64,000 bases of DNA. Source: Chloroflexus aurantiacus J-10-fl. GTDB taxonomy: Bacteria > Chloroflexota > Chloroflexia > Chloroflexales > Chloroflexaceae. The notes below the pieces were generated by a model, which did not search any database, had not been told where the DNA came from, and saw only the letters and a program-made list of their open reading frames with translations. A program made the translations under genes and the position numbers. Below are positions 1-64,000 of this stretch, one piece after another (positions within the stretch are counted from its first letter, which is position 1; each line of letters begins with the position of its first letter). The DNA lies in NCBI RefSeq assembly GCF_000018865.1, contig NC_010175.1, forward strand, positions 3,596,001-3,660,000, read 5' to 3'.

Positions 1-1
1 T

Positions 2-433
2 GGTTCGGAACTTGCCGAGCAGGTATTACCGCACGTCCACGCCCTGGCCGCCAATGAAGGTACGACGAAGATTACATTACTCCGTGCGGTACCACCCATT
101 TTTACCACCAGTGTCGATTACAGCGGCATGCTGGCGACGACAACTGAAGCCATCACGCAGATGGAACAGGAGGCGCTCGATTATCTGAAACACATTGCCA
201 AACAATTCCAGAGCGAAGGTTATGAGGTACATACCGAGATCAGCGCACTGCCACCAGCCGAGGCGATTATCGAGTACGCCGAGAACCACAATGTCGATCT
301 TATCGTCATCGCCACCCACGGTCGCAGTGGACTGAGTCGCTGGGTGTTTGGTAGTGTGACCCAAAAGGTTGTGCAGGTTGCCCCCACGCCGGTGCTGGTG
401 ATCCGTCCGCGCCACGACCATGACAAGTCGTAA
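2..433 (+). CDS. Universal stress protein (UspA family), C-terminal part
   Basis: The reading frame is open from base 2, so the true start lies upstream of the window; the first internal ATG (128) is not the start. The visible 143 residues end in the ATP-binding signature of UspA proteins, G-x2-G-x9-G-S/T, seen here as GRSGLSRWVFGSVTQKV, followed by the last beta strand PTPVLVIRP. Usp proteins are small cytoplasmic nucleotide-binding proteins linked to stress survival; the partner or trigger cannot be read from the sequence. Family assignment is firm, specific role unknown. Confidence 0.9.
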   Translation, partial: GSELAEQVLPHVHALAANEGTTKITLLRAVPPIFTTSVDYSGMLATTTEAITQMEQEALDYLKHIAKQFQSEGYEVHTEISALPPAEAIIEYAENHNVDLIVIATHGRSGLSRWVFGSVTQKVVQVAPTPVLVIRPRHDHDKS

Positions 434-822
434 GCGTCGTATCACCGGCCTGCGACGCGGCTGGTTCAGATATGCTGGCGGGGTGTGACGTCGCACGCCA
501 ATCGCTCCTGATCCCAGCCGGTCTGTTCATTCATCCTGAGAGGGCAGGTGTTATCCCTGCCCTCCAGGAGCGGTGATTGCCCATTGATGCTCAGTTCCTT
601 TGCGGAAGATATGTGCCAACTATCTACACCGGACAGGTACCGGCAACGATGCCGGTTTGTGACTCTAGTCGCTCAACAGCTTTGAATTTCCTGTGCAAAA
701 GTTGTGTTGCGTCTTACCCTATTGACGCAACCATCACAACCCTGATAATCTGTTCTTAACAACTTTATTTTCCTTTCCAGCACACGCCCAACGGGCGCGG
801 GCTTGCGTCAAGGAGGACAGCT
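434..822. other. Gene-free gap between usp and the EF-G-like gene
   Basis: No convincing gene. Two hairpins are visible. GAGGGCAGG pairs with CCTGCCCTC at 540-564, without a clear T-run, and may end usp transcription. GTTGCGTC pairs with GACGCAAC at 706-731 in the likely leader of the next gene. A short CGCCC-AAC-GGGCG hairpin lies near 787-799, just before the ribosome binding site AAGGAGG at about 810. Confidence 0.5.
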
Positions 823-2934
823 ATGCGAGCGTTCGAATCGGAAAGGATCCACAACATCGGCATATTCGGTCACCTCGGCAGCGGGAAGACAACGCTGGCC
901 GAGGCAATGCTGATGACCGCCCACGCCATCCCGCGGATGGGGCGCGTCGAGGACGGGTCTACGACGAGTGACTACGACCCCGACGAGCACCGACGCGGGA
1001 TGTCTATTTCGCTGAGTGTGCTGCCGCTGGAGTGGAACGGCGATAAGATCAACCTGATCGACGTGCCCGGTGCCGCTGATTTTGCCGGTGAAGCTGCCGC
1101 CGCGATGCGTATCATCGATGGCGCATTGATTGTGCTCGATGCAAGTGCCGGTGTTGAAGTCGGTACCGAACTCTTCTGGGAGATGGCCGTCCAACAGCGC
1201 ATTCCACGCATCCTGTTTGTCAATAAACTCGACCGCGAAAATGCGAATTTCTACCGCGTGATCGAGCAGGCCCGTGAGCTGCTCGATGCCGCTGTTATTC
1301 CGATGCAGATTCCTATCGGTGCCGGTAAAGAGTTCAAGGGTATTATCTCGCTGCGTCAACAACGAGCCTGGCTGACCAGCCCGAAACACGATGGCGGCTA
1401 CATCGAGGCTGATGTGCCGGCGGAACTCAATGATCTGATGCACGAGTGGCGCACCGCGCTGATTGATAAAATTGCCGCAACCAATGATCATCTGATCGAA
1501 CGGTATCTTGAAGGCGGTGAAGATGCGCTGACCCGCGAGGAATTGCTGCTCGGTCTGCGCACCGGTATTGCCGATGGCTCAATCGTGCCGGTGTTCTGCG
1601 GTTCAGCAACTGAAGTCGTGGGGATTGCCCAGCTCCTTAACGGAATCGTCGACTCAATTCCTTCCGCAGGCCGCAAGACAACCACCGCCACCGATCTGAA
1701 CACCGACCAGGAGGTTGAGCTACGTCCAGACCGCGCCGAACCACTGGCAGCACTGGTCTTTAAGACGGTCTCTGACACCTACGGCAAGCTTAGCTATTTC
1801 CGCGTCTTTTCGGGTGAGGTGCGGGCCGGTATGACGCTCATGAATGCACGCACCCGTAAGGAAGAGCGCGTCGCCCACGTGTATATTGTGCGTGGTAAAG
1901 AGCAGATTGAGGTTGAGTCGGTCGGGCCTGGCGATATTGGTTTGTTAACGAAGCTCGGTGATACGCAAACCAACGATACCCTCTGCCTGTCGTCGCGACC
2001 ACTCGCACTTACTCCTATCCAATTCCCGGCACCGGCCTTCATTGCAACGGTCAAACCACGCAGCCGTTCCGACCTTGACAAACTCAGCTCTGCGCTCACC
2101 AGGATGACCGAAGAGGATCCGTCTCTCCACGTATCCCGCGATCCGCGTACCGGCGAAGCGTTGCTCAGTGGTCTAAGCGAGACGCATCTGCAGATCATTG
2201 CCGAACGGATGAAGCGCAAGTTCGATGTGAATATTGACCTCGAACTGCCCCGCATCCCCTACCGCGAGACGATCCGTAGTGTTGCGACTGCTCAGTACCG
2301 CCACAAGAAACAAACCGGTGGGGCCGGTCAGTTCGCCGATGTCGCGCTGCGTGTTGAGCCGCTCCCACCCGATCCGAACCGTGAAGACCCGCTTGAGTTC
2401 GTGAACGAGATTGTGGGTGGCGTAATCTCGCGCGGGTTTATGCCGGCAATCGAAAAGGGTATTCGCGAGGCGATGGAAGAAGGCATCATTTCGGGTAATC
2501 CGGTTGTCGATGTACGGGCTGCTGTCTATGACGGGAAAGAACATCCGGTTGACTCGAAGGAAATTGCCTTCAAGACCGCTGCGAAAGAGGCGTTCCGCCT
2601 GGCTGCCCAAAAGGCCGGTGTGATCATTCTCGAACCGATTTACAACATGGAGATCATTGTTCCCGATCAGTTTGCCGGCGATGTGATGAGTGATATGAGC
2701 ACGCGCCGTGGTCGGGTACAGGGGATGATGCCAACCGGCACCGGCAAGACGGTGATCCACGCCCAGGCTCCTCTGGTCGAGATTCAACGCTACGCAACCG
2801 ATTTACGAGGGATGACCCAGGGCCGTGGCCGCTTCTCGATCAGTTTCGCGGGTTACGAAGAGGTGCCGCCACATCTGGTTAACCAGATTGTCGAAGCGCA
2901 CAAGAAAGAACTGGAAGCGGCGCATAGCCACTGA
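823..2934 (+). CDS. Elongation factor G-like GTPase (EF-G2/FusA2-like paralogue)
   Basis: A 703-residue translation-factor GTPase with full EF-G layout: G domain with P-loop GHLGSGKT (residues 16-23), guanine motif NKLD, then domains II-V. The ATG follows a good AAGGAGG. It differs from canonical EF-G: switch I reads RRGMSI instead of RGITI, and switch II reads DVPGAADF where EF-G has DTPGHVDF, so the catalytic histidine is alanine. These changes are typical of the EF-G-like paralogue group annotated as EF-G2, whose role in translation is poorly defined. The normal fusA is expected elsewhere. It could still be called simply elongation factor G by automatic pipelines. Confidence 0.88.
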   Translation: MRAFESERIHNIGIFGHLGSGKTTLAEAMLMTAHAIPRMGRVEDGSTTSDYDPDEHRRGMSISLSVLPLEWNGDKINLIDVPGAADFAGEAAAAMRIIDGALIVLDASAGVEVGTELFWEMAVQQRIPRILFVNKLDRENANFYRVIEQARELLDAAVIPMQIPIGAGKEFKGIISLRQQRAWLTSPKHDGGYIEADVPAELNDLMHEWRTALIDKIAATNDHLIERYLEGGEDALTREELLLGLRTGIADGSIVPVFCGSATEVVGIAQLLNGIVDSIPSAGRKTTTATDLNTDQEVELRPDRAEPLAALVFKTVSDTYGKLSYFRVFSGEVRAGMTLMNARTRKEERVAHVYIVRGKEQIEVESVGPGDIGLLTKLGDTQTNDTLCLSSRPLALTPIQFPAPAFIATVKPRSRSDLDKLSSALTRMTEEDPSLHVSRDPRTGEALLSGLSETHLQIIAERMKRKFDVNIDLELPRIPYRETIRSVATAQYRHKKQTGGAGQFADVALRVEPLPPDPNREDPLEFVNEIVGGVISRGFMPAIEKGIREAMEEGIISGNPVVDVRAAVYDGKEHPVDSKEIAFKTAAKEAFRLAAQKAGVIILEPIYNMEIIVPDQFAGDVMSDMSTRRGRVQGMMPTGTGKTVIHAQAPLVEIQRYATDLRGMTQGRGRFSISFAGYEEVPPHLVNQIVEAHKKELEAAHSH

Positions 2935-2987
2935 GACGGTTCTGTCCGAAGGGATCAATGTAGGGGCGGGTTTGGAATAGGTTGAGA

Positions 2988-3016
2988 GTAGGGGCGGGTT
3001 TGGAACCCGCCCCTAC
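2988..3016. repeat. Palindromic hairpin of the TAGGGGC..GCCCCTA family
   Basis: GTAGGGGCGGGTT and AACCCGCCCCTAC form a perfect 13-bp stem around the loop TGG. A left half-copy lies just before it at about 2960-2979. Related hairpins with the same outer arms and different inner arms occur at 13.1-13.7, 47.9 and 62.1-62.3 kb. It lies 54 bases after the EF-G-like stop codon and may act as a transcription end, though no T-run follows. Confidence 0.8.
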
Positions 3017-3114
3017 AGCATTGGGCCTATGGAATGTCGGATAGCGGGTCGCCGGTTTGGTGCTACGCAGCGAATCCACTGATGGTAGTACCAGGTCGAG
3101 ATGATGAGGGCGAT

Positions 3115-3152
3115 CACCTGGGATGCGAGCCGGAGGCTCGCGCTCCCAGGTG
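3115..3152. repeat. Nested palindrome of the CTGGGAG..CCCAG family
   Basis: The outer arms CACCTGGGA and TCCCAGGTG enclose inner arms GCGAGCC and GGCTCGC. In reverse complement the same element is recognisable inside the methylase gene (19249-19281) and as four tandem copies near 42.44-42.58 kb. Nothing else is visible between it and the T-box leader. Confidence 0.75.
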
Positions 3153-3339
3153 TATACTGCTAACCGGCATGAGGGGGTTCGTTCAAAGGAGGCTCATCTG
3201 AATAATCCATACTGAGACTGCTGGCAAAGGTTCGCAAACAGGCAGTGAAACAGCTTTCCACTACTCCCCACTCCCCACATCAATATCCTTACCCCGTTCA
3301 CCATGCTTGACGCAGCGCAACTCACGGCGTATACTGTCA

Positions 3340-3635
3340 GATAACGGCGATGACGGGGACGAGTAGCTATCGCCAGCTCTTCAGCGAGCCTGGGGCGGTG
3401 TGAGCCGGGTAGAAGCAGCGATAGTGAACATCACCCCTGAGCTGGCAGGTGAACCGCGTGATGGTTTCGTCCGCGCAGTAACCGCGCCCGGAACGCCCAC
3501 CGTTAGCGGGGCAGAGTGTTGATCGACACTCGCAAAGTGCGGTGCTTAGTGGCAGGCGCCACAGCATCGAATTGGGGTGGTACCGCGGGGTTAATCTGCC
3601 TCGTCCCCTGTTGGGGACGGGGCTTTTGGTTTGGT
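3340..3635 (+). promoter_or_regulatory. T-box riboswitch leader of ileS
   Basis: A tRNA-sensing leader directly upstream of the isoleucyl-tRNA synthetase gene. The conserved T-box core GGGGTGGTACCGCGG is at 3574-3588. Upstream, the stem I region carries the expected AGCGAGCC..GGTGTGAGCC pattern, and TATCGC/GCGATA close the specifier loop. The loop contains ATC at 3430-3432, an isoleucine codon, matching the downstream gene. A terminator hairpin follows the T-box. Known logic: uncharged tRNA-Ile pairs with specifier and T-box and stabilises the antiterminator, so ileS is expressed when isoleucyl-tRNA is short. The 5' boundary is approximate. Confidence 0.93.
3602..3627 (+). terminator. Regulated terminator hairpin of the ileS T-box
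   Basis: CGTCCCC and GGGGACG form a 7-bp stem with loop TGTT, followed by GGGGCTTTT. It overlaps the 3' half of the likely antiterminator, as expected for a transcription-attenuating T-box. The T-run is short, so some translational control cannot be excluded. Confidence 0.75.
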
Positions 3636-3650
3636 TCGGATGGAGGTTTC

Positions 3651-6600
3651 ATGTTCAGACCAGTTGACACTAACGTGAAGTTCCCCCAGCTCGAAGAAGA
3701 GGTGATTGCCTGGTGGGAAGCGAACAACATTGTCGCTAAATCGCTGGCAGCCGGCGACAAGCCGTTTGTCTTTTACGAGGGACCACCAACCTCGAACGGT
3801 CGCCCCGGTCTGCATCACACCATCTCACGCAGTTTCAAAGATGTGATCCTGCGCTATCGCGCTATGCAGGGTTATCGGATCATCGGTCGGCGCGAAGGCT
3901 GGGATACACACGGCCTGCCGGTTGAGATCGAGATCGAGAAGAAGCTTGGCTTCAGCGGCAAACCGGATATCGAGCGCTTTGGGATTGCCGAATTTAACCG
4001 TCTCTGCCGCGAAAGTGTCTGGGAGTATATTCAGGAGTGGAAGGCATTTACCAAGCGCATCGCCTTCTGGCTCAGCGAAGATGCCTACATCACCTACGAA
4101 AACGATTATATTGAGTCGACGTGGTGGATCTTCCGGCAACTGTGGGATCGCGGGCTACTCTTCCGCGATTACAAGGTGACGATGCACTGCCCGCGTTGTG
4201 GCACGAGTCTGAGCGACCACGAAGTGAGCCTCGGTGCCCGCGATGATGTTGATGATCCGAGTGTGTACATCAAGTTTCGGGTAAACGGCTTCACCGCACC
4301 GCCACCTGCCGTTGATGGTACCCTCGAAGGGGCATTTCTGGTGGCCTGGACGACCACACCCTGGACGTTGCCGGCTAATGTGGCCCTGGCCGTGAAGCAT
4401 GATGCTGAATATGTCGAAGTCGAACACAACGGCGAGCGGCTGGTGATGGCTGCCGCATTGGTCGGCAATGTCTTGCCGGCTGAGAGCTTTACAGTGTTGC
4501 GTCACTTCCGCGGCAATGATCTGGTTGGTCTGCGCTATGAGCCACTCTTCCGGGGTGTGCCGGGTGCCGGTGACACCGTCGATTGGGATACTGCCTACCG
4601 GGTGATCGCCGACGAGATTGTCAGCCTCGATGATGGTACCGGCATCGTGCATATCGCGCCGGCTTACGGTGACCTGGAGGTTGGCCGCAAACACGGTCTA
4701 CCCACCCTCTTCTCGGTTGGGTTGGACGGGCGCGTGCTGCCTGAATTCGCCGAACTCGGCTTTGCCGGTAAGTTTTTCAAAGAGGCCGATCCCGATATTA
4801 CGCGGAATCTGAAACAACGGGGTTTACTCCTGCGCAGTGGCCGGGTCCGTCACTACTATCCCTTCTGCTGGCGCTGTAGTACACCGCTGCTCTACTACGC
4901 CAAGCGCTCGTGGTACATTCGCACGACTGCATTCAAGGCTGATCTGGTTGCCAATAATCAGCAGATCCACTGGGTTCCAGATCATATCCGCGATGGCCGC
5001 TTCGGTAACTGGCTTGAGAATAACATCGACTGGGCTATCAGCCGTGAGCGCTATTGGGGAACGCCCATCCCGATCTGGACTAACGCCGATGGCTCGCATA
5101 TGGTCTGTATCGGTTCGCTGGCCGAACTGGAAGAGAAGGTCGGGCGTTCACTGCGCGATCTTGATCTCCACCGTCCTTACATCGATGAGGTGGTGTGGGA
5201 AGACCCAGAACACGGCCTGATGCGGCGTATTCCCGACGTTGCCGACTGCTGGTTTGACAGTGGTTCGATGCCAGTTGCGCAGTGGCACTATCCGTTTGAA
5301 AACCGCGACATCTTCGAGATGGCCCACCCCGCCGATTACATCTGCGAGGCGGTTGATCAGACGCGGGGCTGGTTCTATACCTTGCACGCGATCAGCACGC
5401 TGCTCTTTGACCGGCCAGCGTTCAAGAATGTGATCTGTCTCGGTCATATTCTTGACGAGAACGGTCTGAAGATGAGCAAGAGCAAGGGCAACGTGATCGA
5501 GCCGGAAGAGGTGATCAATGCTTACGGGGTTGATGCGTTGCGCTGGTACCTGTTCACCGCTGCGCCTCCCGGCAATGCTCGCCGCTTCAGCATGGCACTG
5601 GTCAGCGAGAGTATGCGGAAGTTCCTGCTAACCCTCTGGAATACGTATGCCTTCTTCGTGACCTACGCCAATCTCGATCAGTGGCAGCCGGGCAGCAACC
5701 GTACTGCCGAACTGCAACCGATTGATCGCTGGGCACTGGCAGCACTCAATCAGCTCGTCCAGCAAGTCACGACATGCTTCGAGGAGTACGATGTCTATAC
5801 AGCGGCCAATGCCATCGAACATTTCGTTGATGAGCTGTCGAACTGGTATGTGCGCCGTAATCGCCGTCGCTTCTGGAAGAGTGAAGCTGATGCTGACAAA
5901 GAGGCAGCCTACCAGACACTCTACACCTGTCTGGTGACGGTGGCGAAGCTGGCGGCACCGTTTATTCCGTTCGTTAGCGAGGAGATCTACCGCAACCTGG
6001 TCGCCGAACGTGATCCCTCTGCTGCCGAGAGTGTGCATCTTGCCCAGTGGCCACGTGTCGATCAGTCACTGCTCGATGCGCAACTGGTCAGCGATACTGA
6101 AGCACTGCTCACCGCCGTTTCGCTGGGTCGGTCAGCGCGCAAGCAGGCCAACTTGAAAGTTCGCCAGCCGCTGAGTGAAATCTGGCTGCGGGCCAGCACG
6201 CCGGCAGTCCTCAACGGTGTACGGCGCTTCGAGAGCGAGTTGCGTGATGAACTCAATGTGAAGGCAGTGCGCTACCTTGACGCCAGTAGTGCTGTGGTGG
6301 AATACCGGTTGAAGCCAAATCTGCGCCTGGTCGGCAAGAAGTTCGGCAAGCTGGTACCGGCCCTCACCGCTACCCTGCGCGACCTGAACGGTGATGCAGC
6401 GCGGGCCGTGGCCCAGGCGGTAGAAGCCGGTCAGCCTGTCCACCTGACTGTTGATGGTCAGACGGTAGAACTGTTGGCTGAGGAAATCCTGGTCGAGAGC
6501 AGTGCACCGGCAGGGTACGTCGTTGCCGAGGCCGATGGGATGCTGGTCGCATTGAACACCACCGTCACCGACGAGTTGCGGCTCGAAGGCGCGGCCCGCG

Positions 6601-6851
6601 ATCTGGTGCGTTATGTGCAGGATGCACGCAAGAGTGCAGGGCTGGCGATCAGTGATCGCATCCATCTCTTCCTCGACACTGCCGACCAGAGTGAGTTGCT
6701 TGCCAGTACGCTGGCCCAGTACGAGCAATACCTCAAGACTGAGACACTGGCTCTGGAACTCACTGTTGGCACACCGCCGACCAATGCCTACACCGAAACC
6801 CATGAATTCGGTGACGGTGAAGTGACGGTCGGCGTGGTGAAAGCAGGCTAG
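3651..6851 (+). CDS. ileS: Isoleucyl-tRNA synthetase, GxHH-type (IleRS2)
   Basis: A 1066-residue class I synthetase that charges tRNA-Ile. The ATG at 3651 is preceded by TGGAGG; an in-frame extension upstream overlaps the T-box and is not coding. The class I signature normally read as HxGH is here GLHH (residues 53-56), with glycine and histidine swapped. KMSKS is intact as KMSKSKGNV. The WDTHGLPVE and CP1 editing regions and the C-terminal anticodon-binding domain are recognisable. GxHH-type IleRS2 enzymes are known in the literature for strong mupirocin resistance. The gene is probably a single transcription unit, with a strong terminator at 6876. Confidence 0.97.
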   Translation: MFRPVDTNVKFPQLEEEVIAWWEANNIVAKSLAAGDKPFVFYEGPPTSNGRPGLHHTISRSFKDVILRYRAMQGYRIIGRREGWDTHGLPVEIEIEKKLGFSGKPDIERFGIAEFNRLCRESVWEYIQEWKAFTKRIAFWLSEDAYITYENDYIESTWWIFRQLWDRGLLFRDYKVTMHCPRCGTSLSDHEVSLGARDDVDDPSVYIKFRVNGFTAPPPAVDGTLEGAFLVAWTTTPWTLPANVALAVKHDAEYVEVEHNGERLVMAAALVGNVLPAESFTVLRHFRGNDLVGLRYEPLFRGVPGAGDTVDWDTAYRVIADEIVSLDDGTGIVHIAPAYGDLEVGRKHGLPTLFSVGLDGRVLPEFAELGFAGKFFKEADPDITRNLKQRGLLLRSGRVRHYYPFCWRCSTPLLYYAKRSWYIRTTAFKADLVANNQQIHWVPDHIRDGRFGNWLENNIDWAISRERYWGTPIPIWTNADGSHMVCIGSLAELEEKVGRSLRDLDLHRPYIDEVVWEDPEHGLMRRIPDVADCWFDSGSMPVAQWHYPFENRDIFEMAHPADYICEAVDQTRGWFYTLHAISTLLFDRPAFKNVICLGHILDENGLKMSKSKGNVIEPEEVINAYGVDALRWYLFTAAPPGNARRFSMALVSESMRKFLLTLWNTYAFFVTYANLDQWQPGSNRTAELQPIDRWALAALNQLVQQVTTCFEEYDVYTAANAIEHFVDELSNWYVRRNRRRFWKSEADADKEAAYQTLYTCLVTVAKLAAPFIPFVSEEIYRNLVAERDPSAAESVHLAQWPRVDQSLLDAQLVSDTEALLTAVSLGRSARKQANLKVRQPLSEIWLRASTPAVLNGVRRFESELRDELNVKAVRYLDASSAVVEYRLKPNLRLVGKKFGKLVPALTATLRDLNGDAARAVAQAVEAGQPVHLTVDGQTVELLAEEILVESSAPAGYVVAEADGMLVALNTTVTDELRLEGAARDLVRYVQDARKSAGLAISDRIHLFLDTADQSELLASTLAQYEQYLKTETLALELTVGTPPTNAYTETHEFGDGEVTVGVVKAG

Positions 6852-6875
6852 CGCCGATCCAGACCCCAATGCTCT

Positions 6876-6925
6876 CCGTGTCTCTGTGGTGAAATCGTAC
6901 CGCAGAGGCACGGATGGTTTTTTTA
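6876..6925 (+). terminator. Rho-independent terminator after ileS
   Basis: TCCGTG-CTCTG-GGT on the left arm pairs with ACC-CAGAG-CACGGA on the right, around GAAATCGT, followed after ATGG by seven T. It lies 24 bases after the ileS stop codon. The rest of the gap up to 7156 holds nothing clear. Confidence 0.85.
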
Positions 6926-7156
6926 TTCCGTCTGACTCCTTCTCTTGAATCGCGGTAGTTTCGTGGTACCACAGAGGCGGAGGGTGTCTGCATAAACTCC
7001 GCTATGATCTCTATGCGTTGCCGGCAGGGGCTGAATGGTGAAATCGTGAGGTTCATCTGCCTCATCCCCACTGAGAGCGGTGGTTTCCTGGTATGATGAG
7101 AATAGTGTCGCTGATCTGCTTACTGTTTTTTGTTCTACATTAACGAGGATCCTGTT

Positions 7157-8386
7157 ATGCACCGGCTTTTGATTGTGTTTGCCATATTCATCGTGGCTGG
7201 TTGTACCTCTGCAAATGCGCCGCGTCCACAACTAAACGAGGTGCCGACGCCAGTTAGCCAGTTGCCGCGGCCCACAGCAACGATTGGCCCGTCGCCAACG
7301 ACATTGCCGCCGCTGGCGACGGTAAGTACGTTCGATGAAGCCGTGATAAGTACGGCTGGCTTGAATGAGATTGAGCAGCAATTGATCGCACTCTACCAGC
7401 GTGCTCATCTGGCGGTGGTCAGCCTCGATGTGGTTGTGGATCAGAGTGCGAATTTGCCCCCCGGTCATCCACCAGTATCTCCTGACGGCCTGGTTGGGCA
7501 GGGGTCTGGTTTTCTCTTCGATACGCAGGGCCATATAGTTACCAACCACCACGTGGTAGCCGGTGCAACGAACATTCAGGTGCGGTTTGCCAATGGGGCG
7601 ACGGTGCTGGCAGATCTGGTCGGTAGCGATCCCGATAGTGATCTGGCTGTGATCAGGTTAACTAATCTGCCGGAGGGCCTGGAACCACTGCCACTTGGTG
7701 ACAGTGGCGCGTTGCAGGTTGGTCAGACTGCGGTTGCGATTGGGAGTCCATTCGGCGAACAGAATACACTCACCGTTGGCGTGATCAGTGGTCTGGGACG
7801 CACATTGCGTGCACCGGCCCGTAGTTTTGGCAGTTTCAGTATTCCCAATGTGATTCAGACCGATGCCGCAATCAATCCGGGCAATTCGGGTGGGCCGTTG
7901 TTGAACCTGCGCGGTGAGGTGATCGGGGTCAACACAGCGATTGCGGTTAGCCTGGGTGGACGTGATTTCGAGGGGGTGGGTTATGCGGTGCCGGCGAGTA
8001 CCGTGGCGCGGGTGGTGCCGGCGTTGATTAGCCAGGGCCGTTACGATCATCCCTGGCTGGGGATCAGCATGACCACGGTTGATACCCTGTTTGCGCAGCG
8101 TTTTGGGTTGTCGATTGATCGAGGCGTGTTGATCGGCGCGGTGCAACCAGGGAGTCCCGCAGCAGTAGCAGGGTTGCGTGGTGGGACGACATCTGCCACG
8201 TACCGCGGATTACCGGTGCAGATCGGTGGTGATGTGATCATTGCCTGCAATGACGAAGCGGTCTTCTCGAGTGACCAGCTCGTTGGGATTATTGACCGGT
8301 TTCAGGTTGGTGATCAGATTACGCTAACGATCTGGCGTGATAACGAGTCCGTAACCGTCCCGGTGACGCTGGCGGCGCGTCCATAG
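7157..8386 (+). CDS. HtrA/DegP-type serine protease, lipoprotein
   Basis: A 409-residue trypsin-like protease with a C-terminal PDZ domain. The ATG at 7157 gives a clean lipoprotein signal (hydrophobic stretch then VAGC, Cys16), so it should be exported and lipid-anchored. A Pro/Thr-rich linker follows. The catalytic triad is visible: His132 in TNHHVV, Asp162 in DSDLAVI, Ser244 in GNSGGP. The PDZ part (about 300-400) contains the usual GVLIGAVQPGSPAAVAGL start. Such enzymes degrade or refold damaged envelope proteins. It stands alone between ileS and hisD. Confidence 0.92.
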   Translation: MHRLLIVFAIFIVAGCTSANAPRPQLNEVPTPVSQLPRPTATIGPSPTTLPPLATVSTFDEAVISTAGLNEIEQQLIALYQRAHLAVVSLDVVVDQSANLPPGHPPVSPDGLVGQGSGFLFDTQGHIVTNHHVVAGATNIQVRFANGATVLADLVGSDPDSDLAVIRLTNLPEGLEPLPLGDSGALQVGQTAVAIGSPFGEQNTLTVGVISGLGRTLRAPARSFGSFSIPNVIQTDAAINPGNSGGPLLNLRGEVIGVNTAIAVSLGGRDFEGVGYAVPASTVARVVPALISQGRYDHPWLGISMTTVDTLFAQRFGLSIDRGVLIGAVQPGSPAAVAGLRGGTTSATYRGLPVQIGGDVIIACNDEAVFSSDQLVGIIDRFQVGDQITLTIWRDNESVTVPVTLAARP

Positions 8387-8485
8387 TTACCAGGATGCGG
8401 TAGAATGACGGAAAGGATTGGTTTCAGAGCTGCATGACTATCAGCGTGATGGATGCAGCTAAGTAGCGTATGAGAGCGATACAGC

Positions 8486-9793
8486 ATGACGGTTCCTATC
8501 ATCCGCGACATTGATACTGCCCGTGCCGGTATTCTGCGGCGTATGCCACTCGATGACGATGCTGCGACGACTACTGCCGTTGCCGGGATTATTGCTGGCG
8601 TGCGCCAACGGGGCGATGCCGCATTACGCGAGTATACGCAACGCTTCGATGGGGTAGATCGGGCAACGCTTGAAATTCCGCGTGAGCGGTGGGCTGCGGC
8701 GGCAGCCGATCTTGATCCGGCGTTACGTCATGCCCTCTTGCTGGCAATCGGCGAGATTCGGCGTTTTCATGAACGGCAACTGCGCAACTCCTGGGTTGAA
8801 TTTAGCGTCGAAGGAGCACTGGGGCAGTTGGTGCGGCCCCTGGATCGAGTTGGGCTTTACGTTCCCGGTGGAGCAGCCCCGCTCCCGTCATCGTTGATCC
8901 ACGCTGCGGTACCCGCACGGGTCGCCGGTGTGCGCGAGATTGTGGTCTGCTCGCCACCACAACGCTCGACCGGTGAACCGGCTGAGGTGGTGATGGCAGC
9001 GGCGCATCTGGCCGGAGTTGATCGCTTGTTTGCGGTTGGTGGCGCCCAGGCCATTGCCGCGCTGGCCTATGGCACCGAGAGCGTTCCACGGGTGGAGACG
9101 ATAGCCGGGCCAGGGAATCGGTATGTCATTCAGGCGATGCGCCTGGTGTACGGTACGGTAGGAATCGTCAGTCTGCCAGGGCCAACCGAGACCCTGATCA
9201 TCGCCGATCACACAGCCAGCCCGCGGGCGGTTGCGGCTGATCTGCTGGCACAGGCCGAACATGTCGAGGCAAGTGCCATTTTATTGACCCCTGATCCGGT
9301 GCTGGCCGAACAGGTGCAGGTTGAAGTCGAACGACAGCTTGCCACATTACCGTCACCAAATGCACAGGCTGCCCGTGACGCAGTGACCCGGCGTGGTGGC
9401 ATCGTGATTGTGCCCGACCTGGCAACAGCCTTCATGCTGGCCAATGACTACGGGCCAGAGCATCTCTGCCTGTTGGTCGCCGACCCGTGGTCGTATGTCG
9501 GAATGGTGCGCAACGCAGGCGGTATTTTCCTGGGCGAAGAGTCGTTTGAAGTACTGGGTGATTATGTTGCCGGGCCATCACACATCATGCCAACCGAGGG
9601 CACGGCGCGCTATGCTTCACCGGTCAACGTTGATAGTTTTCGCAAGATCATCTCGCTGGTTGGCCTGAATCGAAGTGGTCTCAATCGGATTGGGCCAGCA
9701 GCGATGCGGTTAGCAGAAGCAGAGGGTCTCGTTGCGCACGCTGCTGCCGTCAAAGTTCGCTTCGAGTCGGCAGATACCGATGGGAGGGAGTAG
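8486..9793 (+). CDS. hisD: Histidinol dehydrogenase
   Basis: A 435-residue enzyme catalysing the last two steps of histidine synthesis, L-histidinol to L-histidine with two NAD+. The family core is complete: GLYVPGGAAPLPSS, the GPGNRYV region, and the zinc and catalytic region ending GDYVAGPSHIMPTEGTARYASP. Length is normal for HisD. No other his gene is adjacent; the YggT gene starts 1 base after the stop, so the two are probably cotranscribed. Confidence 0.97.
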   Translation: MTVPIIRDIDTARAGILRRMPLDDDAATTTAVAGIIAGVRQRGDAALREYTQRFDGVDRATLEIPRERWAAAAADLDPALRHALLLAIGEIRRFHERQLRNSWVEFSVEGALGQLVRPLDRVGLYVPGGAAPLPSSLIHAAVPARVAGVREIVVCSPPQRSTGEPAEVVMAAAHLAGVDRLFAVGGAQAIAALAYGTESVPRVETIAGPGNRYVIQAMRLVYGTVGIVSLPGPTETLIIADHTASPRAVAADLLAQAEHVEASAILLTPDPVLAEQVQVEVERQLATLPSPNAQAARDAVTRRGGIVIVPDLATAFMLANDYGPEHLCLLVADPWSYVGMVRNAGGIFLGEESFEVLGDYVAGPSHIMPTEGTARYASPVNVDSFRKIISLVGLNRSGLNRIGPAAMRLAEAEGLVAHAAAVKVRFESADTDGRE

Positions 9794-9794
9794 T

Positions 9795-10052
9795 ATGTCA
9801 GGCTTTCTGGTTAGTTTTGTCAGTATTCTCTTCACTGTCCTGTTTTATGCCATTTTGGGACGTGTGCTGGCGTCATGGATCGACCCACAGGGTAATTTTC
9901 CGGCTACCCGGTTTCTGCACGAAATTACGGAACCGATTCTCGGGCCTATTCGCAGTGTGATGCCTAACTTTGGGATGTTTGATTTTTCGCCGATTATTGC
10001 CATGCTGCTCCTCCAGCTTCTTGAGCGGCTCATCATCAGTGCAATTCGGTGA
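9795..10052 (+). CDS. YggT family membrane protein
   Basis: An 85-residue hydrophobic protein with two membrane segments (about residues 3-25 and 60-82). The spacing, including a conserved WIDPQGNF-like middle and PxLGPIRSVMP, fits the YggT/Ycf19 family, linked in other organisms to division and membrane organisation. ATG at 9795, with GGGAGG located in the hisD end, indicates coupling to hisD. Exact function unknown. Confidence 0.88.
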   Translation: MSGFLVSFVSILFTVLFYAILGRVLASWIDPQGNFPATRFLHEITEPILGPIRSVMPNFGMFDFSPIIAMLLLQLLERLIISAIR

Positions 10053-10214
10053 CAGGCATCTGCTGACTGATTATTGAACGCATTACGAACTCTCAAGAGC
10101 GTTCCATGCGATATTTGAACGTGTTTTCTCGATATTTATTTGATTGACATAATAATCGAGTTTTCTGTTGGATGAGATCGGAGATGTGTTCGCCGGACAT
10201 TGTGGACATAATGC

Positions 10215-11888
10215 ATGGCTCAGGAAACGTTACCCTCGCACGAGACTGCAACAGTAGATGATCGGTTGCTCTTGACCGTCGTGTTTCTCGCCGGGATTGG
10301 CACGCTCGGTATCGAGATGGTGATGCCGCGCATGCTGGCACCCTTCTTCGGCACTTCACAACCGATCTGGGCAGTCGTTATCGGCATGACCCTGGTCTAC
10401 CTGGCGATAGGCTATCGTCTGGGTGGTGCATTGGCCGACCGCCGGCCAGACTGGCGATTGTTGTTTCAACTCATTGGCTGGGCCGGGCTGAGTTGCGCAA
10501 TCATTCCCTTCATCGCCCGTCCAATCCTCGGGCTGGCTCAGGGCGCACTACGGAACGTCGCTGCTGGCGGTTTTCTGGCAGCGCTGATCGGGGTTATCAT
10601 TCTCTTTGCGGTGCCGGTCATTCTGATGGCCATGGTTGGCCCTTTTGCGATCCGGTTGCAGTTGCGGCGGGCCGACGATGTTGAACATGCCGGACGGACA
10701 GCCGGTACCATCTCGGCGCTCTCAACAATTGGCTCTATTGCCGGTACCTTCCTGACGGTGCTGGTGCTGATTCCGGCGATTGGTGTCACCAGCACGCTCT
10801 TTCTCTTTGCCGGCTTTCTGGTAGTTCTGAGTTTGATCGGTTTACGCGATCCGCGACGCTTATTCCTGGTGTTGACGGTCATCTTACTGGCCGGAGCGTA
10901 TCAACTCAACACCGGTGCAATTAAAGCTGCTGATTGTCGTAATTGCCGGTTAATTGCCGAATTTGAGTCGGATTACAACTACATTCAGGTTGCTGAGCAG
11001 GAAGTAACCTACAGTGACGGCGTGGTTGATCGGCGGCGGGTCTTGATCCTCAACGAAGGGCTGGCGTTACATTCCATTTACCGGCTCAAATACCGCGAAA
11101 CGGGGGATCCGCTCGATCTCCTCACCGATGGTGGGCCGTGGGATTACTTCAGCGTTGCACCGTACCTCTACCCCAATACCCGGCCAGAGGATGTGCGTTC
11201 ACTGGCGTTGCTCGGTGCTGCCGCGGGGAGTATTGCCCAGCAATTTCTGGCTATCTATGGCCCTGATACCGTCATTGATGCGGTAGAGATTGATCGGAAG
11301 ATCAGTGACGTGGGCAGGCGCTACTTCGACATGGCTGATGGTACGGCCCAGGCACCCTACTTCACCACCTACAACGAAGACGCGCGCTACTGGCTGGCAA
11401 CCACCGACCGCCAATACGACGTGATTGGGATGGATGCCTACCACCAGCCGTACATTCCATTTCACCTTACCACCGTCGAATTCTTTCGTGAAGTCAGAGC
11501 GAAACTCACTCCTCGTGGCGTTGCGGTCGTGAATGCCGGGAGACCGGCGAGCGGTGATGACCGGCTGGTCAATGCGCTGGCTTCAACAATGATCGCCGTC
11601 TTTCCACAGGTGTATATTATCGACACCCGCTTCAGTAATGCGATCTTAATCGGGGTGAATCAGCCGGTTGGCGATGGGGTGATCAACTTTATCGAAAATG
11701 CCACCCAGATCGACGAACCAGCGCTGCAACTGGTGATGTATTGGTCGTTGTACGAAGGGAGTTTCGGGCCACTACGTGAATTCACTCCGGCGATGGCGCA
11801 ATTCCAACCCTTCACCGACGATCACGCACCGGTTGAACAACTGATTGACGGTTTAATCTTCAGTGAGGTAGGGAGAATAGATCGGTAA
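10215..11888 (+). CDS. Membrane-fused spermidine-synthase-like protein
   Basis: A 557-residue fusion. Residues about 20-235 form seven or so membrane helices of the MFS-like type; from about 270 a soluble spermidine/spermine synthase-like methyltransferase fold follows (LALLGAAAGSIAQQF as the nucleotide-binding loop, VDAVEIDRKI, YDVIGMDAYHQP). The family is widespread and annotated as fused MFS/spermidine synthase, but substrates of most members are unproven. Its start (ATG 10215) lies after an AT-rich gap. Polyamine synthesis is a guess rather than a demonstrated role. Confidence 0.85.
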   Translation: MAQETLPSHETATVDDRLLLTVVFLAGIGTLGIEMVMPRMLAPFFGTSQPIWAVVIGMTLVYLAIGYRLGGALADRRPDWRLLFQLIGWAGLSCAIIPFIARPILGLAQGALRNVAAGGFLAALIGVIILFAVPVILMAMVGPFAIRLQLRRADDVEHAGRTAGTISALSTIGSIAGTFLTVLVLIPAIGVTSTLFLFAGFLVVLSLIGLRDPRRLFLVLTVILLAGAYQLNTGAIKAADCRNCRLIAEFESDYNYIQVAEQEVTYSDGVVDRRRVLILNEGLALHSIYRLKYRETGDPLDLLTDGGPWDYFSVAPYLYPNTRPEDVRSLALLGAAAGSIAQQFLAIYGPDTVIDAVEIDRKISDVGRRYFDMADGTAQAPYFTTYNEDARYWLATTDRQYDVIGMDAYHQPYIPFHLTTVEFFREVRAKLTPRGVAVVNAGRPASGDDRLVNALASTMIAVFPQVYIIDTRFSNAILIGVNQPVGDGVINFIENATQIDEPALQLVMYWSLYEGSFGPLREFTPAMAQFQPFTDDHAPVEQLIDGLIFSEVGRIDR

Positions 11889-11892
11889 TGGG

Positions 11893-11922
11893 TTGACAAA
11901 GTAGCGAAATATATGTTACTTT
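11893..11922 (+). promoter_or_regulatory. Probable sigma-70-type promoter upstream of the HNH gene
   Basis: TTGACA (11893-11898), 18-base spacer, then TACTTT (11917-11922) with a TG extended -10. It would start a transcript of about 280 bases before the HNH gene start codon. Confidence 0.55.
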
Positions 11923-12195
11923 TATATCGGTTACTCAGATTGTTTTATGGGAAAGCTATATTCTATGGCGCATTCGCCGTTACAACACCGTAGATTGTAC
12001 TGTCCGGCACCGTCCGGGCAGGTAGCCTGTTACTGCGCCAGTCGTCATCGCGGGCAGCGCAGTATGGGCGGTGATAGTGCGGCGTTGCAGGCCATAAGGG
12101 CAGTTTCTTCCGCAAACCGCATCAGGCCGCTCTAGCACGGGGCCAGGACGCCCCCGGGCAAGAGCCTTTGTTATGGTGATAACATCGGTTCATGT
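11923..12195 (+). ncRNA. Candidate structured leader or small RNA upstream of the HNH gene
   Basis: A GC-rich stretch between a good promoter and the HNH start codon, with no convincing coding frame. Local hairpins are visible: CAGG-TAG-CCTG, GTTAT-GGT-GATAAC and AACAT..ATGTT just before the ribosome binding site. I do not recognise an Rfam class. It could be a long 5' leader, a separate small RNA, or unstructured filler. Confidence 0.35.
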
Positions 12196-12210
12196 TAAGG
12201 GGGTTGTGTC

Positions 12211-12717
12211 TTGGCACAGCGAGTTCTCGTTCTCAACGCAAGTTACGAGCCACTGCAACTAATTTCAGTTCGCCGTGCGCTTATCCTCCTTCTGCAAGAA
12301 AAGGCTGAGCTTGTCGAAGCTGCCATGCAGCAGTTGCGGGCGCAATCCGTGACCTACAGTGTGCCGCTGGTTATTCGGCTGGTACGCTACATTCGGATTC
12401 CGCGCCAGCTCAGGCTCCCCTGTTCGCGGCGGGCAGTTTTTGCCCGTGATCGTGAGACCTGTCAGTATTGTGGGCAGCAACCCGGACGGAACAATCTTAC
12501 GATGGATCACGTTATTCCACGCTCGCAAGGAGGTCAGACCACCTGGGAGAATGTGGTGACGGCGTGTCGTGATTGTAATCACCGCAAGGGTGGGCGTACT
12601 CCCGAACAGGCCAACATGGTACTGCTCTCGACACCGCGCCAGCCGCAGTATCTGGCGTTTGCCCTGCTCGGCGAGCTGGAACGGCACGATGTCTGGCGAA
12701 AGTATGCCTACACCTAA
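12211..12717 (+). CDS. HNH endonuclease family protein
   Basis: A 168-residue protein starting with TTG after AAGGGGG. Residues about 85-150 form a zinc-stabilised HNH fold: [32 protein letters not shown]. The N-terminal half ([17 protein letters not shown]) is typical of the stand-alone chromosomal HNH proteins of Chloroflexota, Cyanobacteria and Actinobacteria, whose substrate is unknown. It has no RuvC part, so it is not IscB. Its stop overlaps the start of the YraN gene by 14 bases, implying joint expression. Confidence 0.88.
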
Positions 12718-13066
12718 GCGTCGGTTAGGCGAAGTTGGTGAACAGGCGGCAGCAGCGTATCTGGAACGATGCGGATATACAATCATCGCTCGTAACTGGC
12801 GCTGCCGGGATGGTGAGATCGATCTGGTTGCCCGTGAAGGCGACCAGATCGTTTTTGTTGAGGTTCGTACCCGTCACGATCAGCACGCGCTGGAGACGAT
12901 TACGCTGGCAAAACAGCAACGTCTGGTTGCGCTGGCGTATCACTATCTTTCGGCGCATGATCTACCCGCCACGACCCGCTGGCGGATCGACGTGATCGCG
13001 CTTACCGCTCGCGGTGGGAGGATTGTTGATTACGATCACGTGATTGCCGCTGTGGGTGAGGATTAG
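12704..13066 (+). CDS. YraN family protein (UPF0102)
   Basis: A 120-residue protein with the YraN nuclease-like fold: [19 protein letters not shown], then [21 protein letters not shown], in which E, D and E-V-R sit where the PD-(D/E)xK acidic residues occur. The ATG at 12704 lies inside the end of the HNH gene. Function is not established; the fold resembles Holliday-junction resolvases. Confidence 0.9.
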
Positions 13067-13135
13067 CGGTCGGCAAGAACAGCAGCCCGGCGTTGGGGAC
13101 GGTGGAAGCGGTGGGGTGGCCTGTTATCGGCGGCA

Positions 13136-13670
13136 GTAGGGGCACGGTATGCCGTGCCCCGACAATCCGGCGACGTACACGTTGTTCGTGTGGCCGGTGT
13201 GAGACGTGCCCGGCGTTGAGGATGGTGGCTGCGGTAGGGTGGCTGCCACACGCCAGATGTGGTGATATGTTATCGGGCGTGGAAGACGGTCGTTCCAGGT
13301 GTCGCAGCGTTCTCAGGTGGGCCACCAGCGGGTAGTAGGGGCGACGCATGCGTCGCCCCTACTGGCGTTCAAAGAATCCGTTCGGTGTGGCGGAGGGGCA
13401 CGGCATGCCGTACCCCGACAATCCGGCGACGTACACGTTGTTCGTGTTGTTGTGAGACGTGCCCGGCGTTGAGGACGGTGGCTGCGGTAGGGTGGCTGCC
13501 ACACGCCAGATGTGGTGATATGTTACCGGGCGTGGAAGGCGGTTGTGCCAGGTGCCACAGCGTTCTCAGGTGGGCCGCCAGCGGGTGGTAGGGGCGACGC
13601 ATGCGTCGCCCCTACCGGCGTCCAAAGAATCCGTTCGGTGTGACGTAGGGGCACGGCATGCCGTGCCCCC
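13136..13670. repeat. Two tandem copies of a ~255-bp palindrome-rich repeat
   Basis: A unit beginning with a GGGGCACGGCATGCCGT.. hairpin followed by GACAATCCGGCGAC recurs after 256 bases (13161 and 13417). Within each unit a GTAGGGGCGACGC..GCCCCTAC hairpin recurs after 253 bases (13335-13362 and 13588-13615). A third start is truncated at 13645-13670. No conserved coding frame. It lies just upstream of the defence island. The remaining gap to 13807 has a GCCGC-TTCAG-GCGGC hairpin near 13698. Confidence 0.85.
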
Positions 13671-13807
13671 GTTTCTCTGGTATCCTTAGAGGGTATGCCG
13701 CTTCAGGCGGCAGGCACCACGTGGTTTGTAATGCACCGCTAATCATGGTGTGTTACCATTCATAAAAATCAGGAGTGTTTTCTACGTGATAGGAACGGGG
13801 AGAGACG

Positions 13808-16800
13808 TTGCTGGCGCTCGATGATTTGAAACCTGGGGTGACGATTCGCGGTATTCTGCCCGATACGCCGGTGACGGTGGTGAGTGTACAGTGGTACGGG
13901 ACGGAGGCGTTGACGCTGGTGTATCGCGATCCCAGCGGGAAGGTGGCCGATCAGTTGCTGTATCGCAGTGATGAAGCGCGCCTGGAGCTGGTTGAGCAGG
14001 GGCGACCCTGGAGTTTTGATGGCGATGGATCGCTCTTTCGGCTGGTCGCTGAGGCACATCGGATTCGGCTGGCTTATCTGTTCGATCCGCTGCTGGCCGT
14101 GCATACGTCGCTGGTGGAACCGTTGCCGCATCAGATTACCGCTGTCTATGAGGCGATGTTGCCGCGCCAGCCGTTGCGCTTTTTGTTGGCCGATGACCCC
14201 GGCGCCGGGAAGACGATTATGGCCGGGTTGTTGATGAAGGAGTTGATCGCCCGCGGTGATTTGCAACGCTGTCTGGTTATCTGTCCCGGTAATCTGGTTG
14301 AGCAGTGGCAGGATGAACTCGACCGCCGGTTCCATTTGCCGTTCGAGATTCTGACCAACGATGGTCTGGAAGCGGCCCGCACCGGGAACTGGTTTTTGGA
14401 ACATCCGCTGGTGATCGCCCGCCTCGATAAGCTGGCCCGCGATGAACAGGCGCAGGCGAAGCTCGCTGCTCCTGATAACCGCTACGATCTGGTGGTGATC
14501 GATGAGGCGCATAAGCTGTCGGCCAGCTTCTTCGGCGGTGAGATTAAGTACACCAAACGCTATCAGCTCGGTCAGCTCGTTTCTCGTCTGACCCGGCATT
14601 TTCTGCTGATGACGGCCACACCGCACAACGGCAAGGAAGCGGATTTTCAGCTCTTTCTTGCGCTGCTTGATGCTGATCGGTTTGAGGGTCGTTTCCGCGA
14701 TGGTGTCCATCAGGTTGATGTCTCCGATTTGATGCGGCGGATGACGAAAGAGCATCTGCTGAAGTTTGATGGGACGCCGCTCTTTCCGGAGCGAATTGCC
14801 TACACCGTGCCGTACCGTCTCTCTGCTGAGGAGGCGCGGCTGTACCACGACGTGACGACCTATGTGCGCGAGGAATTTAACCGCGCCGATGCATTGCAAA
14901 ATGACCGCCGATCAGGGACGGTGGGGTTTGCCCTGACTATTCTGCAGCGGCGACTGGCTTCGTCACCAGAAGCGATTTATCAATCGCTGCGGCGCCGGCG
15001 TGAGCGGTTGGAGCGGCGTCTGCGCGAGCTGGAGCTGGAACAACGTGAGGTGCAGGTCACCAGTTCGATGCCCGATCTCAGTCGGGAAGATATTGACGAA
15101 CTCGAAGAGGCGCCTGAGAGTGAGCTGGCACAGATTGAGGAGGATGTGCTCGATCAGGCGACGGCAGCACGCACGATTGCTGAGTTGCGGCGTGAGATTG
15201 ATACGTTGAGGGCGCTGGAGGTGCAGGCTGATGCGGTGCGTCGCCAGGGGGTTGATACCAAGTGGCGCGAGTTGTCGGCGCTGCTCGGTGAGATTTTTAC
15301 GCCCGCTGCGCTCGCGCCGCAGATCGCCGAGGCGCATACGCCGTATGATGCCGATGGTGCTCCGAAGCCGAAACCGTCGCCGACGCAGAAGCTGGTTGTC
15401 TTTACCGAGCACCGTGATACGCTAACCTACCTGGAGCGGAAGATCAACGGTTTGTTCGGTCGGCCAGATGCGGTTGTGGTGATCCACGGTGGGATGGGGC
15501 GCGAGGAGCGCCGGAAGGCGCAGGAGCAGTTTCTGCACGATCCCGCTGTGCGGGTGCTGGTGGCGACCGATGCCGCCGGTGAAGGGATTAATCTGCAACG
15601 CGCTCATTTGATGGTGAATTACGATCTGCCCTGGAACCCGAACCGGCTGGAGCAACGCTTTGGCCGGATTCATCGTATCGGGCAGACCGAGGTCTGTTTC
15701 CTGTGGAATCTGGTGGCCGATGAGACCCGCGAAGGCGATGTGTACCGCCGTCTGCTCGATAAGCTGGAAGAGGCGCGGCGGGCGCTCGGTGGCAAGGTCT
15801 TCGACGTGCTCGGTAAGCTCCAGTTCGACGGTCGCCCGCTGCGCGATCTGATGATCGAGGCGATCCGCTACGGTGATCAGCCGGAGGTGCGCGCCCGGCT
15901 GTCGCAGGTAGTTGAAAACGCCGTGGATAAGGAGCGGTTGCAGGCGTTGCTGGAAGAGCGGGCGCTGGCCCACGATGTGATGGATGTCAGTCGGGTGGCC
16001 CGTATCCGGGTAGAGATGGAGCGGGCGGCAGCGCGGCGGCTACAACCGCATTACATTGAGTCGTTCTTTCTCGCGGCGTTTCGCCGGCTCGGCGGTACGG
16101 TGCGCGAACGCGAACCCCGGCGCTACGAGGTAACTCACGTGCCGGCAGTGGTACGCAATCGCAATCGCCAGATCGGGAGCGGTAATCCGGTGCTCCCGCG
16201 CTACGAGCGCATCTGCTTCGAGAAAGATCTTATCGCCCCGATGGGTCGCCCACTGGCTGCCTTCGTGTGCCCCGGTCATCCGCTGCTCGATGCTGTGATT
16301 GACCTGACGCTCGAACAGCACCGTGATCTGCTCAAGCGTGGTGCGATCCTGGTTGATGAGCGGGATGTCGGGCGCGAACCACGGGTGCTCTGCATCGTCG
16401 AACATGCCATTCAGGACGCCAGCCTGCTGCCGTCGGGCGAGCGGCGGACGGTGTCGCGCCGGATGCTGGCGGTCGAAATTGATGCCCACGGTCGTACCCG
16501 GCATCTCCAGTATGCGCCGTACCTCGACTACCGCCCACTCGCTGCCGACGAACCCGATGCTGCAACCATACTGGCGCACCCTGATGTGGCCTGGGTGACG
16601 CATGATCTGGAGCAGCGGGTGATGCAGGATGTGATTGCGCAGATGGTGCCTGAACACATCCGCGAGGTGCGCGAGCGACGGCTGGCCTGGATTGCGAAGA
16701 CGCGGGCTGCCGTGCAGGATCGGCTGACCAAAGAGATTATCTACTGGGATCGTCGCGCCGAGGAATGGAAACTGGACGAGCAGGCCGGAAAACGGAATGC

Positions 16801-17373
16801 CCGGCTTAACTGGCAAGAGGCGCGGAAGCGAGCCGACGATCTTGAAATCCGGCTCAAACAGCGGATGGATGAGCTTGATCGCGAGTCCCAACTCTCGCCC
16901 CTACCGCCCGTGCTGGTTGGTGGGGCGCTGATTATCCCGCGTGGGCTGCTGGACGCGCTAACCGGTCGGTCATCCACCATCCCATCCCAACCGACGGATA
17001 CGCAGGCGATTGCGGCGCGGGCGCGTGCCATTGTGATGGAGATCGAGCGCAGCCTGGGCTACGAGCCATCGGATCGGGAATGGGACCGGCTCGGCTACGA
17101 TATTGAAAGCCGCGACCCGCGCACCGGTCGGCTGCGCTTCATTGAAGTCAAGGGGCGCCGGGCCGACGCCGATACGATCACGGTGACCCGAAACGAGATT
17201 TTGACCGCACTCAATAAACCCGACGACTACATTCTGGCGCTGGTGAGTTTCCAGCCGGACGACCGGTATCAGGTGCGCTACATCCGCCACCCCTTCCGGC
17301 GTGAACCGGATTTCGGCGTGACCAGTGTCCAGTATCAGGTGACCGAATTGCTCAGCCGGGGAGAGGAACCACA

Positions 17374-17377
<4 letters not shown>
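13808..17377 (+). CDS. SNF2-type DEAH helicase with C-terminal DUF3883, defence system
   Basis: A 1189-residue superfamily 2 ATPase. Walker A is DPGAGKT (130-136), the DEAH box DEAH (232-235), motif III TATPHNG, and the C-terminal helicase lobe contains [12 protein letters not shown] and [12 protein letters not shown] charged coiled coil splits the lobes at about residues 400-480. The C-terminus (about 1070-1175) is a DUF3883 domain with IEVKG (1112-1116), a nuclease-like motif. Starts with TTG. The stop overlaps the methylase start (ATGA). With the downstream DUF1156 and DUF499 genes it forms an Hma-type (helicase-methylase-ATPase) set; by context it should act on foreign DNA. Confidence 0.9.
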
Positions 17378-20871
<3,494 letters not shown>

Positions 20872-20886
20872 CGGAAGGGAGTGGGG

Positions 20887-22287
20887 ATGCTAACGGGGGT
20901 TGAGGTGCGTCATTTCAAGTCGTGGCGTGCAAGCGAATGGATCGCGTGTGCCCCGATCACGATGTTCTTCGGCAGTAATAGCTCAGGTAAAACCAGTCTG
21001 CTTCAGCTTCTCCTCTTACTGAAGCAGACAACCGAGTCATCGGATCGGCAACAGGTGCTGAACCTTGGCGATACGCACAGTCCGGTTGATGCAGGTACAT
21101 TTCCCGATCTGCTGCATCGACACGAGCAAACACAATCGCTCTTCTGGCGGATCGCGTGGCAATTGCCACCAGACCTGACGATTGCACTACCGGGACGGAA
21201 GAACGGTGACCATCTTCCCGCACGAGAACTTGCATTTCAGGCGCGTATCGGATGGCATCAGCATAGCGACAGTACGCCGAACCTGCAAGCTCAGGCATCC
21301 CACGGTCGCGCAGTAGTTGAGGAGATGGCGTATCAACTTGCCGGTTATACGCTGGGTATGCGTTTGCGAGATCGGGTAAAGCAGGAGTATGAGCTGTACA
21401 GTGACCCGGCAGGTTTGTTTAGCCGGCCTTCCCGCAAGTCCCCGCGCCTGCCGTCACCCGTGAAGTGTTACGGATTTCCGGATGAGGTACAAAAGTATTA
21501 TAAACATGTGAGCTTTCTAACCGATCTTGAGTTTGCCCTGGAACAACTCTGCCGCCGTATGACGTACCTCGGCCCATTACGCGAATATCCGCGTCGGCAG
21601 TACACCTGGTCAGGCACGCCACCCACAGGTGTGGGGTATCGGGGTGAGCGCGTGATTGAGGCGCTGCTGGCCTCTCGTTTGTCTTCAGATGTCGCATCCG
21701 GCACGGATAGCGATCAACCGTCAGCGCTGGAGACAAGGGTCGCCGAATGGCTCAAAACCATGGAACTGATTGCAGATTTTGCTGTGCGTGCGGTAGCTCC
21801 GGGCGCTTCTCTCTTTCAGGTTTGGGTGCGCCGTGCTCAGCAAGCGCCGGAGGTGTTGATGACCGATGTTGGGTTTGGCATTTCCCAAATGTTACCGGTG
21901 ATCACACTCTGTTACTATGTCCCAAAAGGCTCTATCGTTATTCTTGAACACCCGGAAATTCATCTCCATCCACGGGCGCAGGCAGACCTGGCCGACGTTC
22001 TCATTGATGCAGTCAAAACGCGAGGCGTGCAGATCATTGTGGAAAGCCATAGTGAGCATCTGCTACGCCGACTGCAACGTCGGATTGCGGAAGACGTGTT
22101 GCCATCCGATCAGGCTGCTCTCTATGTTTGCACAACCGATGCAGAGGGAGTGTCGCACATTCAGCGTTTGCACCTCGATCCGTATGGCAACATTACCAAC
22201 TGGCCAAAGGATTTCTTCGGTGACGAGATGGGTGATCTGCTGGCAATGAGTGAAGCAGCGATGAAACGTCAGTTGGGGCAGGTGTGA
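20887..22287 (+). CDS. AAA ATPase with DUF3696 C-terminus (OLD/AriA-like), embedded in the defence island
   Basis: A 466-residue SMC/ABC-type ATPase. Walker A is GSNSSGKTS (29-37); the C-terminal half has the signature-like TDVGFGISQMLPV, Walker B VILEHPEIHLHP, the switch histidine in IIVESHSEHLL, and a DUF3696-type end (NWPKDFFGDEMGDL). Such ATPases act as sensors in OLD, PARIS and related anti-phage modules. The start could also be GTG at 20881; ATG 20887 is chosen for its spacing from AAGGGAG. The next gene, a PIN nuclease, starts within its stop codon (TGATG), so the two are translationally coupled and probably work as a pair. Confidence 0.87.
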   Translation: MLTGVEVRHFKSWRASEWIACAPITMFFGSNSSGKTSLLQLLLLLKQTTESSDRQQVLNLGDTHSPVDAGTFPDLLHRHEQTQSLFWRIAWQLPPDLTIALPGRKNGDHLPARELAFQARIGWHQHSDSTPNLQAQASHGRAVVEEMAYQLAGYTLGMRLRDRVKQEYELYSDPAGLFSRPSRKSPRLPSPVKCYGFPDEVQKYYKHVSFLTDLEFALEQLCRRMTYLGPLREYPRRQYTWSGTPPTGVGYRGERVIEALLASRLSSDVASGTDSDQPSALETRVAEWLKTMELIADFAVRAVAPGASLFQVWVRRAQQAPEVLMTDVGFGISQMLPVITLCYYVPKGSIVILEHPEIHLHPRAQADLADVLIDAVKTRGVQIIVESHSEHLLRRLQRRIAEDVLPSDQAALYVCTTDAEGVSHIQRLHLDPYGNITNWPKDFFGDEMGDLLAMSEAAMKRQLGQV

Positions 22288-22772
22288 TGATTCAGGAAGC
22301 GATTGTTGATACGAATATCCCTGTTGTGGCTAATGAACGTGCTGTTCAGGCGTCACCTGCGTGTGTGCTGCAATGTAAGCAGTTTCTCCGCGAGTTTACA
22401 GAAGATCAACGTATACTGGTGATTGATAGTGGCTGGCGGATTATCAAAGAATACAAACAACATCTCAGACAGGAGGGCCAGCCTGGAGTTGGCGACAGGT
22501 TTCTGAAGTGGGTGCTGACCAATCTGGCTAATCCGCAGCGGTGTCGTCAGGTAGCAATTACTCCGGTAGGAGACGGGCGCGAATTTGCTGAGTTTCCGGA
22601 CGATCCGGCACTTGCACGTTTTGATCGCTCTGACCGGAAATTTGTCGCTGTTGCCCGTGCCTGTCCATCACATCCGCCTGTCTACAATGCAGTTGACAGT
22701 GATTGGGTTCACTACCGACAATTGCTCGCAATGCACAACGTCCAGGTCGTTCAGGTTTGCCAGTCTGAGTAG
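22287..22772 (+). CDS. PIN-domain nuclease-like protein coupled to the DUF3696 ATPase
   Basis: A 161-residue protein that I read as a PIN-fold ribonuclease. The ordered acidic residues are present: Asp8 in IVDTN, Glu55 in IIKEYKQHL, Asp116 in DRSDRKFVAVA, and Asp137/Asp139 in NAVDSDW. PIN domains are metal-dependent RNases, often toxins. It overlaps the ATPase stop codon and has no antitoxin-like gene; the ATPase is the likely controller. The assignment is from motif order only, without a search; an unrelated small protein cannot be fully excluded. Confidence 0.72.
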   Translation: MIQEAIVDTNIPVVANERAVQASPACVLQCKQFLREFTEDQRILVIDSGWRIIKEYKQHLRQEGQPGVGDRFLKWVLTNLANPQRCRQVAITPVGDGREFAEFPDDPALARFDRSDRKFVAVARACPSHPPVYNAVDSDWVHYRQLLAMHNVQVVQVCQSE

Positions 22773-22799
22773 TCCATCTTGCCAGAAGAGGAGTTATCT

Positions 22800-26126
<3,327 letters not shown>

Positions 26127-26213
26127 TACCAGGCCGGCTCTCACCCCCATCGGGGGAGTGGGAAGATGGGCGTGCTCCGTATGATTTCCGGTCACTTGCC
26201 CCCCCTCCTGGCC

Positions 26214-26405
26214 TCCCCCCGCTGGGGGGAGGAATTGGGGGGGTATTTCCCCGCTGGGAGGAGGAATTGGGGGGTATTCCCCCGCTGGGGGGAGGAATTG
26301 GGGGGGTATTCCCCCGCTGGGGGGAGGAATTGGGGGGTATTCCCCCGCTGGGGGGAGGAATTGGGGGGGTATTCCCCCGCTGGGGGGAGGAGTTGGGGGG
26401 TATAC
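26214..26405. repeat. Six G-rich tandem repeats of 31-32 bp after the defence operon
   Basis: The unit GCTGGGGGGAGGAATTGGGG.. starts at 26221, 26253, 26284, 26316, 26347 and 26379, alternating 32 and 31 bases because the second G-run alternates seven and six. Each unit has CCCCC-GCT-GGGGG hairpin arms and runs of four or more G. A GC hairpin CCCGCCCC..GGGGCGGG ends the array near 26430. There are no unique spacers, so it is not CRISPR. Frames reading through it are artefacts. Confidence 0.9.
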
Positions 26406-26493
26406 TCCCGCCCCCAGCGGGGGCGGGCTGGGGTGGGGGTGATCCCTCACCTCCCCATTCCCCACTCCCCCCCCACCATTCCGCAAAGTGGGA

Positions 26494-27408
26494 TTACACC
26501 AGCAACTTCACCGCCCGTGGCACCACCTCTACCTCAACCCGTTGGGCTGCGGTGGCGACGACTTCGCCGTCGGTGGCGACCGGGATGGGGGTGGGGCAGG
26601 TGACCTCGATCCGACGTGCCCGCGCCATCGTGACTTCTGGTTCGTTGGCGTGCACACCGCGCATCAGCAGCGGAATCTTGCGTAGTGCCCTTGGAATCGG
26701 CATCGTATCAACAATGCACAGATCAAGCAGACCATCGTCGAGTCTGGCGTCAGGGGTGATCCAGAAACCGCCCCCCTGGCAACGACCGTTGCCGACACTG
26801 GCAAAGAAGAGTTGCCGGCTGATCTGCTGTCCGTCGAAACGCACGGTCATCGGGCCGGGACGGTAGGTAGCCAGTGCCCGTAAGACGGAGATCAGGTAGA
26901 CGGCAAAGCCACGCAGGTAGGGGATTTTGAGGCTTTCAACGGCGACGGCGGCGTCAAGCCCCATGCCTAGCCCATTGATAAAGTAGCGGGTCAGGGTGAG
27001 CCGTCCGGCAGTGACCCGAATCCGTCCGACATCAATGGCCTGGGTCTGGTTGGCGGCCAGGCGTTGAACGGCGGCACTGATGTCGTTCGGTTTGACGCCG
27101 GGCAGTGATTTGACAAAGTCACTGCCCGTGCCGAGTGGGATGATGCCGAAGGTGACCGCTGTGCGCTTGCCCCCTTCGACGATGCCGTTGACAACCTCGT
27201 TGATGGTGCCATCGCCACCTACGGCGACGATCTGCGTGCTGCCGCGGTTGATCGCCTGAATCGCCAGTTCAGTGGCACCGCCGCGGGCATGGGTGGTGAA
27301 GATCTCGAATTCCAGATTGTGCTTGCGTAGTTCCGCCTCGATGATGTGTCGCCGCCGACCAGCCAGGCCACGCCCGGCTGCCGGGTTCAGAATGACAGTC
27401 GTTGTCAT
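26494..27408 (-). CDS. Diacylglycerol/lipid kinase family protein (YegS/DagK-like)
   Basis: A 304-residue protein. The ATG at 27408 gives the exact family start TTTVILNPAAGRG; a longer in-frame extension would run into trpB antisense and is rejected. The kinase core has VAVGGDGTINEVVNG and PLGTGSDFVK, matching the GGDGT and GTGND motifs (here Ser for Asn). Such enzymes phosphorylate diacylglycerol or related lipids with ATP in phospholipid recycling. It follows trpB with 25 bases between, so they may share a transcript. Confidence 0.9.
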   Translation of the reverse strand: MTTTVILNPAAGRGLAGRRRHIIEAELRKHNLEFEIFTTHARGGATELAIQAINRGSTQIVAVGGDGTINEVVNGIVEGGKRTAVTFGIIPLGTGSDFVKSLPGVKPNDISAAVQRLAANQTQAIDVGRIRVTAGRLTLTRYFINGLGMGLDAAVAVESLKIPYLRGFAVYLISVLRALATYRPGPMTVRFDGQQISRQLFFASVGNGRCQGGGFWITPDARLDDGLLDLCIVDTMPIPRALRKIPLLMRGVHANEPEVTMARARRIEVTCPTPIPVATDGEVVATAAQRVEVEVVPRAVKLLV

Positions 27409-27433
27409 ACGCGCTGCTCCGCGCCCTTCAAGT

Positions 27434-28624
27434 TCAGATTGATACCCCCAACAACCCGGCAACGGTAAAGATATCTTTGTCACCGCGGCCTGACAGATTG
27501 ACCAGAATGATCTGGTCGGGGCGCATCGTTGGCGCCAGGCGAATGGCTTCAGCAACCGCATGGGCGCTTTCCAGGGCCGGGATGATCCCTTCCAGGCGAG
27601 CCAGCAACTGGAACGCCGCCAGCGCCTCATCGTCGCTGGCCGCGGTATAAGTGGCGCGCCCGCTGTCGTGCAACCAGGCGTGCTCAGGGCCGATGCTGGC
27701 GTAGTCAAGCCCGGCGCTGACCGAGTGAGTGAGCGCGATCTGGCCGGCCTCGTCTTGCAAGACGTAGGAATAGGTGCCCTGCAACACACCGGGCGTAGCG
27801 GCGCGGAAGCGGGCTGCATGTTCGCCGAGGCGTTCACCTTTGCCGCCGGCCTCTACCCCGCGGAGCGCCACACCGTGATCGTCCAGGAAGGGATGGAAGA
27901 TGCCAATCGCATTCGATCCACCGCCAACACAGGCGACCACCACATCGGGCAGGCGTCCGGTTTCGGCCAGAATCTGCTCGCGCGCTTCCAGACCGATCAC
28001 CCGCTGAAAGTCGCGCACCATTGTTGGGTAGGGGTGCGGGCCGAGGGCCGAACCCAACAGGTAGTAACTGTCAGGATTGGTGACCCAGTCGCGCATCGCT
28101 TCGTTGATCGCGTCTTTGAGGGTGCGTGAGCCGCTGCTGACGCCGCGCACCTCGGCACCGAGCAGGCGCATGCGGAAGACATTGGGCTGCTGGCGCGCCA
28201 TATCATCAACACCCATGTAGACCACACACTCTAGCCCCAACAGCGCGCAGACGGTGGCTGTGGCAACCCCATGCTGACCGGCACCGGTCTCGGCAATCAC
28301 CCGTCGTTTCCCCATCCGTTTGGCCAGCAAGCCCTGGCCGAGTGCATTGTTGATCTTGTGCGCACCGGTGTGGGCCAGGTCTTCACGCTTCAAATAAATC
28401 TGCGCACCGCCACAGTGCGCGGTCAGGCGGGCAGCAAAGCTTAGTGGTGTGGGTCTGCCGGTATAGGTGCGGTGGAGCCGGTTCAACTCCGCCCAGAAGG
28501 CGGGATCGGCTATTGCCGCGGTATACGCCTCTTCCAGAGCACTGACCGCCGGCATCAGCGTTTCTGGGACGTATCGCCCACCGTAGGGACCGAAACGGCC
28601 CGGTCGTGAAGCAACCTCGTGCAT
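27434..28624 (-). CDS. trpB: Tryptophan synthase beta chain
   Basis: A 396-residue PLP enzyme condensing indole and serine to tryptophan. The PLP lysine is Lys90 in HTGAHKINN; the phosphate loop GGGSNAIG and the N-terminal [13 protein letters not shown] mark it as the TrpB1 type that normally pairs with TrpA. No trpA is adjacent; trpF lies 2 kb upstream on the same strand, so tryptophan genes are dispersed here. Confidence 0.97.
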
Positions 28625-28687
28625 AGTCTGGCTTTCTAGGAGAATAGAGCAAAGCGAAATGAGCAGACAGATTTGTATAGGCCAACA

Positions 28688-28712
28688 CGCCTCCCGTGTA
28701 GCACGGGAGGCG
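28688..28712 (-). terminator. Strong hairpin between the Trm112-like gene and trpB
   Basis: CGCCTCCCGTG and CACGGGAGGCG form a perfect 11-bp stem with loop TAG. It follows the stop of the Trm112-like gene by 18 bases on the minus strand. There is no long T-run, so it may be a weak terminator or an attenuating or stabilising structure in the trpB leader. Confidence 0.5.
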
Positions 28713-28730
28713 CTTGTAGCATAGGCGACG

Positions 28731-29078
28731 CTACTTCTGAATCAGGCTTTCGTCCTTGTTCTTCTCGCCTTCTTCGAGCAGCATAATCGGAATGCCGTCT
28801 TCAATCGGATAGCGGTAGCCGTTGCGGCGGTTGACCAGCCACTCTTTGCCGTTCGCGTCAACCATCAGCTCGACCGGCCCTTTGTCGCCGGGATCGGCCA
28901 GCATGCTCAACAGCTCTGGGCTGATGCTGCTGCGTTGGCCGTTGTTGCCGGTGTTGGTGTTGGTCGCCGGCGTGAGATCGAAGACGCTATCCTCTTGATA
29001 CTGGCGTACAGCGCGGAAAATGGCAATTGCCAGCCCGATGACGGCGGCAATGCCGAGTAGTCGCAGAACGTTTTTCAT
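28731..29078 (-). CDS. Membrane-anchored Trm112-like protein without cysteines
   Basis: A 115-residue protein with an N-terminal membrane segment (about 5-25), a Thr/Asn-rich linker, then a Trm112/YcaR-like domain: [20 protein letters not shown] and [17 protein letters not shown]. In the family the first motif is CPxCKG and a second Cys pair precedes YPI; here every cysteine is replaced, so no zinc site is possible. Good AGGAGG before the ATG. Trm112 proteins activate methyltransferases in the cytoplasm; a role for this anchored, metal-free form is unknown. Confidence 0.75.
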
Positions 29079-29134
29079 GCTGAATGCCTCCTTTTCCTAT
29101 GAAACCTGTTAGAGATGATAGGTTGCATCTGACC

Positions 29135-30628
29135 CTATTGTACACGACTTTGCCGCCGTTGCTGCGGTGGTTCTTCGTCGTGCCAGACCTGTGGTGGTTG
29201 GGTCGGGCCGTGCCAGACCAGTAACCGACCGTGAGGTGTGCCGGCGCTGTCGTTAACGATCTCCAGAAATGGATAACGCTGGCTGGGGCGACGCATGGTT
29301 TCCACATCGAAGACAATATCGGTCCAGGTACCGGTATTGATGTAGCGCCTCCCATCACCCAATTCGATATTGCGGGCCAGGTGGGTGTGACCACACACGA
29401 ACAGGCGGTCAGCCTGGTACGGTGGCTGGCGCGCAATCTGTGCCATCTCGCGGGCAATTTCATCGTTGAAAGCCGTAACCTCGCGGCTCGCCTGCCGACG
29501 GGCTTCGTCGCGCACCTGATCAACCACTTCTGGCAGGTCACCGACGGCTTCGGCGGCTACACCAAACTGACGGGCGATGGCTTGATGGCGTGCAACACGC
29601 CCACGGCGGAACGTGGCGATTGGTTGCCAGAACACGATGAAGGGTGAGTGTTTCAGCCATTCGTCTGCTTCGCTGGAGAGATGATGCGGTGGCGCCCACG
29701 CGGTGACTTGCAGAAACCCAATAATACCTCGCGTCACAAAGCGGCGGGCATCCGGGTCGCGTAGCCGTTGCAAACTCATCAAGTACCAGAAGAATGCCGA
29801 TGATGGCTTGATGTTGTCGATTAACGGTGCCAGCGGGAAGGGATCGTCTTCGAGATCGTTGATCACCTCTTTGACCAGTTGGGTGCCGCGCACAACTTCA
29901 AATGGTTCACTAATCCCGGCAAAATTGACGAAGCGGTTCCACGGATCGAACTGATTGCCGTGTACGATATAGACGCCACCACCGTGGTAGCTGATGCCAA
30001 ACCGCAGGCGCGGATCATCTGTTGGCAGACCAAGTGCCTGCCGTAACACCATCTTTGCCGCCGGATAGTGCAGCTCGAAATCGTGGTTGCCGATCAGGAT
30101 CGTGAGCTGATTGCTGGTGTTCTGCACAAAGCGCCGCAAGGCTGCAACGACGCCGGCGTGAGCGTTGATGATGGCCTCAAGCCGACGGGCCGCTGCCTGT
30201 GCGCTCCACTCGTTATCGTCTACGTCAGGCAGGCTGACCTGCAAAAACTCAAAGGTATCACCGGCCAGGATCAGTTCGGTCGGCTCACGATTGACATACT
30301 GATCGATAAATGAGATCAAGGCTTCGTCATCGCAAAAATCATCGCGCCTGTCACCACCCCCCAGATGCAGATCGCTAACAACGATGCGGCGGCGACGGGT
30401 GTCGATGGCTTCAGGGCCAATCGGTGGTGTGGTGTATGGGGTTGGTCTGATACGGATACGGCGCACTCGTAAAACGATCCACCGCAACAGCATCAGCAGC
30501 GCAACGGCCCATACTACCCGTAGAAGCATGCGCAGCAACCGGATGCCAACCGCTCGCAGGATGGTGATGCCAGGCTGTTGGTGTTGTGGTGGTTGGGTGA
30601 GGGATTGGTTGGGTCTGCTACGCATCAT
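29135..30628 (-). CDS. Membrane-anchored calcineurin-like metallophosphoesterase
   Basis: A 497-residue protein with an N-terminal hydrophobic segment (about 28-48) followed by a metallophosphatase core: VVSDLHLGGGD, ILAGDTFEF, LIGNHDFEL, YIVHGNQFDP and VCGHTHLAR, which together supply the two-metal ligands. The pattern resembles UDP-2,3-diacylglucosamine pyrophosphatase-type enzymes, but Chloroflexus-like bacteria lack classical LPS, so the substrate is open. It ends 56 bases before the Trm112-like gene, which follows on the same strand. Confidence 0.85.
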   Translation of the reverse strand: MMRSRPNQSLTQPPQHQQPGITILRAVGIRLLRMLLRVVWAVALLMLLRWIVLRVRRIRIRPTPYTTPPIGPEAIDTRRRRIVVSDLHLGGGDRRDDFCDDEALISFIDQYVNREPTELILAGDTFEFLQVSLPDVDDNEWSAQAAARRLEAIINAHAGVVAALRRFVQNTSNQLTILIGNHDFELHYPAAKMVLRQALGLPTDDPRLRFGISYHGGGVYIVHGNQFDPWNRFVNFAGISEPFEVVRGTQLVKEVINDLEDDPFPLAPLIDNIKPSSAFFWYLMSLQRLRDPDARRFVTRGIIGFLQVTAWAPPHHLSSEADEWLKHSPFIVFWQPIATFRRGRVARHQAIARQFGVAAEAVGDLPEVVDQVRDEARRQASREVTAFNDEIAREMAQIARQPPYQADRLFVCGHTHLARNIELGDGRRYINTGTWTDIVFDVETMRRPSQRYPFLEIVNDSAGTPHGRLLVWHGPTQPPQVWHDEEPPQQRRQSRVQ

Positions 30629-30748
30629 CGGTTCCTATCTCAAGTGGCTCAGGTGTCGTGTGCCCGGCTGTGCATCAGGCAGAGTGTTAAAGGCGTGTAT
30701 GCTGCTATCTGACGTTGAGCGATAGCGGCGTGTTGCAGTCTCAAGTTC

Positions 30749-31402
30749 TTATGCACTGCGTGCAGCAGCGATAAATGCCCTGATCAGGGCCGGGTCTTTC
30801 TGGCCATCACGCTCGACACCGCTACTGACATCGACACCCATTGGCTGCACGATGGCGATGGCCTGTGCGACATTCACCGGTGTCAGGCCACCGGCCAGGA
30901 TGGTCGGCACCTGCCGCGCAATGTGTGCGGCCCGTCCCCAGTCGGCCTGGATGCCGGTACCGCCGTAGGCACCACTGACGTGCGCGTCGATCAGTGCAGT
31001 CAGTGGGGGTAGCCCCTGACCAACTGTTGGTATAGCTGCAATACGCGCCAGCCATGCCTGCTCAAGTGGGGTATCGATCATCCGAATCGCTTTGATCACC
31101 GGTAGCCCGTGTGGGGTCGGGTAATCTGGCGGCTCATCGCCACTCAACTGAATCGCCTCTAATCCCACTGTGGCGGCAATGTCGGCTACGTGGGCCGCCG
31201 GTTCATTCACGAATAAGCCGACGATCAACGGGCGTGGTGGTGGCAGGGCGCGCACGGCGGCGGCAATCTGTTGAGCTGCGGCGACGGTGACTTGCCGTCG
31301 GCTGGGCGCAAAGACCAGGCCGATCAGATCGGCGCCGGCAGTGGCGGCTGCCAGCGCCAGATCGACTGTGCGTAGGCCACAGATTTTGATCAGGCTACTC
31401 AC
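30749..31402 (-). CDS. trpF: Phosphoribosylanthranilate isomerase
   Basis: A 217-residue TIM-barrel enzyme isomerising N-(5-phosphoribosyl)anthranilate in tryptophan synthesis. The catalytic Cys8 (KICGLR) and Asp139 (DAHVSGAYGGTG) are present, as is the phosphate-binding ILAGGLTPVNV and VDVSSGVE. The start is a GTG overlapping the end of the NYN gene by 8 bases, so it is translated with it. Confidence 0.95.
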   Translation of the reverse strand: MSSLIKICGLRTVDLALAAATAGADLIGLVFAPSRRQVTVAAAQQIAAAVRALPPPRPLIVGLFVNEPAAHVADIAATVGLEAIQLSGDEPPDYPTPHGLPVIKAIRMIDTPLEQAWLARIAAIPTVGQGLPPLTALIDAHVSGAYGGTGIQADWGRAAHIARQVPTILAGGLTPVNVAQAIAIVQPMGVDVSSGVERDGQKDPALIRAFIAAARSA

Positions 31403-33353
31403 TCGTCTTCAGGGTGTAATAAACGCGACGGCTCCGAGTCGTGCGCTCAAACATGCCATGGTGAATGGCTTGCTTGAGCATTGTGCGATTCTCTTCGGTA
31501 GTACGCGGCAACCCGTGTTGTTTACGTGCAGCCTGAAGCGCACTCAAGAGTTGTTGGAAGGTGGCCGGTTTGCCCAATTCACGGACAGTCGCTCGTAAGA
31601 GTTCCCATTCAGCTTCGCTAAATACGACGCTGAGATCAACCTGACCGATACCGTCCTCGGCTGTTGACGCCCCCGCAGATGACTCCACTTCAGCGGTGGA
31701 TGCCATCGTCGCTTCGTTACCCGACACTGCTGCTGGCGCTGTCATCGCAGGATCGCCTGCCGATTCGGGCAGTGGCGCCGATGGCTCCTCAACCGCCGGA
31801 GCAACCATCACCTCCGCCTCGGCGGTTGACTCCGACGCGCCGGTGGTCACCGCTGGCGCCGTCATCGCTAGATCGCCTGCCGGTTCGGGCAGTGGCGCCG
31901 ATGGCTCCACGACTGCCGGGGCAACCGTCAACCCCGCCTCGTCGGTTGACTCGGATGCGCCGGTAGCCGCTTCGCCAGCCTCGGCGGTTGCCTTCCGCGA
32001 CCGCCGGCGCCGATTGCGACTCGGCTTGGCCGGTTGTTCGCTCTCGGCTGCACCCTGGGCGGCCTCAACCGTGGCCGGTAACGCTTCCACCACTGGTTCG
32101 GCTGGAACAGGCAGTGGCTCTGCCACGAGTTCGACTGCGACAGGTGTCTCCGCGCTGATCGGGGTCGGTTCATCGATCTGAGGCGGATTGTACTCAGGCT
32201 CGTCCAGTTCGACAACAACCTCGGTCGTTTCCTGAATGACGGTATGCTCTTCGCGCTGGCGACCACTGCGCCGCGACCGCCGGCGGCGGCGGCGACTGCT
32301 GGTGGTTGTGGTGGTCGGTGCCGGTTCTGGCACAACCGTCTTCAACTCTTCGACCACGACCGGGCTGATCTCGGCGATCTGGACACTGCCGTTACTCCCG
32401 ATGGGCGGATCGATCACCACCGGTTCGGGCGGCAACTCTTCCATCAGCGCCGGGGCAAAGCGCGAAAGCTTCATCGGGTCTTCGCCGGGCAGGAAGACCT
32501 CGTTGACCGAGCCTTTGGTGAAGATTTGCACCTTCCCGCGCTGTTCGGCGTCCATCACCAGGTCCTTAAACTTGGAGAATGGCCGTCCGTTCAGGTCACG
32601 GTAGCGATTCTCTTTGAAATCGCCACCCATCAGCTCTTTCATCAGCATCTTCAGCGATCCCAGCGTGGTCACATAGCCGCGCTTGCGGGCCAGGTGAATA
32701 GCCTGCACCAGCACATCGTAAATGTCCGGTTCGGGCGGGGGTGGGGCAACGACCGGGGTCGGTGGCGGCTCGGCTTCGACCATTTCGAGGGCGCGGTTAA
32801 GCTCGGTTGCCCGATTGGCAATTGCCGTGGCGGCGGCACTGGCACTCGGTTGACGCCCGATCAGTTGCTCGTAGAAGACAAACTCGTCGGCGCTTTGAGC
32901 CAGATGGGTACTGGCAGCACCGCCGATACCGATGATGTACACCTCTTTGCCGTGCTGGCGAATACTGTGTACCAGCGGAATAAAGTCACGGTCGCCGGTG
33001 ACCAGAACGAAGCGGGCAACGTTCGGGTTGGTATAGAGCGTCTTCATCGCGTCGATACAAAGGTTCATATCGACACTGTTTTTGATTGCTCGTCCGGTAC
33101 GACCGGCATCTTTGTCGTAGTAGTACGTGGCAACGTAAATTGGTTCAATAGCGTTGGCGTAAAGGGCACTGGTAATGCGAGGATAACGGTACCAGTCGGC
33201 GTAGGCGCGTGAAATCACGACGCGGCCGAGGTCGTTGCAGCGGTCCATAATCGCTTCGAAATTAGGCGTGGCGTTGAGCTTGTCGCGCACGCTGACATAA
33301 ATGTTCTCGAAGTCGATGAAGACCGCGACATCTGGTCGCTTTTGGTCGTACAT
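31395..33353 (-). CDS. NYN-domain ribonuclease-like protein with LOTUS (OST-HTH) domains
   Basis: A 652-residue protein; ATG at 33353 gives MYDQKRPDVAVFIDFENI. The N-terminal NYN/PIN-like nuclease domain (about 1-160) has DFEN and VTGDRDFIPLV acidic motifs. An OST-HTH/LOTUS domain lies at about 215-300 (IHLARKRGYVTTLGSLKMLM) and a second helical domain ends the protein. Between them is a disordered stretch with arginine clusters (SSRRRRRRSRRSG, RNRRRRSRK) and two near-identical acidic Pro/Ala repeats of about 40 residues. NYN-LOTUS proteins are thought to bind and cut or silence RNA; the target is unknown. It is cotranslated with trpF. Confidence 0.87.
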   Translation of the reverse strand: MYDQKRPDVAVFIDFENIYVSVRDKLNATPNFEAIMDRCNDLGRVVISRAYADWYRYPRITSALYANAIEPIYVATYYYDKDAGRTGRAIKNSVDMNLCIDAMKTLYTNPNVARFVLVTGDRDFIPLVHSIRQHGKEVYIIGIGGAASTHLAQSADEFVFYEQLIGRQPSASAAATAIANRATELNRALEMVEAEPPPTPVVAPPPPEPDIYDVLVQAIHLARKRGYVTTLGSLKMLMKELMGGDFKENRYRDLNGRPFSKFKDLVMDAEQRGKVQIFTKGSVNEVFLPGEDPMKLSRFAPALMEELPPEPVVIDPPIGSNGSVQIAEISPVVVEELKTVVPEPAPTTTTTSSRRRRRRSRRSGRQREEHTVIQETTEVVVELDEPEYNPPQIDEPTPISAETPVAVELVAEPLPVPAEPVVEALPATVEAAQGAAESEQPAKPSRNRRRRSRKATAEAGEAATGASESTDEAGLTVAPAVVEPSAPLPEPAGDLAMTAPAVTTGASESTAEAEVMVAPAVEEPSAPLPESAGDPAMTAPAAVSGNEATMASTAEVESSAGASTAEDGIGQVDLSVVFSEAEWELLRATVRELGKPATFQQLLSALQAARKQHGLPRTTEENRTMLKQAIHHGMFERTTRSRRVYYTLKTSE

Positions 33354-33654
33354 CGTTGTCTTGTCTGCTCCTGTTGTGCATTGGGAGGGTGGAGCGCGGA
33401 GCATTCATCGACGCCAGCTCACGCTATCGTACCGGGTTGTTGTATCACTACCGGCAACGGCCTGCTCGCAACGGCGAACGGCGTACACACATCTGATCCA
33501 GGTAGCGTTACGACGAACTGCGGAGCAATGCGTCGGTATGTTCACGCGAACCAACCTCACAGCGTTAGGCTTGAATCGCGATATAAAAATCTCATCTACA
33601 TGTGAGCAGGGTATTGTCCCGCCAGACAATTCTGCTCTTGTTGCTACTATAGCA

Positions 33655-34632
33655 TCAGCCTGCAACCTTCGCAACCGGTATTGATGAGAAATTGGAGCTG
33701 TCACGCAAAATGGTGCCGTAAGCCAGGAGCTGACCGCGCAGAGCATCGCGGTCGATCCGCCCATTCAGATAGTCGCGCCAGGCTTTGCCGGTGAGGCGAA
33801 GCATCCCAACCGTGACCAGGGCAGCGTAGGCGCGTTGCGTGATCGGTGAGGCAAACTTCTGCATGTAGCGCCGGCGGGCACGCCAGAGCGCAACCTGCAT
33901 GCGCCAGCGGAATTGACCGGTAGCCGCGCCACCAACATGCACAACCCGCGCTGCCGGTACCTGCCAGATCGCCCAGCCGGCCTGTTTGATCCGCCGGCAC
34001 CAGTCGACCTCTTCACAGTACATAAAGTAACCTTCATCCATCCCACCAACCTCAGCAATGGTGCTGCTGCGGACGAGCATACACGCACCCAGCGGGTAGT
34101 CAATTGGGAAGGGGGAGTCGCCTAATTCGTGCGGATAGCGACCGTGCCACCAGGAATCGTACAGCCGACCGGGTAACACCTCACCCGGTGGGAAGAGATC
34201 GAGAGCCGTGGTGATCAGATCGGGAAAGCGAAAGGCTGCCCGTTGCAGGCTGTGATCGGGGTTGAGCAGGCGTGGCCCGACCAGGCCGACCCGCGGGTGG
34301 GCAGCCAGAAAATCGGCCAGCGCCTCGATGGCACCAGGTAAGACCTCGGTGTCTGGATTGAGGATAAGGACGGCATCGTTGTGTTCGTGCAGCAGCGCAA
34401 TGCCTTCATTGCTAGCCGCCGCGTAGCCGGGGTTTTCTGGCCGTTCGCGCAGGATAACGTGCGGGAATTCGCGTCGGACAAGGGCAACGCTCTCGTCGTG
34501 CGAGCCGTTATCAACCACGACGATCTGTAGCGGAAGATGGCAATGCTCCAGCGCTGCCAGACAGCGCCGGAGCAGCGGAGCGGTGTTGTAAGAAACAATA
34601 ACGACGCCGATATGCTGCATACGATTGTTCAT
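33655..34632 (-). CDS. Family 2 glycosyltransferase (rhamnosyltransferase-like)
   Basis: About 325 residues of a GT-A glycosyltransferase: VVIVSYNTAPLLRRCL, VVVDNGSHDES, the metal motif region ILNPDTEV, and EEVDWCRRIKQAGW. It probably adds a sugar to a cell-surface polysaccharide. Three in-frame starts are possible (34665, 34632, 34620); none has a clear ribosome binding site, so the start is provisional. It stands alone between the NYN gene and the ABC exporter operon. Confidence 0.88.
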   Translation of the reverse strand: MNNRMQHIGVVIVSYNTAPLLRRCLAALEHCHLPLQIVVVDNGSHDESVALVRREFPHVILRERPENPGYAAASNEGIALLHEHNDAVLILNPDTEVLPGAIEALADFLAAHPRVGLVGPRLLNPDHSLQRAAFRFPDLITTALDLFPPGEVLPGRLYDSWWHGRYPHELGDSPFPIDYPLGACMLVRSSTIAEVGGMDEGYFMYCEEVDWCRRIKQAGWAIWQVPAARVVHVGGAATGQFRWRMQVALWRARRRYMQKFASPITQRAYAALVTVGMLRLTGKAWRDYLNGRIDRDALRGQLLAYGTILRDSSNFSSIPVAKVAG

Positions 34633-34697
34633 ATCAGGGCGGATGCCGGGTTGATAAACCACCACATCTGCTCAGGTTTAAGCTGATGATTCCCGGC

Positions 34698-35441
34698 CTA
34701 TTCTACCATTATCCGGTTGAAGCGTTTCCCGAACAACCAGATGATGATTGCCGGGTAGACAACTGCGGCGATCAGGTAGGGCCAGGCAGTGGCGATCTGA
34801 CCATCACTCAGCAAGAGATAGCTCTTCATCGGCCAGTAGGTTGGAATGACCATAAAGAGCACTTCCCAGTGTCCATCACCGATAAAGGCAAAGATCGGCA
34901 TGATCAGCACAACGCCGGCGAGCTTCATCAGCGCGAAACCCTGCACCTTATTCTGGGCCAGTGCTGCCATAAAGAGGGCCAGGGCAGGCGCAATCGGCGC
35001 AGCCGCAATGGCCGTGAGGAACGTCGCCGGGATTGAGATGTCGTCAAGCGCCGACAATGGAAAGAGAATAAACATCATGGCGATGGTCAGAACAACGGGT
35101 ATGGCAATACGATACGCGAGATAGTTCCTGAGCGAGAGTGGCGTGACCTGCAACGCTTTCAGCGTTTGGTCGTCCTTTTCGTCGAGCAGTAGAAAGCCGA
35201 TCATAATCCCGAAGATTGCCGGTGTCATCACTACAAAAAAATAACTCAGGAAGAGCGGGTACCACGGTTCGAGGTCGAAGGCGTACTGTGCGCGCAGACG
35301 TGCGGTGAGCGGCGGTAATCCAACTCGCAGAATGATTGCTCCCAGGATCGGCAGGAAGATCATCCACGAGAGCATCTTATCGCGCCAGACACTGCGCAGA
35401 TCGATTGGGCCAAGAGCACGGAGTGTTTGCAACATATTCAT
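34698..35441 (-). CDS. ABC-2 type membrane permease, second subunit
   Basis: A 247-residue protein with six membrane segments. ATG at 35441 after GAGG overlaps the stop of the preceding permease gene by 4 bases. It lacks strong motifs beyond the ABC-2 membrane pattern (GFLLLDEKDDQTLKALQVTPLS is the usual cytoplasmic loop). With the other permease and the ATPase it forms an exporter; the substrate (lipid, drug or polysaccharide) is not evident. Confidence 0.85.
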   Translation of the reverse strand: MNMLQTLRALGPIDLRSVWRDKMLSWMIFLPILGAIILRVGLPPLTARLRAQYAFDLEPWYPLFLSYFFVVMTPAIFGIMIGFLLLDEKDDQTLKALQVTPLSLRNYLAYRIAIPVVLTIAMMFILFPLSALDDISIPATFLTAIAAAPIAPALALFMAALAQNKVQGFALMKLAGVVLIMPIFAFIGDGHWEVLFMVIPTYWPMKSYLLLSDGQIATAWPYLIAAVVYPAIIIWLFGKRFNRIMVE

Positions 35442-36172
35442 AACGACCTCGCTAACGATACGCTTCGCCGCCGACTGCCCTCTTTGGTCACCACGAAGCG
35501 GTAGAAGGTGTGCCGCCCGACGACCCATCCGATACTGATCCAGACCAGACTGTAAAGAATACCGTACCACAACTGCCAGGCCGGTAGCGGCTTGTAGGCT
35601 GCCTCCACCAGTATCAGGGGTGCCTGAAGTGGATGCAGGTAGATCAGCCAGTGTTGCCAGAGATCAAAATAGGGTAACAGCGGAATCGAAAAACCCATCG
35701 TCCATAGCGCCGAAGGCAGGATGAATTCAGAGATCGAATCGTAACGCGCCACAACAAAAAATCCGTATAACGTGTACATGGCGACAAAACAACCGATGCC
35801 GATTAGCATCCACAACCAGTTAAAGGCTGGGCCGCTCACCAGCAGGATCAGGGCCAGCGACTCGCTGGCTGAAAGGACGAATAGACTGATAATCTTCGCC
35901 AGCAGATACTCCCAGTCGCGGAGCGGGGTGACAACCTGTGCTTCCAGCACGCCTTCCCCCTTCTCCAGCAAGACCAGCCCGGCCATAAAGAAAAAGCTGT
36001 TAACCACCAGCGTTTCCAGCAGAATGGCCGGCCACCACAGTTGCCAGTCCACGCCATCGAGTTGACGTAACAAAACAACCAGGAGCGCGACGATCAACAC
36101 CGTAACGAAGTAAAATCCGTTGCGATACTGGCGAACAATATCCCAATAGGTTGTGTGTAAGAGACGGTTCAT
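35438..36172 (-). CDS. ABC-2 type membrane permease, first subunit
   Basis: A 244-residue, six-helix protein whose cytoplasmic loop reads LVLLEKGEGVLEAQVVTPLRDWEYL, as in ABC-2 exporters. It is separated from the ATPase gene by 279 bases. That gap holds a degenerate palindromic repeat near 36340-36390 and no gene. It probably forms a heterodimer with the second permease. Confidence 0.85.
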   Translation of the reverse strand: MNRLLHTTYWDIVRQYRNGFYFVTVLIVALLVVLLRQLDGVDWQLWWPAILLETLVVNSFFFMAGLVLLEKGEGVLEAQVVTPLRDWEYLLAKIISLFVLSASESLALILLVSGPAFNWLWMLIGIGCFVAMYTLYGFFVVARYDSISEFILPSALWTMGFSIPLLPYFDLWQHWLIYLHPLQAPLILVEAAYKPLPAWQLWYGILYSLVWISIGWVVGRHTFYRFVVTKEGSRRRSVSLARSL

Positions 36173-36451
36173 AGCGTTCTCGCAGTGTAATATCTAATCC
36201 GGTGTTATAACGTTTATGACCCGTGATCCAGCGATCAACCTGCCACCCCTGAGCGTGGCAGCGTAGAACCGGTGTTGCCACTTCGTCAATAGTGGTCTCA
36301 CGTTCCAGCGCGGATACCGTTCCCAGACCGGCTTGCCGCAGCGCGTGGTGTGGAGGACAGCGGCTATGCTGCCGCACCAGCCGTGCTTACGATCAGGGGC
36401 GTACCAGGACGTTCACCCTGCCTGCCGTACCGAACGGTTGCTGATGACGGG

Positions 36452-37303
36452 TCAATTCAGATTGCGTCCAGTCACCTGAATAAATATCTGCTCAAGACTG
36501 GCCTCCTGCGTGTGAATGGTCTGTACTGGCAGACGGAGTACATCGTGGAACTGACGATTATCGGCCAGACCGTCGAGGGCGAACTCGCAGGCGTCCAGGT
36601 GACCGTTGACCAGATATTCCACCCGTACCAGTTTTTTGCCGTACTGCAACTTCAGCTCCCGTGGCGAGTCGATGAGCCTGATCTGACCGTCGATGATGAA
36701 TGCCACCCGATCACACAGCTCTTCGGCGATGTTCATGTCGTGGGTGGTGAGGAAGATGGTGCGGCCAGCTTCTTTCTGGGCCTTGATCAGGTCTTTGATC
36801 CGCCGTGCATTGACCGGGTCGAGACCGGCAGTAGGCTCATCGAGAAAGAGCAGTTGGGGCTGATGCAGGAGCGCACGGGCCAGGTTGAGCCTGATCTTCA
36901 TCCCCTTTGAATATTGTGAAGCCAGCAGGTGGCCGTCCTCGCTCAGACCAACCATGTCGAGCACAGTCTCAGGTGCCAGGGTTGGCCTGGAATACAGGCG
37001 CGCAAAGTAGCGTAGATTTTCGATGGCTGTGAGCTTGCCGTAGTGATTGGGCAGCTCGAAGCAGACACCTACCTGCTCGTAGAGGTTGTCGTCCCAGTCA
37101 CGCAGATCGCGACCGAGGATCGTGACGTGACCACGAAAGCCACGCAACAGGCGGATCAGAATCTTCTGCGTGGTGGATTTACCGGCACCACTGGGGCCGA
37201 GAAACCCGAAGATTTCACCGGCCTCAATGGTAAAGGTGATGTCATGCAACGCCGGTGTGCTGGTGCCGGGATAGGTAAAAGAGAGATTCTGGACGTTAAT
37301 CAT
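36452..37303 (-). CDS. ABC transporter ATP-binding protein
   Basis: A 283-residue ATPase with Walker A GPSGAGKST, Q-loop region, signature YSKGMKIRLNLARAL (a variant of LSGGQ), Walker B LLFLDEPTAGLD and the switch His in TTHDMN. The C-terminal 60 residues form the extra domain of the drug/lipid exporter group. It powers the two ABC-2 permeases encoded downstream and belongs to the TetR-controlled operon. Confidence 0.95.
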   Translation of the reverse strand: MINVQNLSFTYPGTSTPALHDITFTIEAGEIFGFLGPSGAGKSTTQKILIRLLRGFRGHVTILGRDLRDWDDNLYEQVGVCFELPNHYGKLTAIENLRYFARLYSRPTLAPETVLDMVGLSEDGHLLASQYSKGMKIRLNLARALLHQPQLLFLDEPTAGLDPVNARRIKDLIKAQKEAGRTIFLTTHDMNIAEELCDRVAFIIDGQIRLIDSPRELKLQYGKKLVRVEYLVNGHLDACEFALDGLADNRQFHDVLRLPVQTIHTQEASLEQIFIQVTGRNLN

Positions 37304-37341
37304 AAGGTTGTTCCTTGATATTGTTGCGAGTGGTCACAGCG

Positions 37342-37992
37342 TTATCGCCGTCGCATGCCCCGTTCCAGGATGTCGATCACCTGCTCGATGACACGACGCA
37401 TAGCCGGTTGGAGCAAGACGATGCCTCCCTCGCGCAACAACTCTGCCGGATTGACCGCAAAACGCTCGATCAGATGATTCCCCAGCTCGGTGAAGACAAC
37501 GTTCAACACGAACGCGGCTGTGTCGGCGTCGAGGTCGGGAACAAGTGAACCATCGGCAATGCCCTGTTCGACCAGTTGTTTGAAGTAGGCGAAACTGCCG
37601 TGTCGGATCACCTGCATCGTTTCCGCCGGTAGTGGCACATCGTCGTACAGCGCCTTGTAAGCGATCTGCGCCAGGCGGGGGTTGTGAAACTGGAACTGAA
37701 TACCGACATCGAGCAGCCAGCGGAGATAGGCAAACATATCTGTGGTTGATGCCGGCGGTGTTTGGCGGAGAAAGGCGGTTTTCTGCTCGATGCCGAGCTG
37801 AATCAGATACAGGTAGCAGTCTTTCTTGTCAGCGAAGTACTGATAAAAACTGCCTTTGGCAATGCCGGCCCGCTCGGTGATGCGATTGATCGAAACGCTG
37901 TCGTAGTCGTTCTGGGCAAACTCATCGAGGAGAACATCGATCAGGCGTGACCGTTTCTCTTCGGGGAGGTTGAAGAAGGTTTCTGTCGGCAT
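37342..37992 (-). CDS. TetR family repressor of the ABC exporter operon
   Basis: A 216-residue regulator with the TetR helix-turn-helix at residues about 28-50 (INRITERAGIAKGSFYQYF) and a ligand-binding C-terminal part. ATG at 37992 fits the family start. It lies between the small membrane protein and the ABC ATPase, all on the minus strand. A 30-bp perfect palindrome over the operon's promoter is the likely binding site, so it should repress itself and the exporter until a ligand binds. Confidence 0.92.
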   Translation of the reverse strand: MPTETFFNLPEEKRSRLIDVLLDEFAQNDYDSVSINRITERAGIAKGSFYQYFADKKDCYLYLIQLGIEQKTAFLRQTPPASTTDMFAYLRWLLDVGIQFQFHNPRLAQIAYKALYDDVPLPAETMQVIRHGSFAYFKQLVEQGIADGSLVPDLDADTAAFVLNVVFTELGNHLIERFAVNPAELLREGGIVLLQPAMRRVIEQVIDILERGMRRR

Positions 37993-38002
37993 TGCTATGC
38001 TC

Positions 38003-38209
38003 CTACAGCCAGAGCAGGTACGTCCCGGCAATTACCGTTCCAACTCCCAGGCCGAAAATGAGCGCGGTAGTTCCCTTCTCGCCAATGAGCTGGACAAAGC
38101 CTTGAATCTTGCCGAGCCGCCAGATCGCCGCCGGTTTGGCAAGGCTGATGTAGAGACAGGTCAGCCCGTAGAGAAGGAGGAGAAGACCGATGATGTCTGG
38201 AATGCTCAT
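38003..38209 (-). CDS. Small two-helix membrane protein, first gene of the exporter operon
   Basis: A 68-residue protein with two hydrophobic segments (about 5-22 and 46-66) joined by a basic loop (KPAAIWRLGKIQGF). It is the first gene after the TetR-controlled promoter and ends 10 bases before the TetR gene. I do not recognise a family. Its position suggests a role linked to the exporter. Confidence 0.7.
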   Translation of the reverse strand: MSIPDIIGLLLLLYGLTCLYISLAKPAAIWRLGKIQGFVQLIGEKGTTALIFGLGVGTVIAGTYLLWL

Positions 38210-38231
38210 TGGAGTACCTTTCTTTCAAGTG

Positions 38232-38261
38232 ACCACCTGGTCATATGACCAGGTGGTCATA
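38232..38261. promoter_or_regulatory. TetR operator: 30-bp perfect palindrome
   Basis: Two abutting TGACCA-N2-TGGTCA units, TGACCACCTGGTCA and TGACCAGGTGGTCA, joined by TA make a fully symmetric 30-bp site. It lies directly downstream of the -10 box of the operon promoter, where a bound repressor would block initiation. The symmetry suggests two TetR dimers bound side by side. Confidence 0.88.
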
Positions 38262-38262
38262 T

Positions 38263-38290
38263 TATAAGACGGTGACAGGCCGTTGTCAAG
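38263..38290 (-). promoter_or_regulatory. Consensus sigma-70 promoter of the TetR/ABC exporter operon
   Basis: On the minus strand, TTGACA (38290-38285), 16-base spacer, TATAAT (38268-38263): both boxes match consensus. The predicted transcript start falls within the palindromic operator. Confidence 0.85.
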
Positions 38291-38499
38291 ATAGTAGTTG
38301 CGTCGCAGCGCACGATGAGGAGCGGTCGGGTCGTGCGGTGGATTATGTTTAACAATGGCAGCGAGCAGCGCCGGCAATCGTATGGTGCCGTCACGCATTA
38401 TTCGCTGTTACGCACTTTGTCCGATTTGCGGATTGCGTTCTCCCTGCTACAATGACAATGGTACTGATACGTCATTGATACACAGGATTGATTGCCGTG

Positions 38500-39294
38500 A
38501 TGCTTGATTTTGCTATCGATCTCGCCTACCGGGCCGGCACGCTGATCCGGGCCGGCGCCGAGCGTGATGTGAGTTACGAACCGAAACAGTACGCCGATGT
38601 GGTGACCGAAGTAGATCGAGCCAGTGAAGCATTGATTGTCGGCGCGATCCGTGCTCGCTATCCCGATCACGCGATTATCGCCGAGGAGGGGAGTGGGGTG
38701 AGTATGTCATCGCCCTACACCTGGCTGATCGATCCACTCGATGGAACGCTCAATTTTCTCCACGGGCTGCCGATCTTCTGTGTCTCGATTGCCCTGCTCG
38801 CCTATAACGAACCGTTGCTGGGAGTTGTCTACGATCCCATGCGCAACGAGCTGTTCTACGCCGAGCGTGGTCGGGGTGCATTTCTCAACGGGCGACGGCT
38901 GCGGGTTTCGCAAACACCCACGCTGGCACGTAGTTTGTTGAGCAGTGGGTTGCCCTACGACCGGTTTGAGCAGCCTGACAACAATCTGGCCGAGTTGACC
39001 CATCTGGCGATGCTTGTACAGGATATTCGGCGGCCCGGCTCAGCAGCCCTCGATCTCTGTGCAGTCGCTGCCGGTCGCACTGATGGACACTGGGAGCTGG
39101 GGCTGAAGCCATGGGATGTTGGAGCCGGCGGGTTGATCGCCCTCGAAGCGGGTGCCACCGTCACCGACTGGCAGGGTGAGCCGTGGCGACCGCTCGGCGG
39201 TGATCGACTGGTCGCAACCAATGGTCTGATCCATGCCGAGCTACTGGCAGCCCTGGCTGAGGTTCGGCGTCAACGTTCGCTGAAATTGTCGTAG
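38500..39294 (+). CDS. Inositol monophosphatase family protein
   Basis: A 264-residue metal-dependent sugar-phosphatase. The metal ligands are visible in EEGSG, DPLDGTLNF and the C-terminal WDVGAGGLI. The family covers inositol-1-phosphatase, histidinol-phosphatase (HisN-type) and fructose-1,6-bisphosphatase activities; sequence alone does not decide which. Several starts are possible (TTG 38488, GTG 38497); ATG 38500 is chosen because it begins the conserved first helix. The radical SAM gene follows after 10 bases. Confidence 0.9.
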   Translation: MLDFAIDLAYRAGTLIRAGAERDVSYEPKQYADVVTEVDRASEALIVGAIRARYPDHAIIAEEGSGVSMSSPYTWLIDPLDGTLNFLHGLPIFCVSIALLAYNEPLLGVVYDPMRNELFYAERGRGAFLNGRRLRVSQTPTLARSLLSSGLPYDRFEQPDNNLAELTHLAMLVQDIRRPGSAALDLCAVAAGRTDGHWELGLKPWDVGAGGLIALEAGATVTDWQGEPWRPLGGDRLVATNGLIHAELLAALAEVRRQRSLKLS

Positions 39295-39304
39295 TTGGGT
39301 TGGT

Positions 39305-40369
39305 ATGGCGTACTATCAACGAGAACTGGCGCCCAATGTACCGCCGCTAAGTGCCCGCCGACCGCTCATCAACGAGTATTTTCTCTCGGCCTATACGATG
39401 AGCGTTTATACCGGCTGTGAATTGGGCTGTCCCTATTGCGATAGCTGGGTGTACAACGAACGCCCGCTCAACGAGACGATTGCGATCCCGGTTGATCTGC
39501 CGCAACGTCTGGCAGCAGCGTTGCCAAAGATTGATCGTGGTGATCTGATTGCGATCAGCGCCTTGAGCGATCCCTATCAACCGGCTGAGCAGACCTATCG
39601 GATTACCCGCCAGGTCTTGCAGCTTTTTGCCGAACACGGTCAGCCATGTCTGATTATGACCAAGAGTCCACTCGTGCTGGAAGATCGCTCACTGTTGCAA
39701 AAGATGAACGAGCGTAGTCTGGCGGTGGTGGTAACGACGTTGCTGACCCTGGATCAGCATCTGGCGACGCGCCTTGAAGGACGGGCACCGTCACCCCAAC
39801 TCCGCCTGGAGATGCTTGCCGAGCTGAAACGGGCGGGTATTCCGGTTGGCGTGGCCTTGTTGCCGGTGATGCCCTATGTGAACGACAGCAACCTCAATCT
39901 GCGACGGGTATTGCACGCCTGTGCTGAGGTTGGGGTTGATTTTGTGGTGTGGGATTATCTCCACATCCCAAATGAACGGCATCGTCATCGGATCAACGTG
40001 CTGCTCAGTCAGTTAGGCTCGTACCCACCGCGCTACTATCGCGATGTCTATCGCGATCAGGCCACCGTCAATCCGATCTATCGTCATGATCGTGATCGCG
40101 AGTTATTGCAACGGTGCGATGAGCTAGGGCTGGCACCGCGCGCACCGCACCAGCTCTACGCCGGAAAACTCTCGCCACGGAATGAAGCGGCGTTGCTGCT
40201 GCGACACGCGGCGTTTCGTGATCGATTGCAGGGGAGGGAACGACTGGCCCATCTGCACCGTGAACTGGCCGATGCCATCTTCCAGGGTCGTTTTCGGGCT
40301 GCCGATCTGCGCCAGAGTCCACTCTACCCGACGGTTGGACCGTTACTTGGACTCCCAACCACCACTTGA
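39305..40369 (+). CDS. Radical SAM protein, spore photolyase-like (SplB/Rv2578c type)
   Basis: A 354-residue protein with the 4Fe-4S cluster motif C-x3-C-x2-C (Cys38, Cys42, Cys45 in CELGCPYC) and a TIM-barrel that follows the DNA-repair-photolyase COG1533 pattern (LSDPYQPAE, LIMTKSPLVLED, LLPVMPYVND). Members of this group are widely annotated as DNA repair photolyase-like, but most have unknown substrates. It is probably cotranscribed with the phosphatase. Its 3' end overlaps the end of rimI on the opposite strand by 46 bases. Confidence 0.88.
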   Translation: MAYYQRELAPNVPPLSARRPLINEYFLSAYTMSVYTGCELGCPYCDSWVYNERPLNETIAIPVDLPQRLAAALPKIDRGDLIAISALSDPYQPAEQTYRITRQVLQLFAEHGQPCLIMTKSPLVLEDRSLLQKMNERSLAVVVTTLLTLDQHLATRLEGRAPSPQLRLEMLAELKRAGIPVGVALLPVMPYVNDSNLNLRRVLHACAEVGVDFVVWDYLHIPNERHRHRINVLLSQLGSYPPRYYRDVYRDQATVNPIYRHDRDRELLQRCDELGLAPRAPHQLYAGKLSPRNEAALLLRHAAFRDRLQGRERLAHLHRELADAIFQGRFRAADLRQSPLYPTVGPLLGLPTTT

Positions 40370-40986
40370 TCGACCTGTTGACGTAGCCGTTCGTGCAATT
40401 GTCGGCGTAGCTCACGGAGACGCTCCTTATAACTCGTCGTTGTGATGGGGTCTGTCCACATCACCAGAGCGTCTTCGTGATTGTCAACATAGTAGTTCGC
40501 CCGTTGACCTACCGGACGAAAGCCGTATTTGAGGTAGAGGCGCTGGGCCGTCAGGTTACTGACCCGCACCTCGAGCGAGAGGTACTGAGCGTTCAGTTCG
40601 TAAGCACCATCAATAAGCGCATTGAGGATCAGCTCACCAACTCCGCGCCGGCGATGGGCCGGTGCAACCGCAATCGTTGTAATGTGACCACTGGTTTCGT
40701 TCAGCCAGATACCGCCATAGCCAACGATTGGTGCAGTACTGGTAGATGCGGGGGCAACCAGGCCAATGCGTTGCAACAGCCGCAGCAGGAGAGGGTAATC
40801 GGTTGCAGGGGGTGTGCCATCGGGGAGCTGCGTGTCGGCGCGGGCCACGACATACCGGCACGACTGACGGTTGCGAATCTCGCGGCGATAGGTCAGGGCT
40901 GACCACGGTGCCATCTGACTCTGCCGCTCGATCTCTTGCACGGCAGGAATATCTTCTTCACGCATTGGCTCGATGAAGTAGTACAC
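40324..40986 (-). CDS. rimI: Ribosomal-protein-alanine N-acetyltransferase-like GNAT protein
   Basis: About 220 residues of a GNAT acetyltransferase with acetyl-CoA loop VAPAHRRRGVGELIL, the RimI-like GYGGIWL and SLEVRVSNLTAQRLYLKYGF. RimI acetylates the N-terminal alanine of S18 and similar targets. A GTG at 40986 after AAGG is preferred since the fold begins with YYFIEPM; ATG at 40965 would cut this strand and GTG 41016 is also possible. The C-terminal 35 residues are longer than usual and overlap the radical SAM gene end. Confidence 0.85.
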   Translation of the reverse strand: MYYFIEPMREEDIPAVQEIERQSQMAPWSALTYRREIRNRQSCRYVVARADTQLPDGTPPATDYPLLLRLLQRIGLVAPASTSTAPIVGYGGIWLNETSGHITTIAVAPAHRRRGVGELILNALIDGAYELNAQYLSLEVRVSNLTAQRLYLKYGFRPVGQRANYYVDNHEDALVMWTDPITTTSYKERLRELRRQLHERLRQQVDQVVVGSPSNGPTVG

Positions 40987-41084
40987 ACGCCTTGCCCCAT
41001 TGCGTGAATGGTGCACCGGCTGATCGCTGGCGATACCGGTGCACGTTTCGTTCCAACAGATGAAAGATACCGTCTACCCAACCG

Positions 41085-41912
41085 CTACGGTGTGAGTGGA
41101 CGGGCCGATTCGACGAAGAAGATACTCTGGTAAGCGCCATCACGCCCGAAACCACCGCCGGTCTGGAACGTGCCGGTTACTTCAACCAGACCCCAGACAA
41201 AGCTGTTATTGGGGCCAACATTCAAAGCCGCTGATTGATCGGGTGGGAATTGCTCAACCCAAATGGCTCCACCGACCGGTTGCGGACTGGAACCGTCTTC
41301 TTCGGTCGAAATACCTTCCGCCAGCACATAAATGACCGAATTCCAGAAGTAATATGCCTGCGTGGTTACCCGCTGACCCTGATACTGATCGGGATTGCGG
41401 AGTAGCTCGAAGAACGATACCTTATCCGGCCCCAGTGGTCGATCAGCAAGCCGCTGCTCGACCCGCCGAATCCGCTCAATCGGTTCGGCACTGCTGACCG
41501 TCAACAGGTAGCGGTAGGCACCACCCGGCCCATAGTTACCGTTCGCCTCGAAGCGACCACGCACGCGCACGAAGCCATACACCGAATCGCCCGGACGATG
41601 AAGGTGCTCGGTAACTTCAGCCGGAAATCCTTCGAGCCAGATGGGTTCGCCGATAGGTTGAGCATCCAGCCCATTGTCTAGCGTGCTCACACCGACTGCC
41701 AGTACCGATAGTGATGGGTTGCCGGGTCGCCAGACGTAGGCTCCATCAACTGTCACTTCTCGACCGGCGTAGTTGGTTGGATCGGTAGTCAATTGCTGAA
41801 CGTACAAGGGATTTGTAAGTGAAACGCCACGGTTAGTACACGTGGCTAATATAAGCATACAGAGTGTTAATACCACCAGGAGCGTCGTGGCTCGCCATGA
41901 TGAACGAAGCAT
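41085..41912 (-). CDS. Lipoprotein-like exported protein with a duplicated domain
   Basis: A 275-residue protein. ATG at 41912 follows GAGGAAA. A signal segment (LLVVLTLCMLILATC) ends with a cysteine; the residue before it is Thr rather than Gly or Ala, so the lipobox is weak. Two homologous halves follow (about 45-150 and 165-270), each reading like LxxDPxxYxGxxVTxxAYYxW, then PxGxPIWxExFP, then VxGxFxxGGxxGxxGAY. The pattern resembles OB-fold-type membrane-linked domains, but I do not recognise a named family. Confidence 0.7.
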   Translation of the reverse strand: MLRSSWRATTLLVVLTLCMLILATCTNRGVSLTNPLYVQQLTTDPTNYAGREVTVDGAYVWRPGNPSLSVLAVGVSTLDNGLDAQPIGEPIWLEGFPAEVTEHLHRPGDSVYGFVRVRGRFEANGNYGPGGAYRYLLTVSSAEPIERIRRVEQRLADRPLGPDKVSFFELLRNPDQYQGQRVTTQAYYFWNSVIYVLAEGISTEEDGSSPQPVGGAIWVEQFPPDQSAALNVGPNNSFVWGLVEVTGTFQTGGGFGRDGAYQSIFFVESARPLTP

Positions 41913-42079
41913 GTGTATTTCCTCACCTTGTGACAGGTTGAATATGGTGCATCCAGGGCATACCCGTCTCCTAACCATGCCTGATCCCGATTATAGCAGA
42001 TGGTAGAAGGGTGTTCAACTGAGGCTTTCCCTTCTTATATCAAATCTGGTGTATACGGAAGCCGCTCCAGCCCTGCCAG

Positions 42080-42290
42080 CACGTGCTGGATGAATTGCCT
42101 GTCCCGCTCGTCGGGCACGTGTCGCGAAGTTTGGAGTGCGGCAGCCATGCTGCCGCACCAGCCGCGCTTACGACCCAGCGCGTGGCCCACCGTTCCCCAT
42201 CCTGGTCATGGGGATGCAGGATGTGCTCGTTTCGATCATCGAGTCGGTCAGGCATGAATACGCTACCTGCGCGTAGACGTTTGGTTGTAC
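42080..42290. repeat. Degenerate copy (A) of the MITE-like intergenic repeat
   Basis: Carries the hairpin TGCGGCAGC..GCTGCCGCA at 42137-42157 and the shared downstream text (GGGGATGCAGGATGTGCTCG, GAGTCGGTCAGGCATGAAT, CGTAGACGTTT) seen in the copies at 47.5, 50.9 and 54.5 kb. Its inverted ends are not clear. The gap from 41913 to 42866 holds no convincing gene; both long open frames here run through repeats. Confidence 0.75.
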
Positions 42291-42437
42291 CAGGTTCGTG
42301 CCTGCGCACCAGCAGTCACAGCCAGCATCTAACGGCGGTAGAGAGGAACGCCTCCACGCAGGCTGGAAGCCTGCGCCACGGGGAGTGCTTGCAGCCCAGC
42401 CTAACGCAGCGTGACATGTGGGTAATGCATAGCCCTG

Positions 42438-42580
42438 GGAGCGCGAGCCTCCGGCTCGCCCAACTCCGACACCCTGGGAGCGCGAGCCTCCGGCTCGCCC
42501 AGCTCCGGTACCCTGGGAGCGCGAGCCTCCGGCTCGCCCAGCTCCGGTACCCTGGGAGCGCGAGCCTCCGGCTCGCCCCC
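42438..42580. repeat. Four tandem copies of a 39-bp palindromic repeat
   Basis: GCGCGAGCCTCCGGCTCGCC starts at 42441, 42480, 42519 and 42558, an exact 39-base period. Each copy is the CTGGGAGCGCGAGCC..GGCTCGC hairpin also found at 3115 and in the methylase gene. A fixed spacer (CAGCTCCGGTACC or a near variant) lies between copies. Confidence 0.92.
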
Positions 42581-42866
42581 TCCGACCCGCCCCCAACGGG
42601 GTTTGAGGTGGTGATGCATCGCACCCTGAATGCGGACGCACCAGACAACCCTCTCGTACTGCGGTGACCATTGATGTAGTTAGCAGATGGCGCACCTGGC
42701 CGCAATGCAGCGCAGGGATGCCTCTTGAACGTGGGCATCGTTGGGAAAGAGATTGGATCACTCACCTGATGTGGATACCGTTCGCGCTCGCAGGTAAACC
42801 TTTGTGCCCACCGCACATTGCACCGGACGGGCAGCGTATAAGACACTCCAACCTGCCGCTTAACCC

Positions 42867-43652
42867 TTACCGCAACCCCATCGCACGCAGATGCTGATCC
42901 AGCCAGGCAGCTTCGTCTGGGGCGAGGGGTGGCGGTGGCGGGTCGGCGCGGTAATCGATCAGCCGTTCGTAATGGGCACGACGGTAGACCTGACGCAAGA
43001 CCGCGCCGAGGTCAAGGGCGACATCGGGGTCAGGGTAGCTGAGGGGCACCGGCAAGACCGGGAGCGGGTCGCTGAGGGCAATCGGCCAGACATCGACCAG
43101 TGGCCGGCGATAGGCTCGGCTGAGGAAGACGCAGTAGGCGGTTGGTGGCAGGGGCCGGGCCAGTTGCGGACGAACCCCGCCGCGCAAGAGGTCGATTTCG
43201 AGCAGATGAACGCTGCTGGCGAAGAGTTCCTGCCGCTTCTTTTCGTAGGCATCGGCGCCATCGAGGCCGGGGCGTTTGTTGGCGGGTGAGAGCAGCTCAA
43301 TGGCGGTGATCAGGGTCTGCTGAACAACGGCGCGGATTTCAATTCGGGCATACCGGGTGGGTACCGTCATCTGCACCGGCAGCGTGAGCGGCGCGGGGGT
43401 GATGGTTGCTGTAGCGGTACCGGTGTCGGCAGGATCATCACGCAGCACGCCAATATCGGGCACAAACGCCTGTCGGGTGGGGGCAATCTCGATACTCTCC
43501 AACGCGATGTAGGGCGTGATGAGCGCAATATAGGCTGGCCCAAGCTGTTCCTGGATGGCATCACACATCGCGCTAATCAGGCGCGCATGCACATCCGGCC
43601 ACAGCGCCGGCTGTTCGAGGTATGGGTCCATGCCGGGAAACGGTAGCTCCAT
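42867..43652 (-). CDS. DUF4058 family protein, copy 1
   Basis: A 261-residue protein with the family start PFPGMDPYLEQPALWPDVHARL, then EIxAxxxRxAFVPDIGV, and LLSPANKRPG followed by ERLIDYRADPPPPPL near the end. DUF4058 is common in Cyanobacteria and Chloroflexota and has no known function; the middle shares a D..E..xK-like arrangement with nuclease folds. Start ATG 43652 after GGAGGGAG. It is 98% identical in protein to copy 2, which lies 319 bases upstream on the same strand. Confidence 0.88.
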   Translation of the reverse strand: MELPFPGMDPYLEQPALWPDVHARLISAMCDAIQEQLGPAYIALITPYIALESIEIAPTRQAFVPDIGVLRDDPADTGTATATITPAPLTLPVQMTVPTRYARIEIRAVVQQTLITAIELLSPANKRPGLDGADAYEKKRQELFASSVHLLEIDLLRGGVRPQLARPLPPTAYCVFLSRAYRRPLVDVWPIALSDPLPVLPVPLSYPDPDVALDLGAVLRQVYRRAHYERLIDYRADPPPPPLAPDEAAWLDQHLRAMGLR

Positions 43653-43971
43653 CACTCCCTCCGGGTACGACTCGCTTTTCTGCGCTATCAGAACCTCTTC
43701 TTTCGAGTAGAAATACTCAGGCTATAACACCCCTTCGCCGTTCCGCCCTGCAAATACACTGTCGTGCGCTGTCATATTCACCATGCCTGCCGGCTTAAGC
43801 ATTTCAGACGGTACAAGGAGCGATTACCTCACTATTGTACGATACTCTCTCCAGGTCAGTGCTATCGCATACGCGATTGTAATACCTGTTGGTGAACGGT
43901 GGAGCTATGTGTACTACTATGTCAGCTTCAACACGGGTCAAACCCCTTCTCCACGACGGTATCGTTGTCAG
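43653..43971. other. Gap between the two DUF4058 genes
   Basis: 319 bases without a gene or clear signal. It is more AT-rich than the genes around it. The first bases (CACTCCCTCCGGGT) repeat those upstream of copy 2, showing that the duplication included the ribosome binding site; beyond that the two upstream regions differ. Confidence 0.5.
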
Positions 43972-44757
43972 CTACCGCAACCCCATCGCACGCAGATGCT
44001 GATCCAGCCAGGCGGCTTCGTCAGGGGCGAGGGGTGGCGGTGGTGGGTCGGCGCGGTAATCGATCAGCCGTTCGTAATGGGCACGACGGTAGACCTGACG
44101 CAAGACCGCGCCGAGGTCAAGGGCGACATCGGGGTCAGGGTAGCTGAGGGGCACCGGCAATACCGGCAGCGGGTCGCTAAGGGCAATCGGCCAGACATCG
44201 ACCAGTGGCCGGCGATAGGCTCGGCTGAGGAAGACGCAGTAGGCGGTTGGTGGCAGGGGCCGGGCCAGTTGCGGGCGAACCCCGCCGCGCAAGAGGTCGA
44301 TTTCGAGCAGGTGAACGCTGCTGGCGAAGAGTTCCTGCCGCTTCTTTTCGTAGGCATCGGCACCATCGAGGCCGGGGCGTTTGTTGGCAGGTGAGAGCAG
44401 CTCAATGGCGGTGATCAGGGTCTGCTGAACAACAGCGCGGATTTCAATCCGGGCATACCGGGTGGGCACCGTCATCTGCACCGGTAGCGTGAGCGGGGCG
44501 GGGGTGATGGTTGCTGTAGCGGTACCGGTGTCGGCAGGATCATCACGCAACACGCCAATATCGGGCACAAACGCCTGTCGGGTGGGGGCAATCTCGATAC
44601 TCTCCAACGCGATGTAGGGCGTGATGAGCGCAATATAGGCAGGTCCAAGCTGCTCCTGGATGGCATCGCGCATTGCTGCAATCAGCGCTGTATGCACATC
44701 CGGCCACAGCGCCGGCTGTTCGAGGTATGGGTCCATGCCGGGAAACGGTAGCTCCAT
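43972..44757 (-). CDS. DUF4058 family protein, copy 2
   Basis: A 261-residue near-twin of copy 1. The two differ only at residues 23, 24, 27 and 30 (Ala/Thr, Arg/Ala, Ser/Ala, Cys/Arg); from residue 31 onward the proteins are identical. ATG at 44757 after GGAGGGAG. Longer in-frame starts exist but break the family alignment. The clustering of all amino-acid changes at the N-terminus suggests either gene conversion of the rest or selection on this helix. Confidence 0.88.
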   Translation of the reverse strand: MELPFPGMDPYLEQPALWPDVHTALIAAMRDAIQEQLGPAYIALITPYIALESIEIAPTRQAFVPDIGVLRDDPADTGTATATITPAPLTLPVQMTVPTRYARIEIRAVVQQTLITAIELLSPANKRPGLDGADAYEKKRQELFASSVHLLEIDLLRGGVRPQLARPLPPTAYCVFLSRAYRRPLVDVWPIALSDPLPVLPVPLSYPDPDVALDLGAVLRQVYRRAHYERLIDYRADPPPPPLAPDEAAWLDQHLRAMGLR

Positions 44758-45041
44758 CACTCCCTCCGGGTGTTGTTGTTTATTGCATGATACCATGCGA
44801 TATGTGAAGAAACAGGTGGCCTGATGCTCCGCATGACAACCTGGAAGCCCCGTAAAGACGTTGTTCAGGGGCGGACAAGTAACAGCAATCACCGTACTAC
44901 ACGAGCTTGATGCTGCGTATAGCAATGCCATCGCTCCATCGCTTTGGAACAGGCTAGAGTTGTCATCACAACAGGTCTGGTAAAAATCATCGGTTTTCTC
45001 ATTTGAGAAGTATGTTATCTTATTCACTATTGGCAAGAGTC
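44758..45041. other. AT-richer gap upstream of rny
   Basis: No gene recognised. It contains the divergent upstream regions of the second DUF4058 gene (minus strand) and of rny (plus strand). Confidence 0.45.
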
Positions 45042-45070
45042 TTGACAGGTGGTACATCGATCAGTATGAT
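45042..45070 (+). promoter_or_regulatory. Sigma-70 promoter of rny
   Basis: TTGACA (45042-45047), 17-base spacer, TATGAT (45065-45070). The predicted leader to the GTG start at 45181 is about 104 bases. Confidence 0.8.
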
Positions 45071-45180
45071 GAAAGTTACCTGTATGGATTGAAAATCCAC
45101 AGTTACAATATCTATCTGCATATCGTCGGTCATACTTCCATCCGGCGTCGTGCACATTAACAACTGCATAGGAGGCTACC

Positions 45181-46713
45181 GTGACAGAGCTACTCTGGGC
45201 CGTCGTCGCCCTGCTGGCAGGGCTGGCTGGCGGTGCAGGCATAGGTGTCTATTGGGCGAACAATGGCGTCAGCTCACTGGTCCAACGTAAAGCTGCCGAA
45301 GCCCGCCTGTTAATTGAAGAGGCGCGTTCGCAGCAAAAAGAAATCCTCTTGCAAGCAAAAGATGAAGCGTTACGGATTCGAAACGAAGCTGAAGCCGAGT
45401 TACGTGAATCGCGCCAGAGCTTGCAAAAACAGGAAGAACGTCTGCAACGTAAAGAGGAAAATATCGATCGTAAATTAGAAGGGATCGAGCGTCGTGAGCG
45501 GCTGATCCAGCAGCGCGAGCGTCAGATTGAACAGTTGACGCAAGAAGCTGAACGGTTAAAGCGCCAACAGGCGCAAGAGCTAGAGCGAATTTCGCAGTTA
45601 TCGCGTGAAGAAGCGCGCTCAATTATTCTGGCCGAAGTTGAGCGTGAAACACGTGAAGATGCAGCCCGGCGCATCCGTGAACTCGAACAGCAAACGAAAG
45701 AGGAGGCCGATAAAATTGCCCGTAAAATTATCGGTCTGGCCATTCAGCGCTGCGCGAGTGATTACGTTGCAGAAATGACCGTCTCAACGGTGAACCTGCC
45801 GAGTGAAGAACTGAAAGGGCGCATCATTGGTCGTGAAGGACGCAATATTCGCGCCTTCGAGCAGATCACCGGTGTTGATATTATTGTTGATGATACCCCT
45901 GAAGCGGTGACTCTCTCGTGCCACGATCCGGTACGTCGGGAAGTAGCACGAGTGGCGCTGTTGAAGTTGTTGAAGGATGGCCGGATCCATCCTTCCCGTA
46001 TCGAGGAGGTGGTTCACAAGACACAACTCGAGATCGAGCAGATTATGCGCGAAGAAGGTGAGCGTGTCGCTTACGAAGCGAATGTGCAGGGGTTGCACCC
46101 CGATCTGATTAAGCTGCTCGGTCGTTTGAAATATCGCACCAGTTATGGGCAAAATGTTTTGCAACATTCGCTAGAATGTGCCTTACTGGCAGCCCATATG
46201 GCTGCTGAATTGGGTGCCAATGTCAATATTGCCAAGACCGCTGCGTTGTTGCACGACATCGGTAAAGCGGTTGATCACGAGGTTCAGGGTCCGCACGCTC
46301 TGATTGGTGCCGAAATTGCCCGGCGTCTTGGGCGGTCGGCGGCAATCGTGCACGCCATCGCAGCACATCACTACGATGAAGAACCGCAAACCGTCGAAGC
46401 CTTTCTTGTGATTGCCGCTGATGCAATTTCTGGTGCCCGTCCTGGTGCACGTCGCGAAACGCTTGATCTGTACATCAAGCGGCTGGAGGCTCTCGAAACC
46501 GTTGCTACATCATTCCCCGGCGTCCAGCGTGCGTTTGCTGTGCAGGCCGGTCGTGAGGTGCGGGTGATGGTGCAACCCGATCAAATTGACGATCTGGCCA
46601 GTATCCATCTGGCTCGCAATGTGGCTAAGAAGATCGAAGAGAGTCTGCAATATCCTGGTCAGATCAAAGTGACGATTATCCGCGAAACCCGCGCCGTTGA
46701 TTATGCACGGTGA
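45181..46713 (+). CDS. rny: Ribonuclease Y
   Basis: A 510-residue membrane-bound endoribonuclease that starts mRNA decay. It has an N-terminal membrane helix (about 5-25), a long charged coiled coil (about 35-185), a KH RNA-binding domain (around [15 protein letters not shown]), and an HD phosphohydrolase domain with [12 protein letters not shown] and [15 protein letters not shown] start after AGGAGG, length normal. spoVS follows after about 200 bases, a pairing also seen in other bacteria. Confidence 0.97.
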
Positions 46714-46910
46714 TGTTTGGCCAGATACACCCAAATTTGGTGATATTTTGGTCTACACATCACGATAACGTGTGGTACAATTACAACACGCTTTCGATCG
46801 TCGGCTATAGGGTTTTTACACGAGGAGGCTGCGCCGGTATGAGCCTGGCAACTCCGCCCGATGATACGAGCCGTCTAACTACCCGTACACGTCACCAACA
46901 GGAGGAAGCT

Positions 46911-47240
46911 ATGAGCAACGCCCAGCCGCTAGAGCGGGCTGTTGGCGAAGGAAACGCCACCCCCGCTCGTCAGCGCAGTGCCGAGGTCTTGAAGGTCTCG
47001 ACCCGCTCGCGGCCGAGTGCCGTTGCCGGCGCAATTGCCGGTGTAATGCGCGAGAATGGTTCGGCCGAGGTACAGTCAATTGGCGCTGGCGCAACCAATC
47101 AGGCCATTAAGGCCGTTGCTATCGCTCGCGCATATCTGAGCGAGGAGGGTATCGATATCGTCTGTATTCCGTCGTTTATCGATGTCGCTATCGATGACGA
47201 GGAACGCACGGCTATTCGTCTCCTCATCGAGCGCCGGTAG
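46911..47240 (+). CDS. spoVS: Stage V sporulation protein S (SpoVS, Alba-like)
   Basis: A 109-residue protein; ATG at 46911 after GGAGGAAGCT. From about residue 24 it matches the SpoVS domain end to end: EVLKVSTRSRPSAVAGAIAGVMRE, VQSIGAGATNQAIKAVAIAR, IDIVCIPSFIDVAIDDEERTAIRL. The first 23 residues are an extension to the usual 86. SpoVS is an Alba-type nucleic-acid-binding protein needed for late spore formation in Bacillus, but it is common in non-sporing bacteria, where its role is open. A terminator follows. Confidence 0.95.
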   Translation: MSNAQPLERAVGEGNATPARQRSAEVLKVSTRSRPSAVAGAIAGVMRENGSAEVQSIGAGATNQAIKAVAIARAYLSEEGIDIVCIPSFIDVAIDDEERTAIRLLIERR

Positions 47241-47268
47241 TCTCCTGTGTAGTTCCATCGTCGTTGGC

Positions 47269-47305
47269 GAGGCATCTCCACCTAGAGGTGCCTCGTGCTT
47301 TTTTT
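47269..47305 (+). terminator. Rho-independent terminator after spoVS
   Basis: GAGGCATCTC pairs with GAGGTGCCTC (one G-T pair) around CACCTA, followed by GTGC and seven T. Confidence 0.92.
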
Positions 47306-47519
47306 GACCGGTGCGGTGTGCCTGTCGTAGCCCCGGCTGTCGATCTGGTTGCAGAGGGAGCGTGTTTTGGCGCTGCACACGTCGCGTAGTCTGGCGTGCG
47401 GAGGCCATGCTTCTGCACCTGCTATGTGAGCTGCCAGGGGCCTGTTGCACCGGTTATCCTGCTGGCTGCGAGGAGAATGTTTTTCTCTCCATCCTGGTGA
47501 TGATACATTGCCTCATCCT

Positions 47520-47766
47520 GTCCTGTTGGCAGAGAGTAGCTCCGTTTGTGCCATTACGCGCTGGATGGTTGCTTTGTCCGCTCGTCATGCGCGTGTTGCG
47601 GCGTTTGGAGTGCGGCAGCATGGCTACCGCAGCAGCCGTGCTCGCTGTCCGGCGCGTGGTACGCCGTTGCCCCCACTGGTCACGGGGATGCTGGATGTGC
47701 TCGTTACGATCATGGGGTTGGTCAGCAATGAGATAACTCCTGACAGCCGTTTTCTGAAAGAGGTTC
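47520..47766. repeat. Degenerate copy (B) of the MITE-like intergenic repeat
   Basis: Shares the core hairpin (TGCGGCAGC..GCTACCGCA, 47611-47631, one mismatch), the CGTCATGCGCGTGTTGC and GGGGATGCTGGATGTGCTCG segments, and the right end TGAAAGAGGTTC (47755-47766). A second hairpin variant with wobble pairs, TGCGGAGGC..GCTTCTGCA, lies upstream at about 47399-47420. The left end is not found. The rest of the 1-kb gap between spoVS and the DUF294 gene has no convincing gene. Confidence 0.75.
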
Positions 47767-47914
47767 TACTCTTCCAAATGGTCTTGCGTGTATCAGGTGG
47801 ATTGGCAACCTTCCCCACCGGGTCATTAGCGCGATGAATGATGCCACATCTTGCTCACAAATGTGCATTCTTCAAGTGTGATCCTCGTACAGAAGCATGA
47901 CCAGGTGTGCCAGT

Positions 47915-47944
47915 CGTAGGGGCACGGCATGCCGTGCCCCTACG
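47915..47944. repeat. 30-bp perfect palindrome of the TAGGGGC..GCCCCTA family
   Basis: CGTAGGGGCACGGCA and its exact complement TGCCGTGCCCCTACG. It has the ACGGCATGCCGT inner arms, also found at 13.6 and 62.1 kb. Confidence 0.9.
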
Positions 47945-48234
47945 ATTTGATGCGATACGGAAATACCTCTTGGGTAATGGTTGAAAACATTCGTTACCAC
48001 ACCATATTTCACCCACGGATGAGATGACTTCTACTATTTTGCTCTGCTTTCATCACCGAGAAGATGACAATATCGGTTATCATAAGGGCGTAACCCGGTT
48101 TTCTTTTGCTATCGGTGTGTAGCATGATTGCGCTACGGCAGTTAAGCTATTGTCACCTCTCGCGAATGATGATTGCCGGTCGATAACATCGGCTGTTGAT
48201 ACATTCGCCATTGTTGTAGTTGCAGGGTTTCGCA

Positions 48235-50076
48235 ATGGATGAGATCGCACGCTTTTTACGCTCGTATCCACCCTTTGACCGCCTTCCCGAACAGGTTGTG
48301 CATCAAATCGCCGGTGAATTGCAGATTGAGTTTGTGCGGGCAGGGCAGACCATTCTCACCAAAGGCGGTGAACCATCGTCGTTTCTGTACATCGTGTGTA
48401 AGGGTTCTGTCGATCTGCTGCGTAGTGAAGATCAGGTCGTTGATACGCTTGGCCCCGGCGAGGCGTTTGGTCATCCTTCGTTGATCCGTGGCCAGCCACC
48501 GCTGGTCACCGTTCGTGCACATACTGATACGCTGCTCTATCTTCTGCCCGGTGCGATCTTTCATCGCCTGCGAGCTGAACAACCACAGTTTGCCGCGTTC
48601 TTTGCTGCTTCGGTTATCGAGCGGCTCGGCTATGCCCTGCAATCACGACAGTCGGAATCCAACCCTGCCCTGTTTCAAACCCGTTTACGCGATCTGGTGG
48701 CTCGTCCGCCGGTATCGATTAGCCCAGAGGCGACAGTTGGCGATGCAGCTCGTTTGATGCGTGACGAGCGGATTTCATCGTTGATTGTTGAACATACGCC
48801 TATCGGCATTATCACCGACCGTGATTTGCGCAACCGGGTATTGGCTGAAGGGCTGCCGGATACGACGCCGGTACGCCAGGTGATGAGTGCGCCGGCAACT
48901 ACGATAGCGGCTGACGCGCTGGCGTTTGAGGGGTTATTGCTGATGCTTGAGCGAGGTATCCATCACTTACCCCTTGTTGAAGGTGATCGGGTCGTAGGGG
49001 TCGTTACCCACACCGATATTTTGCGCCGCCAGAGCAATAGCCCGCTCTTTTTACCGCGCCTGTTGCAACGGGCGACATCGCTGGCCGATTTACGTCGTTA
49101 TACCGATCAGGTGGCTGATGCAGTCTTCACGCTGACCGCTGCCGGAGCGCGGGTCAGTGATATTGGCCGGGTAGTGGCTGTGGCGCACGATGCTCTATTA
49201 CAACGCCTGATCCACGATGCCGAGGCGCAGCTTGGACCGCCACCGGTGCCGTATGCCTGGCTTGTGCTCGGTTCCGAAGGACGTTACGAACAGACGTTAC
49301 GCACCGATCAGGATAATGCGCTGGTGTACGATGACTCGGCTTCGGCAGACGATGTCCGTTACTTTGAGCAACTGGCTACCCTGGTGGTTGATTGGCTGGT
49401 TGAATGTGGTTTCCCGCGCTGTCCAGGCAACATTATGGCGACCAATCCCGAATGGCGCCAGTCACTGGCTACCTGGCAACGCTATTTCCACCGCTGGATC
49501 GAGATTCCCGATGAGGAGTCGTTGCTGCGTATTGCAATCTTTTTTGACTACCGGCAGGTATATGGTCAGTTGCCCGCCGAACCTGTTCTGCGCACAATAA
49601 CTCAGCACGCTGCCGAACATCGCATCTTTATGGCTCGCCTGGCCCGCGCTGCGTTGCGACAGCCGGCGCCGTTGACCTTCTTTCGTCAGGTTGCGCTCGA
49701 ACGACGTGGTGATCAACGCGATCTGCTCGATCTCAAGCTGCGCGGAACGGCGATGGTAGTTGATCTGGCACGTTTGTTTGCCCTTGAAGCCCACAGCAAT
49801 GAAACGAACACCATTGCCCGCTTGCGGGCAGCCAAAGCTGCCGGTGTGCTGAGCCACGAAGATGCCGATAACCTGATCAGCGCGTTTGAATTGCTCTCAA
49901 GTTTACGATTGCACCATCAGCAAAAGCAGATTGCGCTTGGTCTGCCACCGGATAACCTGGTCAATTTTCATCAACTGGGGCCGCGTGAACGGCGTGAAGT
50001 CAAAGAGTCCTTGCAGGCGATTGCCTCTGTCCAACGTGGCGTAGCGCTGATGTTTCAAACTGACCGACTGGCGTAG
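48235..50076 (+). CDS. cNMP-binding, CBS-pair and DUF294 nucleotidyltransferase protein
   Basis: A 613-residue signalling-type protein. Domains in order: cyclic-nucleotide-binding fold (about 15-130), two CBS domains (about 165-285, ending VVGVVTHTDILR), the DUF294 putative nucleotidyltransferase (WLVLGSEGRYEQTLRTDQDN, about 340-365) and the DUF294 C-terminal helical domain. ATG 48235 is the likely start. The exonuclease gene follows directly, an arrangement repeated in many bacteria, often near acetate uptake genes. Substrate and ligand are unknown. Confidence 0.92.
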   Translation: MDEIARFLRSYPPFDRLPEQVVHQIAGELQIEFVRAGQTILTKGGEPSSFLYIVCKGSVDLLRSEDQVVDTLGPGEAFGHPSLIRGQPPLVTVRAHTDTLLYLLPGAIFHRLRAEQPQFAAFFAASVIERLGYALQSRQSESNPALFQTRLRDLVARPPVSISPEATVGDAARLMRDERISSLIVEHTPIGIITDRDLRNRVLAEGLPDTTPVRQVMSAPATTIAADALAFEGLLLMLERGIHHLPLVEGDRVVGVVTHTDILRRQSNSPLFLPRLLQRATSLADLRRYTDQVADAVFTLTAAGARVSDIGRVVAVAHDALLQRLIHDAEAQLGPPPVPYAWLVLGSEGRYEQTLRTDQDNALVYDDSASADDVRYFEQLATLVVDWLVECGFPRCPGNIMATNPEWRQSLATWQRYFHRWIEIPDEESLLRIAIFFDYRQVYGQLPAEPVLRTITQHAAEHRIFMARLARAALRQPAPLTFFRQVALERRGDQRDLLDLKLRGTAMVVDLARLFALEAHSNETNTIARLRAAKAAGVLSHEDADNLISAFELLSSLRLHHQQKQIALGLPPDNLVNFHQLGPRERREVKESLQAIASVQRGVALMFQTDRLA

Positions 50077-50084
50077 AGGTGTCT

Positions 50085-50783
50085 ATGGCGTTTTGGGCGA
50101 GACTGTTTCAACGCACGCCACCGGCTGATTTTGTACGGGCCTACGAAGCCTTTCCCGAACCTGATCGGCGTTTACCATGGCGGGAAGTTCCCTACACCGT
50201 GATCGATGTCGAAACCACCGGCCTTGATACCCGTCATGATGCCTTGATTGCCGTTGGTGCCGTGAATATCGAGAATGGGCGGGTCTTGCTCAAACAGACC
50301 TGGTATTCGCTGATCAAGCCACCTCCTGATCGTGAACCGAGTGTTGAGAGTATTCGGGTGCATCACTTGACACCAGCCGAGCTACAGAATGCGCCGCCCG
50401 CCGAAGAGGTGCTGGCCGAGTTGCTGCGTCGCATTGCCGGGCGGGTGTTAGTTGTGCATGTGGCGCAAGTGGATGTTCGTTTCATTAATGCCGCGCTGAA
50501 GCCGTTTGGTGGTAAGTTGCGGCGACCAATTCTGGATACTGCTCGTCTGGCTCTCACACTCCATATGAATGCGCGCTGGTTGGGCGAACAACCACACGAT
50601 ATGCCCGATCCCGCAATTGAGTTGCGTGGTCTGGCAACGGCGCTTGGGTTGCCGGTGTATGCCCAGCACAACGCGCTGAATGACGCAGTGACAACAGCTC
50701 AGCTCTTTATCGCGCAGGCGACAATACTGGCAGATCAGGGGCGGAGTAATCTGGCCGGCCTGATCAGGGCTGGAGGGGTATAG
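50085..50783 (+). CDS. DnaQ-like 3'-5' exonuclease
   Basis: A 232-residue DEDDh exonuclease. Exo I is VIDVETTGLD, Exo II HVAQVDVRFI (in the place of HNAxFDxxF), and Exo III HNALNDAVTTAQL supplies the catalytic His and Asp. ATG 50085 with GAGG lies 8 bases after the DUF294 gene stop, so both are one operon. It resembles the DNA polymerase III epsilon fold but is a separate partner of DUF294 proteins in many genomes. Confidence 0.9.
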   Translation: MAFWARLFQRTPPADFVRAYEAFPEPDRRLPWREVPYTVIDVETTGLDTRHDALIAVGAVNIENGRVLLKQTWYSLIKPPPDREPSVESIRVHHLTPAELQNAPPAEEVLAELLRRIAGRVLVVHVAQVDVRFINAALKPFGGKLRRPILDTARLALTLHMNARWLGEQPHDMPDPAIELRGLATALGLPVYAQHNALNDAVTTAQLFIAQATILADQGRSNLAGLIRAGGV

Positions 50784-50877
50784 GCACATCTGTGGCTGGT
50801 CGTCGCTGGGTGTGTGTTTAGTTGATAGTCTGACAATGGCGATGCCAGTGGTGTTGCCAGGCGAGAGCTGTGCAAGA

Positions 50878-51224
50878 GAACTTATTTCATAGAAGCCGTG
50901 CTATCGTGCTACGAGACCGTCACTCAGGCGCACACGTGCTTGCCAATCACCAGCGATAGCCTACCCTGCTCTTGGCCTGCTGGCAGAGAGCAGCTCCAAC
51001 CGTACCATCACGCGCTGGATGGGTTGCCTTACCCGCTCGTCATGCGCGTGTCGCAGAGTTTGGAGTGCGGCAGCCATGCTGCCGCAGCAGCCGTACACAC
51101 GATCCGGCGCGTGGTATGCCGTTGACCATACTGGTCACGGGGATACTGGATGTGCTCGTTACCATTAGAGAGTCGGTCAGAGAGGTATTAGATAACTTCT
51201 CGTAAGCGTTTTTGAGATAGGTTC
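50878..51224. mobile_element. MITE-like element, copy C, with 12-bp inverted ends
   Basis: A 347-bp element. Left end GAACTTATTTCA (50878-50889) and right end TGAGATAGGTTC (51213-51224) are inverted repeats matching at 10 of 12 positions. The centre holds the hairpin TGCGGCAGC..GCTGCCGCA (51066-51086). Copy D shares the whole layout. No coding frame is conserved between copies and no target duplication is certain. It lies between the exonuclease and the SLC13 permease; its right end is 10 bases before that start codon and may supply the leader. Confidence 0.8.
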
Positions 51225-51234
51225 GAGCCAGCTC

Positions 51235-53076
51235 ATGACATTTGACATCATTCTGGTCTTTTCCATCCTGCTCTGCGTGATTGTCCTTTTCACCACTGAT
51301 CGAATCCGGATCGATCTCGTAGCAGTGCTCGGTATGCTTGCACTGATGCTCGGTGGGATTCTGACCCCGGCTGAAGCAGTCGCCGGTTTTGGTGATACGA
51401 CGGTCATATTGATTGCGGCATTGATGATTGTTGGTGATGGGTTACTTCAGACCGGGGTTGCGGCCTGGATTGGGAATAAACTCGGTAGTATCGCCGGGCA
51501 GAGTGAGCGCCGGATGCTGGTAACTTTGATGGTTCCGGTTGCGTTCCTGTCGGCGTTTATCAGCTCGACCGGTACCGTGGCAATTATGATTCCGGTGGCG
51601 CTGAGTCTGGCTCGCCGGGCAGGGATTAGCCCTGCCCGCCTGCTGTTACCGCTCGCCTATGCTGCGCTCACCGGTGGTATGTTGACGTTGATCGGAACGC
51701 CACCCAATCTGATTGCGGCAGAGGCATTGGTCAGTGCCGGGCGGCCACCTCTCGGCTTTTTCAGCTTTACGCCAATTGGGATGACCATCCTGGTCATGAT
51801 CACGCTCACCGTGGCCTGGTTTGGCCACTGGCTGTTACCGGTGCGCGATGTACCGGTGTCAGAAGTGGAGCGGGGGCCAACCCTGGCCGAACTGGCTGCT
51901 GACTATTTCCTGACCAAAGACCTTGTGCAGGTACGGGTGTTAGCTGATTCGCCACTGGCCGGACACACGCTGTCTGAACTGCGGCTCCAGAATCGCTACG
52001 GTATTACGGTTGTTGGGGTACGACGCTGGCCTGGATCACGGCCAGAACCGGGGTCACCGCGGGCCGTTACGTCGGCAACGCGGATTCTGGCAGGTGATCT
52101 TCTCGATGTGATAGGCGACGAAGGCGCAATCGAACGATTTTGCCGCCAGGAGGGAGTTGTTGTCCAGTCCCTATCGTCGAGTCTTCCATTCGGGCCAGAT
52201 CTTCACATCATGGAAGTGGCATTAACACCGCGCTCGCGCTTTGAAGGGCAGACTATTGCCAGGGCGGAATTATGTCAGCTTTTCGGTGTGACCGTGTTGG
52301 GGGTACGACGTCTCGGTCAGCCATTTCAAGGCGATCTTGTCAACGAGCCGTTACGCTTCGGTGATACGCTGCTGGTGGCAGGTGCTCCTGATCAATTACA
52401 GGAAATTGTTCGGACACAGCAAACCGCTGGCGATCTGGTGGTGGTCGCCTTCCCACGCGATATGGCAATAACCGGTCATCGGCTTGATTGGCGTTCCTGG
52501 ACGGCAATGACCATCATGATCCTCATGTTGATCGTTATGGCCGCCGGTTGGTTGCCGGTTGTGACCGCCGCCTTGCTGGCCGCAGTCGCCATGGTGTTGA
52601 GCGGTTGCGTGCCGCTCAGTGGGGTCTATCGTCGACTCAACTGGGAGAGTCTGGTCCTGATTGCTGCGATGCTGCCGATGGCAACTGCGCTCAAGAAGAC
52701 TGGCGGGGCAGCATTCATCGCTGAACAACTGGTCAGCGTGCTGGGTGACTTTTCACCATTGGTTGTGCTGGCCGGTATCTTCATCGTTACCAGCCTGTTG
52801 AGCCAGTTCATCTCGAATACGGCGACTGCCGTCCTCATTATGCCGATTGCCCTCGGCGTTGCCGATCAATTGACCCTGGCCCCCGAACCTCTGTTGATCA
52901 CGGCAGCACTTGCGGCCTCGACCGCCTTCGCTACCCCGATTGCTTCCCCGGTGAACACGTTGGTGCTGGCACCCGGCGAATATCGCTTTATTGACTATGT
53001 CCGAGCTGGTGTCCCGCTGCAATTGCTCGTGATGGTGATTTGTCTGATCCTGGTGCCGGTCTTCTTTCCGTGGTAA
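51235..53076 (+). CDS. SLC13/DASS-type permease with two TrkA-C domains
   Basis: A 613-residue transporter. Two blocks of membrane helices (about 1-195 and 420-613) carry the SLC13-like signatures SSTGTVAIMIPVALSLARR with TLIGTPPNLI, and FISNTATAVLIMPIAL with ATPIASPVNTLV. Between them, two RCK_C/TrkA-C domains (about 215-305 and 310-395) may sense a ligand. Such proteins are predicted sodium/anion (sulfate or dicarboxylate) symporters; substrate unproven. Confidence 0.9.
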   Translation: MTFDIILVFSILLCVIVLFTTDRIRIDLVAVLGMLALMLGGILTPAEAVAGFGDTTVILIAALMIVGDGLLQTGVAAWIGNKLGSIAGQSERRMLVTLMVPVAFLSAFISSTGTVAIMIPVALSLARRAGISPARLLLPLAYAALTGGMLTLIGTPPNLIAAEALVSAGRPPLGFFSFTPIGMTILVMITLTVAWFGHWLLPVRDVPVSEVERGPTLAELAADYFLTKDLVQVRVLADSPLAGHTLSELRLQNRYGITVVGVRRWPGSRPEPGSPRAVTSATRILAGDLLDVIGDEGAIERFCRQEGVVVQSLSSSLPFGPDLHIMEVALTPRSRFEGQTIARAELCQLFGVTVLGVRRLGQPFQGDLVNEPLRFGDTLLVAGAPDQLQEIVRTQQTAGDLVVVAFPRDMAITGHRLDWRSWTAMTIMILMLIVMAAGWLPVVTAALLAAVAMVLSGCVPLSGVYRRLNWESLVLIAAMLPMATALKKTGGAAFIAEQLVSVLGDFSPLVVLAGIFIVTSLLSQFISNTATAVLIMPIALGVADQLTLAPEPLLITAALAASTAFATPIASPVNTLVLAPGEYRFIDYVRAGVPLQLLVMVICLILVPVFFPW

Positions 53077-53082
53077 TGTACG

Positions 53083-54492
53083 CTACCAGATTCCGGCCAT
53101 CTCCCACACCCGTCCGGCAAGGAGATCAACCGCAGCCTCGTCGGCACAAATCGCAATACCCGTGCTGTCAGGGCGGGTTGGGTAGATACGACTGGTGATC
53201 GAACGGCGTTCGTTGGCAAAGACTTCAATCAACGAGGCATCAAGAAAGATGCGCAGCACTAACGGCTCATCGTTGTGCAGAGTAAGGGGGGCGTGGTGAG
53301 CGTCACGCCAGACATCACCGGCCAGACTCGACCGGCGCCGGTCGAGGGTGAGGGTTGCGGTTCGGCTGTTGTAGCGCAAAACGGTCGCTTCGCTGCCGTC
53401 GGGGCTGGCCCGCAGCATGACGGTGCACGTTCCATGCCGTGGTGGGCGCAGGATTAACTCTACCTCAAGCTGCGCACCGTGGACGGGCAGCCAGTGGATG
53501 TCGTGCGGCATGACCCGCGTTGATGGGATAACGATCTCGTCTTGACGTAACTGCTGGACTTCGTTCACCGGCAATGTTACGATCTGACCATCATCGGCTA
53601 TCTTCACCTCGCGTGGCAGCGTCATCACCCCGGCCCAACCTGCCGCTACAATGGACTCCTCGCTTCGTCCCTCCATTGACCAGGCAAACATGATGCGTCG
53701 TCCATCGCGGATCGGCATGGTTTGCGGGGCGTAGAAATGAGCGTCGCCATAATCCAGTTTGTGGGTTGTATGCGGGACAAAGCGGCCATCCCGATACGCG
53801 CCGATCATCGCAATCGTGTAGTATGGTCGTCGATCCCAGGCCGAGCAGACGAGCACCTGCTGGTCGCCTAGCGCGAAAAAGTCTGGACACTCCCAGAGCA
53901 AACCCGTCCAGACCGGATCGAACTGACCGGCATCACCGATCAAGAGTGGGCCTGCGTATTCCCAGTGTCGTAAATCGGGCGAGCGGTAGAGCAAGACGGT
54001 ACCACCCTGACCACGAATGCCCGAACCGATCAGCATGTGCCAGACTCCCTGTTCTTGCCAGACAGTATGGTCGCGAAAGCCAAGCAGATCGAGTTCCGGC
54101 GGTGGTGCAGCAATGATCGGCTCTGGCCACTTCTGCCAGGTTTGTAAACCATCGTGACTGACTGCCAGGCACGGTTGTTGTACTTCAGGCAATCGAAAGC
54201 CGGTGTAGATCAGGGTGGGTGTGCCGTGGTCATTAACGGCACAGCCCGACCAGCAACCATCAGCATCAGCACCACCTGGCGTTGGTGAGAGGGCAATCGG
54301 TTGATGTTGCCAGTGAATTAGATCGTGACTGGTTGCGTGACCCCAATGGATATGGCGATGATATGCGCCGGCGGGGTTGTACTGATAAAACAAGTGAAAC
54401 GTGTCTTCCCATTGAATAAGCCCATTTGGGTCGTTCATCCAGTTTGCCGGCGGCAAAAAGTGGTAACGCGGACGTTGTTGAGCGCCTGCCAT
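53083..54492 (-). CDS. Glycoside hydrolase family 32 beta-fructosidase
   Basis: A 469-residue sucrose- or fructan-hydrolysing enzyme. ATG at 54492 after AAGGTGAT. The nucleophile motif is WMNDPNG (near residue 20), the acid/base motif WECPDFF, and the middle RDP motif is altered to FRDH. A beta-sandwich domain ends the protein. No signal peptide is present, so it should act in the cytoplasm on sugar imported by the ABC system encoded just upstream. Element D separates it from the permease genes. Confidence 0.93.
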   Translation of the reverse strand: MAGAQQRPRYHFLPPANWMNDPNGLIQWEDTFHLFYQYNPAGAYHRHIHWGHATSHDLIHWQHQPIALSPTPGGADADGCWSGCAVNDHGTPTLIYTGFRLPEVQQPCLAVSHDGLQTWQKWPEPIIAAPPPELDLLGFRDHTVWQEQGVWHMLIGSGIRGQGGTVLLYRSPDLRHWEYAGPLLIGDAGQFDPVWTGLLWECPDFFALGDQQVLVCSAWDRRPYYTIAMIGAYRDGRFVPHTTHKLDYGDAHFYAPQTMPIRDGRRIMFAWSMEGRSEESIVAAGWAGVMTLPREVKIADDGQIVTLPVNEVQQLRQDEIVIPSTRVMPHDIHWLPVHGAQLEVELILRPPRHGTCTVMLRASPDGSEATVLRYNSRTATLTLDRRRSSLAGDVWRDAHHAPLTLHNDEPLVLRIFLDASLIEVFANERRSITSRIYPTRPDSTGIAICADEAAVDLLAGRVWEMAGIW

Positions 54493-54520
54493 AGGATCAC
54501 CTTCACCATGGAGATTGTCG

Positions 54521-54882
54521 GAACTTATTTCAGAAAGGCTATGCAGTCGTGCTCCCAGCCCATCACCCAGGTGCATGAACGTTTACCAATCGCCAACGCC
54601 AGCATATCCCGCTCCCAGGCTGCCGGTATGGCAGCGAGGAGGGCTGCCGACCATCTGCGGTGCCATCACACGCTGGATGGTTGTCTTGCCCGCGCATCAT
54701 GCGCAAATCGTGGCGTTTGGAGTGCGGCAGCCATGCTGCCGCACCAACCGTGCTTCGTGCCATGCGCGTGTCACGCGGTTGACCCTGCTGGTTACGGCGA
54801 TGCTGTGGGTGCTCGTCACGATCATCGAGTCTGTCAGGAATGAATGAGATACCTTCTCGTAGACGTTTTTTGAAATAGATTC
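54521..54882. mobile_element. MITE-like element, copy D, inside the sugar operon
   Basis: A 362-bp element with left end GAACTTATTTCA (identical to copy C) and right end TGAAATAGATTC, inverted repeats matching at 10 of 12 positions. The core hairpin is at 54723-54743. It sits between the second permease gene (stop at 54897) and the GH32 gene (start at 54492), so operon transcripts would run through it. Confidence 0.8.
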
Positions 54883-54896
54883 AGAACGGTAGCGTC

Positions 54897-55817
54897 TTAT
54901 CCCTTCACCGAGCCTGCCATCAGACCACGCACAAAGAAGCGCTGGAGCGAGAAGAAGACGATCAGTGGCACGATCATCGAAATAAAGGCACCGGACGTAA
55001 GTAGATGCCACTCCTGGCCGAACTGGCCGAGCAGACTCAGCAGGCGTTGGGTAACGACCTGGACCCGTGGCTCAGCACCGAGGAAGACCAGGGCCACCAG
55101 CAAGTCATTCCAGGTCCAGAGGAATTGAAAGATGGCAAAGCTGGCCAATGCCGGTGTCGAGAGTGGCAAAATCAGACGGGTAAAGATTGTAAAGTGGGTT
55201 GCGCCATCGAGAAAAGCCGACTCGAAAATATCGCGCGGAATCGTGCTGATGTAGTTGTAGAGCAGATAGACGGCGAGGGGCAAACCGAATCCGGTGTGTG
55301 CCAGCCAGACCCCAAGATACGTTCCGCCGAGTTGCAATGCCACGTAGTCACGTAAAATCGGCACCAGCGAGATTTGCAGTGGCACCACCAGCATCGCCAC
55401 CACCAGAATAAACAGCGCGCGCCGACCGGGAAAATCGATCCAGGCGAAGCCGTAGGCGGCGAATGCAGCAATCAAGATCGGAATGATTGTTGCCGGGAGG
55501 GCGACGGTGAGGGTATTGATCAGCGCGACCTCCATCCCAACCCGACTGCCGCCAGTCGGTGCTGCGCGACCGGCAACAGGTAACCCGAGCACTGTGCGAT
55601 AGTTGTCGAGCGTAAAGCGGGCCTTCTCCGGATTGGTGACAACCGTCCACCAGCCACTCGTCTTCACATCATCAGCCGGGCGGAATGAACTGACCAGCAA
55701 ACCGACCGTTGGCGTAATCCAGAATAGCGTGATGATAATCATCACCACATACACCATGAACGTACCGAAACGAAAGCGGCGGCGATGGCGTGGTGTTGCA
55801 AGAGTTGCTGTTGTCAT
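54897..55817 (-). CDS. Carbohydrate ABC transporter permease, MalG type
   Basis: A 306-residue inner-membrane protein with six helices and the binding-protein-dependent permease loop (ESAFLDGATHFTIFTRLILPLSTPAL, the EAA motif) that contacts the ATPase. It starts within the MalF-type gene's stop (4-base overlap). No ATPase gene is in the locus, so a shared MsiK/UgpC-type ATPase encoded elsewhere is expected. Confidence 0.93.
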   Translation of the reverse strand: MTTATLATPRHRRRFRFGTFMVYVVMIIITLFWITPTVGLLVSSFRPADDVKTSGWWTVVTNPEKARFTLDNYRTVLGLPVAGRAAPTGGSRVGMEVALINTLTVALPATIIPILIAAFAAYGFAWIDFPGRRALFILVVAMLVVPLQISLVPILRDYVALQLGGTYLGVWLAHTGFGLPLAVYLLYNYISTIPRDIFESAFLDGATHFTIFTRLILPLSTPALASFAIFQFLWTWNDLLVALVFLGAEPRVQVVTQRLLSLLGQFGQEWHLLTSGAFISMIVPLIVFFSLQRFFVRGLMAGSVKG

Positions 55818-56950
55818 CGGAAGGCCTCCGTCTGCTTGCCAAACTGCCGCAAGTTGTAATACATCACCGGCAACACCGCCAGCAGCAAGATAATCGCAAT
55901 GGCTGCGGCCCGTCCGTTATTCACCTGGCGGAACAATTGGACGTACTGCACGTTGGCGATAACCTGTGTCCCGAAGTTACCACCCGTCATCGACTGCACA
56001 ATGTCAAAAATCTTCAGCGTGAAGAGGATGATCGTCGTGGTGACCGTAATCAACGTGCCCTGAATCGACGGCAAAATGATGCTGCGGAAGATTTGGAACT
56101 CGTTTGCACCGTCGATGCGTCCCGCTTCCAGCAAATCAGCGGGAATGGCTTTAATGGCCGCCGAAATAATGACCATCGAATAACCGGTCTGTAGCCAGAC
56201 CATAATGATCACCAGAAAAAGGTTATTCCATGGCTGCAACAGGAGCCAGCCTTGCGATTCAAAACCCAGGGCAGTAATGATCCCGTTCAGTAATCCGATC
56301 TGGGTCGAGCCGGTCGGGCGATACTCGTAGATGAATTTCCAGATCACCGAAGCACCGACACCGGAAATCACCATCGGCATAAAGATCAGTGCCTTGCAGA
56401 CCGTCTCGAAGATCGGGTGCGTTCGATCTACAAGCACGGCAATCAGCAGACCGAAGCCGACACTCATACCGGTACCGAAGATCATCCAGAAGAGGAAGTT
56501 GTTGCGGTACGATTGCAACATCTCCTGGCTGGTAAAAGCGTAGATATAGTTATCAAGCCCGACAAAATTGATACCACGGGCGTCGTAGAGACTGGCAATG
56601 AATGAGCGGATAGTCGGCAAGACCAGGTACCAGGTCAGGATGGCCAGTGCCGGACCCACAAACACAAAGGGGATCAGACGCCTGCGCCACGATGGATTCA
56701 ACTGCTCGATCAGATAGTTTGAGAGTGTATAGAGCGCCAACACGCCACCGACACCCCACAAAATAGCAATGATGGCTGTAATCCACTGCGGGATCTGGGT
56801 GTCGCGGAGGAAGATAAAGACCTGATACAGGACAAAAAACGTAATGGCCGGCACAAAAATCGACACCAGGAGACGACCGAGGGTGGTTGACAAAAAGACC
56901 CCGATGCCGCCTACCTCTGGAGATCGGCTGATTTCACGTGTTGGTCGCAT
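55814..56950 (-). CDS. Carbohydrate ABC transporter permease, MalF type
   Basis: A 378-residue protein with two extra N-terminal membrane helices (about 20-45 and 50-75) ahead of the usual six, and the EAA motif in LLEAGRIDGANEFQIFRSIILP. It forms the channel with the MalG-type subunit. It follows the binding-protein gene by 97 bases. Confidence 0.93.
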   Translation of the reverse strand: MRPTREISRSPEVGGIGVFLSTTLGRLLVSIFVPAITFFVLYQVFIFLRDTQIPQWITAIIAILWGVGGVLALYTLSNYLIEQLNPSWRRRLIPFVFVGPALAILTWYLVLPTIRSFIASLYDARGINFVGLDNYIYAFTSQEMLQSYRNNFLFWMIFGTGMSVGFGLLIAVLVDRTHPIFETVCKALIFMPMVISGVGASVIWKFIYEYRPTGSTQIGLLNGIITALGFESQGWLLLQPWNNLFLVIIMVWLQTGYSMVIISAAIKAIPADLLEAGRIDGANEFQIFRSIILPSIQGTLITVTTTIILFTLKIFDIVQSMTGGNFGTQVIANVQYVQLFRQVNNGRAAAIAIILLLAVLPVMYYNLRQFGKQTEAFR

Positions 56951-57046
56951 CAGAACTCCTCCTTGAGTGGCAGCATTGCCACTCTATATCACAATCAGAC
57001 ATGGAGGATGGCGGGTAGCAGGCTACCCGCCATATCGAACTACCGG

Positions 57047-58378
57047 CTACTGATTACGGGCTGCGTCAATCTCGGACAGAACCGTATCGAGATCGCGATT
57101 GCCGCTTGCCCAATCGGTCACACCCTTCCAGAAGGCAGCATTCACGGCTGCTGGCATCGCGTCTGAGGCATCAAAGCGAGCGGCCTGCGCAGCCAGGATT
57201 GCCTCGGCAACCTGGCGCTCAATCGAGGTTGGGTAGAGGCTCAGATTCTGATCCTTGTGCGGAAAGATACCACCACCCTGCCGGATCCACGGATCAGCAG
57301 CAGCACCGGTTGCCATAAATTCCATGAACTTGCGTACTTCTGGCCGATCCCGGTCCTTCAGTACGACGAAGACGTCACCACCAACTTCGAGGGCCGGCGT
57401 TACGTTCGGGTCAATCGGTGGCATTACGAACAGGCCAACTTTGTTATCCAGATCGGCTTTGACCGAGTCCTGGAAGAAGTTGGTCACAAAGCTTCCTTGC
57501 ATGTGGAGCCAGCAGTTCGGTGGCTCGGTGAAGAGGAAGGTTGCTGCATCACCGAAGTTGGTCAACACAATCGACTGCCGGCCACCGTAGACATTGCCAT
57601 CGGTGAACCAGGTTTCACCCAGAATCTCGAAGGCACGCTTCACTTCTGGCGAGCTGAAGGGTACTTCGCCCGAAATCCAGCGGTCGTAGGTTGCCGTGGT
57701 TTGGGTGCGCAACATAATGTTCTCGATCCAGTCGGTGCCTTTCCAGCCGGTAGCAGCGCCCGACTCGATCCCCTCGCACCACGGCGTATGCCCGTTAGCC
57801 TTCATTTGCTCAGTTAGAGCCTTCAACTCGTCCCAGGTGGTTGGCACCGTGTAGCCGGCAGCTTCAAAAGCAGGCTTGTTGTACCAGATGAAGCCTTTGG
57901 CGTTAACACGGTGGAATACGCCGTAGGGAGTCCCACCAAATGTACCCAGTTCCTTCCAGAACGGTGCGTAGTTCTTATCAATCTGCGCAATGACTTCTGG
58001 CCACAACGGAACTAGATTACCCTCGGCAGCCAGGCGAGCAGCACCACCCGGTTGCGGGAAGCCGGCAATGTCCGGCGGATCGCCTGCCTGTACACGGACA
58101 ACAATCTGCGTATCGAAATCATTCACACCGGTGTACACGACATCAATATCCGGGTTGGCGGCCTCGAAAACCTTAATAACTTCCTCGAAGGCATCGGCTT
58201 CACCACCGCCGAATGCACCGAGAATGGTGACGCGCTTCTGTTCACCAGACGTCTGGTTTCCGGTCCCACCAGCCGGTTGGGTTGGTTGTGTCGTTTGCCC
58301 ACCGCCACCACACGCCGCCAGCACGAGGCTTACCACGGCCATCAGCACAATCAAAAAGCTCAAACGTGAACGAAACAT
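57047..58378 (-). CDS. Sugar ABC transporter substrate-binding lipoprotein
   Basis: A 443-residue extracellular family 1 binding protein. ATG at 58378 after GGAAGGAGC. The signal peptide ends in LAAC (Cys about 25), followed by a Gly/Thr/Gln-rich linker, so it is lipid-anchored. The two-lobe fold starts at VTILGAFGGGEADAFEEVI. Substrate is inferred from the neighbouring GH32 enzyme: sucrose, raffinose-type sugars or fructo-oligosaccharides. First structural gene after the LacI regulator. Confidence 0.94.
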   Translation of the reverse strand: MFRSRLSFLIVLMAVVSLVLAACGGGGQTTQPTQPAGGTGNQTSGEQKRVTILGAFGGGEADAFEEVIKVFEAANPDIDVVYTGVNDFDTQIVVRVQAGDPPDIAGFPQPGGAARLAAEGNLVPLWPEVIAQIDKNYAPFWKELGTFGGTPYGVFHRVNAKGFIWYNKPAFEAAGYTVPTTWDELKALTEQMKANGHTPWCEGIESGAATGWKGTDWIENIMLRTQTTATYDRWISGEVPFSSPEVKRAFEILGETWFTDGNVYGGRQSIVLTNFGDAATFLFTEPPNCWLHMQGSFVTNFFQDSVKADLDNKVGLFVMPPIDPNVTPALEVGGDVFVVLKDRDRPEVRKFMEFMATGAAADPWIRQGGGIFPHKDQNLSLYPTSIERQVAEAILAAQAARFDASDAMPAAVNAAFWKGVTDWASGNRDLDTVLSEIDAARNQ

Positions 58379-58382
58379 GGTT

Positions 58383-58445
58383 CTAGCTCCTTCCATGGGT
58401 TGCAGTCAACTCTGACGATCCGTTCAAAAGTGGTTGTTGCGACAA
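58383..58445 (-). CDS. Possible 20-residue leader peptide before the binding-protein gene
   Basis: A TTG at 58445 sits 6 bases after a perfect AAAGGAGG that serves no annotated gene. The frame runs 20 codons (SQQPLLNGSSELTATHGRS) and stops 4 bases before the binding-protein ATG, overlapping its ribosome binding site. It could be a translational leader. It could equally be chance, with the AAAGGAGG acting as a standby site. Confidence 0.3.
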   Translation of the reverse strand: MSQQPLLNGSSELTATHGRS

Positions 58446-58467
58446 AGACACCTCCTTTCCGCGAAGA

Positions 58468-58477
58468 GTAACGTTAC
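58468..58477. promoter_or_regulatory. Candidate LacI-family operator upstream of the sugar ABC operon
   Basis: GTAACGTTAC is a perfect palindrome with the central CG typical of LacI-family sites. It lies between the lacI-type gene stop and the binding-protein start. A similar TTATACGTTAAC occurs in the regulator's own promoter. Confidence 0.5.
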
Positions 58478-58486
58478 GAACAACAA

Positions 58487-59518
58487 CTATACTGATGCCC
58501 GTTCAATTAACGGGCAGGGGATATAATGCTGTGTCGGTGGCAGGCTTTCGCCTGCGGGCAGCGATTGCAATAGTTCTACAGCTCGTTTGCCCATCTCGTA
58601 GTGCGGTAGCTCGATGGTCGTGAGTGGTGGATAGAGCTGAGCAGCGATGAGTTCGAGATTGTCAAACCCGATAACTGCCACGTCTTGGGGGATGCGCAAG
58701 CCCAACCGCTTGATCGCATCATACACGCCCATCGCCATTTTGTCATTGAAGCAGAAGATGGCGGTTGGCCGATCAGGCCGTTCGAGCAGATCACGGGCTG
58801 CGCTAAACGCATCCTGGGCATTGGAATGACAACTGCGTACTAGTGACTGATCAAACGGTAAGCCATAATCGGTCAGCGCCCGCCGGTACCCTTCCAGGCG
58901 ACCAAACAGAGCCGGCATTGGAATGATCTCGTTGATAAAGGCGATCCGGCGGTGTCCCCGCAGGATCAGGGTTTCCGTCGCCGTATACCCTCCCTGCACT
59001 TCGTCAGGAATAATCGCCGGCAATGACCGGTCGGCCACGAAGCAGTTGACCAGAATTGTTGGTACTGTCGTAATTCCAGTCGGTGGTGTCACTTCGTGGT
59101 GATACATTGTTGCGTAAATCAAGCCCTCAACTTGGCGTTCCAGCATAAATTGCAGCGCTGTCTGCTCAATATCCTGCTGACCACTGGTATTGACTACCAG
59201 GAGCATCTGACGATTATTCCATGCGGCTTCTTGGGCGCCCAAAATCATGCGTACCGCATAGGGAGACGTGACGACCTCGTCGGAGATCAACCCTAGCGTT
59301 TGTGAGTGGCGGGTACGCAAACTACGCGCCACTGCATTAGGGCGCCAGCCAAGGGCATGAATGGCCGCCCAGACCCGGTCGCGTGTTTCCTGACTAATGG
59401 CAGCGCTCGTGACATTGTTGACCACGAACGATACCGTAGTCTGCGAAACGCCGGCCAGTCGCGCCACATCGTACATGGATGGCGGACGGTTCCGTTTTGG
59501 ACGAGATTGGTCGTTCAT
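58487..59518 (-). CDS. LacI family transcriptional regulator of the sugar locus
   Basis: A 343-residue regulator with the LacI helix-turn-helix (SMYDVARLAGVSQTTVSFVVN) and hinge (LGWRPNAVARSLRTRHSQTLG), then a periplasmic-binding-protein-like sugar-sensing domain. It lies first in the minus-strand order regulator - binding protein - two permeases - GH32, so it is the likely local repressor responding to the imported sugar. Confidence 0.95.
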   Translation of the reverse strand: MNDQSRPKRNRPPSMYDVARLAGVSQTTVSFVVNNVTSAAISQETRDRVWAAIHALGWRPNAVARSLRTRHSQTLGLISDEVVTSPYAVRMILGAQEAAWNNRQMLLVVNTSGQQDIEQTALQFMLERQVEGLIYATMYHHEVTPPTGITTVPTILVNCFVADRSLPAIIPDEVQGGYTATETLILRGHRRIAFINEIIPMPALFGRLEGYRRALTDYGLPFDQSLVRSCHSNAQDAFSAARDLLERPDRPTAIFCFNDKMAMGVYDAIKRLGLRIPQDVAVIGFDNLELIAAQLYPPLTTIELPHYEMGKRAVELLQSLPAGESLPPTQHYIPCPLIERASV

Positions 59519-59544
59519 TGACCGTATCTTGAATTGGACTAAAA

Positions 59545-59594
59545 CGAATTACTAATTCGATTTATACGTTAACACAATCTGAACTGTTTGTCAA
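59545..59594 (-). promoter_or_regulatory. Promoter and operator of the LacI-type regulator
   Basis: On the minus strand, TTGACA (59594-59589), 17-base spacer, TAACGT (59571-59566). Downstream, CGAATTACTAATTCG (59545-59559) is a palindrome placed near the transcript start, suitable for autoregulation. The -10 box is weak. Confidence 0.55.
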
Positions 59595-60830
59595 GAGCTG
59601 ATTAATCACCTGCCAGATTGGCTACCTCTCCCGCTCAGTGATGGGCGTGTCGTGGAGTTTGGAGTGCGGAAGCCATGCTTCCAATCCCACTGTGCTCGCT
59701 GGCAGGTGTGTGTTGTGCCGGTCACCCTGCTGGTCGCAGGGACGACGTGCGCCCTCGTCATGGTCATCTCGCCTGTTAATGATGCGTGCAATGACTTCAG
59801 TACTCTCGCTGAAATGACGCGCTTACCCTGTCAGTGCTTCCTACCGGACGCCACACGGTGTGCAGAAGCCAGGCTTCCGCACCAATCCGGCTGATTATCG
59901 TTCGTATGCATAGCACTTCAGCCCGTATGTTGCCGATGAATGGTCGGTAGCCGCTACACTATCGTGAGCGAGCTGTCGGCATGGATGCTCTTTCCCGATC
60001 ATCCTATCGTTAGGATGGATGAGATGTCTGTTGGGCAACGGTAGCAATACGTTCAGCATCATTCCATCTTTGTTGATGTGCGAGCTAACTTTGCCGTACC
60101 ACAGATTTGAACAGGGGTTGTTTCGTTATAATACCAGACTTGTCAATAGTTGCCAAAGGGGACGAACCACGCTGCACCGTCGGCAGCACAGGATGTCAGC
60201 AGCATAGTTGCCCTCCACTCGCAGTGCCTGGTGATGATTGGCGTCGATTGTCAGCATTGAGAGGAGTGTACGACAGTACGCTCTCTGCGTCCTGCTGGGC
60301 TATGTCTGTATGTATGAAACATTCCCCATCTGGCGGTTCTGACCGCATAGCGTAGGGGCAGTGGGCAGTGAAACCTGCACCAGGGTATCTGATAATTTAC
60401 TCACTGTGGTGTTGTCTCTTCTACATGGTGAGGCAAAGATAGATGATATGCACCGTGTAGCGCAATACTGGCGCTTGCCCTACACGGTGCTGAGGCAAAC
60501 CCTACTTTGCGAGGTTATGGCAACTCACGTTGCCACCTATGCTGTGAGCAGGCGACGGAAGCTGACTATCAGAATGAACAGCACGACGTTACCCTCAACA
60601 CCGTATGGCGTACCGCATAACGATGTAGGGAGCAGCCAGTTCCTATGAACGCATTTCGTCATACCTCATGGTAGCAACCCGGATTACACCCATCCTCTAT
60701 GCCTCTGTGGTGATAAAGGTAGCAACCTGGGTTATGGTATCCGTAGTGAAGAACGTACAAACACTGCACGCTATCTCACCACTGGCGTGGCGCAATTGAC
60801 GGTCGCCACGCCAGCAGGTGGTTATTGCCG
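59595..60830. other. 1.2-kb gap with degenerate repeats and one hairpin cassette
   Basis: No supported gene. A degenerate repeat copy (E) lies at about 59610-59790 with the variant hairpin TGCGGAAGC..GCTTCC (59665-59685); another variant, TGCAGAAGC..GCTTCCGCA, is near 59859-59881. At 60450-60490 GCACCGTGTAG and CTACACGGTGC form a perfect 11-bp stem, and TGAGGCAAA occurs as a direct repeat at 60429-60437 and 60491-60499. The remainder shows nothing clear. Confidence 0.6.
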
Positions 60831-61880
60831 CTACTCCTCATCGAGCGGGAGGTTGCGTTGGCGGGCAATCTCCCGTAAAGCGTGAGTCAGGCTTTCTAAT
60901 TGACGTAACAAAAGCCGCACCTTGAAGACTGCGCCCTCGTCGCGTTCAATCCACTTCAGCAGATCACCATCGTGTACAGCCCGGGCCAGTCGATCACTCT
61001 CGTCAACCATCTGATCGAGTGAGCGAATGCGGAAGACGCGCGCCTTGTTTTTGGGCTGGTTCTCGATAGTCTCTTCTTCTACGGTCAGATAGGTGTCGCC
61101 CTGTTCCTCATCGTCCCAGGTGTCATCGTGTGCAGGGAGATCGGCCATCGCCACCGGGGTATGGCTGAGTGGGCCGCCACTGCTACCGGCTGGAGTGGCC
61201 TTCGTGCGTAACTCCTCACCCTGTTCAAGCGCCTGCAAAGCCACGTCGAGGGTAAGGTTTGGATTGGCGGCAAAGTAGGTGGTGAGCCGGCTCAATTCGG
61301 CTGCCGACATCCCCTCCTCAACGGCAAAGCGGGCTAAATCAATTTGCGTCTTTGGGTTGGTAATCCGGCGCAGATGTTGAGCCTGGGTTACATTCAGATC
61401 GCCGCGCCGGATCATCTGCTGCACTTCTTCAGGCAATTCCAGGAGGCCGAGGTAGCGGCGAACTGTGCGTGCCCCCAGTCCCACCGCCTGCCCAACCGCT
61501 TCATCGAGTTCGTTGTCGGGCAATTTACCGCGGGTTGCGATAATATGCTCGCGGAGACGGGCAAAAGCGCGGGCCTGTTCGATGTCGTTCAAATCCTGCC
61601 GCTGCACATTTTCAATGAGTTGACGTAACAGAAGATCAGGATCATCGTTATCGAGCACAATACACGGCACTTTGCTCAAGCCGAGCTGGATGGCAGCGGC
61701 TCGCCGTCTCCCACCGTACACTACTCGATAACGTCCACCGCCGATTGGTGTCACCCCTATTGGCTGGAGCATCCCGTATTCGGCAATCGTTGTCGCCAGG
61801 CCGGCAATATCTCCCGGTTCTTCACGCACACCGGTTGGATCAACCTCTAACTGATGTGGATCGAGGTAGAGCAACTGCAT
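60831..61880 (-). CDS. ParB/Spo0J-like partition-type protein with altered box II
   Basis: A 349-residue protein. ATG at 61880. The N-terminal ParB/Srx domain has the box around VYGGRRRAAA where ParB reads GERRxRA, and ENVQRQDLNDIEQARA as usual. A central helix-turn-helix (AVGLGARTVRRYLGLLELP) and a C-terminal acidic half follow. No parA gene is adjacent and I saw no parS-like site. It may be a specialised ParB relative acting as a DNA-binding clamp or regulator rather than the main partition protein. Confidence 0.85.
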   Translation of the reverse strand: MQLLYLDPHQLEVDPTGVREEPGDIAGLATTIAEYGMLQPIGVTPIGGGRYRVVYGGRRRAAAIQLGLSKVPCIVLDNDDPDLLLRQLIENVQRQDLNDIEQARAFARLREHIIATRGKLPDNELDEAVGQAVGLGARTVRRYLGLLELPEEVQQMIRRGDLNVTQAQHLRRITNPKTQIDLARFAVEEGMSAAELSRLTTYFAANPNLTLDVALQALEQGEELRTKATPAGSSGGPLSHTPVAMADLPAHDDTWDDEEQGDTYLTVEEETIENQPKNKARVFRIRSLDQMVDESDRLARAVHDGDLLKWIERDEGAVFKVRLLLRQLESLTHALREIARQRNLPLDEE

Positions 61881-61881
61881 T

Positions 61882-62073
61882 TCAGAGTTCTCCCTCTGAC
61901 AACAGAATGACCGGTTCCACCCGGTCATTGTGATCTATCCGAACAATTGTGCCAAGTATAGCAGGATTACCTTGTTCTGGCAAACGATAGCGCAAGATGA
62001 GCGTGCCAGCCCGCCGTGGAGAGGCCTGGTAGTGGTTACATTCCACAGTCTGACCCCAAATCGTTCTCAACAA
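61882..62073 (-). CDS. Possible small protein upstream of the ParB-like gene
   Basis: A 63-codon frame whose TGA stop ends one base before the ParB-like ATG and whose end contains that gene's ribosome binding site (GGGAGAA). The C-terminal half (GTLILRYRLPEQGNP, VRIDHNDRVEPVILLSEGEL) looks protein-like, which argues for a coupled small gene. No family recognised; it could be chance. Confidence 0.35.
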   Translation of the reverse strand: MLRTIWGQTVECNHYQASPRRAGTLILRYRLPEQGNPAILGTIVRIDHNDRVEPVILLSEGEL

Positions 62074-62128
62074 TCTGCGTCGTTCAGGTGTGCCACCGGC
62101 GGGTCGGTTGGTTGTCGGTGGTGCAGCA

Positions 62129-62288
62129 GTAGGGGCACGGCATGCCGTGCCCCTCTAGCGCTGGCATTTAGCGGTGCCTCGTCCAGGTGCAGTATCGGGG
62201 TAAGAGTTGGCTGGTGTGGTGTGTCACGTTATGCTGCCATATTTGATGTGATGACGAGTTGTAGGGGCGACGCATGCGTCGCCCCTAC
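62129..62288. repeat. Two TAGGGGC..GCCCCTA palindromes
   Basis: AGGGGCACGGCA..TGCCGTGCCCCT (62131-62154, perfect 24 bp) and GTAGGGGCGACGCA..TGCGTCGCCCCTAC (62261-62288, perfect 28 bp). Together they show both inner-arm versions of the family about 110 bases apart. Confidence 0.9.
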
Positions 62289-62299
62289 TGATCGTGCCA

Positions 62300-62755
62300 G
62301 CAAGCACAACCCGTGCCGCAGAGTTCGGCGTACAACAGCCATGCTGCCGCACAGCCATCGCTCAGAGGTGCGGCCACCCGCAGCACCCCCTGCCTCACCA
62401 GTATGGAGTACAGCAGCCACCGCGCCTGTGCCAGATGCGTCTCGTACCGCAGCACGACCCGTGTCGCGAAGTTTGGAGTACAACAGCCATGCTGCCGCGC
62501 AGCCATCGCTCGGAGATACGCGGCCACCCGCAGCGCTAACCCCTGCCTCACCGGTATGGAGTGCAGCATCCACCGCGCCCGTTGCCAGATGCGTCTCGTA
62601 TCGCAGCACGACCCGTGTTGCGAAGTTTGGAGTGCGGCAGCCATGCTGCCGCGTAGCCATCGCTTGGAGATACGCGGCCACCCGCAGCGCCTACCCCTGC
62701 CTCACCGGTATGGAGTACAGCTTCCACCGCGCCTGTTACCAGATACGTGTCGTAA
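62300..62755. repeat. Three tandem ~150-bp repeats carrying the GCCATGCTGCCGC hairpin
   Basis: GCCATGCTGCCGC begins at 62338, 62486 and 62640 (spacing 148 and 154). Shared text includes GCGGCCACCCGCAGC, CCTGCCTCACC, ATGGAGT and CCAGATGCGTCTCGTA. The open frames that cross it on both strands reflect the repeat period and are not supported as genes. The gap 61881-62890 otherwise holds only the small frame near 62.0 kb and the palindromes. Confidence 0.85.
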
Positions 62756-62890
62756 CACTATGCAAAACGAACTTCAATACGTTGAACCACGCTCGACGCT
62801 GATCGCTCTGATCTACCAACCGCAAGTTGACTGCTGTGTCTTTTAGAATTATGATGAAGTATCGTTATAACCGCCTGCAGAGGATGGTCA

Positions 62891-63631
62891 ATGTTTGATC
62901 TGCGAGGTCGCACTGCCATTGTCACCGGTGCCGGACGTGGTATTGGCTACGCAATTGCCACCGCATTTGTCGAACATGGGGCACAGGTTGCGTTGCTAGA
63001 TCGTGACGCGGCAGTGGTTCCTGCTGCTGAGCGACTCGGTGATCGGGTGCAGGGCGTCGTGGCCGATGTGGCCATTGCCGCAGAGGTAGATACCGCCGTC
63101 AATCACGTATTGCATCAGTGGGGGCGGATTGATATTCTGGTGAATAACGCTGCTGTGCTCAGTTCAGCGCCATTTCTTGATCTAACACCTGCTGAGTGGG
63201 AACGCACACTGGCAGTCAATCTTACCGCGATATATCACACGTGCCGGGCAGTCGTGCCGGCGATGATTGCGACCGGCTACGGTCGTTTAATCACCATTGC
63301 TTCAGTTGCCGGCAAGCGTGGCGGTGGGATTCTCGGCAGTGCTGCCTACAGCGCCGCCAAAGCGGGAGCCATTGGTCTTACCAAAGCGCTGGCCCGTGAG
63401 CTGGCACCACATGGGATCACGGCGAACACAATTTGTCCCGGCCCGGTCGAGACCACGCTGTTGTCGGTGATGACACCGGAATTACGGGAACGGGCGCAGC
63501 GCCTGATCCCATTGGGTCGTTTTGCCCTACCGGCAGAGGTGGCGGCAGCAGCGCTGTTTCTGGCCTCAACCGAAGCATCTTTCATCACCGGCGAGACGAT
63601 TGATGTTGATGGTGGCCTGACGATGGATTAG
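62891..63631 (+). CDS. Short-chain dehydrogenase/reductase (FabG-like)
   Basis: A 246-residue NAD(P)H-dependent oxidoreductase of the classical SDR type: TGAGRGIGYAIA cofactor loop (about 12-23), NNAAV, catalytic Ser in IASVAG, and YSAAK. The C-terminal end GETIDVDGGLTMD is typical. ATG at 62891 follows GAGGATGG. It could be a 3-oxoacyl-ACP reductase paralogue or a sugar or alcohol dehydrogenase; neighbours do not decide. Confidence 0.92.
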   Translation: MFDLRGRTAIVTGAGRGIGYAIATAFVEHGAQVALLDRDAAVVPAAERLGDRVQGVVADVAIAAEVDTAVNHVLHQWGRIDILVNNAAVLSSAPFLDLTPAEWERTLAVNLTAIYHTCRAVVPAMIATGYGRLITIASVAGKRGGGILGSAAYSAAKAGAIGLTKALARELAPHGITANTICPGPVETTLLSVMTPELRERAQRLIPLGRFALPAEVAAAALFLASTEASFITGETIDVDGGLTMD

Positions 63632-63733
63632 GGGAAAAGCCCGACTGACATGCGTTTGTTAAGATATGGTAGGATGGCGTACTGAGCATTGCTGCAAACA
63701 ACGCAGATCGCATTCACGTGAGGAAGAGTTCAC

Positions 63734-64000
63734 ATGAGCGAATCAACCATTTCCATCCTTACCCTCGAACAGGTTCGCCAGCTCCGGCGCTTTTTTCTCT
63801 GGGTAGCCGGAATTGTCGGGATTGTCGCAATCGTTGCGACAGTGTCTGCGGCAATCTGGCGCACTCCCACCCTGATTGCGCTCATGATCCTGGATTGGGT
63901 ATTGGTGGTTGGCCTCTTACAGGCATGGGCACAGACGCGCAGCGGTCAGGTGCGCGTCGCGTTAATGACTTCGTTTATTGCCCTCGTTCTGTATGGGCTA
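63734..64000 (+). CDS. Membrane protein, N-terminal part (runs off the window)
   Basis: ATG at 63734 after GAGGAAG-like AGGAAGAG. The 89 visible residues have a short soluble start (SESTISILTLEQVRQLRR) and three hydrophobic segments at about 19-38, 43-62 and 73-89. The frame is open at the window end. The layout suits the sensor part of a histidine kinase or cyclase, but nothing diagnostic is visible. Confidence 0.75.
   Translation, partial: MSESTISILTLEQVRQLRRFFLWVAGIVGIVAIVATVSAAIWRTPTLIALMILDWVLVVGLLQAWAQTRSGQVRVALMTSFIALVLYGL

Follow-up and report, generated by a model that had tools for sequence, protein, structure and literature searches.

Two repeats in the window, the 64,000-base stretch of DNA analysed here (genome bases 3,596,001-3,660,000 of a single contig of 5,258,541 bp), are copies of a real MITE family that is ordinary in kind and moderately interesting in its unusual REP-bearing composite build. 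We hold with considerable confidence that the two repeats, copies C and D, are MITE copies whose ends are recognised in trans by an IS5-family transposase, which inserts them at TA, and that a REP hairpin was captured before the family spread. In the proposed mechanism, the transposase would recognise the terminal inverted repeats that enclose the non-coding DNA, and would insert the element at TA and duplicate both bases. A RAYT-linked REP-type hairpin would have been captured in the middle of the MITE before the dispersal of the family, as is suggested by its presence in nearly all copies, and carried along since. C and D were very probably mobilised by an insertion sequence (IS) present in six copies in the same genome. 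The observations comprise the copies, their ends, the flanking TA, empty sites, an IS with the same ends, and a RAYT gene that has the same hairpins all around it. From the shared ends, the TA dinucleotides, and the empty sites, we infer that the MITE transposes and that an IS5-type transposase acts on its ends in trans.

Copies of the element in the window

Copies C (347 bp, positions 50878..51224) and D (362 bp, positions 54521..54882) are full long-form MITEs on the forward strand. They align end to end (72%, E 6e-57) and have an identical start, GAACTTATTTCA, which forms the left terminal inverted repeat (50878..50889 in C and 54521..54532 in D, forward strand), so they constitute one repeat with common ends, central hairpin, and layout, as the preliminary description proposed. 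The outer right terminal inverted repeats, on the reverse strand, are located at 51208..51224 in C and 54866..54882 in D, and match the IS end in 15 and 14 of 17 bases, respectively, including the flanking dinucleotide. C also contains an inner right end, ATTAGATAACTTC (51187..51199, reverse strand), which is the terminus of a short form of the element in other copies. The REP-type hairpin occupies the centre of each element on the forward strand, at 51062..51085 in C (GGAGTGCGGCAGCCATGCTGCCGC) and 54719..54742 in D. The absence of an intact TA pair at both copies counts against their assignment: C is flanked by GA on both sides (50876-50877 and 51225-51226), which may be a 2-bp duplication or a decayed TA, and D by CG and AG, with no intact duplication.

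The right ends of C (TGAGATAGGTTC, 51213-51224), D (TGAAATAGATTC, 54871-54882), and copy B (TGAAAGAGGTTC, 47755-47766) are each the inverted repeat of GAACTTATTTCA with two mismatches, which agrees with the earlier claims that the right ends fit one consensus and that B keeps its right end. B (47540..47766, forward strand) is left-truncated; its right end is followed by TA, and its hairpin loop is inverted (CATGG). Copies A and E had been regarded as decayed members of the family. This holds for E, an internal fragment without ends (59605..59799, forward strand), and fails for A, probably the copy at 42072..42432 (approximate ends, forward strand), which is a left-truncated member of a second MITE-like family. 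It has the central, REP-bearing ~230 bp in common with C and D and differs in the right arm and ends, with the right end TGTGGGTAATGCATAG.

The C/D alignment, together with shuffle tests of the core and ends, excludes chance as the origin of the similarity: a 28-nt core occurs four times and was absent from 100 shuffles, and eight ends with at most two mismatches were seen against 2.1 expected from shuffles. The lack of coding capacity noted previously was confirmed, since all six frames of C and D contain stops and none is open throughout (the longest open stretch has 108 codons). Both copies are intergenic. C is located between exonuclease-like and permease-like neighbours, and D between GH32-like and ABC-permease-like neighbours, with the names read from the open reading frames. 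An Rfam search gave no match at any copy.

The family in the genome, its insertion sites, and a partner insertion sequence

The genome-wide search that had been suggested earlier yielded many further copies with the same ends. Copy D has 62 matches in its own genome, and left ends with up to three mismatches occur 93 times, whereas the reversed control occurs 0 times. A family model run with nhmmer on a 32% sample (1.664 Mb, made up of the window and 80 stretches of 20 kb at even spacing) gave 177 hits to the family and its relatives, which cover 1.9% of the sample. The left end is contained in 32 of these hits, corresponding to an extrapolated ~101 (about 100) copies genome-wide, in agreement with the 93 left-end pattern matches.

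The MITE consensus starts with GAACTTATTTCATAAAA and ends with TTTTTTGAAATAGGTTC, with TA on either side. Elements are short and non-coding, have a length of 279-374 bp, and differ by many small indels. The long form extends to the outer right end (TTTTTTGAAATAGGTTC, then TA), the short form stops at the inner right end (GAGATAACTTC, then TA), and the third is a deletion form; the sizes are about 360 bp, and also ~337 bp and ~279 bp. TA precedes the GAAC left end in 27 of 58 copies, whereas its share among dinucleotides in general is 3.4%; the remaining left flanks are mostly one base away from TA. Most outer right ends are followed by TA, in a tally that misassigned the right-end dinucleotides of L035 and L042. 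The elements have terminal inverted repeats, and their target-site duplication is indicated by the TA enrichment and by ungapped empty sites for two copies. Dispersed copies remain homologous beyond the hairpin, up to the inverted ends and TA.

One of the two copies, at 4,329,027, resides within another high-copy repeat. Its removal together with one TA leaves a junction that has neither a gap nor an extra base relative to most uninterrupted paralogues; six bases near the junction are missing relative to the paralogues. The copy at 5,197,370 likewise gives an ungapped single-TA junction when compared with two paralogous sequences. The gap orthologous to that of C measures 121 bp in congener G003 and 451 bp here, or ~102 bp after subtraction of the element; among the best five congener permease matches, the exonuclease gene adjoins only in G003. 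At the D site, the orthologous gaps in six congeners are 152-412 bp long and all lack the MITE; five of the six hold REP-like hairpins of their own type. The comparison for empty sites called for in the preliminary description thus found both paralogous and orthologous ones, and these, with the one at C among them, support an insertion that duplicates 2 bp. Insertion at TA is established at the level of sequence comparison.

The median pairwise identity among the MITE copies is 76.5%, and the copies are old on average, a point against the proposed mobilisation. Spread was not only ancient, because two dispersed copies at unrelated sites are 97.6% identical. When the congeners were searched with the MITE, the central hairpin was the only part matched, without any of the body. 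Some copies are organized into head-to-tail arrays with junctions at TA. In these arrays, either the left end abuts an internal GC-TA, or the outer right end meets an internal site at TA. Such arrangements would fit a history in which the element inserted itself at an internal TA and then underwent unequal recombination.

An outside transposase had been predicted, together with a gene bounded by the same ends, and pairs of MITE-type ends ~857 bp apart led to such an element. The IS is present in six full, TA-flanked copies of 853-857 bp, which are 83-100% identical over nearly their whole length. The outer right end of the MITE agrees with the IS end in 17 of 17 bases, the left end in 15 of 17, and the inner right end in only 11 of 17. 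The transposase of the IS belongs to the IS5 family and is encoded by two overlapping frames, with PF13340 and PF01609 matched above cut-off and NF033580 above cut-off for both frames. The two overlapping frames and the TA are compatible with the IS427 group of the IS5 family, and the partner IS may be IS427-like. An A6G run at the frame junction, possibly a programmed frameshift site, is present in two IS copies (L093 and L094) and degenerate in the other four, so that few of the copies are probably active. No recognisable common sequence was detected between the ends of the MITE and the IS. Their similarity is confined to the ends, so a simple internal deletion of the present IS does not account for the MITE. 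This restriction and the poorer agreement of the inner right end speak against the proposed mobilisation. Searches of the congeners with the IS transposase gave distant matches only.

The central hairpin and a second family with the same body

The hairpin in the centre of the MITE, GGAGT followed by GCGGCAGC-CAT-GCTGCCGC, is a repeat independent of the MITE. It is a high-copy short palindrome, as REPs are, with 425 copies at up to two mismatches in the palindrome and none in the reversed control. Larger repeat bodies enclose about 70% of the hairpins in the sample (104/148), 44/148 are outside family hits of at least 100 bp, and many tandem arrays of varied period contain the hairpin. An intact RAYT gene (L070:1294-1848; genome 3878423-3878974, reverse strand) encodes a 184-aa protein that matches NF047646 (NCBIfam 'REP-associated tyrosine transposase') above cut-off. 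The gene is flanked by the palindrome on both sides, within an array of at least 16 hairpins in the same orientation (six on one side and ten on the other). Three congeners have a ~60% identical RAYT with their own versions of the hairpin beside the gene. The canonical REP tag is GTAG or GTGG (PMC2817692, PMC3733652), unpaired and 5' of the hairpin in the GTAG superfamily; here the tag is GGAG in 103 of 162 hairpins and GGCG in 27 of 162, and therefore we call the hairpin REP-type and RAYT-linked, not a GTAG REP. Another candidate, an IS200-like PF01797 match at 2054490, is interrupted by a stop, and the open reading frame there matched only a weak zinc-ribbon model, so this match was discarded. 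The identity of the hairpin as a separate repeat, the two alternative right ends, and the ~279-bp deletion form go beyond the preliminary description.

The hairpin is the most conserved window of the MITE: across 53 copies its divergence is 5.2%, compared to 15.8% for the body, and it is lower than that of the body in 49 of the 53. Selection, gene conversion among some 425 hairpins, or turnover by RAYT could each explain this homogeneity. The hairpin loop in MITE centres reads CAT in some copies and ATG in others, as though it had been inverted in situ (for example, window 47607-47630).

A second set of repeats has model positions ~137-365 in common with the first, including the hairpin and up to the first family's GGTTC, and differs in the arms. 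Its members are bounded by the terminal inverted repeats CTATGCATTACCCACA...TGTGGGTAATGCATAG. Of 42 adjacent end pairs, 8 are accompanied by flanking repeats with a length of 8-10 bp, which is 9 bp in six cases, compared to 2.4% of mispaired controls. The REP-bearing ~230-bp body is present in 19 of the 42 end pairs, and the rest enclose other cargo. Members include L140:10017-10493, L147:1826-2274, L149:5028-5507, L191:1531-1883, L202:17681-18157, and copy A in the window. No autonomous element for the CTATGCATTACCCACA ends was found in the sample. As the body occurs in both families with different ends, one cargo is framed by two unrelated end pairs.

Alternative explanations and related systems

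The evidence on the hairpin bears on two readings that give it a larger role. It is doubtful, though conceivable, that while an IS5-type DDE enzyme uses the ends to mobilise the entire MITE, RAYT acts on the central hairpin and keeps it homogeneous, the REP body having also been handed to the second family, with its other ends and 8-10-bp duplications. Two transposases may act on one element; the action of RAYT on a MITE-borne hairpin is speculation. That the hairpin itself is the mobile unit, with the body being neighbouring DNA co-amplified by RAYT or tandem duplication and the ends incidental, is very improbable. Such a process would account for the excess of hairpins over full elements (425 versus about 100) and for their conservation and varied tandem arrays, but not for homology that stops at the inverted ends and TA, for ungapped empty sites bounded by the MITE ends, or for an IS with the same ends. 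Mobilisation of the MITE by a transposase other than that of the six-copy IS is very improbable as well. Because IS630/Tc1 elements typically duplicate TA too, a partner of that type was considered; the genome contains only two DDE_3 matches, of which one is broken by a stop and the other covers just part of the profile. Neither is tied to these ends or surfaced in searches for them, whereas the IS5-type element has the same ends base for base.

The least probable reading is that of a structured RNA or regulatory sequence conserved for the host, with dispersal being secondary. The predicted folding of single strands is better than that of shuffled sequences (C as RNA, z -5.05; D as DNA, z -3.79), so effects on the transcripts of neighbours are possible, and 21 hairpin stem cells are compensated on both sides. 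However, 74 stem cells are broken, Rfam has no match at the copies, and pairing between the inverted ends, as expected for any MITE, makes up some of the fold. Furthermore, the element is absent from the orthologous sites of the congeners, whose genomes contain nothing of it but the hairpin.

The reading as a MITE mobilised in trans places the family beside known systems. The IS5-family IS (NF033580) of the same genome resembles it in the terminal inverted repeat GAACCTATTTCAAAA and the flanking TA, and differs in encoding a transposase and in having nothing in common between the ends. The bacterial MITEs Correia/NEMIS, RUP, and ERIC (PMC3733652) are likewise short, non-coding, gene-adjacent, and present in many copies, with inverted ends and a partner IS with the same ends. 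Correia and RUP are IS630-derived (PMC2817692), whereas the present MITE is tied to an IS5-family element and has a central REP-type hairpin. RAYT-associated REPs (PMC2817692, PMC3733652) are similarly high-copy palindromes with an unpaired 5' tag, a flanked RAYT gene, and species-specific versions in relatives; their GTAG/GTGG tag contrasts with GGAG/GGCG here, where larger bodies enclose most of the sampled hairpins. A MITE of Porphyromonas gingivalis also holds a second kind of repeat, which is a minisatellite (PMC4596501), whereas the present MITE holds a hairpin to which a separate transposase gene is linked. A literature search of papers available without subscription turned up none on MITEs or REPs of Chloroflexus. 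The genome offers a complete, testable set of a MITE, its probable IS, empty sites, and an overlapping REP/RAYT system. Provided that an active process maintains the hairpin in the MITE centre, REPs could be dispersed as passengers of DDE-type MITEs, a mode of spread not met in our literature text searches.

Several other repeats and an RNA were noticed. The target of one MITE copy is another high-copy repeat of ~180 bp that contains CCCATCCTCTGTGTCCTCTGTGCCTCT and occurs at window 60560-60733, L153:12524-12707, L157:11061-11242, and many other sites. Three tandem copies of a 154-bp unit with a REP-type hairpin are located at window 62303-62754. Further tandem repeats in the window are at 13138-13669 (253 bp, containing decayed hairpins), 26216-26411 (32/63 bp), and 42433-42586 (39 bp). 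A T-box leader RNA scores above the Rfam gathering score at window 3341-3611, away from the MITE copies.
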